43,529 nucleotides of DNA from a virus: IMG/VR virus record IMGVR_UViG_3300020404_000348, positions 1 through 43,529 of that record; one strand, written 5' to 3'. Positions 1 to 43,529 of the stretch are shown one piece after another. The notes under the pieces were generated by a model. That model searched no databases, was not told where the DNA came from, and saw only the letters and a list, made by a program, of their open reading frames with translations. The position numbers and the translations under genes were made by a program. Positions within the stretch are counted from its first letter, which is position 1, and the number at the start of each line of letters is the position of its first letter.

Positions 1-585
1 ACGACAAGACCAATATGATGGTTTTGTTTTGTCGTTTCGAGTAGAACACTTATGACGAGCCGCAAAGGATTTTCTTGCCTTGGGATTATTAAGTTTTACC
101 TTAAGACCCGTTGTGTCACCAAACTGGATCTTCTTGATATTCTTCGTCTTTGGATCTCGAACATAAACATAGAACTTTTTATTACCACCTCTCTTGGGTT
201 TGTTCAGTTCTGGATCCTTTTCGTTGAGTGACTCGTTCTTTTTACGACCCTGACAATGGGCTCTTTGACTGAATCCCTTTGGATTGTCGCAGTCAATGCT
301 CTTCTTATACTTGTCGCTCCACTTCTCGATCATCTCGACCATTGGCCAGTCCAATGGTACTTTGTATCCTTTATACTCAGCGATCTCTCCTATGTCAGTC
401 TTGATGATGTCAACATTTGTGTCGTTGAGTTCGATCTTTCCTTCTGTCCAAAGCTCTCGGGTTTCTCGAAAGAATTCAAAGTAACGATCCGAACCGGGCC
501 TGTAGATATTGTCAACAAAGGGAATCTCCCTCTTTGACATTTCTACTATAGACTCAAATACGAAATGTTCTCTAAAATTCTTCAT
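1..585 (-). CDS. Marine T4-like phage protein with capsid-targeting-like leader (partial, runs off left edge)
   Basis: An open frame starts at the ATG at 585-583, overlaps the stop of the upstream gene in an ATGA junction, and is still open at position 1, so the C-terminus is missing. The first residues (MKNFREHFVFES) resemble the leader of T4 internal proteins (MKTYQEFIAEA), with a possible gp21 cleavage point after F-V-F-E. Further on are a basic, Cys-containing segment (CDNPKGFSQRAHCQGRKK, around residues 99-116) and a segment containing RKSFAARHKCSTRND near the cut end. From memory both are typical of large late proteins in marine T4-like phages. No enzymatic function can be assigned. The gene is the last of a four-gene run (4671 to 1) behind a TATAAATA box, so late expression and a virion or capsid-interior location are inferred. 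The frame itself is clear, the role is not. Confidence 0.75.
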   Translation of the reverse strand, partial: MKNFREHFVFESIVEMSKREIPFVDNIYRPGSDRYFEFFRETRELWTEGKIELNDTNVDIIKTDIGEIAEYKGYKVPLDWPMVEMIEKWSDKYKKSIDCDNPKGFSQRAHCQGRKKNESLNEKDPELNKPKRGGNKKFYVYVRDPKTKNIKKIQFGDTTGLKVKLNNPKARKSFAARHKCSTRNDKTKPSYWSCR

Positions 586-2327
586 TTTCCTTTATGTTTC
601 TTCCAGAGATCTGCATCGGCAGTTGTTCTTGTCTTACCACCCGTGATAAACGAGTTGACTCGGGCGTGACCCCACTGCTCCGGTGTTGTGCCGGGGCGAT
701 GTCCTGTTCTCCATGCAGCCACACCTCTCTTGTAAACCTGTTTGAGTATGGATGCGGAGATACCAGACGCCTTTGCCTTCTTTGCAATGGACTTGTCTGC
801 GGAGGATTCATCAAGTTTCATCTTTTTACGAAGTGCTTCAATCTCCTTACGGATCTTCATCTGCTTAGGAGAACCTGCCATAAGTTTCATTGCCTTCGTG
901 TACAACTTGATGAGTTTTACTTTATCGTCTTCGTTGAGTTCCATATCCTCATAGGCAAGGACTGGATCGGTTGTTTTAAAATCTTTCTTACGCATAATCG
1001 TTTTGTTTGTAACTTCGAACTCTCCGTTCTTGAAATCAACTACAACAGGTAGATTAAGATCGGACTGTATGTCCTTCAGAACTGCTTCGGCGTCTCCATG
1101 TTTCTTAATGTTCTTTCCTTTGTTCCTTGCGATCTTCTTGAACAACCTTTGCAACTCCGCAACTGTGATGGCTGGTTTGTTGCGTTTGTCGTTCATACGA
1201 TCCGCAAAATGTTTTGTAAATTCAATGTCGATGTCGAACTTGTTCAAAAGACGATCACCGAACTTCTCAAGATCTGCAAGTTGTTTTGCCGTGACCTCTT
1301 CCTTGTACAAGTCCGGAAACTTCTTCTTCATTGCCTTAGTGTATTTCGAAGGTTTGGTCTTTGCAGACTTGTCGCCCGGAGCAGGTTTGTATGCCGAAGG
1401 ATCATCGTCGTCTTTTTTCGCACCCTTCTCGAAGTGACGAGCTCGAGCGGTCTTAGTGGACTTCTTCATGTCCTTTCCGTAATACTTTGCGGGTTGCGTT
1501 CCCTTACGATCCTTTACATCTTTGTCCTGTCGAACTTCAGAAAGACTATCAACGAAGTGTTTGTTTTCGTTGGTGTCAACGATGAAATTTGTTCTTCTTT
1601 CAGCAATGGTGATCTCGTTGTTACCCGAGTAAACAGTATCTCCAACATTGAAGATGTCACCCGCAACATATCTCTCACGAATAGTAGACAACTGAGGCAA
1701 CTGAATATGTTTGCGAAAGTTGACCATTTCCTTCAATCCCATTCTCTTACGAAGTAGATTGAAGAGTGTCATATCCTCACCATAAGACCTTGGAAGACCC
1801 TGTGAAAAGGATTTGAAGTCACCTGCAACTGCGGCTGCTCTCATCTTAGAGGCGCTCATTCCTGTCACACCTTCTGCATCGGGATCTCTTTCACCAGCGG
1901 AGATCACATCGATACCATCCGGAAACTCGTAGAAACCATGTCGTCCCTTGACTCCAACATACTTGTTGAGAAGTTTACGAAACTCGGCAACACGATCCGA
2001 TCCAACAACCATTACAATACGAGTGAATCCCTGATCGTAAAGAGAAGTAGCCACATCAAAGACGTTCTTGATTCGCGAATCCAGAATGATGTTTCGTCCG
2101 TGCTTTGGAAACATCTTACGCATAATCTTTACCTTCTCATCGTACTGAAGAGGATTTTTCTTGGCATCTTGAGAGTGAGATGCGTACACACGATAGTTGC
2201 TACCAATCGCAACCGATGCAAGTTTGTTCATCAACTTCTCGTGGCCTGTTGTCGGTGGATTGAACCGACCAAATGTAAATACTACTTCCTTTTTCTTATC
2301 TTCGTTGTACTGTATAAATGATTTCAC
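582..2327 (-). CDS. Nucleotidyltransferase-fold protein with C-terminal DUF5872-like domain
   Basis: The N-terminus has the cytidylyltransferase/NMN-adenylyltransferase signature GRFNPPTTGH (residues about 20-29) and a later GMSASKMR segment that matches the ISSTxxR-type phosphate-binding motif, so a nucleotidyl-transfer reaction on a small substrate is likely. The middle is Lys-rich and low in complexity. The C-terminal 50 residues (RTGHRPGTTPEQWGHARV and following) match what I know as DUF5872 in marine phage proteins. I chose GTG at 2327 (product begins MKSFIQYNED) because a GGAGAG sits 12 bases upstream and the N-terminus then resembles neighbouring leaders; a TTG at 2348 is the alternative and overlaps the upstream gene by 13 bases. 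GATAAATA just upstream may be a weak late promoter. Substrate unknown; with its neighbours it may be packaged in the capsid. Confidence 0.8.
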   Translation of the reverse strand: MKSFIQYNEDKKKEVVFTFGRFNPPTTGHEKLMNKLASVAIGSNYRVYASHSQDAKKNPLQYDEKVKIMRKMFPKHGRNIILDSRIKNVFDVATSLYDQGFTRIVMVVGSDRVAEFRKLLNKYVGVKGRHGFYEFPDGIDVISAGERDPDAEGVTGMSASKMRAAAVAGDFKSFSQGLPRSYGEDMTLFNLLRKRMGLKEMVNFRKHIQLPQLSTIRERYVAGDIFNVGDTVYSGNNEITIAERRTNFIVDTNENKHFVDSLSEVRQDKDVKDRKGTQPAKYYGKDMKKSTKTARARHFEKGAKKDDDDPSAYKPAPGDKSAKTKPSKYTKAMKKKFPDLYKEEVTAKQLADLEKFGDRLLNKFDIDIEFTKHFADRMNDKRNKPAITVAELQRLFKKIARNKGKNIKKHGDAEAVLKDIQSDLNLPVVVDFKNGEFEVTNKTIMRKKDFKTTDPVLAYEDMELNEDDKVKLIKLYTKAMKLMAGSPKQMKIRKEIEALRKKMKLDESSADKSIAKKAKASGISASILKQVYKRGVAAWRTGHRPGTTPEQWGHARVNSFITGGKTRTTADADLWKKHKGK

Positions 2328-2335
2328 TGTATTAT

Positions 2336-3571
2336 TTATCTCTCCCAACCTTTTACTACATCTTTTGAAAAATTGTTCATTGAGAACTCCATACGATCCA
2401 CAAGTTTTACGGCACCGTCGTTTGTCTTGTCGATTGCAACAAAACCTTCACTGCCCGTGACTTTGAAACCGTTTCGAGTTCTTACAAAAGTGTCAAGTTC
2501 TTTGACCTTATCAAGTTTTGAAATAATAAGAAGTTTTGCATCGACTATTGCGTTCTGTAGAGCAAAGACCAGATCCAAGTTCTTTTTGTTATCCTTTGAG
2601 AAGAACTTCATAACCTCATCGAGTTTTGCCTGTACTCCGGCCTTACCCTTTTCGGTTTTTCTCTTCTCGATTTCCTTACCAAATTTACTCCCAAACCAAA
2701 GGATCAAATCGTTGACGTGTTTCCCCGTGTTCTGTATCCTCTTCCCTCTTCGCACCAAAGAATTGTTGTAGGTCTCGATGTATCCAGCGAGCTCGCTGTT
2801 TGATTGGAGTTGCCGCAACGTAGTGCCCGCTATCTTTTGGAATATCTTTCCTGCTTTTGATAGTGCCTCCGTTACCTCTCTTGTTTCGGTGGCCGTGAGT
2901 GTTGCTGTTCCGCTTTGATCTTTGTAATCTGCGTCCTGATACCATATAGAAGTTTTTTTCTTAAGTTTACCAATATCTACTCCGTATGATGCTTTCATTT
3001 CCTCAAAGGATTTTCCTGTGTAGGTTGTATGAAAGACCACACCTAAGTTTGCCTTCATTATGGTTTTTGCTAGATCGGACTTGACGGGTACTGCATAGAC
3101 GATTGTGTTTGGTTGGAATGTTATGTACTTCTCACCGTCGATATTCTCAACGTTAAGATCATTCTTTGTAAACATAATATCGCCTTGAATCACATCTTTG
3201 ATTCCAAGATCTTTCAATTCATTGTACGCTGTTACGAGTTTATCCGCAAGATCTCCGGAAGTATCAGCACGAACATCGGCTTCTGACTTGTAGACCTTCG
3301 GATTCTTATTGAAAATTCCTTTCTTTGCAACGAAGAACTTACCATCAGTTGGATCAGTTCCGGCAAAGACTGCGGGCGCTCCGTCCCACTTGACTGTTAC
3401 ATCGAATCGGCTCTTACCCTGTCCCGCCAACATATCGCGAAACGCACGAAGAGCAGCGATTGCATCTCTCGCACCAGTCACACCACCGTAGATCACACGA
3501 TCTTCGATGTGCGTCATATGGACATTCTTGCCCGCCTTTGACTCAACTATAAACTCTTTAAATCCTATCAT
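2336..3571 (-). CDS. ATP-dependent ligase/nucleotidyltransferase-superfamily protein with capsid-targeting-like leader
   Basis: The 411-residue product has a motif I-like sequence KWDGAPA (K61 would be the nucleotidyl lysine), a candidate motif IV at E375-G-F-V and motif V-like V-K389-L-V near the C-terminus. This is the usual motif order of covalent nucleotidyltransferases such as DNA and RNA ligases, although no classical ligase could be named. A long helical insert (about residues 230-350) separates the early motifs from motif IV. The start MIGFKEFIVES resembles the T4 internal-protein leader and would give gp21-type cleavage after I-V-E. The gene overlaps its upstream neighbour by ATGA. 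The family is common in marine T4-like phages, where it is usually left as a hypothetical protein. A nucleic-acid end-repair or RNA-ligase role is inference. Confidence 0.7.
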   Translation of the reverse strand: MIGFKEFIVESKAGKNVHMTHIEDRVIYGGVTGARDAIAALRAFRDMLAGQGKSRFDVTVKWDGAPAVFAGTDPTDGKFFVAKKGIFNKNPKVYKSEADVRADTSGDLADKLVTAYNELKDLGIKDVIQGDIMFTKNDLNVENIDGEKYITFQPNTIVYAVPVKSDLAKTIMKANLGVVFHTTYTGKSFEEMKASYGVDIGKLKKKTSIWYQDADYKDQSGTATLTATETREVTEALSKAGKIFQKIAGTTLRQLQSNSELAGYIETYNNSLVRRGKRIQNTGKHVNDLILWFGSKFGKEIEKRKTEKGKAGVQAKLDEVMKFFSKDNKKNLDLVFALQNAIVDAKLLIISKLDKVKELDTFVRTRNGFKVTGSEGFVAIDKTNDGAVKLVDRMEFSMNNFSKDVVKGWER

Positions 3572-4671
3572 TTTGTCGCCGGATTTGGTTTATAGTCACA
3601 CATAATGTGAGAAGGATAGAGACCACCCTGTTTGTTTCTTATGTTGAATTTGAAGATGTAAAGAGGTGTCACAACCTCAATGTCGATTCTTTTTGCCTCG
3701 CCCGGTTTCGGATAGAGGATTCTGATACTCTTGATCGTAGACGCCCTTTTCATTCGAGATGCAGTCATCTCGTAGAACTCTACTTTCTTACCCTTTCGAT
3801 GAACCATCCAATAACCATAACCAATACCAGTTATCAACAATCTCTGTAGAGCCTTCTTGTTGGCTCTCGGATTGACAACATCCTTTTTACCAGACTTTTT
3901 GGAAGTCTTGGGATCGTATTTTGTGAAAGTTTCGATGAATCTCTGTTCGTCAATACCGAACATATCGAGGAGTTTTCTTCCATCCGAATTGGTAATCTTA
4001 CCATTTTCGAATTGATCGGGTGTAAAAATTCTAGCCACTCCCGCATTGAAAAATGTAACAGTGTTTCCGAACTTAGCAGAGAGGTATTGATCACCCTGAT
4101 CTGTAGTAACCGTAACATCAGTGACTTTAGATCCTATCTTCAGATCTCTTCCACCTATTACTGCTTTAACATCACCGAACACTAGTGGTCTTTTTGTATT
4201 TGCACCACCCTCAAGACTGACATTAATGAATCTTGCATCCTTCAAAAAGGCGTCGTGCATATCTTTGATCATTTCCGGAAACTTAAAATCTCCATCTAAA
4301 CCACTTTCTTTATATTTTTCCAAATCAGAAACAATTTGATTTTCAAAGGCAAATCCCTTCGACTTGCTTCCTCTTCCTCCCCTTGAACCATTTCCAGCAG
4401 ATAGTTTGAATCCATATTCACTGGATAATTGAGGAAGATCAAGATCGATTGCAACTGCTCTTGCAACCTTTATTCCCTTTTCTTTTTTAGATCCAGAAAG
4501 GGCAAATGGATCTGGCATCCCAGTTTGTTGAGTAACAAAAGAATAAAGAGATTTGAGTTTCTCTTTTTGATCGTCTGATAGGTGGCCAATATCATCAATC
4601 TCGACTTGAGATTTTGGTATAATATCGTATGCCTCTGATAAGAATTCTTTAAACTTTAACATAGATCCCAT
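3568..4671 (-). CDS. Unknown late protein with capsid-targeting-like leader
   Basis: I do not recognise the fold of this 367-residue protein. Residues 4-14 (MLKFKEFLSEA) are strikingly like the T4 IPIII leader MKTYQEFIAEA and carry an L-S-E cleavage point for a gp21-type protease. Two in-frame ATGs are possible, 4671 (MGSMLKF) and 4662 (MLKF); the second makes the leader N-terminal as in T4. A perfect TATAAATA late box lies at 4689-4696, so this is the first gene of a late run of four overlapping genes. A Gly/Ser/Lys-rich stretch (GNGSRGGRGSKSKGF, about residues 94-108) precedes a mixed alpha/beta region. A nuclease or other DNA enzyme is possible but I see no decisive catalytic motif. Confidence 0.75.
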   Translation of the reverse strand: MGSMLKFKEFLSEAYDIIPKSQVEIDDIGHLSDDQKEKLKSLYSFVTQQTGMPDPFALSGSKKEKGIKVARAVAIDLDLPQLSSEYGFKLSAGNGSRGGRGSKSKGFAFENQIVSDLEKYKESGLDGDFKFPEMIKDMHDAFLKDARFINVSLEGGANTKRPLVFGDVKAVIGGRDLKIGSKVTDVTVTTDQGDQYLSAKFGNTVTFFNAGVARIFTPDQFENGKITNSDGRKLLDMFGIDEQRFIETFTKYDPKTSKKSGKKDVVNPRANKKALQRLLITGIGYGYWMVHRKGKKVEFYEMTASRMKRASTIKSIRILYPKPGEAKRIDIEVVTPLYIFKFNIRNKQGGLYPSHIMCDYKPNPATK

Positions 4672-4688
4672 GAATTAGATAACGTATC

Positions 4689-4696
4689 TATTTATA
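4689..4696 (-). promoter_or_regulatory. T4-type late promoter box
   Basis: Exact TATAAATA on the minus strand, 17 bases before the ATG at 4671. It would be read by host core polymerase with gp55 (encoded at 32666-33253), with the gp45 clamp as activator as in T4. It drives the run of proteins with capsid-targeting-like leaders. Confidence 0.75.
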
Positions 4697-4708
4697 AGAT
4701 TAACTAAT

Positions 4709-5188
4709 TTAAATGAAACCCTTTGCCCACTTTTCGTGAGTGTATTCAAACTCCTCCATATATCTCACATAGAGACCAGTCTCTCGACCAGCAGCCTCGA
4801 TCTCCCAAGGCCAATCATAGTAGTGAACCTTGCTTGAGTCGTATTCTTCATTTTGCCAATATACCAGATCAAGGGAGATTCCAGAATCTTTCATCTCTCC
4901 AAGGGCATATTGTTTGACGTGAACCATCTCATGAGCCAAGGTCTCGATAAGATCCGCAAGATTATTACTTGAGTCCAAACGGATTGTAAACTCCCTTGGT
5001 TTTGTTCGACGATCTTCCCAGATACAATCTCCTTCGGTATCCTCCTTATACTTGAGTCGATGGATCAATTCGATGTTCAACCTGAGACTTGGCAGCTTTC
5101 TCTTGAAGAGAATCCTCTCGAAAAAGTAGGCAGCTCGTTCAACATGTCCTCTTTTTGTCTCGGTAGAACCTTCTATTTCAACTATCAT
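4709..5188 (-). CDS. SprT-like zinc metallopeptidase-domain protein
   Basis: A 159-residue protein with H86-E-M-V-H90 inside TLAHEMVHVKQY, the zinc-binding helix of SprT/SprT-like proteins; E87 would be the catalytic base. The third ligand is probably in the C-terminal half (conserved-looking PWEIEAAG segment around residues 126-133). No treble-clef zinc finger is visible, so it is a bare SprT-like domain. Cellular relatives cleave proteins crosslinked to DNA; what the phage protein cuts is unknown, and replication-linked repair is inference from its position next to gp41 and UvsX. It has its own promoter of the TTTTACA direct-repeat class (5197-5252), 8 bases before the ATG, and a GGGGTAAG that might act as ribosome binding site. 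Confidence 0.75.
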   Translation of the reverse strand: MIVEIEGSTETKRGHVERAAYFFERILFKRKLPSLRLNIELIHRLKYKEDTEGDCIWEDRRTKPREFTIRLDSSNNLADLIETLAHEMVHVKQYALGEMKDSGISLDLVYWQNEEYDSSKVHYYDWPWEIEAAGRETGLYVRYMEEFEYTHEKWAKGFI

Positions 5189-5196
5189 CTTACCCC

Positions 5197-5252
5197 ATTA
5201 TGGACTATAACCTGTGGAAGTCAAGGCCCAAACGTGTAAAAAAGATGTAAAA
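5197..5252 (-). promoter_or_regulatory. Middle-type promoter with TTTTACA direct repeat
   Basis: On the minus strand: TTTTACA (5246-5252), an 11-base step to a second TTTTACA (5235-5241), 10 bases, -35 TTGACT (5219-5224), 16 bases, -10 CATAAT (5197-5202), then 8 bases to the ATG of the SprT-like gene. Confidence 0.7.
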
Positions 5253-5259
5253 GTGGACT

Positions 5260-6624
5260 TTAGATCTTGAAAGAACTGAAATCGTGGGATGAACTCTTGT
5301 CAGAAGTACCAGAATCCTCGGATGTGAGAGTCTGAGCGGACTCTTCAACATCGTACAGCCTCATCTTTGACCGATCAATTCCCACCACAAACCTCTTGTT
5401 TTGAGTCGGATCGTTGTACCGATTCTTGAGTTGTTTGATCATCAGTTGATTCAGACCTTCGAGTTTCTCCGTAGAGATCAGAGCGAACATCAAATCCGCA
5501 GTTGCCGGAAGACCAAATGACTCAGAAGTATCTGTCAATTCAACATCAGTATTACCAAATCCAGATCGTGTTACCTGAGTCGCAGACCAGATCGGAACAT
5601 TGAATTCAACTGCCAATCCTCTCAACTCCTCGGCGATTGCCTTGATGTATGAGTAAGTATTGACCGATCCACCCAGACCCTTCATTCGAGAACTTGCACA
5701 AATGTTGAGATAGTCGATGTAGATCGAATCCGGAGCAAAGTCTTTCTTCATTCTCAACTCATCCAGAAGAGCCCGAAAGTGACCGACATGAGCAGTCGCA
5801 GTTGGATATTCCTTGATGATCAACTTACCTTGAGTCTTCTCTCGTATCTTCGAAACCTTAGTCTTGAATGTATCTCTTGGAAGATTCTCAATCTGATCTA
5901 TCTGAACATCCAGAAGATTCGCATCAATACGTTCCGCGATCTTTTCCTCAGCCATCTCCAATGTGATGTAGAGAACATTCTTACCCTGTCGAAGATTGTC
6001 GGCAGCGAAGTGACACATCGCCAAACTCTTACCAACACCTGTTCCCGCAAGAACAATGTTGAGAGTCTTTCGCGACACACCACCCTTTGTGATCGTGTTC
6101 AGAAGTTCAATGTCAAACGGACTCTTGTCTTCTTGTAGATGATAGAAGTCATATCTTTGATCGACGTTCTCAAGATAGTCGTGGCCGATGTTCGTATCAA
6201 AAGAGATCGCAAGAGCCTTGGATAGAATATCTGGTATTGCACCTTCGGTGTGTTTCTTGTCCTTTCCGTCAATGATCGAAATAGACTTGACGATTGCAAT
6301 AGTAACTGCTCGTTGTTTACACCACTCTTCGGTTCGGTTCAACAACCAATCAGTATCACTTGGTTCACCTTGATCAATCGATTTGATGCAAGAAAGAATA
6401 TCATTTGCATCAGACCGATTCAGTGCGGCAGAACTTTGAAACTCAACCTCAAGGGCTGTGACGTTAGGAACTTTGTTGAACTTAGAGATGAAACTTAGAA
6501 TCAATTCATAGACTGGTTTCTTCTCATTCTCAAAGTATTCCGATTTTACATGAGGAATTACCTTACGGCAAAAGTCCTCATTCTTTACTATCGTCTGAAG
6601 TATTATCGTCTGAAGATCTGTCAT
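5260..6624 (-). CDS. 41: Replicative DNA helicase gp41 (DnaB-type primase-helicase subunit)
   Basis: A 454-residue DnaB/gp41-type 5'-3' helicase that forms the hexameric motor at the fork and works with the gp61 primase (not in this window). The N-terminal domain (about 1-110) is followed by the RecA-like domain with Walker A GTGVGKS (about 194-200), a Walker B-type hydrophobic strand ending in IDYLN (about 303-307), and an Arg/Gln-rich region containing SATQVTRSG (about 350-358). The C-terminus is a Ser/Asp-rich tail. The length is close to T4 gp41 (475). The ATG at 6624 lies inside the end of the preceding small gene (46-base overlap), so the two are translationally linked. It follows uvsX in the same transcription unit. 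Confidence 0.95.
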   Translation of the reverse strand: MTDLQTIILQTIVKNEDFCRKVIPHVKSEYFENEKKPVYELILSFISKFNKVPNVTALEVEFQSSAALNRSDANDILSCIKSIDQGEPSDTDWLLNRTEEWCKQRAVTIAIVKSISIIDGKDKKHTEGAIPDILSKALAISFDTNIGHDYLENVDQRYDFYHLQEDKSPFDIELLNTITKGGVSRKTLNIVLAGTGVGKSLAMCHFAADNLRQGKNVLYITLEMAEEKIAERIDANLLDVQIDQIENLPRDTFKTKVSKIREKTQGKLIIKEYPTATAHVGHFRALLDELRMKKDFAPDSIYIDYLNICASSRMKGLGGSVNTYSYIKAIAEELRGLAVEFNVPIWSATQVTRSGFGNTDVELTDTSESFGLPATADLMFALISTEKLEGLNQLMIKQLKNRYNDPTQNKRFVVGIDRSKMRLYDVEESAQTLTSEDSGTSDKSSSHDFSSFKI

Positions 6625-6901
6625 TATCTACGCTGTCTTCCAAAATTTCAACAAGAATATCACCAATAAAAATTGAGAAGGCCTCATCCTTTTCAAGTTC
6701 TTCTTTTGATTTACCAAAGGCAGGAGGAACTTCTTCAATTCGATAATCAAAAGTGAGTCTCGCATTTTCACACTCACCATTAGGCTCAGATACTTTAACT
6801 TTTCCATAGGTATATATTATACCATCATACGGTTTTTGCAAGGCTTTAATTGAAGTAAAATCAGAATCTGCCTTTTCTACGAATACATATCTATCACTCA
6901 T
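6578..6901 (-). CDS. Hypothetical acidic protein between uvsX and gp41
   Basis: A 107-residue product that I do not recognise. It has a beta-rich N-terminal two-thirds and a very acidic, Ser/Asp-rich tail (from about residue 87) of the kind found in proteins that contact DNA-binding partners. It starts with ATGA overlap on the uvsX stop and its 3' end overlaps the gp41 start by 46 bases, so it is embedded in the recombination/replication operon. A small accessory factor for helicase or recombinase is plausible by position only. Confidence 0.75.
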   Translation of the reverse strand: MSDRYVFVEKADSDFTSIKALQKPYDGIIYTYGKVKVSEPNGECENARLTFDYRIEEVPPAFGKSKEELEKDEAFSIFIGDILVEILEDSVDNDRSSDDNTSDDSKE

Positions 6902-7938
6902 TCTTCTATTTGTTCCTGTATCATATCCTTGCTTGCAACCTTGAAACGCTTTTCGATGTAAGATGCAAAGTCAGTTTTGTCAAAAACATTTTCCCAGAAC
7001 TCACGATTCATAGTTTGAGCTTCACGAAGGTTTTGAGTTAGTTCTTCTCCAGTTTCAGGATTGATTGCCTGATACCATCCGTTCTTTGGTTTACGAGCGT
7101 GACCAGATTCAAGTGCCACATCCAGAAGACCAGACCACTTTTGAATACCACCATCCCAAGAGACAGAGATTGGAATCTTAGACTTCTCTCGAACAAACCG
7201 AGACTTCTCAACATTGATAATAAAGTGATACCCTTGAATCTCTGTACCCTTCTTATCCTGTTGACGACCGATGATCCACACGTTGTCGGCAGAATACATA
7301 ACTCCTGTACCACCCGAGACAACCGCCTTTGGAAACATTCCCTGTTCCATGTAAGTGTGATTGACCGCAAGAAGAGGAATATCTCTCATTGTCAACTGAG
7401 GAGTGATCATACGGAAGAGACCCTTCAGAGCCTTTGCTCGTGTCATATCCGCAACAGACTTCTCATTGAGAGCGTCATCAAGTTCCTTCTTAGATGCGAT
7501 ATTACCAACCGAGTCAATCACAACAATCACCTTATCAGTTCTCTCGATCTCATTCAGTTGATTGACCAGATCGAACTTCAACTCTTCGACGTTCGTTACC
7601 GGACTGTGAAGAACTCGACTCGTGTCAATACCAAAGGATTTGAAGTAAGACTGTGGCGATCCAAACTCTGAATCATAGAAGAGAAGAACCGCATCATCGT
7701 GTTTATCGAGATACGCCGATGCCATCAACAGGGCAAAGGATGTCTTGAAGTGTTTTGATGGGCCTGCAAGGACTGTGAGTCCCGATGAGATACCACCGGA
7801 CATAGAACCGGAAAGTGCCACGTTGATCATTGGCACCGAAGTTGGTGTTTGTTCCTTCTCGGCAAAAAACTTGGAATCAGACAGAATATCTGATGCACCA
7901 ATCCGAGAAGACTTTTTGAGTTTACTTAGTAATGACAT
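6898..7938 (-). CDS. uvsX: UvsX RecA-like recombinase
   Basis: A 346-residue RecA-family recombinase that forms the presynaptic filament in phage recombination-dependent replication, loaded by UvsY (35344-35790). It has the atypical UvsX Walker A GPSKHFKT (59-66), Walker B-type strand VIVVIDSVGN (about 138-147), and the L2/ATP-cap neighbourhood with AVNHTYMEQGMF (about 192-203). The length is close to T4 UvsX (391) minus part of its C-terminal tail. The operon continues with the small acidic gene and gp41. The upstream region has a long leader, unlike most other genes here, and a small palindrome (7949-7962). Confidence 0.95.
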   Translation of the reverse strand: MSLLSKLKKSSRIGASDILSDSKFFAEKEQTPTSVPMINVALSGSMSGGISSGLTVLAGPSKHFKTSFALLMASAYLDKHDDAVLLFYDSEFGSPQSYFKSFGIDTSRVLHSPVTNVEELKFDLVNQLNEIERTDKVIVVIDSVGNIASKKELDDALNEKSVADMTRAKALKGLFRMITPQLTMRDIPLLAVNHTYMEQGMFPKAVVSGGTGVMYSADNVWIIGRQQDKKGTEIQGYHFIINVEKSRFVREKSKIPISVSWDGGIQKWSGLLDVALESGHARKPKNGWYQAINPETGEELTQNLREAQTMNREFWENVFDKTDFASYIEKRFKVASKDMIQEQIEE

Positions 7939-7948
7939 AATTTTATTT

Positions 7949-7986
7949 AACCTGTATAGGTTATCATATTTTTAGGTGTTTGTAAA
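7949..7986 (-). promoter_or_regulatory. uvsX upstream region: TTTACA element and 14-base palindrome
   Basis: TTTACA at 7981-7986 (minus strand) resembles the -35 of the gp44, gp45 and gp55 promoters, but no good -10 follows at 16-18 bases. A near-perfect inverted repeat, AACCT-ATAC-AGGTT on the minus strand (7949-7962), lies between it and the ATG and could be an operator or translation-control hairpin. Assignment is tentative. Confidence 0.4.
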
Positions 7987-7999
7987 GAACAAATTTCGT

Positions 8000-8548
8000 T
8001 TACAGCTCAGAATGACGAGGAAAGATTCTTTTCTCTCTTTCCGTTAGAGTTGTGTTGTAGGCATACAATCGACAATCATGAAAGGGTAAGCATTTCTTTT
8101 TATCTATCTTTCCCTTTACATTACACTCTTTCGTTGGGTACTTTAAAATAGTTTCTTTATCTGCACATATAAACTTATTTCTTTGTCGATTAATCCAAAC
8201 CATAATAAATGGTATTGGTTTTTTTAAAAATTTCATTTTTCTATCAAGGAAGCTTACATGTTGATAGTGGCGTGGCCACTCACCATTCCAAGGAACCATC
8301 ATTTCTAAATCAAATGTATATCCCAACACACCATTCTTTTTTACTCCAAGATCTACACCATAATCTCCATCTGGTTTTGAGACCCATTCTGCATCCGTCT
8401 CATTTTTACCCATACTGGATTGAAAGAATTTCATGAAACTCACAAATGCTTTGATGTCTTTATCATCATCGTATCTGCCATATTTACGATCTATTCTTTC
8501 ACTATATTTTCCGATATCGTCTCGGTTTACATATTCACGTACATTCAT
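8000..8548 (-). CDS. Hypothetical protein, possible PD-(D/E)XK nuclease-like
   Basis: About 182 residues from the ATG at 8548 (MNVREYVNRDD); a GTG at 8569 would add seven residues and abut the dCMP deaminase stop. The central part has acidic strand segments (GDYGVDLGVKKNG and GYTFDLEMM) followed by a Trp/His-containing stretch and FLDRKMKFL. This arrangement recalls small PD-(D/E)XK-like phage proteins in which an acidic strand is followed by an R-K-x-K-F/Y segment. I cannot identify the catalytic triad with certainty. It is the last gene of the block that holds the C5-methyltransferase, CmoA-like and deaminase genes, so an association with modified DNA is possible but unproven. Confidence 0.65.
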   Translation of the reverse strand: MNVREYVNRDDIGKYSERIDRKYGRYDDDKDIKAFVSFMKFFQSSMGKNETDAEWVSKPDGDYGVDLGVKKNGVLGYTFDLEMMVPWNGEWPRHYQHVSFLDRKMKFLKKPIPFIMVWINRQRNKFICADKETILKYPTKECNVKGKIDKKKCLPFHDCRLYAYNTTLTEREKRIFPRHSEL

Positions 8549-8569
8549 AATATTAAAAAAGGCGAACAC

Positions 8570-9013
8570 TTAGGGGGCTAGGTAAGTGCGTTTAACTTTT
8601 GATTCGTCAAAGAATTTTTCTGCTAAATGACAGCTTTTTTGCCACTTGTGAGGAATCTTCTCCCACTTCATTACCACTTCAGAAATCCCTACCTGAATGA
8701 TCGCCTTTGCACACTCGTGACAAGTCGGAAGGCCGTAGACAAACATCGTAGAACCATCCAATGAAACTCCGTTGCGTGTTGCGTTGTAGATCGCATTCAC
8801 TTCAGCATGAACAATTCTTTCATACTTTTTTTCTCGATCATCGTAGTATTTTGGATCGTCGTCCATACCTCTTGGGAATCCGTTGTATCCCTGTGAGAGA
8901 ACTTGACCGTGGTTTCCTACGATTATCGCACCTACCTTTTTTGATGGATCTTTGCTCCAAGTGGCGACTTCACCAGCAAGATCATAATATCTGTTTTTCC
9001 ACTGTCCGTTCAT
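8570..9013 (-). CDS. cd: dCMP deaminase
   Basis: A zinc-dependent deoxycytidylate deaminase making dUMP for thymidylate synthesis. From the ATG at 9013 the protein has 147 residues with H69-A-E71 (zinc ligand and catalytic Glu) and P96-T-C98-H-E-C101 (two zinc-binding Cys). An in-frame extension back to 9115 would overlap the CmoA-like gene by about 100 bases. I prefer the start that forms an ATGA junction with the upstream stop, because the protein then begins just before the conserved domain. Together with the serine hydroxymethyltransferase at 10897-12051, which supplies methylene-folate, it feeds a thymidylate synthase that is not in this window. Confidence 0.9.
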   Translation of the reverse strand: MNGQWKNRYYDLAGEVATWSKDPSKKVGAIIVGNHGQVLSQGYNGFPRGMDDDPKYYDDREKKYERIVHAEVNAIYNATRNGVSLDGSTMFVYGLPTCHECAKAIIQVGISEVVMKWEKIPHKWQKSCHLAEKFFDESKVKRTYLAP

Positions 9014-9729
9014 TTCATTGCGATTGCTCCTATAAAGAGATGGTTTTGCCAGAAGGGTTGAATCTTCCTCGAATCGAATCCGGCAGTCTCCAACATTGAA
9101 ATCAATTCTTGCCAAGTGTTAGGCTTCAACATATGTCGAAGAGTCTTTTCCTTATCAAGAATGTCCTTATCTTCAAATGTCTTTCTCTTGTGATCGTAGA
9201 AAGTAAATGTGATCATATCTTGAAGCCTCGAATCAGAAGAAATAGTTTTTTCTGAAAAGATAAATGCACCACCCGACACAAGACTATCGTAGATCTTTTT
9301 CAAGATTCCTTGTCGTTCAGATGGAGGCATAAACTGTAGAGTAAAGAGAGATGTAATCAAAGAATAACTGGATGACTTGAACTTGAAGTTTCGAATGTCC
9401 TCGACGTGAAACTTCGCACGACCCAGTTCTTTTTGTTTAATCTGTTCTTCTCGATTCAACAAACCAGTATGAAACCCACTTGCATACTCAACTCCAACAT
9501 AAAGAGTCTTAGGAGCGAATGAGCGATTCTGTTCCATCATGGCCATGATGGTTTTTCCGGTTGAACAACCAATGTCCAGAACCATTTTGTCTGAATCATT
9601 CTCAACAAAGTATTGAGAGAGATTCACTACATCGTCGTGGAGGTTAGAGTAACCTCGAATCGAATCTTCGATGTGGTTGTCAAACCCTTCTTCTCGATGG
9701 GCAAAGGTAAAATCAGGTGTGTTTTTCAT
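9010..9729 (-). CDS. CmoA-like SAM-dependent enzyme (carboxy-SAM synthase family)
   Basis: The 239-residue protein aligns by eye along its whole length with E. coli CmoA (247). Shared features are GYSN (26-29 here), motif I LDIGCSTG (51-58), DIR (111-113), the hallmark FTLQF-x-x-PSERQ (129-140), GGAFIFSEK (153-161), and DHKR with the following helix and AGF (216-218). CmoA makes carboxy-S-adenosylmethionine from SAM and prephenate; CmoB then uses it for the cmo5U34 wobble modification. The Arg of E. coli CmoA that binds the cofactor carboxylate (R199) has no unambiguous equivalent by eye; K193-E-K195 and R198 are the nearest basic residues. The gene overlaps the C5-methyltransferase by 17 bases and the deaminase by 4, so all three are co-transcribed. 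A plain methyltransferase remains possible. Confidence 0.8.
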   Translation of the reverse strand: MKNTPDFTFAHREEGFDNHIEDSIRGYSNLHDDVVNLSQYFVENDSDKMVLDIGCSTGKTIMAMMEQNRSFAPKTLYVGVEYASGFHTGLLNREEQIKQKELGRAKFHVEDIRNFKFKSSSYSLITSLFTLQFMPPSERQGILKKIYDSLVSGGAFIFSEKTISSDSRLQDMITFTFYDHKRKTFEDKDILDKEKTLRHMLKPNTWQELISMLETAGFDSRKIQPFWQNHLFIGAIAMK

Positions 9730-10864
9730 TGTATATTTTTAGAACATTTTCGTAGACTGCTTCCGCAATCTTTTTCATCATTAGAGGAGGAACCATACGT
9801 CCACAGCGTTCGGCACGTTGATTCCATTTTCCAGTAAGTTTAAAATCATCGGGCAAAGACATAATACGCTTTAATTCGCCTAATGTCAACTTTCTTTTTT
9901 CACTCCAATGAAATGCACCGGCAGTCGTGTCACCACTACCCATGGCTGTTATAGTTGGGGCAGGAACTTCCAGAGAAACTCTCTTGAGATTAAAGTGATG
10001 ACCCTTTGGATGGTAGTCCATACCAGTCAGAACCTTCTTTGGAAAAGTCTCCATCTTAGATCCAGTATCTCTCCAGTAGGCAGTTTTAGAGAACTTGTCT
10101 GTCAAGTATTGAACCTCTTCTTTGTCATAGTCCAGACCAACCAACGCATCTTTCAAAGGAATGACTTCTTTGCTCGGTTCCGGAAACACATGACCGATTG
10201 TCATAAAGTTCAAACCGACTTCGTCCATCACGTCATTACGAATCGCGATAAAGATTACACGAGTCCTTGTTTGAGAAACACCATAGTAACGAGAATCCAG
10301 AACCTCGTAAGAAGGAGAATATCCAATCTCTTCAAAGGTGTTCAGAATACGCTTCAAGTATCCTTTGGCTTCTCCGATAGTCAACCCTTTGACATTTTCC
10401 GCAACAATCACCTTTGGCTGAATGTCCTTTGCGACACGAAGAAACTCAAAGAAAAGATCTTCGATGTTCTCAACGATCTTACCATCAGAATAGTTTTTAG
10501 TTTGCCCCCATCCATCCGAATGACTTCCACCCGAAGAATGGGAAAGTTTTCCGGCAACAGAAAAAGCAGAGCAAGGGGGAGATCCATCAAGAATATCCAA
10601 CTCACCTTCCTTGAGACCAACAAGATCCAAAAAGTCTGAACCCTTCAGTTCTTTGATATCGCCTGGAATGATAGGAGTGTTCGGATAGTTCTGTGCATAA
10701 GTGTTCTGAGCTTCTTCAACAAACTCGTTAATACAAAGAACATTTCCTCCGGCAAGTCGATAACCAGTCGAAGAACCACCACCACCCGCAAAGGTAGATA
10801 TTACATTAAATTTGTTTTGTTTCGATGCCTCAATTACATCTTGTAAATTATAAGATTTATACAT
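9713..10864 (-). CDS. C5-cytosine DNA methyltransferase with altered motif X
   Basis: A 383-residue C5-cytosine MTase with all main motifs in order: motif I FAGGGGSSTGY (25-35), E47 (motif II), motif IV GSPPCSAFS with catalytic C98, motif VI E156-N-V, motif VIII QTRTR (198-202), motif IX around 301-341, and motif X at 354-360. Motif X reads C-G-R356-M-V-P-P where most family members have G-N-(A/S)-V-P-P. In M.MpeI the Asn at this point is N374, and its change to Lys gave carboxymethyl transfer from carboxy-SAM. The overlapping downstream gene encodes a CmoA relative, which makes that cofactor in cells. The target-recognition region (about 205-300) gives no clue to sequence specificity. The product could therefore be 5-methyl- or 5-carboxymethylcytosine. 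No cognate restriction enzyme is evident. Confidence 0.92.
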   Translation of the reverse strand: MYKSYNLQDVIEASKQNKFNVISTFAGGGGSSTGYRLAGGNVLCINEFVEEAQNTYAQNYPNTPIIPGDIKELKGSDFLDLVGLKEGELDILDGSPPCSAFSVAGKLSHSSGGSHSDGWGQTKNYSDGKIVENIEDLFFEFLRVAKDIQPKVIVAENVKGLTIGEAKGYLKRILNTFEEIGYSPSYEVLDSRYYGVSQTRTRVIFIAIRNDVMDEVGLNFMTIGHVFPEPSKEVIPLKDALVGLDYDKEEVQYLTDKFSKTAYWRDTGSKMETFPKKVLTGMDYHPKGHHFNLKRVSLEVPAPTITAMGSGDTTAGAFHWSEKRKLTLGELKRIMSLPDDFKLTGKWNQRAERCGRMVPPLMMKKIAEAVYENVLKIYNEKHT

Positions 10865-10871
10865 TTATACT

Positions 10872-10900
10872 ACTATGTACTATTTTCACCTATTTGTCAA
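10872..10900 (-). promoter_or_regulatory. Sigma70-like promoter of the C5-methyltransferase gene
   Basis: Perfect -35 TTGACA (10895-10900), 17 bases, weak -10 CATAGT (10872-10877), then 7 bases to the ATG at 10864. The -35 overlaps the end of the serine hydroxymethyltransferase gene. No Shine-Dalgarno sequence lies between -10 and ATG. Confidence 0.6.
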
Positions 10901-12051
10901 CACAATATATCAGAAATTTTATTCGCGAGATTCTCGAACCATTCAGTATCTCCGCCGTGTCGAGTCGTTTCAGCGGCAGTACCAATTCGTATTCCGCTCG
11001 TCTCGGTGAATGCTCTTGGATCGTTTGGAATCCCATTCTTGTTGACTGTGATACCATTCTCTTCAAGAAGATCAGCGGCTTCACGTCCACTGTACTTACT
11101 CTTAGATAGATTCAACAAAAGGATGTGACTGTCTGTTCCATCCGTTTGAATTTTGATACCTCGTTTCCGAAAGATCTTTCCCATCGCCTGTGCGTTTTCA
11201 ACGACATTCAACGCATAGGTTTCAAACTCCGGTTTCAGCGCCTCGCGGAAACATTGTGCCTTTGCCGCAATGATATGCATCAGTGGGCCACCTTGAGTGC
11301 CGGGGAAAACGGCGCTGTTGATTCTTCGAGTGTAATCTTTCTTGTTCCACAAAATGATCCCACCTCGTGGCCCTCGAAGAGTCTTGTGAGTTGTTGAAGT
11401 GACTACATCTGCATAAGGAAATGGAGTCTCGTAAGCGGATCCTGCAATCAATCCAGAATAGTGTGCGATGTCTGCGAGAAGATACGCTCCACACTTTTGT
11501 GCGATTTCGTAGAACCGCGAAAATTCAATTTGTCTTGGATAAGCACTCGCTCCCGCAACAATCATTTTTGGTTTTATTGATAGGGCTTGTTCCTCGATTT
11601 CTTCGTAATCCAACATACCTTCATCATCCACACCATAGGAATATGAGTGGTAAATTTTACCGGATATGTTCGGCGGACTTCCATGCGATAGATGCCCACC
11701 TGAAGCAAGATCCATTCCAAGAATGATATCGCCAGGTTTTAGAAATGCTTGATATACGGCGGTATTCGCATTGGCGCCTGAGTGTGGTTGGACATTTGCA
11801 TACTTACAACCAAAGAGAGACTTCACCGTTTCGATGGCCAGATCCTCGATCTCGTCCATATGATCACAACCGTTATAGTAGCGCTTCTTTGGATATCCCT
11901 CGGCGTACTTATTTGTGAAGACACTTCCGCAAAACCACATTACGGCCTCGCTTGCGAAGTTCTCACTTGCGATCAGTTCAATGGTTTTGTGCTGACGAAC
12001 CTGTTCGTTTTGTAAAATTCTTAGAACGTCTCTGTCTGGTTCTATGCTCAT
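10897..12051 (-). CDS. glyA: Serine hydroxymethyltransferase
   Basis: A 384-residue PLP enzyme converting serine and tetrahydrofolate to glycine and methylene-tetrahydrofolate. Hallmarks are IELIASENF (24-32), NKYAEGYPKKRYYNGC (47-62), SGANAN (91-96), DIAHYSGLIA (194-203) and the PLP-lysine K223 in TSTTHKTLRGPRGG. All key residues appear intact, so it should be active; it is slightly shorter than the usual 410-430 residues. It starts in an ATGA overlap with the upstream methyltransferase. The most economical role is supply of one-carbon units for thymidylate (and possibly glycine) during DNA synthesis. A link to DNA base modification is possible because methyltransferases flank it on both sides. 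This is a bacterial metabolic gene, unusual in T4-like phages. Confidence 0.95.
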   Translation of the reverse strand: MSIEPDRDVLRILQNEQVRQHKTIELIASENFASEAVMWFCGSVFTNKYAEGYPKKRYYNGCDHMDEIEDLAIETVKSLFGCKYANVQPHSGANANTAVYQAFLKPGDIILGMDLASGGHLSHGSPPNISGKIYHSYSYGVDDEGMLDYEEIEEQALSIKPKMIVAGASAYPRQIEFSRFYEIAQKCGAYLLADIAHYSGLIAGSAYETPFPYADVVTSTTHKTLRGPRGGIILWNKKDYTRRINSAVFPGTQGGPLMHIIAAKAQCFREALKPEFETYALNVVENAQAMGKIFRKRGIKIQTDGTDSHILLLNLSKSKYSGREAADLLEENGITVNKNGIPNDPRAFTETSGIRIGTAAETTRHGGDTEWFENLANKISDILC

Positions 12052-12905
12052 AGTTTTTCTTCTCCTGCAATTTCGTGATTCATATTAGTGTTCTGCCAAG
12101 AAATGATTCTCTCCTTGGCCGTGTTGAAAATTTCGGTGTCGCGTTCGATTCCTATGAACTTTCGTCCACTTCGAAGACAGGCAATCGCAGTTGACCCACT
12201 ACCCATTGAGAAGTCGAGTACAGTTTCGCCTTCGCGGGTGTATGTTCTCACCAGATATTCGAGTAGATCGACGGGTTTTTGTGATGAGTGAATTCGACAC
12301 TTAGGATCGACTACGGCGAAATCAAGAGTTGTCTTTGGATATCGCGTAGTAACACCGCCTGCGTAGTCTCTTTTGTTTGTCCCATGCCATAACTGTCCAA
12401 CACTACTTCCCTTGGCGGATTGCGTCGGTTTGTGACCTTCGCTCATCTGTGGATAATAGCGGCCGGGCTTACGATAGAACACGTTGATTTCTTCATGGGC
12501 CCGGAGCGGTTGTCGCTTCGCGTGAAAGAAGTTCGTGGCTATATTTTTCGTCCATATCCAACTATATTTGTGGTTCTGGATCTGGCTTGCAATCAGCGGG
12601 TGCGTGAATGGATTCGCGGAGTGTAGAGCGATCACTCCATCCTCGTCCAAGGAATTCCATAGAAGCGGCCACAACACCGGCCAATCGAGATGTTGATCCC
12701 AGTGACAAGCGGTTGACCCAAACGGCGGATCGGTTATAACGGCATCGGTCTTTATTTCTCGAATCACATCCATACAATCTGCGTTGTAGAGCGTAACACA
12801 AGATGGAATTTTCTCATTCTTATTACCGAAAATTTTGTCCCAGTTTTGCTGCATTTGTGCATCGGGAATCTGTTCCAACCGTCTTTTGCTTCCCTTGCCA
12901 TTCAT
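12048..12905 (-). CDS. DNA methyltransferase, beta-class amino-MTase (N6-adenine or N4-cytosine)
   Basis: A 285-residue amino-methyltransferase in which the catalytic motif IV D59-P-P-F comes first and the SAM-binding motif I DFSMGSGST (231-239) near the C-terminus, the circular order of the beta class. Other expected parts are QKPVDLLEYL (209-218) and FIGIERD (motif II-like). A DPPF/Y motif is more usual for N6-adenine, but N4-cytosine is not excluded. A basic N-terminus (MNGKGSKRR) may touch DNA. It lies two bases after a small gene, overlaps the serine hydroxymethyltransferase start, and is transcribed from the promoter at 13288-13342. It is probably a solitary methylase that protects phage DNA. 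Confidence 0.9.
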   Translation of the reverse strand: MNGKGSKRRLEQIPDAQMQQNWDKIFGNKNEKIPSCVTLYNADCMDVIREIKTDAVITDPPFGSTACHWDQHLDWPVLWPLLWNSLDEDGVIALHSANPFTHPLIASQIQNHKYSWIWTKNIATNFFHAKRQPLRAHEEINVFYRKPGRYYPQMSEGHKPTQSAKGSSVGQLWHGTNKRDYAGGVTTRYPKTTLDFAVVDPKCRIHSSQKPVDLLEYLVRTYTREGETVLDFSMGSGSTAIACLRSGRKFIGIERDTEIFNTAKERIISWQNTNMNHEIAGEEKL

Positions 12906-12907
12906 AC

Positions 12908-13258
12908 TTATTTAGCAGGGAAAACATCGATTGAAATGTAATGACTGACATGAAAGTAATCTGTCATAGCATCACTCTCATTGAAGTAATCCTTTCCATA
13001 CATCGCCGCAGTCAACTCATCGAACAACTTGGTGATCTCTGGAGAGAAATTATTGTAGTGATAAGGATTGATCGACAATCCCCACTCTCTCTTGAAGTCG
13101 TCCATGTGACTCTCAAAGAGACCGCGAACGTCCTTGATTTTCAGAGCAAGGGTCGAATAATTTCGAACCGACAACGATCCCTTAAGACCGTACTTTTTAA
13201 GGATTTTCTTGATAGCAGGAGCTCTCTCTGCTTTTCGTTCTTTATTCATGTGTGCCAT
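12908..13258 (-). CDS. Hypothetical early protein, resembles LPD29-type domain
   Basis: A 116-residue protein. The N-terminal half (ERAPAIKKILKKYGLKGSLSVR and a following KI stretch) looks like a small domain that I associate with phage and mobile-element proteins of the LPD29 type, usually of unknown function. The C-terminal half has a Tyr/Asp/His-rich segment ending in ISIDVF. It is the first gene of the unit that contains the amino-methyltransferase and serine hydroxymethyltransferase. Unlike its neighbours it has a real leader with a ribosome binding site (AGGAAAT) 5 bases before the ATG. Function not assigned. Confidence 0.7.
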   Translation of the reverse strand: MAHMNKERKAERAPAIKKILKKYGLKGSLSVRNYSTLALKIKDVRGLFESHMDDFKREWGLSINPYHYNNFSPEITKLFDELTAAMYGKDYFNESDAMTDYFHVSHYISIDVFPAK

Positions 13259-13287
13259 AATTATTTCCTATCTCAGTTTCTATTATT

Positions 13288-13342
13288 ACTCTAAACCAAT
13301 TTTGTTGAATGTCAACCCTATTTTTGTTAATTATTTGTAAAA
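13288..13342 (-). promoter_or_regulatory. Middle-type promoter with TTTTACA direct repeat
   Basis: TTTTACA (13336-13342), an 11-base step to the variant ATTAACA (13325-13331), 9 bases, -35 TTGACA (13310-13315), 16 bases, -10 TAGAGT (13288-13293). It overlaps the 3' end of the preceding gene. Leader of about 23-24 bases to the ATG at 13258. The -35 to -10 part is nearly the same as that at 13808-13835. Confidence 0.7.
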
Positions 13343-13551
13343 GAGTGGTCAGCCACCGTAAGACGATATTCCTCGACGGGATTGTCACCTTCGTCTTGTC
13401 GAAGAGACTCGATCATCGCAACCGCCTGATCCTTCGTAGTAAACGACCACATAAGAGACCAATCGAAATTTCGGGTTTCGTCCGGTCTTTTTACAAATCG
13501 TGATTCGATTCGGAAATCAAGCGGAGTATTTTCGTAAACGTTCATTGCCAT
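13327..13551 (-). CDS. Hypothetical small protein (74 aa)
   Basis: The open frame extends upstream to 13791, but the extra part overlaps the gene at 13568-13801 in another frame and is rich in Ser, Arg and Thr like shadow translations. The real product starts at 13551 (MAMNVYENTP) or at the second Met, 13545. The short protein has a pattern of beta-strand, acidic helix (KDQAVAMIESLRQDEGD) and strand (EEYRLTVAD) but no family I can name. It follows the 77-residue gene and shares its promoter. Its last codons overlap the TTTTACA repeats of the next promoter. Confidence 0.65.
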   Translation of the reverse strand: MAMNVYENTPLDFRIESRFVKRPDETRNFDWSLMWSFTTKDQAVAMIESLRQDEGDNPVEEYRLTVADHSFTNN

Positions 13552-13567
13552 AATTTTTATCTCTAAT

Positions 13568-13801
13568 TTAAGAAGTGGGGCCCCAAGGGCCAATCGTAGA
13601 ACCAGCGCCCTTGAAGAAGTTGACGACCGCAACTGCCTTTTCGAGAGGATGTTCGTAGTGGATGGTGTAACCATCAGAGTAAATAACCGCATCTTCGGTA
13701 AGACTGATCGTGCCGTGATCTTTTCCGTCAGGCCCGAAGACCTTTGCGGAATGTCCAACGTAACCTGCGAGGCGTTTTCTTTCTTCTTCAATCGTGATCA
13801 T
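13568..13801 (-). CDS. Hypothetical small early protein (77 aa)
   Basis: Starts at the ATG at 13801, exactly 6 bases after a -10 box, so its mRNA is predicted to be leaderless. The N-terminus is a charged helix (ITIEEERKRLAGYVG), followed by beta-like segments containing GPDGKDHGT and a Gly/Pro-rich end. I recognise no family. By class of promoter it is a middle gene. The overlapping long frame at 13327-13791 is not the coding one here, because only this frame has a start placed on the promoter. Confidence 0.7.
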   Translation of the reverse strand: MITIEEERKRLAGYVGHSAKVFGPDGKDHGTISLTEDAVIYSDGYTIHYEHPLEKAVAVVNFFKGAGSTIGPWGPTS

Positions 13802-13807
13802 GTCTAT

Positions 13808-13862
13808 ACTCTAAACTAATTTTATTGGATGTCAACCCTATTTTTGTAAAAAACTTGTAAAT
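13808..13862 (-). promoter_or_regulatory. Middle-type promoter with TTTTACA direct repeat, leaderless start
   Basis: ATTTACA (13856-13862), an 11-base step to TTTTACA (13845-13851), 9 bases, -35 TTGACA (13830-13835), 16 bases, -10 TAGAGT (13808-13813), 6 bases, ATG at 13801. No ribosome binding site can fit. Confidence 0.75.
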
Positions 13863-13865
13863 GCT

Positions 13866-14120
13866 TTACCAGAACCGACCGTACTTGTGTGTCGCTTTAG
13901 GGCGAAGTTCTGGAGGAATCTCGAAGACAATTTCATCGAAGTATTGATAAAACTTTTCCTCATCACGCTTGTAAGAAGGAACATCTCCAAGGACTTCGGT
14001 GTAGGCATCGGCATCGATGAAATTCCAGTTGAAAGAACCGTCTTCTAAACGATTTTCTGGAAGTTTGATGGCGGCAACAATCGCCTCTTTAACTGTTTCT
14101 TTAGTAACTCTCTTAATCAT
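13866..14120 (-). CDS. Hypothetical small early protein (84 aa)
   Basis: ATG at 14120, 6 bases after the -10 TAGAGT, predicted leaderless. The protein begins with a basic amphipathic helix (IKRVTKETVKEAIVAAIKLP) and continues with an acidic aromatic part (FIDADAYTEVLGDVP, then KFYQYFDEIVFEIP). I recognise no family. Its size, single promoter and position among other small genes fit a host-directed or regulatory early/middle protein, but nothing in the sequence proves this. Confidence 0.7.
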   Translation of the reverse strand: MIKRVTKETVKEAIVAAIKLPENRLEDGSFNWNFIDADAYTEVLGDVPSYKRDEEKFYQYFDEIVFEIPPELRPKATHKYGRFW

Positions 14121-14126
14121 GTCTAT

Positions 14127-14182
14127 ACTCTACACTATCCTATACAGAAGTCAAGAGCTGACATGGTAAAAAAAATGTAAAA
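14127..14182 (-). promoter_or_regulatory. Middle-type promoter with TTTTACA direct repeat, leaderless start
   Basis: TTTTACA (14176-14182), an 11-base step to TTTTACC (14165-14171), 10 bases, -35 TTGACT (14149-14154), 16 bases, -10 TAGAGT (14127-14132), 6 bases, ATG at 14120. Confidence 0.75.
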
Positions 14183-14185
14183 GAT

Positions 14186-15115
14186 TCACTGAGAAAGAGC
14201 GTAGGAAATCGCCCTTCCGGCTTCCATTGTCATCGGTCTTTGTTTGTACCAATTGCCTGTCTCAAGGTCGATCTCCTTGCAGAGACGAGAAACTTCCTCT
14301 GGAGTGATCGGATACTTGGACTTGATCGCATTTGACGCGATTGAGACCATGATCTGATACATCTTTGAGTACCATCCTGTCTCGGTGATTGTCCGGTATT
14401 CAGCGATCATCCTCTTGTTGACAAAGGGGCAGTCTCGATAGGTAGACCAAACAATGTTGGTATTTGTCAACTGATTCTTACGATGCTCCTCAAGTTCCTT
14501 TCTCATATGTTCTGGAATGGAATCAAGGAAACTGTTGCGGAATCCTTCGACATACTCGTGTTTCTCCATCAACTCTTTAGGATTCAGAAAGTCTTTTTTG
14601 TTGGTAAAGATGAAATTGTTGGCGTTCGGATACTGAGCCGGAACATAGTACATTCGACTCAAGTCTTTGGTTTGTTTGTCACCCAGAGAATTGAACTCGG
14701 TGTTGAGGGCAAACCAGAAATGACGAATCTTATCGGAAGGTACAACATCCGTAAGAGGCAGAACAATTCGAAACTTTGGTTTCTCTTTCGTGCTGGATGC
14801 AGATGAGTAACAGATGAAGTAGTGGTCTTCAAAGACTCTTAACGCATCCTCAAACGTTGAGTCGTACTCATCCACATCCAGCGCGGCCCAACGGTTCCAT
14901 TGGATTACGTTGGTGTTCTTTCGCGTTGTGTTACTTTCGTAAGACGCCGGACTAATCAGAGGAGAACCTTGGCGGAAGTCGCCCTTCTTTGGTTTGTATC
15001 CTGGCTGTTTACTAAGATCGTAGAGAAGTCCCTCAAACTTCTCAAACGAATCAAAAGACATAGACTTATTAGTCTTGTTGTCAAAAATGGATTTAAATAA
15101 TGTTAGGGAGTACAC
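14186..15115 (-). CDS. Archaeo-eukaryotic primase-like (AEP/VirE-N type) protein
   Basis: A 309-residue protein whose first half has the layout of the archaeo-eukaryotic primase/PrimPol superfamily. The signs are a D80-V-D82 metal motif in RWAALDVDEYD, then CYSSASST (about 102-109) where the family has its S-x-H-type motif, K114-F-R116-I-V-L-P, and D151-L-S-R-M-Y-Y where related proteins have a DxxR-type third motif. The second half is helical, like a primase C-terminal or helicase-contact domain. The start is GTG at 15115, overlapping the upstream gene by 13 bases. T4-like phages normally prime with gp61, so this would be an additional primase-polymerase or a catalytically altered relative (the His of motif 2 seems absent). 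Assignment by motif layout only. Confidence 0.6.
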   Translation of the reverse strand: MYSLTLFKSIFDNKTNKSMSFDSFEKFEGLLYDLSKQPGYKPKKGDFRQGSPLISPASYESNTTRKNTNVIQWNRWAALDVDEYDSTFEDALRVFEDHYFICYSSASSTKEKPKFRIVLPLTDVVPSDKIRHFWFALNTEFNSLGDKQTKDLSRMYYVPAQYPNANNFIFTNKKDFLNPKELMEKHEYVEGFRNSFLDSIPEHMRKELEEHRKNQLTNTNIVWSTYRDCPFVNKRMIAEYRTITETGWYSKMYQIMVSIASNAIKSKYPITPEEVSRLCKEIDLETGNWYKQRPMTMEAGRAISYALSQ

Positions 15116-15387
15116 GTTCTCAGATGTTTCAAAGCATTGATTATTCTTTTTGGATATTCACCAATATAACATCCCGCAGTCAAATCGTCAAGACTAATCA
15201 GATGTTTATGAAAATGTTTGATGTTTTTCCACTCGTCGATCATTCTTCGAGCAATGCTATCATAATAAAAATCAGTGAAGATTGGATCACTTTCTTCGTA
15301 ATACGCATAAGACGCCATCAGATACCAAGGCACCATCAAGTTCTTATCTTCTTCGATGTATGTTGTGGCTGTTCCTTCGTAGTTCAA
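15103..15387 (-). CDS. LigA-like N-terminal (Ia-type) domain protein
   Basis: A 94-residue protein whose centre, YAYYEESDPIFTDFYYDSI (27-45), matches the NAD+-dependent DNA ligase subdomain Ia pattern YY...P..sD..YD, the part of LigA that grips the nicotinamide mononucleotide of NAD+. No adenylation domain (no KxDG), OB fold, zinc finger or HhH region follows, so it cannot be a ligase by itself. It sits between the staphylococcal-type nuclease and the primase-like gene with overlaps at both ends. It could be an NAD+-binding or protein-interaction module, or a relic. Similar stand-alone fragments occur in other T4-like marine phages as far as I recall. Confidence 0.6.
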   Translation of the reverse strand: MNYEGTATTYIEEDKNLMVPWYLMASYAYYEESDPIFTDFYYDSIARRMIDEWKNIKHFHKHLISLDDLTAGCYIGEYPKRIINALKHLRTCTP

Positions 15388-15809
15388 AGAACGACGACAC
15401 CTTCGTTAATTAATCGTGTGCGATTTGCCAAGTGTGCTTCTTGCACGTCTTCTTTGGATTGTCCCATATAGTGAACCGCGTGGCCTTCTTCAATCATAAT
15501 CTTAGTAACCATACGATCTCCGACTTCAAAGTCCCCAAGGATACGACCAAACTTACCCTTCTTGTCTTCTCCGCTTTTTGAGATCTGTGTATGAAGAGTA
15601 CCAGTCTTTCCCAGAAGTTCTTTGAGACGCTTCTTTGCGGCAAGTCCAAACTTCTTTTCTACCTTGTCTCGGGTACGACTCTCCGGAGTATCAATACCCA
15701 TAATTCGTACTCGCTCTTTTTTGAGCCATACGCCAAATCCAAGATCGATATCCACATCAACTGTGTCACCATCGACCACTCTTAAAACTTTTACTTTATA
15801 ATCGTACAT
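15384..15809 (-). CDS. Staphylococcal-type (thermonuclease family) nuclease
   Basis: A 141-residue SNase-fold nuclease. The core reads VVDGDTVDVDIDLGFG (11-26, Ca2+-binding Asp residues), then R35-I-M-G-I-D40-T-P-E43, where R35 and E43 correspond to the catalytic Arg and general base of micrococcal nuclease. GKFGRILGDF further on supplies the second catalytic Arg. There is no signal peptide, so it acts inside the cell. Start at ATG 15809 in a TAATG junction with the ferredoxin gene, with a GGAGAT ribosome binding site in the ferredoxin 3' end. Degradation of host nucleic acid or processing during repair are both possible. Confidence 0.92.
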   Translation of the reverse strand: MYDYKVKVLRVVDGDTVDVDIDLGFGVWLKKERVRIMGIDTPESRTRDKVEKKFGLAAKKRLKELLGKTGTLHTQISKSGEDKKGKFGRILGDFEVGDRMVTKIMIEEGHAVHYMGQSKEDVQEAHLANRTRLINEGVVVL

Positions 15810-16045
15810 TATTGATCTCCGTCATCACCAATTGCTTCAACTGGACAACCCTCAAGAGCCTCCATACAAAGATCGATGTCTTCTTGTGTTATTGGTTGAG
15901 TGTGTACATAAGACCAAGCTTCTTCTTCATTTCTCGTGAAGAAATCAGGAGCAGTCTCTCGACAAAGATCGCAGTCGATACATTGATCATCTACATAGAA
16001 CTTTCCTTCTACATTATCGTCTAACCTGTCTGCTATATCTGCCAT
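15809..16045 (-). CDS. 4Fe-4S ferredoxin
   Basis: A 78-residue acidic ferredoxin with C22-x2-C25-x2-C28 and C67-P, which form one 4Fe-4S cluster. C60 is an additional cysteine. Cyanophage ferredoxins are usually the plant-type 2Fe-2S (PetF) kind, so this is a different family. From memory, the segment with QCIDCDLCRETAP and GCPVEAIG resembles ferredoxins annotated in Verrucomicrobiota-like bacteria, which gives a host hint that needs a search. It could reduce a phage enzyme such as a ribonucleotide reductase partner or redirect host electron flow. A TATAAATA late box lies 30 bases upstream (16076-16083), inside the previous gene. Followed directly by the nuclease gene. Confidence 0.9.
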   Translation of the reverse strand: MADIADRLDDNVEGKFYVDDQCIDCDLCRETAPDFFTRNEEEAWSYVHTQPITQEDIDLCMEALEGCPVEAIGDDGDQ

Positions 16046-16046
16046 A

Positions 16047-16253
16047 TTACTCTACATTGAACCGTTTCAAGAAAGTATTTATATTTTCTCGAATGTCCAG
16101 TAGACGATCCACAACTTCTTCGTCATTTATAATCGGGTTGATGTAATGTGGCAAACCGTATCCAACACTTTGTTTGAGTAAGTCAACCTGTTCTCTTAAC
16201 AAGGTGACACGATATTTGTAATAATCAGTTTCAGATTTTGGTATTTCATTCAT
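16047..16253 (-). CDS. Hypothetical small protein downstream of gp43 (68 aa)
   Basis: Start at the ATG at 16253, 6 bases after a -10-like TAGTCT (with TTGACA 17 bases further), so predicted leaderless. The protein is mostly helical, with a Lys/Arg/Glu-rich N-terminal helix, a GYGLPHYINPIIND turn and a C-terminal helix (EEVVDRLLDIREN). No family recognised. It lies between DNA polymerase and the ferredoxin gene. Its 3' part contains the late box for the ferredoxin. Confidence 0.65.
   Translation of the reverse strand: MNEIPKSETDYYKYRVTLLREQVDLLKQSVGYGLPHYINPIINDEEVVDRLLDIRENINTFLKRFNVE
16076..16083 (-). promoter_or_regulatory. T4-type late promoter box upstream of ferredoxin
   Basis: Exact TATAAATA on the minus strand within the small gene at 16047-16253, 30 bases before the ferredoxin ATG at 16045. 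Confidence 0.55.
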
Positions 16254-16259
16254 AAGAGT

Positions 16260-16288
16260 AGACTATATTATTTTTACAATGTTGTCAA
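16260..16288 (-). promoter_or_regulatory. Sigma70-like promoter, leaderless start
   Basis: -35 TTGACA (16283-16288), 17 bases, -10 TAGTCT (16260-16265), 6 bases, ATG at 16253. An overlapping TATAGT at 15-base spacing is an alternative -10. The TTTTACA repeats are absent. Confidence 0.5.
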
Positions 16289-16290
16289 GA

Positions 16291-18825
16291 TTAAACAAAG
16301 AAATCTTCGAGAGAGACAACTGGCTCCGACTTCCAATCAATCGCATCCAGAATCATTTCAAGAGGATCCAGAAAAGTTTTTTGAAACTGTTTCTTGTAGT
16401 CAATGTATTTACTCAGGTCAAGTTCGGAAGGCAAAGTCTCCGGAAAGGAAATCACATTTTCCTGAATAGAGTTTGGAATAAGAAGATAAAGAAACTTGAT
16501 CTTGTCTCCATTACGAACCAACTCATATTTCTTCTCCAAGCCATGACGTTTGAGATAGTGATTGTAGAGAAGAGACCCGCGAACATGAATCGGAGTTCCC
16601 TTGCGATAGATCTTTTCTGCATCACGAAAAGAAGTGACATTGCTCACTCCTCGGGGAAAAGAAACTGCCTCAGCCGGAAGAGTCGAGAAATGTTGACGAA
16701 ACATCTCAATAGCATCCTGAGTTTTCTTCTCGTCACCTGTCATAATGATCTTGAACATCTCATTCATCGCATCGCGACAAACCTGTGGAGTAGAAGACTT
16801 GACAGCCTCGATGCCCATCATCTTGATCTTTGGTTTTGCATACTGGACACCCTCGTTGTTGTGGACATTCAAAATGTATCTCTTCTTCGCAGTCCAGATT
16901 CCACGATCCGCAATCGCCTCACGTTTCATCACCATACGATTTGAGTAGGCATTTGTCATTTCCGCGAAACGACCATAGGACTTTTCAAGCAAAGGTTCAA
17001 TGGCTTCCGATCCAAACTTGTCAAGAAAGTCGATGGGATTCTCAGGTTTTACTTTCTCGACCAGATCATTGACATTGATGTAAAGAGAATCAGTATCAAT
17101 CGCAACGACTCGATCCTTGTCATCACCCAGAACTTTGGATAGGTAATCGTTGACTGTCTTCTCGCCCCAACGAATAACTGTCTGACCGGAAAGAGTGACT
17201 GCCGACGCAACCTGAATGTCAAAGTAACGAAAGTATTTGTTTCCCAAGGCACCGTAAAGTGAGTTGAGCAGAATCTTGATCGCAACCTGAAGAGTCTCCA
17301 GACGAGCGACATTTGATTGTGTTCGGAAATACTCAGAAGAACTTACATTGGAAAGAGTCTCAAGTTTTGTCTTCTCCTCCAACATCTCCTTCTTGATCGT
17401 CACACGACGAGCATAGAGTTCCTCGACGATCTCCGGAATGATTCCCTTCTTGTCACGACGAAATGTAGCACCATTACACGCAACCGCAAGATTCTCGTTT
17501 GGAACATTTACCTTCTCTTCGGAAAGAATCTTGTCAGGATTAGTATCCGAAACACAAGACTGTCGAACCAAAGTCTCCGGTGACATATTGTACTGAATAA
17601 TTAGATTAGGATAGAGAGAGTTCAAGTCAAACGACATCACCCAATCGTGCATACCGACTTGAGGCTCCTTGACGAAACCGCCTGGAAACTTACTCGACTT
17701 GGTGTTGTTGTTGGATGGCATGATCGCCACTTTACTACGAGCCAGACGACGAAAGATAATCGAATCCCAGATCGCAGTTGTTCCCAGAGTATCCTGATAG
17801 TTGACTCCACCAAGATAAGCCATAGTCAGAACCAAAGTAATCAAACCCAACTTCTCTTCCATTCTCTCAATCAACTCAACATCCTTGATATTGTAGTCAA
17901 CAAACATTTGGTAATCCGCACCGTAAAGATCTCGAAGAGAACCGACTTCGGAATAGTCCAACTTCTTCTCACCCAGAACGACATTCGCAATGTGATTCAA
18001 GGAATAGGATTCTTGATTGCCATAAGTATTCAGCGTGAACTTCTTGAAGAGATCCATGTAATCCAAGTGTTGAATCCCCTTGATCTCAAAGATGGTATGA
18101 TCTCTTCCTTGAATGACAATCTCCCTTTCATCGATCTTCTTCCAAGGAGAAAGCAGATTTGTTTTGACATCTCCTAGAAGATAACGCATTCGAGCAACCA
18201 TGTAAGGAATATCAAAGAGTCGAGTATTCCAACCTGTGATGATGTCCGGAGTGTTCTCGGGATTGGCCCAGAACTGAATGAACGCATCCAACATAGAAGC
18301 CTCATCGGTAAACTGACGATACTCGATCTCAAGATCTAGTTGAGACTTAGACTCATCGTAACCTTTCATTCCCCACACTCGATAGGTTTTGTCCTTCGAA
18401 CTTTTGTAGGCAATCGTGAGGATCTCGTTTGTAGGATTGTGAACATCCGGAAAACCATCACCATACGAAGTCTCGATATCAAGAGAAGCCGTGTCAACCA
18501 TGTTACGACTGTATCGAATCTCATTTGGAAAGACCGACTGAATAAACGCAGGAACATGTCGAGTGTTTCCGTAAAGTTGAAAGTCATCTACACTGTTGTA
18601 GGTTTTCTCAAAGGTGCGAACTTCCGACATAGTGTTGAACGAGATAGGCTCAACCGGAGTTCCGTCAAGGGCAGTCCAATCGGTATTCTTGTTTTTAGAC
18701 GGAAGGAAAAGTTTTGGTTGGTACTTGACTCTCTTGAGAATCTTTTTACCCTCGTCGTCGTAACCACGATAAAGGAGAGAGTTGCCAAAGCGATCTACGC
18801 TTGTATAGAAACCATTAGAAATCAT
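16291..18825 (-). CDS. 43: DNA polymerase gp43 (family B)
   Basis: An uninterrupted 844-residue family B replicative polymerase with 3'-5' exonuclease (T4 gp43: 898). Visible motifs are Exo I SLDIETS (114-120), motif A DLNSLYPNLI (about 395-405), motif B KILLNSLYGALGNK and motif C IDTDSLY with the two catalytic Asp. The N-terminal region matches the T4-type N-terminal domain with its Gly-Asn-Ser-Leu opening. The C-terminus should carry the clamp-binding peptide: the last residues (VSLEDFFV) fit a PIP-like sequence ending in DFF. The ATG at 18825 stands 6 bases after a -10 box and is predicted leaderless. Not split by introns or into subunits, unlike some phage relatives. Confidence 0.97.
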   Translation of the reverse strand: MISNGFYTSVDRFGNSLLYRGYDDEGKKILKRVKYQPKLFLPSKNKNTDWTALDGTPVEPISFNTMSEVRTFEKTYNSVDDFQLYGNTRHVPAFIQSVFPNEIRYSRNMVDTASLDIETSYGDGFPDVHNPTNEILTIAYKSSKDKTYRVWGMKGYDESKSQLDLEIEYRQFTDEASMLDAFIQFWANPENTPDIITGWNTRLFDIPYMVARMRYLLGDVKTNLLSPWKKIDEREIVIQGRDHTIFEIKGIQHLDYMDLFKKFTLNTYGNQESYSLNHIANVVLGEKKLDYSEVGSLRDLYGADYQMFVDYNIKDVELIERMEEKLGLITLVLTMAYLGGVNYQDTLGTTAIWDSIIFRRLARSKVAIMPSNNNTKSSKFPGGFVKEPQVGMHDWVMSFDLNSLYPNLIIQYNMSPETLVRQSCVSDTNPDKILSEEKVNVPNENLAVACNGATFRRDKKGIIPEIVEELYARRVTIKKEMLEEKTKLETLSNVSSSEYFRTQSNVARLETLQVAIKILLNSLYGALGNKYFRYFDIQVASAVTLSGQTVIRWGEKTVNDYLSKVLGDDKDRVVAIDTDSLYINVNDLVEKVKPENPIDFLDKFGSEAIEPLLEKSYGRFAEMTNAYSNRMVMKREAIADRGIWTAKKRYILNVHNNEGVQYAKPKIKMMGIEAVKSSTPQVCRDAMNEMFKIIMTGDEKKTQDAIEMFRQHFSTLPAEAVSFPRGVSNVTSFRDAEKIYRKGTPIHVRGSLLYNHYLKRHGLEKKYELVRNGDKIKFLYLLIPNSIQENVISFPETLPSELDLSKYIDYKKQFQKTFLDPLEMILDAIDWKSEPVVSLEDFFV

Positions 18826-18831
18826 AGATGA

Positions 18832-18860
18832 ATACTACACCAATTAGGGTGTTTTGTCAA
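18832..18860 (-). promoter_or_regulatory. Strong sigma70-like promoter of gp43, leaderless start
   Basis: -35 TTGACA (18855-18860), 17 bases, -10 TAGTAT (18832-18837), 6 bases, ATG at 18825. It begins two bases after the T-run of the preceding terminator, so polymerase has an independent unit. Confidence 0.8.
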
Positions 18861-18861
18861 T

Positions 18862-18893
18862 AAAAAACTCCACACCTTAGAAAAGATGTGGAG
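18862..18893 (-). terminator. Rho-independent terminator of the ParB-like gene
   Basis: Minus-strand hairpin CTCCACA...TGTGGAG (arms at 18887-18893 and 18868-18874) followed by TTTTTTA (18861-18867). It ends transcription from 18921-19976 just before the gp43 promoter. Confidence 0.85.
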
Positions 18894-18920
18894 AATTAGA
18901 ATTAATATAGATTATATTTC

Positions 18921-19976
18921 TTAACCATTGAGAAATCCTTTCATAGTGACTAATTTCCCTTCTTCCATCGCCTTTCTTTGAAATTCATTTGTTAGTTGAG
19001 GAATGATTCCAAGTAAATTGTAACCCTTTTCTTTAGGACAATCTATATTTACGTTAGGAATTTTAGAACTGACAGCACCAAACATTTTTCGATATAATCT
19101 ATCAACTGTTTGAATGAAATCTTTAGTCTTCTCTTTTGCCTCAGTCTCATATGGAGTATTTGAGTACAAAATCAATGACGGTAACTCTCCTTTTGCAAGA
19201 GAAGGTACAATTTTTTCAGCAAAGAAGAGAGGAGCTCTCCTTCCTCCAGTTTGAAGTAAAGATATATCATCATCTATGTTAATGCCACGGGTTAATAACC
19301 AACCTTTCCATTCCTCTCTGGTTTTACATCTAATAAGCCTATTTTTAGTATCAGTCATCTTGTGAACTTCGTTCACTATTTTAGAAATGATGTTGTTACC
19401 AGAACCATAGAATCTTTCTACGCTATAATCGGTTATTAGTCTCTCTCTGATTTGATTGCGATCTCTCTCAATCACATCCTCTGTTATGTCACAAACTAAG
19501 GCCCCAACAAGAGTGTGATATTCTGTTCTCTTTCCGTAAGGTTGTCTGTTTGACTGAATGCCGATTACTCTATCTATGCCCCCCTCGTTCCTTCTTTCTT
19601 TAACAGTACGAACTAACATTACGGGCATATATTTCTCTCCTAGTTTTCGAAGCTCATTTTCACGAGTCCTACCGTCAAGAAGTTTTCCAGTGTAAACATT
19701 CTGTATTGGTGGAAAAAACGTGGAAAGAAATCCATCGTTTTCAAAATCGACAGACAACTCTGGTGCATCTGGAGTTCCCTCAGACCTAACGCCCTCGTTA
19801 TCATCCATCTCAGGATCAATCTTTCGATATTTGAAACAGGAACCATTAGTATATACTGGTTCGCAGGCCTCGGGAAGATGTTTCTGTATTTCAGAACTAT
19901 TGAAATTAGTCTCTAAGGAGACCAGATCAAAACTTCTACCGAGTATTGTTCTAACACTATTTGTGTTGTTTTTCAT
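18921..19976 (-). CDS. ParB/sulfiredoxin-fold domain protein
   Basis: A 351-residue protein. Residues 95-123 (YTGKLLDGRTRENELRKLG and following MPVMLV) match the ParB N-terminal/sulfiredoxin pattern (hydrophobic, D-G-x-x-R, helix, L-G, P-V-h-V), which in ParB binds CTP and in relatives carries nuclease or ATP-dependent activities. D101-G-R103-T-R105 would contact the nucleotide. The rest is charged and helical with no recognisable HTH that I can point to. It stands alone, with its own promoter (20058-20087), a leader of about 75 bases without a Shine-Dalgarno, and its own terminator. A role in transcription, chromosome handling or host takeover is open. Confidence 0.65.
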   Translation of the reverse strand: MKNNTNSVRTILGRSFDLVSLETNFNSSEIQKHLPEACEPVYTNGSCFKYRKIDPEMDDNEGVRSEGTPDAPELSVDFENDGFLSTFFPPIQNVYTGKLLDGRTRENELRKLGEKYMPVMLVRTVKERRNEGGIDRVIGIQSNRQPYGKRTEYHTLVGALVCDITEDVIERDRNQIRERLITDYSVERFYGSGNNIISKIVNEVHKMTDTKNRLIRCKTREEWKGWLLTRGINIDDDISLLQTGGRRAPLFFAEKIVPSLAKGELPSLILYSNTPYETEAKEKTKDFIQTVDRLYRKMFGAVSSKIPNVNIDCPKEKGYNLLGIIPQLTNEFQRKAMEEGKLVTMKGFLNG

Positions 19977-20057
19977 GATATGTGTATGTATTTGTATTAT
20001 TAACAGTGTGTAAATTGATTTCGTCGGTTAGACCTTTACAATTTACTTTAACGTTAG

Positions 20058-20087
20058 CTATCATGCACATTTCTTGCGATATGTCAA
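20058..20087 (-). promoter_or_regulatory. Sigma70-like promoter of the ParB-like gene, with partial TTTTACA element
   Basis: -35 TTGACA (20082-20087), 18 bases, -10 TGATAG (20058-20063; ATGATA at 17 is an alternative). A TTTTACG lies 9 bases upstream of the -35, but the second repeat is replaced by the T-run of the terminator at 20108-20140. Transcript leader about 75 bases. The rest of 19977-20166 shows no gene. Confidence 0.6.
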
Positions 20088-20107
20088 GGCGAATTCCGTA
20101 AAAAAAT

Positions 20108-20140
20108 AAAAAAAAAGGCGAGAGGATTTCTCCCCCCGCC
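20108..20140 (-). terminator. Strong rho-independent terminator of the hsp20/outer-membrane unit
   Basis: Minus strand: 10-bp stem GGCGGGGGGA / TCCTCTCGCC with GAAA loop (20117-20140; two G-U pairs), followed by nine T (20108-20116). Confidence 0.9.
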
Positions 20141-20166
20141 CTTCTTAAACTTAAATGAATTAAATC

Positions 20167-20886
20167 TTAAAATTTTGCAACGATACCAGCATAAAAGCTT
20201 TCTTCACTGCTCAAATTTTCACTGTCGTTTGTAAGTATATCGACTTGTCCAAACACATCTACACTAGAAGTGATGCCTTTGGTAAAACGACCAAACAATC
20301 TATGGTAATCATAATCATCAATCATGCTGTAAGAACGACCATATTCTCCGCCAACGCGAAGTCCAAGGTTGAAAACCTCAAAGTGGTGTCCCTTTGAGAG
20401 AACAACGGAAGAAAGGTAATTCACATCTTGAAATACGTCTCCTCGATTGTTGTCGGCAAGTGTCACCCTCAGATCGGCATCAAAGAATGGTATGAAAGGT
20501 AATCCGTAGTAAGTGTCCAGCTCAATCGCCGTCCTCTGTCTTGAATCACTTTTAATGACGAGATCTGTCTCAACAAACTTAAATGAAGTTCCAAGAGTAT
20601 AATCTACTCTGTCAAACCCATCTGTGATGTATTCGATTGCTCCGTCAAAATTAAGACTTCCAACAGATCCAAGAGAAAGATCGATCTTCCCAAAGGGAGC
20701 TTCGGTCTCACTATATGCACCATCGGTTATCTTCTGATCATACCAACCAGCTGTGACCTGATTGATTATTCCGGTTGAGTTGTCAACTGTGATTTCTTCA
20801 TCCGCACCATAAGTTTTACAGGCGAAGAAACAGCCAACAGCTATAAGGACGATACCTAGTATCGTTAGTTTTTTTGATTTAGTCAT
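20167..20886 (-). CDS. Putative outer-membrane beta-barrel protein with signal peptide
   Basis: 239 residues. The N-terminus (MTKSKKLTILGIVLIAVGCF) is a basic n-region and hydrophobic core; cleavage after Y-G-A (about residue 28) is likely, and A-V-G-C19 is a poor alternative lipobox. The mature part has short amphipathic segments alternating hydrophobic/polar residues with many aromatic and Asp/Gly residues (for example FDRVDYTLGTSFKFVETDLVI is typical in style) and ends in ...YAGIVAKF with a terminal Phe, the usual recognition end for BamA-dependent barrel proteins. No named family. It follows hsp20 by 18 bases, has an AAAGGAAA ribosome binding site, and shares a TATAAATA late promoter. Candidate roles are receptor masking/superinfection exclusion or altering host permeability late in infection; this is inference. 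Confidence 0.7.
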   Translation of the reverse strand: MTKSKKLTILGIVLIAVGCFFACKTYGADEEITVDNSTGIINQVTAGWYDQKITDGAYSETEAPFGKIDLSLGSVGSLNFDGAIEYITDGFDRVDYTLGTSFKFVETDLVIKSDSRQRTAIELDTYYGLPFIPFFDADLRVTLADNNRGDVFQDVNYLSSVVLSKGHHFEVFNLGLRVGGEYGRSYSMIDDYDYHRLFGRFTKGITSSVDVFGQVDILTNDSENLSSEESFYAGIVAKF

Positions 20887-20904
20887 GTATTTCCTTTGTT
20901 TTGG

Positions 20905-21351
20905 TTAGTCCTGAAGGAATCCTTTTTTTGAACCTATTTTAATGATTTTAGGTTTCAGATCTTCAGGTATAACTCTCTCCAAACGGACACTCAGGATACC
21001 ATTGACTAGATCGGCTCCACGAATCTCGATATGCTCAGAGAGGTTAAAAGTCTTTGCGAACTTACGATTTGAGATGCCCTGATGGACATATTCCGCTTGT
21101 TCTTTTGAGTCTTTGTTTCCTTCTATAGTTAGAACGTTATCCTTGTAGGTAACTTCAAGATCAGATTCATCGAATCCGGCGACTGCCAGTTCGATTTCAT
21201 AATTGTCATCATCAATACGAATGACATTATGTGGTGGATAAGTGTTGTTTGTGCGGGTTGAGTTGCCGTTGCGGGCGTTCTCAAGTTCTTCGAATATTCG
21301 TTCAAATCCTATAAAGGCAGAACGAGGCCAGGTTGGTATTGTAGTTGTCAT
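20905..21351 (-). CDS. hsp20: Hsp20-family small heat shock protein
   Basis: A 148-residue alpha-crystallin-type chaperone. A short N-terminal arm with aromatic residues (TTTIPTWPRSAFIGFERIFEE) is followed by the crystallin domain, about 40-140, with VIRIDDDNYEIELAVAGFDE, the beta-strand VLTIEG (73-78), the KFAKTFNLSEHIEI segment and G-I-L-S-V-R-L. Family relatives are common in T4-like cyanophages, where they are thought to protect folding during assembly. It has a good ribosome binding site (GGAGGA) and a 90-base leader from the late promoter at 21442-21449, unlike the near-leaderless neighbours, which suggests heavy late translation. The C-terminal I-x-I/V motif seems replaced by PKIIKIG. 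Confidence 0.95.
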   Translation of the reverse strand: MTTTIPTWPRSAFIGFERIFEELENARNGNSTRTNNTYPPHNVIRIDDDNYEIELAVAGFDESDLEVTYKDNVLTIEGNKDSKEQAEYVHQGISNRKFAKTFNLSEHIEIRGADLVNGILSVRLERVIPEDLKPKIIKIGSKKGFLQD

Positions 21352-21409
21352 GTGTATTTTCCTCCATTAGGCAGGTTTTATTTGTGAGACCCTTTCGGCA
21401 TCCCATTCG

Positions 21410-21428
21410 AAACCACAGCGTGTGGTTT
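21410..21428 (-). promoter_or_regulatory. Hairpin in the hsp20 mRNA leader
   Basis: Perfect inverted repeat AAACCACA-CGC-TGTGGTTT 14 bases after the late box and about 60 bases upstream of the hsp20 start, without a T-run after it. It lies just past the regA stop, so it may stabilise the 5' end of the late hsp20 mRNA or end the upstream message. Confidence 0.55.
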
Positions 21429-21441
21429 GAAATTGATTATG

Positions 21442-21449
21442 TATTTATA
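21442..21449 (-). promoter_or_regulatory. T4-type late promoter box upstream of hsp20
   Basis: Exact TATAAATA overlapping the regA stop codon (21445-21447). It gives a leader of about 85 bases with the hairpin at 21410-21428 and a GGAGGA ribosome binding site. Confidence 0.75.
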
Positions 21450-21864
21450 CTTTCTTAACGTTCCCAATGGAATATTTTGGCTGTAAATCCCATTGTGATT
21501 TGTCTCGATGTGAAATTATTTTTATAAGTCTTAGATCGGTTTGTGGTTGAGCCATTGACTCGTTTACGATGTTGAGAAGTCCCCAATCCGAGAGAAGTGT
21601 TGTGATCGTATTTCGTCGTTCGATGTCGTTCTCGGTGAGACTTGCGTTCTTTCCATCCAAAAGGAAGAGTTCCTTGAAATGTACAATAAAGTATCTTCCC
21701 TGTTTGTGGAGAATGTGGCAACTCTGAAAAAGAGTGTTAGGTAACTTCTTAGAAGAAACTCCAATCCGAGTAAGAGTTTCTTTTATCTTGAGAAAATCAT
21801 CAGGTTCATTCAGAGTCACTTCCAACATATCTGTTGGTGTCCAATCATCTATAAAATTATTCAT
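21445..21864 (-). CDS. regA: RegA translational repressor
   Basis: A 139-residue RegA protein that binds ribosome binding sites of phage early mRNAs. From M13 onward (MLEVTLNEPDDFLKIKETLT) it follows T4 RegA (MIEITLKKPEDFLKVKETLT) closely, including LFQSCHILHKQGRYFIVHFKEL. A 12-residue N-terminal extension (MNNFIDDWTPTD) precedes that point. I keep the longer start because the ATG at 21864 stands exactly 5 bases after a TATAAATA box, which would put the transcript start on the ATG. T4 RegA acts on Shine-Dalgarno regions; many targets here lack one, so its target mode may differ. Lies directly after gp62, as in T4. Confidence 0.93.
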   Translation of the reverse strand: MNNFIDDWTPTDMLEVTLNEPDDFLKIKETLTRIGVSSKKLPNTLFQSCHILHKQGRYFIVHFKELFLLDGKNASLTENDIERRNTITTLLSDWGLLNIVNESMAQPQTDLRLIKIISHRDKSQWDLQPKYSIGNVKKV

Positions 21865-21869
21865 AATGA

Positions 21870-21877
21870 TATTTATA
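21870..21877 (-). promoter_or_regulatory. T4-type late box immediately upstream of regA
   Basis: Exact TATAAATA, 5 bases before the regA ATG. With T4-type geometry (box at -13 to -6) the first transcribed base is the A of ATG. Confidence 0.6.
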
Positions 21878-21883
21878 TAATGA

Positions 21884-22321
21884 TCACTTTTGAAACCCGC
21901 CGATATCCATCGATTTACGCAATTTGTTCACTTCTTCCGAAGAAAAGAGAGGATAAACCGCCTCCGCCTTAGCTCTTGAGTAGTTGTACTTGCGTTGAAT
22001 CAACTTCACATCATCCTCGACACTTCTCTTCTTTGTCCACTTTGAGAACCTCTTTCTCGGGTTTACAGCATCTCGTAGAAAGTCATACTGCATCCTATGT
22101 GGAAGATGCGACAAACGATTCATCTCATTTGCAAAGAGAACCGTATCAGAGAAATAAGAAAGACCTCGATTGATGATAAAGGGAACATAACTCTTATCGG
22201 GCGAAGAAGGATCGTTAGGATCAGTAGACGAATCAGCCTTGCAATCCTTCAGAAGATTCTTACTGAAAGTCCCCTCGTTGATCGAGTTGATGAAAGTAAA
22301 TGGTGTTAGTTTATCGGCCAT
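21884..22321 (-). CDS. 62: Clamp-loader small subunit gp62
   Basis: A 145-residue gp62, partner of gp44 in the 4:1 clamp loader that opens and places the gp45 sliding clamp. It shows the recognisable run PFTFINSIN (7-15), YVPFIINRGLSYFSDTVLFA (45-64), MQYDFLRDAV, then RKRFSKW, and a C-terminal helix. The length compares with 187 in T4 and about 130-150 in marine relatives. It overlaps the small DUF2061 gene by 16 bases and lies downstream of gp44, as in T4 gene order 45-44-62-regA. Confidence 0.93.
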   Translation of the reverse strand: MADKLTPFTFINSINEGTFSKNLLKDCKADSSTDPNDPSSPDKSYVPFIINRGLSYFSDTVLFANEMNRLSHLPHRMQYDFLRDAVNPRKRFSKWTKKRSVEDDVKLIQRKYNYSRAKAEAVYPLFSSEEVNKLRKSMDIGGFQK

Positions 22322-22476
22322 ACCTTTTCAAATCCATAGTGTACGAACATCATTACGATTGAGATGAAGATACCAAAGGCAGTGACATGCCAATCTCCAA
22401 ACCAGATTCTTCCCATCAATGTACAAAGAATTACCGAAAGAACTCTCCACGTAACAACCTTTATCGTTACTTCCAT
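22306..22476 (-). CDS. Small membrane protein, DUF2061-like
   Basis: A 56-residue protein from the ATG at 22476 (MEVTIKVVTWRVLSVILCTL); an in-frame start at 22506 would overlap gp44 further. The sequence follows the DUF2061 pattern (K-x-x-T-W-R-h...G-x-W...H-Y-x-h-E-K-V-W), a two-helix membrane protein found in many bacteria. It is wedged between gp44 and gp62 with overlaps on both sides, so it is co-translated with the clamp loader. Why a membrane protein sits there is unknown; a similar insertion may exist in relatives. Confidence 0.75.
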   Translation of the reverse strand: MEVTIKVVTWRVLSVILCTLMGRIWFGDWHVTAFGIFISIVMMFVHYGFEKVWPIN

Positions 22477-23408
22477 TTCGAAGATGCCATAAGTTCTGTG
22501 AGACAAGCGACAGTATTGATCTCCTGATCCGCGACAAACGCTGCACGATACTGATACTCACCAAGAGACATAATAACACTAGGAATCGATTGTGGCTCTG
22601 CAAACTCATAAAGAGTATCGTAGATTCTTCGAAAGATAACCGACGAGTCAACATCACTATTGTTCGTGACCCAACTACGCATCTTCTTGAAGTCTTTTGT
22701 CTTGAGATATCCAACAAGTTCTGAAACACTTTGATCGGACATTCCAACCAGAACATCAGCCGTGATCTCACCAGAAGAACTGTACCGTTGACACTCATTA
22801 AGAACTCTTCGCCAATCCGGAGCAAAACGCATAATAAGATCCGCAAGAATCTTGTTGTTGAACTTGATGTTTTCCGCATCAAGAATCAACTGCAATCTTT
22901 TCATGAAACCTCCGGAGAGTTTCGCAAGTTCTTTCTTACTCGTATTGAACTCCACAACCGTACACCGAGAATGAAGAGGTTCGATGATACGATTCTTGAA
23001 GTTACACGTAAGAATGAAACGACAATTGTTACTGAACTCTTCAATGAAACCACGAAGAGCAGGTTGCGTTGACTGAGCGTTAAGATAATCAGCCTCATCC
23101 AGAATAACGACTTTGTAGTCCTTTCCCATCAAAGATACCGAAGAAGCGAACTGACGAATCTTCGAACGAAGAACATCAATACCACTTTCCTCGGAAGAGT
23201 TGATGAGAAGATACTCAAGATTCAACTCATTACAGAGAGCTCTTGCGACTGTAGTTTTACCAAGACCGGCGGTGCCAGTCAAAAGCATGTTGTGCATCTC
23301 ACCCGAGTCAACGATCTTTTGAAAGACTCGTTTGTGAGAATCGGGAAGGATACAATCCTTGATTGTTTGTGGTCTGTATTTTTCAACCCAGAGAAATTCA
23401 TTTTTCAT
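22467..23408 (-). CDS. 44: Clamp-loader large subunit gp44
   Basis: A 313-residue AAA+ ATPase from the ATG at 23408 (MKNEFLWVEKYRPQTI). The open frame reaches 23426, but the six extra codons overlap the -10 region, and the shorter start matches the T4 beginning (EQKYRPSTI). Motifs are Walker A GTAGLGKTT, Walker B VVILDEADYL with DEAD-type box, sensor 1 FILTCNF and the S-R-C arginine-finger motif (LHSRCTVV). It forms the 4:1 loader with gp62. The -10 TATAAC stands 6 bases before the ATG, predicted leaderless. Confidence 0.96.
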   Translation of the reverse strand: MKNEFLWVEKYRPQTIKDCILPDSHKRVFQKIVDSGEMHNMLLTGTAGLGKTTVARALCNELNLEYLLINSSEESGIDVLRSKIRQFASSVSLMGKDYKVVILDEADYLNAQSTQPALRGFIEEFSNNCRFILTCNFKNRIIEPLHSRCTVVEFNTSKKELAKLSGGFMKRLQLILDAENIKFNNKILADLIMRFAPDWRRVLNECQRYSSSGEITADVLVGMSDQSVSELVGYLKTKDFKKMRSWVTNNSDVDSSVIFRRIYDTLYEFAEPQSIPSVIMSLGEYQYRAAFVADQEINTVACLTELMASSKWK

Positions 23409-23414
23409 AATATA

Positions 23415-23443
23415 GTTATAACACAATTCGTGTTAAATGTAAA
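23415..23443 (-). promoter_or_regulatory. Sigma70-like promoter of gp44, leaderless start
   Basis: -35 TTTACA (23438-23443), 17 bases, -10 TATAAC (23415-23420), 6 bases, ATG at 23408. Belongs to the TTTACA -35 class shared with gp45 and gp55. Confidence 0.7.
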
Positions 23444-23453
23444 GTAAATAAAT

Positions 23454-23720
23454 TTATCCGACTAAATGAGATATTATTCCTCCAAAGAGAATAACGGTTA
23501 TTACTCCGTTCAAAAGAATAAGGGCTCTATCATTCCATTTCAGTCCAACATAAAGCCATCCCAACAATCCGAGCATACTAAAGATCATATCGTATAGATG
23601 AAGACCTGGCCCGGCAGCACGTAAAGATGTGGCAATGAGAATACAAACTGATGCCGACCACTTTACATACCATGTGGTATCTTTATAAGGAGTTACCTTT
23701 TTTATTATATGTTCTTCCAT
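23454..23720 (-). CDS. Small integral membrane protein
   Basis: An 88-residue protein with a charged N-terminus (MEEHIIKKVTPYKDTTWYVKW) and three likely membrane helices (about 23-37, 43-60 and 66-86). Proteins of this look, with a TPYKDTTWYVKW-like opening, recur in marine phages and are commonly left as small uncharacterised membrane families; I think of DUF6552 but cannot confirm. Starts on the stop of the preceding 73-residue gene. Possibly a lysis or superinfection-exclusion protein, but nothing decisive is seen. Confidence 0.7.
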   Translation of the reverse strand: MEEHIIKKVTPYKDTTWYVKWSASVCILIATSLRAAGPGLHLYDMIFSMLGLLGWLYVGLKWNDRALILLNGVITVILFGGIISHLVG

Positions 23721-23941
23721 TACCCAAAGAGTTTCTTAAAGATTGGAAATCTTGCGGGTGGAAAGAAAACTTCCACGGGCCAAAGATCTTCGCTGTTATT
23801 ATCTGCTCGGGTCTTCGCAGTCTTTAACTGTGAATTGGTAAAGAGGAATCTTGTTCCATCCTCCAGAGTTACCTGTTGATAACTCGCGTTGCTTGACGTT
23901 TTTGCGTCTTCATTTGTTACTTCAATGATATGTGCTTTCAT
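23720..23941 (-). CDS. Hypothetical protein downstream of the tRNA pair (73 aa)
   Basis: A 73-residue product starting at the ATG at 23941, 20 bases after the tRNA-Asn CCA end. It has beta-like N-terminal strands (KAHIIEVTNEDAKT, YQQVTLEDGTRFLF) and a C-terminal aromatic/Pro segment (VEVFFPPARFPIFKKLF). No family recognised. It is part of the same message as the tRNAs and the membrane protein. Confidence 0.6.
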   Translation of the reverse strand: MKAHIIEVTNEDAKTSSNASYQQVTLEDGTRFLFTNSQLKTAKTRADNNSEDLWPVEVFFPPARFPIFKKLFG

Positions 23942-23961
23942 AATTTTACTCAGTTTAAAAA

Positions 23962-24037
23962 TTGGCTGGAAAGGTAGGATTCGAACCTACACTCGAAGGA
24001 TTAACAGTCCTCTGCTTTACCGTTAAGCTACTTTCCA
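23962..24037 (-). tRNA. tRNA-Asn (anticodon GUU)
   Basis: Cloverleaf on the minus strand: acceptor TGGAAAG/CTTTCCA, D arm GCTT/AAGC, anticodon arm GAGGA-CTGTTAA-TCCTT, T arm GTAGG-TTCGAAT-CCTAC, discriminator G and an encoded CCA. The anticodon GUU reads both Asn codons. One base separates it from the tRNA-Thr gene, so the two are processed from one transcript. Confidence 0.95.
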
Positions 24038-24038
24038 G

Positions 24039-24114
24039 TGGAGCCACCTGTCAGAGTCGAACTGACGACATCGAAATTACAAATTTCGCGCTCTACCAAC
24101 TGAGCTAAGGTGGC
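24039..24114 (-). tRNA. tRNA-Thr (anticodon UGU)
   Basis: Acceptor GCCACCT/AGGTGGC, D arm GCTC/GAGC, anticodon arm CGAAA-TTTGTAA-TTTCG, T arm GTCAG-TTCGACT-CTGAC, discriminator T and encoded CCA. The wobble base U34 belongs to the set that cells modify to cmo5U using carboxy-SAM, which matters because the phage carries a CmoA-like gene at 9010-9729. Confidence 0.95.
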
Positions 24115-24117
24115 AAA

Positions 24118-24137
24118 GAGGGAGATTACTCTCCCTC
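24118..24137 (-). terminator. Hairpin on the stop codon of the gene before the tRNAs
   Basis: Perfect 8-bp hairpin GAGGGAGA-GTAA-TCTCCCTC containing the stop TAA of the 24126-24374 gene, followed by only three T and then the tRNA-Thr 5' end. It may be a weak terminator or an RNA-processing signal that separates mRNA from tRNA. Confidence 0.5.
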
Positions 24138-24374
24138 GGTATTTTCAACGGTAGGTTCTTCAGCGGCCGCCTCAGCGTCTGCTTGTTCACCTTCTCCGTC
24201 TTGCTTTGGAGCGTAAAAGGATAGAAATGCCTCGACTTTATCACGGACATTACCAACGGAACTTAGTTCCTTACCTTCAAACGCTCCTCGGCGAGATGCT
24301 ACATCAACGATACGGAGAATCGCCGCAAAGTCGTTTAATGTGATCTCAGGTTTGTTTTCAGTGTTTTCACTCAT
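24126..24374 (-). CDS. Conserved-looking small acidic protein downstream of gp45 (82 aa)
   Basis: Start chosen at ATG 24374 (MSENTENKPEITLNDFAAIL); the frame is open back to 24434 but the extra basic segment overlaps gp45. The core (DFAAILRIVDVASRRGAFEG, then NVRDKVEAFL) is, from memory, recurrent in T4-like cyanophages beside gp45. The last 30 residues are Glu/Ala-rich. Function unknown; the place directly after the sliding clamp suggests a replication- or late-transcription-associated factor. Confidence 0.8.
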   Translation of the reverse strand: MSENTENKPEITLNDFAAILRIVDVASRRGAFEGKELSSVGNVRDKVEAFLSFYAPKQDGEGEQADAEAAAEEPTVENTEGE

Positions 24375-24399
24375 AGTTTTGTTTTTCTTTTTTGGTGGT

Positions 24400-25074
24400 C
24401 TATTTGGCATAAGTAGAATTCTTTTCCAAAGCAATCCAATACTTAACGTTGTTATTTATTCCTTCCCATTGAGAGATTAATTTAGAAGAGATCGACAAAC
24501 GATAGTCGTCGGGCAACATCTTCAGGTTCTCAATAAGAAATTGGAAATCGAAATTATCATCTGAAACCAATCCAGTCAACTTGATCTTGTAGACATTTGC
24601 AGTTGGATTCGATGGATCAAAAACCTTACATTCGATTGGTGAATCATTACCTTCACTCGTAACCGAAAGAACTGGAGCATTTAATACTGCACTAGCCTTA
24701 CGGATATTTGAGATTACTTCCGCAGTCAAATTGACAGTTACATCCGAAGTAGGAAGACCCACTTCACGTTCAGGTGATGTGAGAATGTTTGGATCTGAAA
24801 ACCGATAGACAAGACTTGAATCGGCAGACGAGATTGTTACAGAGTCTGTAGAGAACTCCAGACTTGGATTCTCGATTAAAGAGTAAGCTCCAAGGAATTC
24901 GTTGAGATCATAAATCCCAAACGATTGATCAAAAGATTCTTCGACTTCAGCAGAAGACATAATGTTCTTCTTGTCCGAGATCGTAAGGATCTTGTTACCT
25001 TCTTTGACTACAAGATTACCGTTGATGGTAGAGTAGTTCTTAAGAAGATTTAATGTTCCATTTGATATTTTCAT
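24400..25074 (-). CDS. 45: Sliding clamp gp45
   Basis: A 224-residue clamp protein that forms the trimeric ring tethering gp43 and activating late transcription through gp55/gp33-type contacts. The sequence starts MKISNGTLNLLKNYSTINGN, like T4 gp45 (MKLSKDTTALLKNFATINSG), and keeps the repeat of two beta-rich halves, with SDPNILTSPE in the middle and LPDDYRLSIS near the C-terminus. Length matches T4 (228). The ATG at 25074 is 7 bases after a -10 TATAGT, so the transcript is nearly leaderless. Confidence 0.95.
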   Translation of the reverse strand: MKISNGTLNLLKNYSTINGNLVVKEGNKILTISDKKNIMSSAEVEESFDQSFGIYDLNEFLGAYSLIENPSLEFSTDSVTISSADSSLVYRFSDPNILTSPEREVGLPTSDVTVNLTAEVISNIRKASAVLNAPVLSVTSEGNDSPIECKVFDPSNPTANVYKIKLTGLVSDDNFDFQFLIENLKMLPDDYRLSISSKLISQWEGINNNVKYWIALEKNSTYAK

Positions 25075-25081
25075 AGTTATA

Positions 25082-25110
25082 ACTATATACTATTTTTAGG
25101 GTTTTGTAAA
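25082..25110 (-). promoter_or_regulatory. Sigma70-like promoter of gp45, near-leaderless start
   Basis: -35 TTTACA (25105-25110), 17 bases, -10 TATAGT (25082-25087), 7 bases, ATG at 25074. It overlaps the 3' end of the preceding gene. Confidence 0.7.
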
Positions 25111-25475
25111 GAATAAAATTCAAGTAAATACATTATACAACAAAGAGCATGAGCATAATGATGTTCTCCGCTTTCGGGATCGTGTGTTTCTCCTCGCATC
25201 ACCGCCCAAAGATGTCTTTGAGCGGCTGCGAAATATCGATCCTCAAGATTGTCAAGTTTCTTCCAGTTCCAACGATCATACTTTTCCGCACCAAAGGTAA
25301 GAACCTTTACTACATCTTCCAGAGCGGTTGGAGGAAGAAGCGAGTAGTCCGGTTTTGTTTTGTCATACTTGACTCCTTCTTTTTTATTTTCGTTGTAGGA
25401 TTTCAACTCTTCCTCGTAGGCCTCGTCGTCATCCAGTTCAATTTGAGATATTGCGTATTTTGATCTTGTTTCCAT
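25083..25475 (-). CDS. dATP/dGTP pyrophosphohydrolase-like protein (MazZ/DUF5664 type)
   Basis: A 130-residue protein with GVKYDKTKPDYSLLPPTALE (about 34-53), GAEKYDRWNWKK, RYFAAAQRHLWA and ESGEHHYAHALCCIMYLLEF. This order of all-alpha pyrophosphohydrolase motifs, with an E-x3-H-x-x-H-A metal region, is the one I know from the phage MazZ-like dATP/dGTP diphosphohydrolase family (DUF5664). MazZ-type enzymes convert dGTP or dATP to the monophosphate, in some phages as a step to 2-aminoadenine. No PurZ-like synthase is seen in this window, so plain dNTP-pool control is the safer reading. It starts on the stop of the CobS-like gene. Confidence 0.75.
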   Translation of the reverse strand: METRSKYAISQIELDDDEAYEEELKSYNENKKEGVKYDKTKPDYSLLPPTALEDVVKVLTFGAEKYDRWNWKKLDNLEDRYFAAAQRHLWAVMRGETHDPESGEHHYAHALCCIMYLLEFYSLQNPKNSI

Positions 25476-26692
25476 TAGAATGGGGCTACAAACTTTCCGT
25501 TTTCATCGACCGTGACTTCGACATCATCTCCGGCCGCATTGGTTTCTCCCACAACTTCACCATTTTCGTCAAGTGTGGATTCATCGATCTTGGTGTAAAG
25601 ATCGAGAAACGCTTCACGAGTCTCTTCCTCGAATCGACTGACACACATCTTGATGGCTGCCATGCGATCCTCGAAGATCGAGAACGCCTTGATAATGTGG
25701 CAGAGACGGCGAGTCGAAACGACATCATCAACACCTTCGGCCTCGAAAGTCTTTCGAATCACGTTTGACCAAGCGACCAACTTCTCGATAAACTCCGTAT
25801 CTTTGACATCGAAACTCTTGGCATTCGCGAGAAGAATCTTTCTCTCAGTTGCGTAAGGAGGATATTCCTGATCAACAACCGCAACGAATCTTTCGAGAAA
25901 CGCATCATCGATGATCGAGGCCGCCGTATAACGACCTTCATCAGATCCTCGACCCTTAGTATTCGCAGTGGCAATCACATTGAACCCAGCGGCAGGAGAG
26001 ACGACTTGGCCAGTCTTTTTCAGAAGAATGGGTTTTCCTTCCAGAACTCCCTGAAGACACATGATCTTGTTCGTGGCACGATCAATCTCATCGATCATAA
26101 GAATGCAGCCACGTTCCATCGCCTTGACGACTGGGCCCTTCTGAAAGACCGTTTCACCATTGATCAAACGGAAACCACCGATCAAATCATCCTCGTCAGT
26201 TTCAGGCGAAATCTGAACACGAACGTATTCTCTCTTGAGAATCGCACACGCCTGTTCAACCATCATTGTCTTACCATTACCGGACATACCCGCAATGTAA
26301 GTTGGAAAGAAAAGTTTCGACTCAATAATCTTCTTGAGTTTCGAGAACTCACCCCACTTGATAAAAGTGGCATCCTTAGAAGGAACGTAGATCTCATCAT
26401 CAGAAACCGAAGAAACCGACCGAAGAGAAACCGAGGCCTCGCTCTTGAAATTCATCACTGGCTCCGGAGTTGGAGCAGGAGTCGAAACAGGAGCAGGAGT
26501 TGGATCGCCACCGAACGCATACTTTCCTCGAGAAACCTTAGTGATCTCCGGAAAATTTGCTTTCAACATATAACGGGCAACCCTCGGGTTTAGACCCAAT
26601 TCCTCAGTCTTTGACATAATGTCCTTGCGAGACAATGCTTCTCCAGACGGAGTGTTTTTCAAGAAGTAGTTTTTTAGTTCACTTTTATTCAT
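25475..26692 (-). CDS. cobS: CobS/MoxR-like AAA+ ATPase
   Basis: A 405-residue protein from ATG 26692 (MNKSELKNYF). An N-terminal small helical domain is followed by a Pro-rich linker (about 64-80) and then the AAA+ module with Walker A GMSGNGKT (135-142), Walker B ILMIDEIDRA (196-205) and sensor FNVIATANTKG. These match the CobS-type subunit of cobaltochelatase and the broader MoxR family, which usually works with a VWA partner. The partner here is the CobT-like protein at 27330-29501. The name CobS is conventional in T4-like cyanophages; I see no cobalamin pathway in this window, so a protein-remodelling role is equally likely. It has a TTTTACA-repeat promoter and a short leader. Confidence 0.9.
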   Translation of the reverse strand: MNKSELKNYFLKNTPSGEALSRKDIMSKTEELGLNPRVARYMLKANFPEITKVSRGKYAFGGDPTPAPVSTPAPTPEPVMNFKSEASVSLRSVSSVSDDEIYVPSKDATFIKWGEFSKLKKIIESKLFFPTYIAGMSGNGKTMMVEQACAILKREYVRVQISPETDEDDLIGGFRLINGETVFQKGPVVKAMERGCILMIDEIDRATNKIMCLQGVLEGKPILLKKTGQVVSPAAGFNVIATANTKGRGSDEGRYTAASIIDDAFLERFVAVVDQEYPPYATERKILLANAKSFDVKDTEFIEKLVAWSNVIRKTFEAEGVDDVVSTRRLCHIIKAFSIFEDRMAAIKMCVSRFEEETREAFLDLYTKIDESTLDENGEVVGETNAAGDDVEVTVDENGKFVAPF

Positions 26693-26703
26693 AATATACC
26701 TAT

Positions 26704-26759
26704 ATCCTATACAAATCTTATCAAATGTCAATACTCAATATTGTTAATTTTTTGTAAAA
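26704..26759 (-). promoter_or_regulatory. Middle-type promoter with TTTTACA direct repeat (CobS-like gene)
   Basis: TTTTACA (26753-26759), an 11-base step to ATTAACA (26742-26748), 10 bases, -35 TTGACA (26726-26731), 16 bases, -10 TAGGAT (26704-26709), 11 bases, ATG at 26692. It overlaps the 3' end of the preceding gene. Confidence 0.65.
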
Positions 26760-27265
26760 GGTTCCCATCCCGCAGGGCGAGAACCAATAATGAAAGTCGG
26801 ATCATCAGTGGTCTTGATCGTTACTTTCGCAGACCATTCCTGACCAACTTCCATTTGAGTGTCAGCCGAAGCCCAGAGTTTTCTTCCGTGACCAATATCA
26901 AGGAGAACCTTCAACTGTTGAGCTCGGCGGTAAAAGGAATTTCCCGTATACCAACCAAATCCAGTATCCTTCCACTTAAGAGAGACAACCTTTCCAGAAA
27001 CGACCTTTCGATCTTTATCTCGCAGTTTATCGGCCTCGGGAATATTATCGAGTTGTTCGAATTGACGATTCTTTCTGTCCAGTTTTTCATACGCTGATTT
27101 TGGTAGGTTTCGAGCAAACTCAGACTGTTTGTCTGAGGCAAACTTCTGCCATTTCTCATAGGAACGGAGAAGATCAATCGCTGTTTCTCGCGACCAATTA
27201 TCAATCCCCTTGGCGTTGACTAGTTTGATCAGGCCGGAGAGGATTTCTTTATCACCATTTTTCAT
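26744..27265 (-). CDS. Hypothetical protein with possible OB-fold C-terminal domain
   Basis: A 173-residue protein. The N-terminal 85 residues are helical and charged (EKWQKFASDKQSEFARNL). From about residue 88, VVSGKVVSLKWKDTGFGW...LKVLLDIGHGRKLWAS...VGQEWSAKVTIKTTDDPTF-I-GSRP follows a strand pattern I know from small OB-fold-like modules of phage proteins (G-x-V-x-S-h-K ... W ... G-x-x-h-x-h ... D-x-x-F-x-x-x-R-P). A nucleic-acid-binding role is a guess. It lies between the CobT-like and CobS-like genes with its own promoter, and starts exactly 6 bases after TACAAT, predicted leaderless. Confidence 0.7.
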   Translation of the reverse strand: MKNGDKEILSGLIKLVNAKGIDNWSRETAIDLLRSYEKWQKFASDKQSEFARNLPKSAYEKLDRKNRQFEQLDNIPEADKLRDKDRKVVSGKVVSLKWKDTGFGWYTGNSFYRRAQQLKVLLDIGHGRKLWASADTQMEVGQEWSAKVTIKTTDDPTFIIGSRPAGWEPFTKN

Positions 27266-27271
27266 ACGAGT

Positions 27272-27328
27272 ATTGTAGGAGAAAACTTATCAATTGTCAA
27301 CACCAATTAGTGTAAAAAACCTGTAAAA
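27272..27328 (-). promoter_or_regulatory. Middle-type promoter with TTTTACA direct repeat, leaderless start
   Basis: TTTTACA (27322-27328), an 11-base step to TTTTACA (27311-27317), 10 bases, -35 TTGACA (27295-27300), 17 bases, -10 TACAAT (27272-27277), 6 bases, ATG at 27265. The best match to all parts. Confidence 0.8.
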
Positions 27329-27329
27329 C

Positions 27330-29501
27330 TTAGGCGATCAACTCGGCGAACTTTGACAGTATCACCCGAGATCTTTTGTTTTCCGAGTTGTTTTTAGCGA
27401 ACTGTTTTGCCAACTTCGACTGAGCAGAACGACTTTCAGAGATATCTTCCTCACTTGAGAACTGGAAATCCTTATCAAGTATTTGAATATTGTGGGGAAG
27501 GATCATCAGAGCATCATAACCAGCAACATTTGGAAGATTGATAAACTTGTTTTTACCGTATACCTTTCGCAACTTGTCAGCTGAGTTCTCCGCCAAAGAG
27601 ATCTTTTTCTTTGCATCATTCAAAGAAGATGGAAGATACATTCCGATTACTGTCGCCTTCTTACGAAGAAGTTTGAGCAATTTTTCCTGTTGATAATCGA
27701 CACGGCAGTAATAATTTCCAGACGATCTTGAACTACTTCCAGCAAAACTACGTTTTCCAGAGATATCAATTTTCTTACCTTCGAAGACAGTAATACCACA
27801 GTTGGCTTCTTGAGCTCGTGCCTGTTCCGAATCACCATCAGTGAGCATAATCACATTCAGTTTATCAACACGATGTTTTTTCTGAAAATCATTACAGTGA
27901 TGATTTGCAGCCATGATAACCGCATTGAGAGGAGTGCCACCCAACTGTTCCAGAGTTGACAACCCGTTGATGTAACCGCTGCCAGATGACTGAAAGAAAA
28001 GTTGTTGAAATCCAAGATCGAATTCTTTTTTCGACATTGTAGAACTCATGATATTGTTGAGAACCAAGCCAGAAAGATCAATTTCTTGTGGATCAGAAAG
28101 GTTTTGTTTACGATCCCAAACGCATCTTGAAGTGTAAGAATAGACCTCAAAGGGAATATTCATCTTGTCGCAGAAGTATACGAGATGTAAAGTCTGATCA
28201 ATAACATCAGCCAAGACATGTCCCATAGAACCGGAGTAATCGATGTAAAAGATCATTCCGTGATTCTGCCCATCGGCAAGTTGAGTTACCGTATTGAAGA
28301 TTTGATCATCATAACGATACTTGTGAAGTTTGTTGACATCAATAGTGCCAATCCGAGATTCCGAAGAACGAGAGTAACGAAACGCAGCTTTGCGTCTTTC
28401 AAATTCGCGAATCAGAACACCAACTTTTTTCTTTACCTTCTTCTTGTAGTCGATGTACTTTTCATCAAAATCCGAATACCGAATACGCCAATTGGAACTT
28501 TCTTCACGACTTCTCATCACGTCTTCGTAAGAGTTCGTGACTTTATCGAGAGTTGATTTTCTTGGAAAAATTACCGGAACATAATCTGCCGCTTGGGGAT
28601 CTTGCCAATTCCGACTTCCGAAGTTTTCCGAGATATTCTTTTCAAACTCTTCCTGAGTTTCAGACTTTTCGGAATCTTGTGGAGCGTCACTAGTGACTGC
28701 CTCTTGGGCCTCATCCTTATCCGATACATCATCCTTATCCGATACATCATCAGACATCTCGCGAAATAGATCTTCCAACTTGAGCGCCTCGTCAAGAGCA
28801 GCCTGGGCCTCGTCACCAAGATCTTCTGAAACATCTAAAGGAGATTCACCGGATTCTTGATTTGAATCTTCTTCGCCTTCTTCCCCTTCTTCATTCGAAG
28901 ATTGCTCCTCGCGACCTTCAGGCTCCGGGGGCTCCTCATCTTCTTTAGGCCGATTCTGAAACTCTTCGAAGAGATCGATCACTTCTTGAGTTGTCTCCGC
29001 TGCATAACAACGATTGTAAAAATCAAGTTCTTCATCATTCAAAGGAACTTGAACGATTGTCCCAATCTTAGCGTGAAGATTCAAACGATCAAGAAACTTC
29101 ATCTTCGAAATATCTCGACCCTTCAACCCGAATAGATCGGCCTTGACAAGAGTCCGATACGCAGCGAGAAAGATCTTTGGAAGGCCAGGATACTTATCCT
29201 GTACCAATCTCTCAATTCGAATGTCATCGATGACGTTGAGAACGTCAGGAACACCCCTAAATTTGTTATCGTTCAGATACTTTTCAACCAGAGGATAATC
29301 ATCGAAGATTGCGTGACCAACCTCGTGGGCGATCAACATATCATAAACGACCTTTCCGTGATCTTTCCAGATAGGTAACTTCATCACTCGATTTCTCAAG
29401 TCGAAACAAGCAGTACGAACGTCAGAGTGTGTCACAGTGATGTTTTCACGAGACAACAAACGGGCGACGTTTGATTGGAGTTGGTAATCTAACAGCTTCA
29501 T
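27330..29501 (-). CDS. CobT-like VWA protein with HExxH metallopeptidase-like motif
   Basis: A 723-residue protein. Near the N-terminus is H59-E60-V-G-H63 (MLIAHEVGHAIF), a zinc-peptidase-like helix, followed later by RIERLVQDKYPG. Residues about 190-300 are very acidic and contain a short tandem repeat (DDVSDK). The C-terminal half is a von Willebrand A domain: FYIDYSGSMG gives the D-x-S-x-S MIDAS motif (about residue 422 onward), then T in GGTPL and VIMLTDGD. This architecture resembles the CobT subunit of cobaltochelatase, which pairs with CobS. The AAA+ partner is two genes downstream. In marine phages it is often called a peptidase. A chaperone-like remodelling complex is more probable than cobalamin synthesis. 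ATG at 29501. Confidence 0.88.
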   Translation of the reverse strand: MKLLDYQLQSNVARLLSRENITVTHSDVRTACFDLRNRVMKLPIWKDHGKVVYDMLIAHEVGHAIFDDYPLVEKYLNDNKFRGVPDVLNVIDDIRIERLVQDKYPGLPKIFLAAYRTLVKADLFGLKGRDISKMKFLDRLNLHAKIGTIVQVPLNDEELDFYNRCYAAETTQEVIDLFEEFQNRPKEDEEPPEPEGREEQSSNEEGEEGEEDSNQESGESPLDVSEDLGDEAQAALDEALKLEDLFREMSDDVSDKDDVSDKDEAQEAVTSDAPQDSEKSETQEEFEKNISENFGSRNWQDPQAADYVPVIFPRKSTLDKVTNSYEDVMRSREESSNWRIRYSDFDEKYIDYKKKVKKKVGVLIREFERRKAAFRYSRSSESRIGTIDVNKLHKYRYDDQIFNTVTQLADGQNHGMIFYIDYSGSMGHVLADVIDQTLHLVYFCDKMNIPFEVYSYTSRCVWDRKQNLSDPQEIDLSGLVLNNIMSSTMSKKEFDLGFQQLFFQSSGSGYINGLSTLEQLGGTPLNAVIMAANHHCNDFQKKHRVDKLNVIMLTDGDSEQARAQEANCGITVFEGKKIDISGKRSFAGSSSRSSGNYYCRVDYQQEKLLKLLRKKATVIGMYLPSSLNDAKKKISLAENSADKLRKVYGKNKFINLPNVAGYDALMILPHNIQILDKDFQFSSEEDISESRSAQSKLAKQFAKNNSENKRSRVILSKFAELIA
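28711..28746 (-). repeat. 18-bp tandem duplication inside the CobT-like gene
   Basis: Two perfect copies of the same 18 bases (28711-28728 and 28729-28746). They keep the frame and encode a repeated acidic hexapeptide, DDVSDK-type, in the linker between the N-terminal and VWA parts. A likely recent replication-slippage event. Confidence 0.9.
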
Positions 29502-29511
29502 TATGGTTATA

Positions 29512-29567
29512 ACTATAAACTAATAATCGGAAAATACAAGACTAAACTTGGTAAAAAAGATGTAAAA
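29512..29567 (-). promoter_or_regulatory. Middle-type promoter with TTTTACA direct repeat (CobT-like gene)
   Basis: TTTTACA (29561-29567), an 11-base step to TTTTACC (29550-29556), 10 bases, -35 TTGTAT (29534-29539), 16 bases, -10 TATAGT (29512-29517), 10 bases, ATG at 29501. No Shine-Dalgarno. Confidence 0.65.
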
Positions 29568-29837
29568 CTACGCCCCAATGGCAGCGTAGTAACCGGCGGC
29601 TGAAACTTCTGTTCGCCCCCATGCAGATCCATCGGTTTCTCCGGAGATCAACTTTGAACCCGTGAAAAACTCACAGGCCTCTTCGTAGAGACGAATCTCA
29701 CGAGTTCGAACTTTGGTGGAAATCGGATCTTTCCAATTCTCCAAGTTCTCAGTGAGCTCATCGAAGGCGCGAGACAACTTCCCATAGGTGAAACCTGATT
29801 TCGTGACAACTTCGTTTTCTAGGTATTCCTTAATCAT
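29568..29837 (-). CDS. Hypothetical small protein downstream of gp46 (89 aa)
   Basis: An 89-residue product, ATG at 29837, 8 bases after a perfect TATAAT. It is mostly helical (IKEYLENEVVTKSGFTYGKL) with a Gly/Ala-rich end (SAWGRTEVSAAGYYAAIGA). No family recognised. By promoter class it is a middle gene with almost no leader. Confidence 0.65.
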   Translation of the reverse strand: MIKEYLENEVVTKSGFTYGKLSRAFDELTENLENWKDPISTKVRTREIRLYEEACEFFTGSKLISGETDGSAWGRTEVSAAGYYAAIGA

Positions 29838-29845
29838 ATACGTCT

Positions 29846-29901
29846 ATTATAGAGACGCATTTTTAGATTACAAGGCAAAACACTGTAAATAAAGTGTAAA
29901 A
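29846..29901 (-). promoter_or_regulatory. Middle-type promoter with TTTTACA direct repeat
   Basis: TTTTACA (29895-29901), an 11-base step to ATTTACA (29884-29890), 10 bases, -35 TTGTAA (29868-29873), 16 bases, -10 TATAAT (29846-29851), 8 bases, ATG at 29837. Confidence 0.75.
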
Positions 29902-31608
29902 TTACTCTTTGATCTTTGAGAAATTATTGGTCTTTATGAACTCCATTCGTGCTGGAAACTTACCATCCAACAGATCTTGTTTGTGACTGATAATGAAAAC
30001 ATTGGAATCCTCACGCAAAGTGTAAAGAATTTTGATCAGATTATCCACACCATCCGCATCCAGACTTGAATCAAAGGTTTCATCCAGAATAAGAAGATTG
30101 GTGTTGGCGGAGTTCTTCATTCGAGCAACCTGTCTCCAAGTAAAGAGAAGAGCCAAATCGATTCTCTGTTTCTCACCTTCCGAGAAAGATGGATAGGTGA
30201 AGTCGTCGCGATGTCTTGACTTGATCGTCTCATTGAAGCTCTCATCAATATTGAAGAGAACAAAGAAGTCCAGAATGTTGAGATACTTGTTGATCAAATT
30301 ATTCATCACCGGAAGATACTCGCGAATGATCTTTGTCTTGATACCGGAATCTTTGAGTAGTTCTCCTACTGCATCATAGTATGATCTCTTTTCAAGTTGA
30401 TTTGACTTGTGATCAACCATCGAATCACGATCACTTTTCTTTTCCTCCAGTTCTATCTTCTCTTCTTCGATGTGAGATGTATCGGTCTTCTCGGCGGATG
30501 TCTTGTCGATGTCCTTTTCGATGTTACGAATCATACTGTCATTGACCATGACTTGACTCATAATATCGCTCATCTCCTTGAGACCCTGAACCATCTTGTC
30601 AATTGATTGGCCACATTTTGAAATGGAATCCTCGATCTGTTCAAGACCAGAATTCAACTCCTTGGCCTTTGACTTTGCCTCATCAGTTCTTTTCTTCTTG
30701 ATATCATCTCCGATATCTTGATGGCAAGTAGGACAAGTGTCATTGTTTTCGTAAAACTTTACATCCTTTACCAGTGAGTTGATATTGTTTCGTATTTGTC
30801 CTCGATAACCTTCCAACTCTTTTCTCTTGTCAGAATCTTTTTTGTGTTGGGCTTCGAAGTCTGGATTCTTTGAATCATATTCTTTCCGAAGGTCTGTATT
30901 GCGAACTCGAAGAAGTTCAATCTCTTCTTTCAGATCATCGATCTTTTTCTGATTCTTTGTGGCTTGTTGTAGATCAATCTCCTGAAGTTTCTTGATGTGT
31001 TTTTCTTTGAGTTGAATCTGTGACTTCAGAAGATCTAACTGATGATCGGTTTGAGAGATCTCAGTCTTAAGTGAAGTGTATCTCTCCTTGACCAACAGAT
31101 TCATTCTTGTAAAGATGTTGATGTCCAGAAGATCCTCGATGACTCCTCGGCGAAGATTCGCGGGAAGTTGCATAAACGGAATGAAGTTACCTGAACCCAG
31201 AACCACAACCTGATGAAAGGATTTGTGATTGAGATGCAGAATGTTTTGCTCCAGAACCTTTTGATAGTCTCGGGAATGAGATTCCTGATTGATCATCTTA
31301 CCATTACGATAGATCTCAAACACCACTGGTTTGATTCCTCGAACGATTTTGTATTCCGTCTTACCAATAGAGAACTCACAAGTAGTCAAAAGTTTTTTCT
31401 GATTTACAGAGTTGACCAGTTGTGGTTTGTTGATGTTACGATGAGCCTTTCCAAAGAGAACAAAGGAAAGAGCATCTAACATCGTTGACTTACCTGCACC
31501 GTTTGCACCAACCACTAAGGTGGCAGAACTGCGATTGAGATCTATGATCGTCGGAGTGTTTCCGGTAGAGAGAAAATTTTGGTAAGAAAGAGTTTTAAAT
31601 AGAATCAT
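29902..31608 (-). CDS. 46: Recombination endonuclease subunit gp46 (Rad50/SbcC-like)
   Basis: A 568-residue SMC-like ATPase. Walker A GANGAGKS (34-41), two coiled-coil arms with a zinc-hook CPTCHQ at the tip (about 295), ABC signature SFSEGEKQRIDLALLF and Walker B LLILDETFDSSLD are all present, so the protein is complete (T4 gp46: 560). With gp47 it resects DNA ends for UvsX-driven recombination-dependent replication and degrades host DNA. The start overlaps gp47 by ATGA. Confidence 0.97.
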   Translation of the reverse strand: MILFKTLSYQNFLSTGNTPTIIDLNRSSATLVVGANGAGKSTMLDALSFVLFGKAHRNINKPQLVNSVNQKKLLTTCEFSIGKTEYKIVRGIKPVVFEIYRNGKMINQESHSRDYQKVLEQNILHLNHKSFHQVVVLGSGNFIPFMQLPANLRRGVIEDLLDINIFTRMNLLVKERYTSLKTEISQTDHQLDLLKSQIQLKEKHIKKLQEIDLQQATKNQKKIDDLKEEIELLRVRNTDLRKEYDSKNPDFEAQHKKDSDKRKELEGYRGQIRNNINSLVKDVKFYENNDTCPTCHQDIGDDIKKKRTDEAKSKAKELNSGLEQIEDSISKCGQSIDKMVQGLKEMSDIMSQVMVNDSMIRNIEKDIDKTSAEKTDTSHIEEEKIELEEKKSDRDSMVDHKSNQLEKRSYYDAVGELLKDSGIKTKIIREYLPVMNNLINKYLNILDFFVLFNIDESFNETIKSRHRDDFTYPSFSEGEKQRIDLALLFTWRQVARMKNSANTNLLILDETFDSSLDADGVDNLIKILYTLREDSNVFIISHKQDLLDGKFPARMEFIKTNNFSKIKE

Positions 31609-32666
31609 ATAGCTTCAAGGTCTTTTGCTTCAACATAAAGGTCGTAGAGGATGTTCTTCAGTTTCTCCTTATTCAAATCAGTTTCGATAGAATCCACATA
31701 AGTGTTAAGTAATGTGGGAGTATCAACCGTAGAGATCTTGTCGTTATCAACATTCTCACCAGAATACTCGTCAAAGTTTTCAACGATCTTAATGTCAAAT
31801 GGGCCATATGATTGAACCTTATCAATGAACTTATCAAACGCATAGAGATCTTTTTTCTTTACAACTACAACCTTTACAAATGTTCCTTCGATATCTTTCT
31901 TTGATATTTCGGGTAAAGATTGCGTATCATTATAACGAATTCTTTGAAAAAGGCAATGTTTATTTTTGACTGATTCAATCTCTCGTGTATTGGTGTCCAG
32001 TATATGAAAGTGTTTTGGATCACCCGCATCAGCCCAAGTCAATTCGTATTGCGTTCCAAGATAGTGAATGTTGTCTTCTTCGCTCTTTGTGTGATAGTGA
32101 CCGGAAAGAACCATCTCATATCTTGAGAAGAGTTTTGGATCCATACCATGAGATGCGACTACTGCACCCTTCATCATCTTAAATCCATTCAGTTCAAGGT
32201 GAGAAGCAATGATAGGCGACTTCGAAGATTGAATAAACTCCATACACTCGTCGTAGTTCTCGTGAGAGATCCAAGGGAGCATACCAATCGAAAGATTGTC
32301 AAACTCGATATCAACAGGATTCATATGAATTCGAATCCGTTCGTTTCCACTGAGTATCTCTTCTAACGAGTTGAGTTCATTTGTATTCTTGTAATAGACA
32401 TCGTGATTGCCTGGAATGATATCCATCGTCATATCATACTCATCTAGTCGAGATGTGAAAAAGTCATCCACTCGTTTCAGAGCCTTGATGTTGATGTATT
32501 TCCGATGATCAAAGAAATCACCCATGTGAAGAATCCTCTTGATGTCATTCTCCTGACAATAAGGAAAGAATACATCCGTAAAGAACTTATCCATGTAATC
32601 CATGAATATGTCACTTCCGTTACGCACACCAAAGTGCGTATCATTGATAATAGCTATTTTACCCAT
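31605..32666 (-). CDS. 47: Recombination endonuclease subunit gp47 (Mre11/SbcD-like)
   Basis: A 353-residue calcineurin-type phosphoesterase with D9-T-H11, GDFFDHR (about 49-55), GNHD (about 88-91) and SGHYHTK, the metal-binding set of Mre11. It is the nuclease partner of gp46. The start lies on the stop of gp55 (TAATG) and the end overlaps gp46, so 55-47-46 form one operon. Confidence 0.97.
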   Translation of the reverse strand: MGKIAIINDTHFGVRNGSDIFMDYMDKFFTDVFFPYCQENDIKRILHMGDFFDHRKYINIKALKRVDDFFTSRLDEYDMTMDIIPGNHDVYYKNTNELNSLEEILSGNERIRIHMNPVDIEFDNLSIGMLPWISHENYDECMEFIQSSKSPIIASHLELNGFKMMKGAVVASHGMDPKLFSRYEMVLSGHYHTKSEEDNIHYLGTQYELTWADAGDPKHFHILDTNTREIESVKNKHCLFQRIRYNDTQSLPEISKKDIEGTFVKVVVVKKKDLYAFDKFIDKVQSYGPFDIKIVENFDEYSGENVDNDKISTVDTPTLLNTYVDSIETDLNKEKLKNILYDLYVEAKDLEAI

Positions 32667-33253
32667 TATGAATAGAAAAGTTCAAGGCCAGACTGACGAG
32701 AAATCTTCTTCTTCGCGTTCTTCTTCTTCTTTTCTTTCTTCGCCAATTGTTTGAGTTCTGTATCTCTTTGACGAAGTTTCTGGGCCTTTAACCTAACACG
32801 ATCAATAATACTTCCTGCATTTGCAACATTACCAAAGTCTGCGAATTGACTTACATCCGCATGTTCCATGTACTTCTCCTTTATGTCCTGATACTTCTTC
32901 TCCTTTTGAATTCTTCGGAGAAACGCATACCAGACAATCTGAGTGAAGTACGCAAATGCGTTGGGCAATCCTGTTCGTGTTGCCTTCTCAACATCGTAAT
33001 TCATAATGGCCTTGATACAATTCTCAACTCCATCCATGACCATTTCTTCTCGATATGTGTAACCAATAAAGTTTGGTTTGCGTGATAGTCCTTCTGCGAT
33101 CTTCAGAAAACAACTTCCGATGTACTCTGGAATCTTAGGATCATCATTATCATTTTCTCTTGCCTCAGTTACTAGATTTACATAGTCAACTACTGATTGA
33201 GAAAATTCTTTATTGTTCACATAATGTGGCTTATCTTTAGGTTTTACTTTCAT
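32666..33253 (-). CDS. 55: Late sigma factor gp55
   Basis: A 195-residue divergent sigma factor that directs host core RNA polymerase to TATAAATA late promoters, many of which are seen in this window. The stretch FIGYTYREEMVMDGVENCIK...FAYFTQIVWYAFLRRIQKEKK is the sigma region 2-like core shared by T4 gp55 and relatives. The C-terminal part is very basic and Lys-rich. T4 gp55 is 185 residues. It heads the 55-47-46 operon with a TTTACA-class promoter and a leader of about 5 bases. Confidence 0.96.
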   Translation of the reverse strand: MKVKPKDKPHYVNNKEFSQSVVDYVNLVTEARENDNDDPKIPEYIGSCFLKIAEGLSRKPNFIGYTYREEMVMDGVENCIKAIMNYDVEKATRTGLPNAFAYFTQIVWYAFLRRIQKEKKYQDIKEKYMEHADVSQFADFGNVANAGSIIDRVRLKAQKLRQRDTELKQLAKKEKKKKNAKKKISRQSGLELFYS

Positions 33254-33264
33254 AATATAGAGCT

Positions 33265-33292
33265 AATATAACATAATATAAAAAAATGTAAA
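33265..33292 (-). promoter_or_regulatory. Sigma70-like promoter of gp55
   Basis: -35 TTTACA (33287-33292), 16 bases, -10 TATATT (33265-33270), 11 bases, ATG at 33253. TTTACA class like gp44 and gp45. Confidence 0.6.
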
Positions 33293-33308
33293 GAAAAAAA
33301 TAAAAAGG

Positions 33309-33337
33309 TTGACAACTTTTTACAATGAGTGTATAAT
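33309..33337 (+). promoter_or_regulatory. Perfect consensus sigma70 promoter on the opposite (plus) strand
   Basis: TTGACA (33309-33314), 17 bases, TATAAT (33332-33337). This is the only convincing promoter I see on the plus strand. It points right, antisense to the Sm-like gene and uvsW, and lies back-to-back with the gp55 promoter. An AAGGAA-type ribosome site and an ATG at 33363 follow, but the frame closes after 12 codons (MKSVFIWIFQSL). Confidence 0.75.
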
Positions 33338-33368
33338 ACTCAAAGTATCAAAAAGGAAAGGAATGAAA

Positions 33369-33854
33369 TCAGTTTTTATCTGGATATTTCAATCTCTTTA
33401 GATATGCCTTCATGAGAGGATCAATAGTAATATCACTACTAGAATCCTTCTTATCAAGATCATAAGAATGTATTTCATCTAATATAGTTTGAAACTCATC
33501 TTCATCAAAGGTTCCATGCAATTTATCTAAGAAATTATATTTAAGGTAATCTCTCTTTAAAGATACAGGTGCTTCAATCTTTGCAACGATTTTATTACAT
33601 TGTAGTTCTATGGGCTGAGCTGGAATATCTTCTTCGAACTCTGGTTGAAACATCCATTTCTCCAATGAAATATTACCCCTTCTACCCTGTTTAATCAAGA
33701 CCGGAAGATCAAGAAAGAGAACATCAAAGTTAGGATCATAGTCCATCTCTTCAGCCATGATGTAACTCCCATCCGATAATCTATAAGAAAGAATGTTTAT
33801 GTCGTCTGCTCCTTCCATTAGGGCATCAAAGATTTCTTTCCATTCAACACTCAT
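33369..33854 (-). CDS. Conserved phage protein, possible Sm-like fold
   Basis: A 161-residue protein located between uvsW and gp55. The N-terminal part (LSYRLSDGSYIMAEEMDYDP, then FLDLPVLIKQG) has the strand order and D-G-x-x-I/V-x-A-E pattern of small Sm-like barrels. From memory many T4-like cyanophages carry such a gene here. The C-terminus is acidic (DLDKKDSSSDITIDP) and ends in a basic helix. RNA binding is possible but not shown. It overlaps the uvsW start by ATGA. Confidence 0.7.
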   Translation of the reverse strand: MSVEWKEIFDALMEGADDINILSYRLSDGSYIMAEEMDYDPNFDVLFLDLPVLIKQGRRGNISLEKWMFQPEFEEDIPAQPIELQCNKIVAKIEAPVSLKRDYLKYNFLDKLHGTFDEDEFQTILDEIHSYDLDKKDSSSDITIDPLMKAYLKRLKYPDKN

Positions 33855-35344
33855 ATCGGCACCTCGTATGTTTTGGTTTTAAACTTTTCCTTTGCGTAAA
33901 TTTTTATTCGTTCAATGGCGTGATTCAATGTATAGTTCTTTTTCTTTTTCCAAGAAAGATCATCAGCTATATCAAAAACAGTAGTTGGTTTTCCATCAGT
34001 AGTTTTCCGTAGTCCTCTACCTATGGATTGTAGAACTCTTATTTGAGACTTTGTTGGAGATGCAAACACTATGTTATTCAGATTAACTATATTTATACCT
34101 GTAGAGAACGTCCCAACAGATGCGACTATAATTGCGTTCTTTTCTTTCTCGGTAATCTCTCGAATGCGTTCTCTTTCCTCTGCATTCACCGCACCCGATA
34201 CAAAGAATACCTTTCTTTTACCCTTTACCTTATTCTGAAAGAGCTCATAGAGAGGTTTACCATGTTTCTGTACGAGATTGTAAAGCACCAGAGAATTACC
34301 ACTTTGATCACACGTAAGATTGACAATGAACTTATTTCTCTTCTCGTAGTTTACAATGTAATCGATTTCATCAGGATATTTGAAAGACTTTATAATCTTT
34401 CGTGATTCATCCGGATAGTTTAGAACCAAACATTTAATGTTCAATTGAGCGAGAGTATCTGAATCGATAAGTTCCTTTGTGGTTGTAACCTTGTATTGTG
34501 GCCCAAAATTACCTTCTAACACAAGTTGATTTACCATCGCATTGTCCAGTGTTCCGGTAGTTCCGATCCGATAATCAGCATTGACCAAACGGTTCATAAT
34601 CGTAGTCAAACTCTTTGCCTTGAACGTATGGGCTTCATCTCCAATCACCATACCATACTGAAAGAACCATTGAGGTGGTAGTTTGATTGCGCTTTGCCAT
34701 GTAGTAATTACAACCGATGCATCAAAGTTGAACTTTTCCTTTCCGGAATAGATTTGGTGTACTTCATTCTCTGATTCGAAGTATGGATCGTTTTTAGAGT
34801 AGTTCTCAAAGTCTTTTGACATCTGTGCGACCAAAGAAGTAGTCGGAACAACGATCAAAGATATCAATCCCTTATCAGAATGATCAAGAAAGTAACGAAC
34901 CAAAAGATATATGATAAGTGATTTACCTGATCCGGTTGGAGAGAGGAGAATACATCTTTTATTGCTGATCGCATGTATAAAGGCATCCAACTGATAATCC
35001 CGAGGATCAATAGATTTACCGTTGATAGAAATATCAGTTTCTTTAACGTACTTCCGAAGAGCATCTGTTTGAGGCCATTCCTCGTGTTGCAGTTGAGTTG
35101 CGTCAAGGATGTATCCTCTCTCCTTGGCAAATTCTTTTGTTTGATTGAGTAGTCCATAGGGTAGTTGTTGTGTTCGGAGATCAAAGAGTCTTATCTTCCC
35201 ATCCCAAAACTTATTGCGATAGGCTGGCATGAATTTATATCCATCCGCAAAGAAGGTATAATACTCATACAATTCACGAAGGATACCCGAATCTTCCGAC
35301 TCAACAATTAACTTCGCTTCGTTCTCCTTTAAAACTTTTATCAT
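33851..35344 (-). CDS. uvsW: UvsW helicase (RNA-DNA and DNA-DNA, SF2)
   Basis: A 497-residue SF2 helicase. A phage-specific N-terminal domain (to about 110, including YKFMPAYRNKFWDGKIRLFD) precedes motif I LSPTGSGKS (about 134-142), motif II GDEAH, motif III GTTGTL and the motif VI end QSIGRGLRKT. T4 UvsW (587) unwinds R-loops and branched DNA and switches origin-dependent to recombination-dependent replication. Overlaps uvsY by one base-pair junction and the Sm-like gene by four. Confidence 0.96.
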   Translation of the reverse strand: MIKVLKENEAKLIVESEDSGILRELYEYYTFFADGYKFMPAYRNKFWDGKIRLFDLRTQQLPYGLLNQTKEFAKERGYILDATQLQHEEWPQTDALRKYVKETDISINGKSIDPRDYQLDAFIHAISNKRCILLSPTGSGKSLIIYLLVRYFLDHSDKGLISLIVVPTTSLVAQMSKDFENYSKNDPYFESENEVHQIYSGKEKFNFDASVVITTWQSAIKLPPQWFFQYGMVIGDEAHTFKAKSLTTIMNRLVNADYRIGTTGTLDNAMVNQLVLEGNFGPQYKVTTTKELIDSDTLAQLNIKCLVLNYPDESRKIIKSFKYPDEIDYIVNYEKRNKFIVNLTCDQSGNSLVLYNLVQKHGKPLYELFQNKVKGKRKVFFVSGAVNAEERERIREITEKEKNAIIVASVGTFSTGINIVNLNNIVFASPTKSQIRVLQSIGRGLRKTTDGKPTTVFDIADDLSWKKKKNYTLNHAIERIKIYAKEKFKTKTYEVPI

Positions 35345-35790
35345 TACATACCAGAAGTGAACTTCTGAAATTCAAGAACATTTTTAATGGACTGGTGTTT
35401 CCACTTTATGTTGTCAACTATCTCTCGAAGAGTTTCCTCTAACGTTTTGAGGTAGGCAATCCTTTCTTCACTCTTTTGCAGCTCCTCATCGGATTCAAAG
35501 AAATAGTGAAAGTCGGACTTCATTATCTTCATTCCATCAAAAGGATCGTAAGACCATCCATACTCATCGATCTTTTCCTTTGGAAGTTTTCCTGAGAAGT
35601 GTAACCACTTATCACGCAACAAAACCTTTTGGGCCATCTCTTTCTTTTTAAGTTGCAACTTAATAATACTATGCAACTCCAGATATTTTGCGTGATTCTT
35701 CGAGTTCTCTTTACTTGCCTCGTCTAAACATACTGTATCAATTTGCGAGTCCTTCTTCCACATCGCAAGGATTTCATCAAGTGTCATCAT
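35344..35790 (-). CDS. uvsY: UvsY recombination mediator
   Basis: A 148-residue UvsY that loads UvsX on gp32-covered single strands. MTLDEILAMWKKDSQID at the N-terminus is the family signature, with LHSIIKLQLKKKEMAQKV helix and KWLHFSGKLPKE later. Length close to T4 (137). An AATAAATA box sits 7 bases before the first ATG. Order uvsY-uvsW is as in T4. Confidence 0.95.
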   Translation of the reverse strand: MMTLDEILAMWKKDSQIDTVCLDEASKENSKNHAKYLELHSIIKLQLKKKEMAQKVLLRDKWLHFSGKLPKEKIDEYGWSYDPFDGMKIMKSDFHYFFESDEELQKSEERIAYLKTLEETLREIVDNIKWKHQSIKNVLEFQKFTSGM

Positions 35791-35797
35791 ATAAAAC

Positions 35798-35805
35798 TAT
35801 TTATT
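35798..35805 (-). promoter_or_regulatory. Late-type promoter box (one mismatch) upstream of uvsY
   Basis: AATAAATA, 7 bases before the ATG at 35790, overlapping the end of the upstream gene. It would place the transcript start within two bases of the ATG. Confidence 0.5.
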
Positions 35806-36268
35806 ACTTTATAATATTGAATTCGCTGTATCTAAATGTAACGTCGGCTTGTAAGTATTCTACGTCTGTTGCCTGTGTGGTGAACTCTACACCACTTAAA
35901 GAAGTTGGGAATGCGTCTTTGAACTGAAACTCTTTATTCCCATTGTTGTGGTTTGAGAGAACACTCAAAATCATATCAGAGAAGTCTAGTCCCGTTTCAC
36001 GATTGTTGATCATCCAATCAAATATTTCAGTATAGTTCTTCATATCTTCGTCAATCGCAAATCGAATACCAAGAGAGTCATATCCAATTGCGTCTCCGGT
36101 TTGAAAAGCGGTATGTCCTCTGAATCCTTGAGCAGATTCACCCATACTTATCGATGGGATTGAGAACGATGTTATGAAATACTCGACGTTTGCAAATCGA
36201 TTACGGTTGATCGTAAGACGAAATCCAGTGGGTGAGAGAAAATTGAAATTTGTTGTAAGTCTCGCCAT
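35804..36268 (-). CDS. gp19/gp54-like tail-tube-fold protein
   Basis: A 154-residue protein similar in style to the tail tube protein of this phage (42315-42854): N-terminal FRLTINRNRFANVEYFITSF, then FQTGDAIGYDSLGIRFAIDED, MKNYTEIFDWMIN and a final strand set ending in DVTFRYSEFNII. T4 gp54, the baseplate protein that starts tube polymerisation, is also a gp19 relative, so a tube initiator is a fair guess; a phage-specific second tube-like protein is the alternative. It has its own exact TATAAATA 5 bases before the ATG and sits between gp23 and uvsY. Confidence 0.7.
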   Translation of the reverse strand: MARLTTNFNFLSPTGFRLTINRNRFANVEYFITSFSIPSISMGESAQGFRGHTAFQTGDAIGYDSLGIRFAIDEDMKNYTEIFDWMINNRETGLDFSDMILSVLSNHNNGNKEFQFKDAFPTSLSGVEFTTQATDVEYLQADVTFRYSEFNIIK

Positions 36269-36273
36269 GGGTG

Positions 36274-36281
36274 TATTTATA
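36274..36281 (-). promoter_or_regulatory. T4-type late promoter box, leaderless start
   Basis: Exact TATAAATA, 5 bases before the ATG at 36268. It shares a base with the T-run of the gp23 terminator. Confidence 0.75.
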
Positions 36282-36312
36282 AAAAAGAAGGGCCTCCAAA
36301 CGGAGACCCTTC
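36281..36312 (-). terminator. Strong rho-independent terminator of the major capsid gene
   Basis: Minus strand 11-bp stem GAAGGGTCTCC / GGAGGCCCTTC with GTTT loop (36287-36312), then six T (36281-36286). It separates the capsid gene from the gp19-like gene. Confidence 0.9.
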
Positions 36313-36335
36313 CAAAGATTATGAACTAATTAGAA

Positions 36336-37631
36336 TTAGCTCTGTCCACCTACGTTGATGTTACCAACGCGGATGCTGCGGAAGTATTGGTTTGCATTAG
36401 CAGAACCGATACCAGCAGATGTGGTAACAAAAGGATTGGCCTGTAGACCGTAACGAGTCTTGAAGGCAATCTTGGGCTGGAATGTAGATTCGTCAACCGC
36501 ACGTACCATCGTGAGAGGAACGTATGGGCAGTAGAACAATCCAGCATCGTATGGATTAGGGCCACGGAATCCAACAGTAGCGTAATCGCCAGTTGTGTAA
36601 GGATCAACGTAAACCTTCATCTTACCGTTGAGTACACCAGCGAATGTGTTTCCGCTGTCGTCAACGTTGAGGTTAGAACTGATGTTAGAAGCGTAGTCGA
36701 GTTGACCAGCGGCAGCCAAGGCAGAAGCAACGTTGCTAGAAGCGATAACGAAGTTACCTTTTCCGCGACGAGTTTCCTTTGCGATAGCGTTGGCTTCAAC
36801 TTCCAACTGATAGATCAAGCTCTTGAACTTTTCAACAGCCCAACGTCCATCAGCGTCTGCAACCAAGTCGAAAAGACCGTCTGTACCAACGTTTGCTCCA
36901 CCAGTCTTGGCAGTGCTGTTGATCGAACGGATAACTTCGCGATTGATTTCAGCGAGGATTTCAGAAGACAGGATGTTAGCCAACTCAGATTCTGCGTCCA
37001 ATCCGTGGATTGCCTTCAGATCCTGAGCGAGTTCCATCGTGTACTCAGCCTTCAACTGACGTGTCTTGGCAGTTACAGTTGCCTTTTCGATTGTGAAACC
37101 GAGTTCGGCAGGAGTAGCAGCTTCAGCAGTTGCTGTCGCGATCCCTGTACCAGTTGAGTATGCAACCTGTGGAGAATCGAGAGTAGCTGCGTAAGGATCT
37201 GTTCCACCATGTGTACCAGTTCCACCGAAGTCTGTGTCTGCTTCGTTGAAGAGAGCTTCCGTATCGGCAGTTGTTACCTTGCCTGGATTAGCAGAACCAT
37301 CGGTTGTGTCGTTGTAGCGAGACTTCATTGCGAAGATCAAACCCGTTGGGCCTGACATCGGCTGAACACCAGCAACGTCGTATGCGATCAAGTTTGGCAT
37401 CGCACGGCGAACCAAAGAGATCAATACGGGATCGTAGTTTACAATCGAACCTGTAGTTGTGTCGTTTTCGTTGAGCATTCCGTTCACTCCACGTTCTTCC
37501 TTAAGAGCTTTCTCTGTGTTCTCAAGAAGTTTTGCGGTTACGGCTTTGCGGTAGTTGTCCTTGAACTCGGGCGCATCAGCGTGATCGAGTACAGGAGCCC
37601 ATTTTTTTATGTCGTTTTCTGCGTTAAACAT
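36336..37631 (-). CDS. 23: Major capsid protein gp23 (precursor)
   Basis: A 431-residue capsid precursor. N-terminal delta-domain to about residue 55, with possible gp21 cleavage points L-L-E (about 36-38) and L-N-E (about 53-55). The body has SIVNYDPVLISLVRRAMPNL and VAGVQPMSGPTGLIFAMKS, hallmarks of T4-type gp23, and ends with PYVPLTMVRAVDESTFQPKI and the conserved YFR region. Length below T4 gp23 (521), as in marine relatives. It has a good ribosome site (AAAGGAAA). Only a poor late-box match (AGTAAATA, within a palindrome at 37655-37671) lies upstream, so it is probably read through from gp22. Confidence 0.97.
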   Translation of the reverse strand: MFNAENDIKKWAPVLDHADAPEFKDNYRKAVTAKLLENTEKALKEERGVNGMLNENDTTTGSIVNYDPVLISLVRRAMPNLIAYDVAGVQPMSGPTGLIFAMKSRYNDTTDGSANPGKVTTADTEALFNEADTDFGGTGTHGGTDPYAATLDSPQVAYSTGTGIATATAEAATPAELGFTIEKATVTAKTRQLKAEYTMELAQDLKAIHGLDAESELANILSSEILAEINREVIRSINSTAKTGGANVGTDGLFDLVADADGRWAVEKFKSLIYQLEVEANAIAKETRRGKGNFVIASSNVASALAAAGQLDYASNISSNLNVDDSGNTFAGVLNGKMKVYVDPYTTGDYATVGFRGPNPYDAGLFYCPYVPLTMVRAVDESTFQPKIAFKTRYGLQANPFVTTSAGIGSANANQYFRSIRVGNINVGGQS

Positions 37632-37665
37632 TTTTATGTTTCCTTTATTTTTGTAAGTAAATTAT

Positions 37666-39111
37666 TTACTTGTTGTGGATGCTGTGTTGAATTCGGCTTA
37701 GGGAAGACAAATACTTCTGCATTGTCGGAGACAATTCTGCATTAGGATCACCTTCTCCTTCGACGATAATTTCTGTTTCGTCAGAAGAAACCTCTTCTTC
37801 CAACTCTTGTTTTGGCTCTTCCTCATTAAAGAAAGATTCTTTGATTACTGAAACCTTAGTTTCGAAGCTAGACGCATCGACGAATTCGATACCTTCTAGT
37901 AGTTTGACAAACTTTGAAGATTGTGTGGAAGTCAATTCCGAAGTTGCTTCAGAAATGATCTTTTCACGTTGAAGTTCTTCAATCTGAGAAGCGAGAGAAT
38001 CGCGTTCTTCAGATACTGTGAGGAGTTCACTCTTAGTTGCTTCAACATCTTCACTGAGACTATCAACCAAATCAACCTTGCTTTCTGGTACTTCGATGTA
38101 ACTCTCAACGAATAGTTCCTTGAGGTTATTCATGAAGTCTTCGGCAATGTCTGTACGCAACTTGTTGTCAACGTACTCTTGGTTTTCGCTCATCCAATCT
38201 TCAACTACATATGTGAGGTAGTTGTCGATCTTTTCGATCAAAGTCTCGCGAATGTATACGATTTCTTCTTGCAAAGAGTCTTCGTATGTATTCTCAAGAT
38301 CTTCCTTGATCGTAGCGACTTTGTTTGCAACAGCAGCTTCGAAGAGAGTAGATGCTTTGGTCTTGAAGTCTTCGGTAAGATTGGAGTCTGCGTCAGCAAG
38401 AACCTTAAGATCCGTTGCAAATGCTTCTTCCATCTCTTCTTCTTCTTCGTCGTCCATCGCAGACTTGATTGCACCATAGGCAGCCATCAAGTCATCTTTC
38501 TTCATCTTCTTCATTTCATGGTACATGGCGTTGATCATCTCTGCCTTTGTTTTTGGCGGAGCTGACTTTTTAATTGCGGCCGCATTAGCTGCCGCATCTT
38601 TTTCACCATCTACATCTTCTTCTTCCATCTCTTCCTCTTCATCATCGTCACCTTGCATCATTGCTTCGTATGCTTTGGTTAGATCATGCTTCTTATAGGA
38701 TTTGATAGTAGAGAAAGCGTCAGCAAGAATACCTGCTTTTGTTTGAACACCTTCTTCAAGTGTTTCTTCTTCTACTTCTTCGGAGGATTCTTCGATAGAT
38801 TCCTCTTCAGTTTCTTCAGAAGACTCTTCAATGGTTTCTTCGTCTACTTCGACGGCTTCTTCCATTTCTTCATCTTCGTCATCGTCAGACTCTTCGTCAT
38901 CAGATTCTTCTTCGTCTTCTCCGTCTTCGGCTTCGTTTTTCTTCTTAGCCTCGCCGAGAAGAACATCGAGTACCGAATCAGAAAGAGATTCCTGAGATTC
39001 CTCAGCAACTTCTTCAGGTGTATCCTGCACAAGCTCCTGATTCTCTACAAGATCCTCTTCCTGTACGTCTTCAACAACGATTTCTTCTTCGTTCTGTATT
39101 TCTTCAGACAT
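37666..39111 (-). CDS. 22: Prohead scaffold protein gp22 (long, acidic)
   Basis: A 481-residue scaffold, much longer than T4 gp22 (269). The N-terminal half is extremely acidic, with long Glu/Asp/Ser runs (about residues 1-125), then helical segments with MKKMKKDDLMAAYGAIKSAM-type repeats, and a C-terminal coiled-coil region like gp22 cores (LYESYIEVPE-type region, then EELQREKIISE). It forms the inner core and is degraded by gp21. Placement between gp21 and gp23 confirms identity. A ribosome site AAGGTAA precedes the start. Confidence 0.92.
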   Translation of the reverse strand: MSEEIQNEEEIVVEDVQEEDLVENQELVQDTPEEVAEESQESLSDSVLDVLLGEAKKKNEAEDGEDEEESDDEESDDDEDEEMEEAVEVDEETIEESSEETEEESIEESSEEVEEETLEEGVQTKAGILADAFSTIKSYKKHDLTKAYEAMMQGDDDEEEEMEEEDVDGEKDAAANAAAIKKSAPPKTKAEMINAMYHEMKKMKKDDLMAAYGAIKSAMDDEEEEEMEEAFATDLKVLADADSNLTEDFKTKASTLFEAAVANKVATIKEDLENTYEDSLQEEIVYIRETLIEKIDNYLTYVVEDWMSENQEYVDNKLRTDIAEDFMNNLKELFVESYIEVPESKVDLVDSLSEDVEATKSELLTVSEERDSLASQIEELQREKIISEATSELTSTQSSKFVKLLEGIEFVDASSFETKVSVIKESFFNEEEPKQELEEEVSSDETEIIVEGEGDPNAELSPTMQKYLSSLSRIQHSIHNK

Positions 39112-39136
39112 TTTGGTTTATTACCTTATTTTGAAT

Positions 39137-39784
39137 TTAGAGTTTGGAGAGGAAATCTCTGAAGATTCGTTCCTGAGCTTCAGATATCTGCTCAGAATCT
39201 ACCTTCTTCATTTCAGTCTCATATTCTTCAATTTGTTGAGGTTTCAGAATACCATTCTCCAAGATCCAATCAACTCCTTCCATGATGCCATTTACAAAGG
39301 CTTCTGGGGCGGAGGGGTCTTGAACAATGTCAACCGTCGCAAGAATGTAATCATCCTTTACGAAAGTCTTGTTTTCTCTTGATTCAACAGTTCCCATACC
39401 ACGACTTGAGACACCTAGCTTGCAACCTCCTTCTACGAGGCCCTTCACGATCTTACCCATTGGTGTATCCAAGATAAGTGCCTTTCCTACAACGTTATTA
39501 CCATCCCAATGTAGTTCGGTAATACGATGTGAAACTTTATCCAAGTTAATTGCGGGCCCTTCGGGGTGATTTAACTCACCGACCGCACGACCAGTCTTAA
39601 CTTGTTCCTTTATATATTTTCCGGTTGCTGATTCCAGAACCGTTTTAGGATAAATTCTTTTATTGCGGTTTTCTTTTTCCGCTTGCATAAAGACGCCTTC
39701 GATGAAGACATCCTTGCCACCTTTTCCGTTGGCTTCGGTGATGTACTCTAACTGTACATCCTGTGTTTCGGTTATTAATTTCAT
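39137..39784 (-). CDS. 21: Prohead core protease gp21
   Basis: A 215-residue serine protease that matures the prohead by cutting after (L/I)-x-E. Candidate catalytic residues are His in GELNHPEG (about 70-77) and Ser in LGVSSRGMG (about 123-131), with D in the DIVQDPSAPEAF region. The N-terminus has Y-I-T-E (around residue 17), a possible self-cleavage site. Close in size to T4 gp21 (212). Required for the cleavages predicted in gp23 and in the proteins with leaders at 1-4671. Confidence 0.95.
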   Translation of the reverse strand: MKLITETQDVQLEYITEANGKGGKDVFIEGVFMQAEKENRNKRIYPKTVLESATGKYIKEQVKTGRAVGELNHPEGPAINLDKVSHRITELHWDGNNVVGKALILDTPMGKIVKGLVEGGCKLGVSSRGMGTVESRENKTFVKDDYILATVDIVQDPSAPEAFVNGIMEGVDWILENGILKPQQIEEYETEMKKVDSEQISEAQERIFRDFLSKL

Positions 39785-39785
39785 C

Positions 39786-40040
39786 TTAGTTTGCGTAACC
39801 TATTGCTGTGACAGTAAGAGTCGCGGCAGATGTGCGAATTTTTTCTGCGTTCTTTTTCTTGATAGTAAGTGAACCAGATGCCGGAACATCGATTGTTGCA
39901 ATTGCCACACCACCACTTGTTTTAAGAGTGACTGTGCCGGCCGAAGTCGTTGTGTTACATATGTAAACAAGTGACGCTTCGGATATATTGGAATCTGCGG
40001 AGTTCGGCGTTTCTTTTGCCGCTAAGGGAATAACTGTCAT
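39786..40040 (-). CDS. Hypothetical small beta-rich head-region protein (84 aa)
   Basis: An 84-residue protein with a Thr/Ser/Ala-rich beta pattern (VYICNTTTSAGTVTLKTSGG, then VAIATIDVPASGSLTIKK). It has no cysteine-rich or catalytic motif. Its look fits an immunoglobulin-like or small decoration protein of the virion, which is inference. It overlaps the upstream gene by four bases and precedes gp21 by one base, in the head gene cluster. Confidence 0.7.
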   Translation of the reverse strand: MTVIPLAAKETPNSADSNISEASLVYICNTTTSAGTVTLKTSGGVAIATIDVPASGSLTIKKKNAEKIRTSAATLTVTAIGYAN

Positions 40041-40288
40041 TTTTGTACCTTCTGTTTGAGATAATCTGCCATGTCATCCAGTTGAGATACTGAGATGGCT
40101 ACTTTGTTTGTCCACCAAGAAGGTAGACTGCCCTCGGGATTCATTCCCGATAAAATTTCTTCCATATTGTTGAGTGCTTCACGAGCAACACGAATACCGC
40201 CAAGAGCTGACGCAACGTCGGTGTGTCCGTTCTCTTTTTGGAGAACTTTTTGCGATTCATTTATAAGTTTTTTCCAGTAATGGTTCAT
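40037..40288 (-). CDS. Hypothetical small head-region protein (83 aa)
   Basis: An 83-residue helical protein starting MNHYWKKLINESQKVLQKEN. The I-N-E near residue 11 could be a gp21 cleavage point, which would fit a head-core peptide. Later helices (SALGGIRVAREALNNMEEIL, WWTNKVAISVSQLDDMADYL) suggest a coiled interaction. No named family. Overlaps neighbours on both sides by one to four bases. Confidence 0.7.
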   Translation of the reverse strand: MNHYWKKLINESQKVLQKENGHTDVASALGGIRVAREALNNMEEILSGMNPEGSLPSWWTNKVAISVSQLDDMADYLKQKVQK

Positions 40289-40707
40289 TAACTTCTTGAT
40301 AACTCGACTTGCTGTCCCAGTTGAAAGAGATGGAAATCTACTGTGTCTTTTTTGTGTGGATTCTTTTTCTTTGAATTTGATTCTCCATCTTTGTACGCCT
40401 TATTTGCGATCAAAGACTTTGTGAGTTTGGTGTTGTCATAGATCTTTCCGAGTAACATTTCTACTTCGGATTGCTTGATCTTATCACTTCCACCTTTCAC
40501 AAACTTGTCTGCGGATACCGCTTCATCGATCTGAACTTCTTCTTCTACGACCGGGGCGGGATCACCATCATTGAAAATCTGAGAAGTCAATCCAACACGA
40601 CGAACATCCATCGCGGTTTCGATCTTTTGTTGAATTGCATCTTTAAACGCATTCAACGCTTCATCTTTATCATTCTGTACAAGTGCGTTAAATATTTTTT
40701 CTGACAT
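40288..40707 (-). CDS. Prohead core protein (gp67/gp68 position)
   Basis: A 139-residue protein directly after the portal gene, where T4 has 67 and 68. The first part (KIFNALVQNDKDEALNAFKD, then AIQQKIETAMDVRRVGLTSQ) has the pattern of short head-core proteins of cyanophages. An acidic patch (VVEEEVQIDEAV) and a Lys-rich C-terminal half follow. T4 core peptides are cleaved by gp21; no clean (L/I)-x-E site stands out here. Its own TATAAATA box lies 9 bases before the ATG. Confidence 0.75.
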   Translation of the reverse strand: MSEKIFNALVQNDKDEALNAFKDAIQQKIETAMDVRRVGLTSQIFNDGDPAPVVEEEVQIDEAVSADKFVKGGSDKIKQSEVEMLLGKIYDNTKLTKSLIANKAYKDGESNSKKKNPHKKDTVDFHLFQLGQQVELSRS

Positions 40708-40716
40708 GATTATTAC

Positions 40717-40724
40717 TATTTATA
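40717..40724 (-). promoter_or_regulatory. T4-type late promoter box upstream of head-core genes
   Basis: Exact TATAAATA, 9 bases before the ATG at 40707 and overlapping no gene; it lies between the portal stop and the core gene. Confidence 0.75.
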
Positions 40725-40729
40725 GTTTT

Positions 40730-42250
40730 TTAGTTTTCCAAATCTTCTTCGCCTTCGTCGTCATCTATATCACCAGATTCTTTTTCTTTCTTTATCTGAT
40801 CATCTATTGAGTGAATGTCTTCATCAGATTGATGTAGAATGTTACGACGAACCCATTCCCGAGAGTAATATTGACCGATCTGTTCTTCGACTAGTTGAAG
40901 CATCTCAAGTCTTTCTCGAAGAATTTCAAACTCTTTGAGTTCTGCAAAGTAGTTGTCTTCAATAAAGTCAACATTAATCGACTCTTCGATGTTCGGCCAA
41001 TCCTTTGGTTCGATAACACCTTTCAGAATCAACTGAACCTTCAGAGCTTCAATAAAAATCTGTGAGAATCTCTTGCGAATCTTATCGACAAACTTCTGAA
41101 ACTTAACTTCATCCCGAGATACTTCGGTTGCCCTACCAAGAGCAAAACCAGTATCCTGTTCAAGACGAGAGATCGGAACATTCAGAGATCTGTAAAGTTT
41201 TCTTTGAAAGAAGACAACATCGTCAATCTGACCAAGATTCTCTCCACCACCCAAGGTGGTGATTTCTGTTCCTCTTCCACCTTCTCTTCGAGGTAGATAG
41301 AAGTCTTCTAGCATCGACATGTGTTTACGATCATCGGTGATTTCACCTGTACTTGCATCGTAAACTAACTTATTGCGATATCGAGACACAACACTCTGAA
41401 CGTATTCTTCTGCCTTACCCTTTGGTAAGTTACCTACGTCAATGTAGAAGATACGTCTTTCAGGAGCTCGTGAAACACGATAGACAACCAAAGAATCTTC
41501 CATGAATCGCAACTGATTGATCAGTTTGATTGCTTTGTGAAGATAACCAATTGACTTAGTACGAGAAGGATCGAAAAGGCCGGAGTTGACTGCAATAATT
41601 GAGTCTTTCTCCAACTTAACTCCTCCTCCAGTCTTTATGTCGCTATTTGATAACATACCTTCAGAGTACAAATAATACTCCGCAACTATCTTATCATACT
41701 CGACTTCAGTCCTGGCGTCTTTTACTTTTTTAACTTCTTTTACCTTACTGATCTTTGTTGGATCGATGTAACGAAGTTCTACGATTCCTCGTTTTGGATT
41801 CTCTTTATCAACGATGATCTGAAAATAGACTCGGCCGTCGATATACCAGTTACGAAAGAGATCGTGACCGTTATGATTGAACCGATAAAGCGTTAATATT
41901 TTGTTAAATTCTTCAATGATCTGCTTCTTGATATTTTCTGGTTGATCCAGATCATCAAGTGCGATATTGACCGGAGCTGATTTGTCTCTTGATGCGATTG
42001 CACCATCCACAATGTCTGTGATTGCGGTATCCGCCTCGGGTTGTGTTGCAACTTCACGATACTTTAAAATAAGATCGTGATCAGAGATCGTTGCTGAATC
42101 TCCTAGATCAATATACTGACCGTAAAGACCTCCCGAAAATACTGTTGTCGTAGAAGAACCATCTTCACTCGGTTTTGGAATCGGTGAAATGATTTCTTTC
42201 TTTACTTTTGGGGTAACTTTCTTACTTATCTCGTAGCCAAATATGTCCAT
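40730..42250 (-). CDS. 20: Portal protein gp20
   Basis: A 506-residue portal protein (T4: 524). Typical parts are YREVATQPEADTAITDIVDG (66-85), FRNWYIDGRVYFQIIVD, IRYLHK-type IKLINQLRFMEDSLVVYRVS with RAPERRIFYIDVGNLPKGKA, and a long helical C-terminus. It forms the 12-fold ring for packaging and neck attachment and starts prohead assembly. ATG at 42250 exactly 5 bases after AATAAATA, predicted leaderless. Confidence 0.97.
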   Translation of the reverse strand: MDIFGYEISKKVTPKVKKEIISPIPKPSEDGSSTTTVFSGGLYGQYIDLGDSATISDHDLILKYREVATQPEADTAITDIVDGAIASRDKSAPVNIALDDLDQPENIKKQIIEEFNKILTLYRFNHNGHDLFRNWYIDGRVYFQIIVDKENPKRGIVELRYIDPTKISKVKEVKKVKDARTEVEYDKIVAEYYLYSEGMLSNSDIKTGGGVKLEKDSIIAVNSGLFDPSRTKSIGYLHKAIKLINQLRFMEDSLVVYRVSRAPERRIFYIDVGNLPKGKAEEYVQSVVSRYRNKLVYDASTGEITDDRKHMSMLEDFYLPRREGGRGTEITTLGGGENLGQIDDVVFFQRKLYRSLNVPISRLEQDTGFALGRATEVSRDEVKFQKFVDKIRKRFSQIFIEALKVQLILKGVIEPKDWPNIEESINVDFIEDNYFAELKEFEILRERLEMLQLVEEQIGQYYSREWVRRNILHQSDEDIHSIDDQIKKEKESGDIDDDEGEEDLEN

Positions 42251-42255
42251 AAATG

Positions 42256-42263
42256 TATTTATT
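42256..42263 (-). promoter_or_regulatory. Late-type promoter box (one mismatch) of gp20, leaderless start
   Basis: AATAAATA, 5 bases before the portal ATG, placed directly after the hairpin that follows gp19. Confidence 0.55.
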
Positions 42264-42293
42264 CACCCCGCAAGGATAGACTCACGGGGTGAA
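42262..42293 (-). terminator. Hairpin after gp19
   Basis: Perfect 9-bp stem TTCACCCCG / CGGGGTGAA with a 14-base loop; the arm nearer gp20 runs into AATAAATA rather than a T-run. It could stabilise the gp19 message 3' end or act as a weak terminator. Confidence 0.5.
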
Positions 42294-42314
42294 TATGTTT
42301 GAATTAATTTTTAA

Positions 42315-42854
42315 TTAAGTGGTTGAAGACCAAGTGCCACCCAAGGATTCCCAATACTGGAATGCAAGTTCAACTGTGAACTCTTCAATTGCATCATTCG
42401 TATCGTAACTCAAGTCAATTGCAGAAACATTTACAGGAAATGCTCCGCGAATATCATATCTTTTTGTTACATTTTCAGACTTATCAAGTTGCTCGATGAG
42501 CATATCTGCTTGATAGTCGGTTGGGTTTACCAATCCAAGATTAGCGTTATGTTCGTTGATTCCGTTCATCCAACGTTCAAATGAATTTCTAATACTCATT
42601 CCGGAATCATTAAGAACCGTAATTGTATAGTTTTCGAACGTGCGATCTCCGGCTATCTTCAACTGACGACCTCTAAAGGGTACATCGATCTGTGCGATAA
42701 CGCTTGCAGGTAACTGAGCACCCTTGACCAAGAACTGTGTCAATTCACTGTCTCCTCCAGCATATGCCGGAAAGTTTACAGTTGCCTTAAACAGATTGGG
42801 CCTAGCGCCTCCTCCAATAAGTTTTGATTTAAAATCGTCTACTCCTAGTGCCAT
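42315..42854 (-). CDS. 19: Tail tube protein gp19
   Basis: A 179-residue tube protein (T4: 163) with the usual order: RPNLFKATVNFPAY (about 18-31), FLVKGAQLPASVIAQIDVPF, RGRQLKIAGDRTFENYTITV and final strands with SAIDLSYDTNDAIEEFTVEL. It polymerises into the inner tail tube. Has a good ribosome site (AAGGAAA) and a TATAAATA 20 bases upstream of the ATG. Confidence 0.96.
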   Translation of the reverse strand: MALGVDDFKSKLIGGGARPNLFKATVNFPAYAGGDSELTQFLVKGAQLPASVIAQIDVPFRGRQLKIAGDRTFENYTITVLNDSGMSIRNSFERWMNGINEHNANLGLVNPTDYQADMLIEQLDKSENVTKRYDIRGAFPVNVSAIDLSYDTNDAIEEFTVELAFQYWESLGGTWSSTT

Positions 42855-42874
42855 GATAGTTTCCTTTCTTTAAC

Positions 42875-42882
42875 TATTTATA
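42875..42882 (-). promoter_or_regulatory. T4-type late promoter box upstream of gp19
   Basis: Exact TATAAATA directly after the gp18 stop (42883), giving a 15-base leader with ribosome site. Confidence 0.75.
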
Positions 42883-43529
42883 TTACTGTTGTCCAGAAAC
42901 TTCAGAAAACTCAACACCAGTACGAGTAGCGATGAAATTAAGTGTGATGAAGTTGATTGAACGTGCGGGCTTGATAAAAATATCAGCCACGAAACGGTTT
43001 GTGTCAATCACTTCTCCGGTATTATTTGTTTCGTCACAAACAACGAGGAAGTCCGTAACACCACGACGACCCTTTACATCCCGTAGGAAAGGTTCTGTCA
43101 TGTTTCGGAACATTGCTCGTGTAAACTCGTCATTCAATTCGAATAACTGAAACTTAGAAGCAGTAGAGATTGCTTTTTCTAATGCAATAAACAAACGGCG
43201 AACGTTAATACGATCAAAGGCACTTGGTTTACTCTGTGCAGTCTTATCACCGAAAAGGAGTATTCCTTGGCCGGGGAAAGATACGAGAGGATTAACACGA
43301 CCCTTGTAAAGTGTATCACGCTGAGATGAGGTTGGGTTATAACCGAGTTTTACAACTCCACGAAGTTGACCACGATTAAATCCAGCAGGCGAGAACCATG
43401 TTTCCGCGACATTATCGACGTTAGCAAGAAGACCTGCAACGTGACCAGCCGAACCAATCCAACGATAAAGATCGTTGTACTTGTCGTATACATAGACACA
43501 TGTGGATGTCATAACTCCGTAAGAACTAG
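42883..43529 (-). CDS. 18: Tail sheath protein gp18, C-terminal part (partial, runs off right edge)
   Basis: The frame is open from the window edge to 42883. An internal ATG at 43512 could look like a start, but the upstream codons are open and T4-type sheaths are about 650-750 residues, so only the last third is here. Typical C-terminal features are YDKYNDLYRWI, then GYNPTSSQRDTLYKGRVNPL, FGDKTAQSKPSAFDRINVRR and RSINFITLNFIATRTGVEFS. It is the contractile sheath around gp19. Confidence 0.95.
   Translation of the reverse strand, partial: SSYGVMTSTCVYVYDKYNDLYRWIGSAGHVAGLLANVDNVAETWFSPAGFNRGQLRGVVKLGYNPTSSQRDTLYKGRVNPLVSFPGQGILLFGDKTAQSKPSAFDRINVRRLFIALEKAISTASKFQLFELNDEFTRAMFRNMTEPFLRDVKGRRGVTDFLVVCDETNNTGEVIDTNRFVADIFIKPARSINFITLNFIATRTGVEFSEVSGQQ

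Follow-up and report, generated by a model that had tools for sequence, protein, structure and literature searches.

Two overlapping genes in a T4-like phage fragment very probably form a CmoA–CmoX module that makes 5-carboxymethylcytosine (5cxmC) in phage DNA, as judged from their homology to a characterized pair. The fragment is the 43,529-base IMG/VR virus record IMGVR_UViG_3300020404_000348, referred to here in its full length as the window. The earlier note knew of no natural pair of this kind, but Yang et al. (Nat Commun 17:281, Dec 2025; PMC12783734) have described one from Synechococcus phage S-B43, which makes the window pair one more example of a known system, not a first. New here are the absence of the ligase CmoY from the fragment and a ligase slot that varies among near-identical relatives.

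In S-B43, SpCmoA makes carboxy-SAM (Cx-SAM) with a kcat of 2.33 per s, SpCmoX uses Cx-SAM as its sole cofactor to place 5cxmC in GC motifs, and SpCmoY joins glycine to 5cxmC (PMC12783734). The pair confers resistance to HhaI, the products were identified by LC-MS, and the phage DNA contains the glycine amide 5gcxmdC and no 5cxmdC (PMC12783734). In the 1.9 Å structure 8YF3, Arg350, which replaces Asn304 of HhaI, touches the carboxymethyl group, and the R350N mutant uses neither cofactor (PMC12783734). The same study listed 5,615 candidate CmoX proteins from IMG/VR and other sources, with 4,257 CmoA proteins in those contigs (PMC12783734).

The window derives from a T4-like myovirus, carrying UvsX, family B polymerase, RegA, sliding clamp, capsid and portal genes, and its recognisable genes lie on the minus strand. 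The nearest matches of its major capsid protein come from Pelagibacter, Methylophilales and Synechococcus T4-like phages (55–59% identity). A near-identity DNA search with region 9010–12051 matched no isolate. The locus is arranged as follows.

8570..9013, minus strand: dCMP/cytidine deaminase-family protein, downstream neighbour (PF00383, 5.6e-21)
9010..9729, minus strand: cmoA homologue, predicted carboxy-SAM synthase, 239 aa (TIGR00740 best family; 51% identity to assayed SpCmoA; CmoA/YecO best PDB folds)
9136..9138, minus strand: CmoA Arg198 codon, for the residue proposed as the shifted carboxylate anchor (E. coli position 203; from alignment)
9713..10864, minus strand: cmoX homologue, predicted DNA cytosine C5-carboxymethyltransferase, 383 aa (8YF3 at 1.3e-150)
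9797..9799, minus strand: Arg356 codon, for the residue predicted to bind the Cx-SAM carboxylate (aligned to SpCmoX Arg350; 80/80 relatives)
10571..10573, minus strand: codon of catalytic Cys98 (SPPC; aligned to SpCmoX Cys98)
10865..10896, minus strand: unoccupied ligase slot, from the SHMT stop to the cmoX start, where relatives carry ligases
10897..12051, minus strand: serine hydroxymethyltransferase (SHMT), upstream neighbour (PF00464, 3.1e-144)
12048..12905, minus strand: N4/N6 DNA methyltransferase, second DNA-modifying gene nearby (PF01555, 2.7e-25)

The cmoA and cmoX reading frames are both complete and overlap by 17 bases, and the stop codon of cmoA shares the sequence ATGA with the probable deaminase ATG, so that the three genes look translationally coupled. 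Relatives L009 and L010 support this ATG; a 181-aa version of the deaminase, read from a TTG, probably starts too early. The window and its relatives share a promoter-like TTGACA sequence where SHMT ends. The N4/N6 methyltransferase is not required by the model. Elsewhere in the window, positions 582–2348 encode a 588-aa protein whose N-terminus resembles a cytidylyltransferase and whose C-terminus is a DUF5824 region. A 189-aa frame at 8000–8569 has no Pfam or PHROG match, and a 65% identical relative lies directly 3′ of cmoA in contig L011.

Chance cannot account for the pair. The methyltransferase matches the Pfam DNA_methylase family (PF00145) at 1.2e-56 and, among PDB chains, Cx-SAM-bound SpCmoX (8YF3) at 1.3e-150, the next chain following at 1e-21. 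With 62% identity over the aligned part, it is by sequence an orthologue of S-B43 CmoX. The Cx-SAM contacts F25, E47, F48 and D69 are the same residues with the same numbers in both proteins, and the nucleophile motif S95-P96-P97-C98 is kept. Motif X reads C-G-R-M-V-P-P, with Arg356 aligned to SpCmoX Arg350. The earlier note's reading of the locus, a CmoA relative overlapping a complete C5-methyltransferase by 17 bases with Arg356 in this motif, is thus borne out in every element.

The target-recognition region (residues 215–320) shares only 43% identity with its S-B43 CmoX counterpart, and the GC target of S-B43 cannot be transferred for this reason. GC depletion was considered as a footprint of such a target and rejected as lineage composition, the GC dinucleotide value of 0.69 in the window recurring as 0.68 and 0.64 in the sister contigs L085 and L088, which have no cmoX. 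An AlphaFold model of the window CmoX (mean pLDDT 46) was discarded and adds nothing. CmoX of Erwinia phage Y3 (L123:2965-5094) contains an intein-like insert, roughly 340 aa long, that begins after SPP with CFTENTLIHTAEG and ends with VVHN. It lies directly before the catalytic Cys, which would therefore be the first residue after splicing; similar inserts occur in CmoX from the Dickeya AD1 and Yersinia fHe-Yen9-02 records.

The 239-aa partner contains the CmoA motifs GYSN, LDIGCSTG and FTLQFMPPSERQ. Its best NCBIfam model is TIGR00740 (CmoA; 1.7e-29, 103 bits), below the curated cut-off of 193, as is the proven synthase SpCmoA (116 bits), to which it is 51% identical. The six best PDB matches of its predicted fold (mean pLDDT 88) are E. 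coli CmoA and H. influenzae YecO. In E. coli CmoA, Arg199 forms the salt bridge to the carboxylate (PMC3663124). The earlier note's doubt about this Arg is real, the position being Glu194 here. Its loss is no argument against activity, because SpCmoA has the same change and is an active Cx-SAM synthase. SpCmoA and each of the 76 full-length relatives have Glu at this position. Four residues further along that helix, at the position of E. coli Glu203, the window has Arg198, and the 76 relatives have Arg (71) or Lys (5). We infer that the carboxylate anchor may have moved by one helical turn, with Arg198 taking over. CmoAs of the PaBG/Erwinia type retain both Arg199 and Glu203, and Mcat8 CmoA has neither Arg nor Lys at position 203. 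On these alignments, Arg199 does not define the phage CmoA branch, and the E. coli Arg199 rule is unusable for finding phage CmoAs.

The association between the motif X Arg and cmoA extends well beyond the window. Among the 80 nearest IMG/VR methyltransferases, the Arg is invariant (80/80), and cmoA is present with the cmoX–cmoA order kept in 78; the contigs of the other two end 6 and 168 bases past the methyltransferase match. All six isolate records with an Arg methyltransferase also carry cmoA: S-B43, S-CRM01, Mcat8 (Moraxella), TurkishDelight (Streptomyces), Y3 (Erwinia) and PaBG (Pseudomonas). The Mcat8 match is weak (E=1e-5) and belongs to the gene directly after the methyltransferase. 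No cmoA was found in the ten isolate records with Asn (6), Met (3) or Leu (1) at this position, in a small sample that we picked from the similarity ranking and that is a survey, not a census. The earlier note had worried that Arg in motif X might occur in ordinary phage methyltransferases and had proposed a family survey for such enzymes without cmoA; the survey came out in favour of the module. As it tracks cmoA across phages, the motif X Arg is a cheap marker for carboxymethyltransferases. The window pair independently backs the published view that many phages carry 5cxmC modification.

Arg is not the sole state that accompanies cmoA, as Gly methyltransferases lie beside cmoA in two Staphylococcus phages. 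Staphylococcus phage vB-SscS-F1 (L136:3992-6510) and an SPbeta-like phage (L137:3947-5646) have cmoA(-cmoY)–C5-methyltransferase operons in which the methyltransferase carries GSPC and a motif X of VGGVINQ, with Gly instead of Arg. The close relatives Perkons (L146) and Javan172 (L147) have the ordinary AGNS/AGNA, and no cmoA was detected in them. Such enzymes are possibly a second, independent kind of carboxymethyltransferase, which the published filter for SPPC and Arg350 would miss.

In the proposed mechanism, CmoA would convert SAM and host prephenate to carboxy-SAM, the carboxylate of which would be bound by Arg356 in place of the motif X Asn. CmoX would then move the carboxymethyl group to C5 of a cytosine within a short target, and the resulting 5cxmC would presumably protect the phage DNA from host restriction. 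The assignment of these activities draws on 62% and 51% identity to the S-B43 proteins and on the retention of all key CmoX residues. Through the LC-MS data and the Cx-SAM-bound structure of the orthologous S-B43 system, the route put forward in the earlier note, from carboxy-SAM through Arg–carboxylate binding to C5 carboxymethylation, is well supported. Its proposed product fares less evenly: the CmoX step to 5cxmC is supported, and S-B43 DNA carries 5gcxmC, not bare 5cxmC. The alternative that the enzyme is an ordinary 5-methylcytosine methyltransferase with a neutral Arg, beside a CmoA serving the tRNA pathway, finds some support in general models, which score both proteins as members of SAM methyltransferase superfamilies. 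It is scarcely credible given that orthologous SpCmoX accepts Cx-SAM exclusively and loses the use of both cofactors as R350N, that Arg and cmoA co-occur across phages, and that the cmoX and cmoA genes overlap; a CmoB-like gene for the tRNA pathway was not found among the families scanned.

The ligase is the most variable piece of the SHMT–deaminase interval. Within the 43.5-kb window, tblastn, profile and PF00733 searches found no CmoY, AsnB or PF00733 protein and exclude a relocated amide ligase of these types. The slot between SHMT and cmoX is also empty in L004, which is identical to the window across these genes, and in L005 and L008, whose CmoX proteins are 94–97% identical to that of the window. 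CmoY occupies it in L006, L007 and L009 (CmoX 96–97% identical); L009 CmoY is 48% identical to SpCmoY, and L006 and L007 carry an extra gene before CmoY. In L010 (CmoX 94% identical), the slot contains a 474-aa AsnB-type glutamine-dependent synthetase with a glutaminase domain (566–1990), directly before cmoX, which is a candidate maker of 5-carboxamidomethylcytosine. Some other relatives have CmoY about 2 kb downstream of cmoA, away from cmoX. The gene directly before CmoY in L006 (8118–9179, 353 aa) is 26% identical to one in the window (18921–19976, 351 aa) located 8 kb from cmoX; neither has a Pfam family or an assigned role.

Three contigs that lack both cmoX and cmoA show other contents for the same interval. 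In L085 (1360–2948) SHMT is followed directly by the deaminase, in L088 (137–2306) by a Dam-type N6 methyltransferase, and in L118 (158–2091) by a thymidylate synthase-like gene. These variable contents point to a site at which DNA-modification and nucleotide genes are exchanged. With the slot empty or holding CmoY or an amide synthetase in near-identical relatives, sister phages probably end up with different final modifications. These near-isogenic natural variants (empty, CmoY, AsnB) allow the last hypermodification step to be compared on the same CmoX core.

What becomes of 5cxmC in this phage depends on the genome beyond the fragment, and the end product would be 5cxmC itself unless a ligase sits in the unsequenced part. 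At just under an even chance, we propose that this phage, like S-CRM01, has no amide ligase, that 5cxmC is terminal, and that the slot swaps ligases to yield different modified cytosines on one CmoX core. Both ligase types are absent from the complete S-CRM01 genome and from the 200-kb contig L053, each of which has CmoA and CmoX. As S-CRM01 demonstrates, phages can carry CmoA–CmoX with no known ligase, which makes bare 5cxmC plausible as the final product. The other prospect, which we place marginally below the midpoint of probability, is that 5cxmC is an intermediate, to which CmoY or another amide ligase encoded outside the 43.5-kb fragment adds glycine or another amine. It is favoured by S-B43 DNA, which holds only the glycine amide, by the CmoY-type ligase found on the contigs of 38 of the 80 IMG/VR relatives, and by the filled slots described above, three with CmoY and one with the AsnB-type protein. 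Against it stand S-CRM01 and L053, together with the searches of the window, which a ligase of another fold would escape. The adjoining SHMT might also be counted in the module, supplying glycine for amide ligation to 5cxmC, since it makes glycine and adjoins cmoX in the window and CmoY in L009. SHMT is also found in sister phages without cmo genes (L085, L088 and others), which leaves a glycine supplier unsupported, and it is absent from the other cmoX loci. We regard this role as very unlikely, and SHMT probably serves nucleotide (thymidylate) metabolism outside the module. For the pair itself, all features accessible to sequence analysis identify CmoA and CmoX, and the preferred reading remains a CmoA–CmoX module that would make 5cxmC.

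Among known systems, S-B43 is the closest in that its CmoX (62%) and CmoA (51%) are orthologous by sequence, the key residues are kept, the genes are neighbours and the phage is T4-like. The gene order is cmoX–cmoA with a 17-base overlap in the window and cmoA–cmoY–cmoX in S-B43. The window fragment also differs in having no CmoY, in its SHMT and dCMP deaminase neighbours and in its target-recognition region (43% identity). S-CRM01 (NC_015569; SCRM01_149c and 148c) resembles the window in its directly adjacent CmoA and CmoX without CmoY. Its order is cmoA–cmoX, its CmoA and CmoX are 51% and 59% identical to those of the window, and the pair is annotated merely as tRNA and DNA methyltransferases. 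The engineered M.MpeI N374K is likewise a C5-methyltransferase that can use Cx-SAM once its motif X Asn is exchanged for a basic residue (cited in PMC12783734); that enzyme was made in the laboratory, carries Lys and targets CG, whereas the window methyltransferase is natural and has Arg. The window CmoA shares the Cx-SAM synthase family and fold of the bacterial CmoA of tRNA cmo5U synthesis (E. coli, 4gek/4iwn), but it has Glu194 for Arg199, no CmoB partner and a score below the TIGR00740 cut-off.
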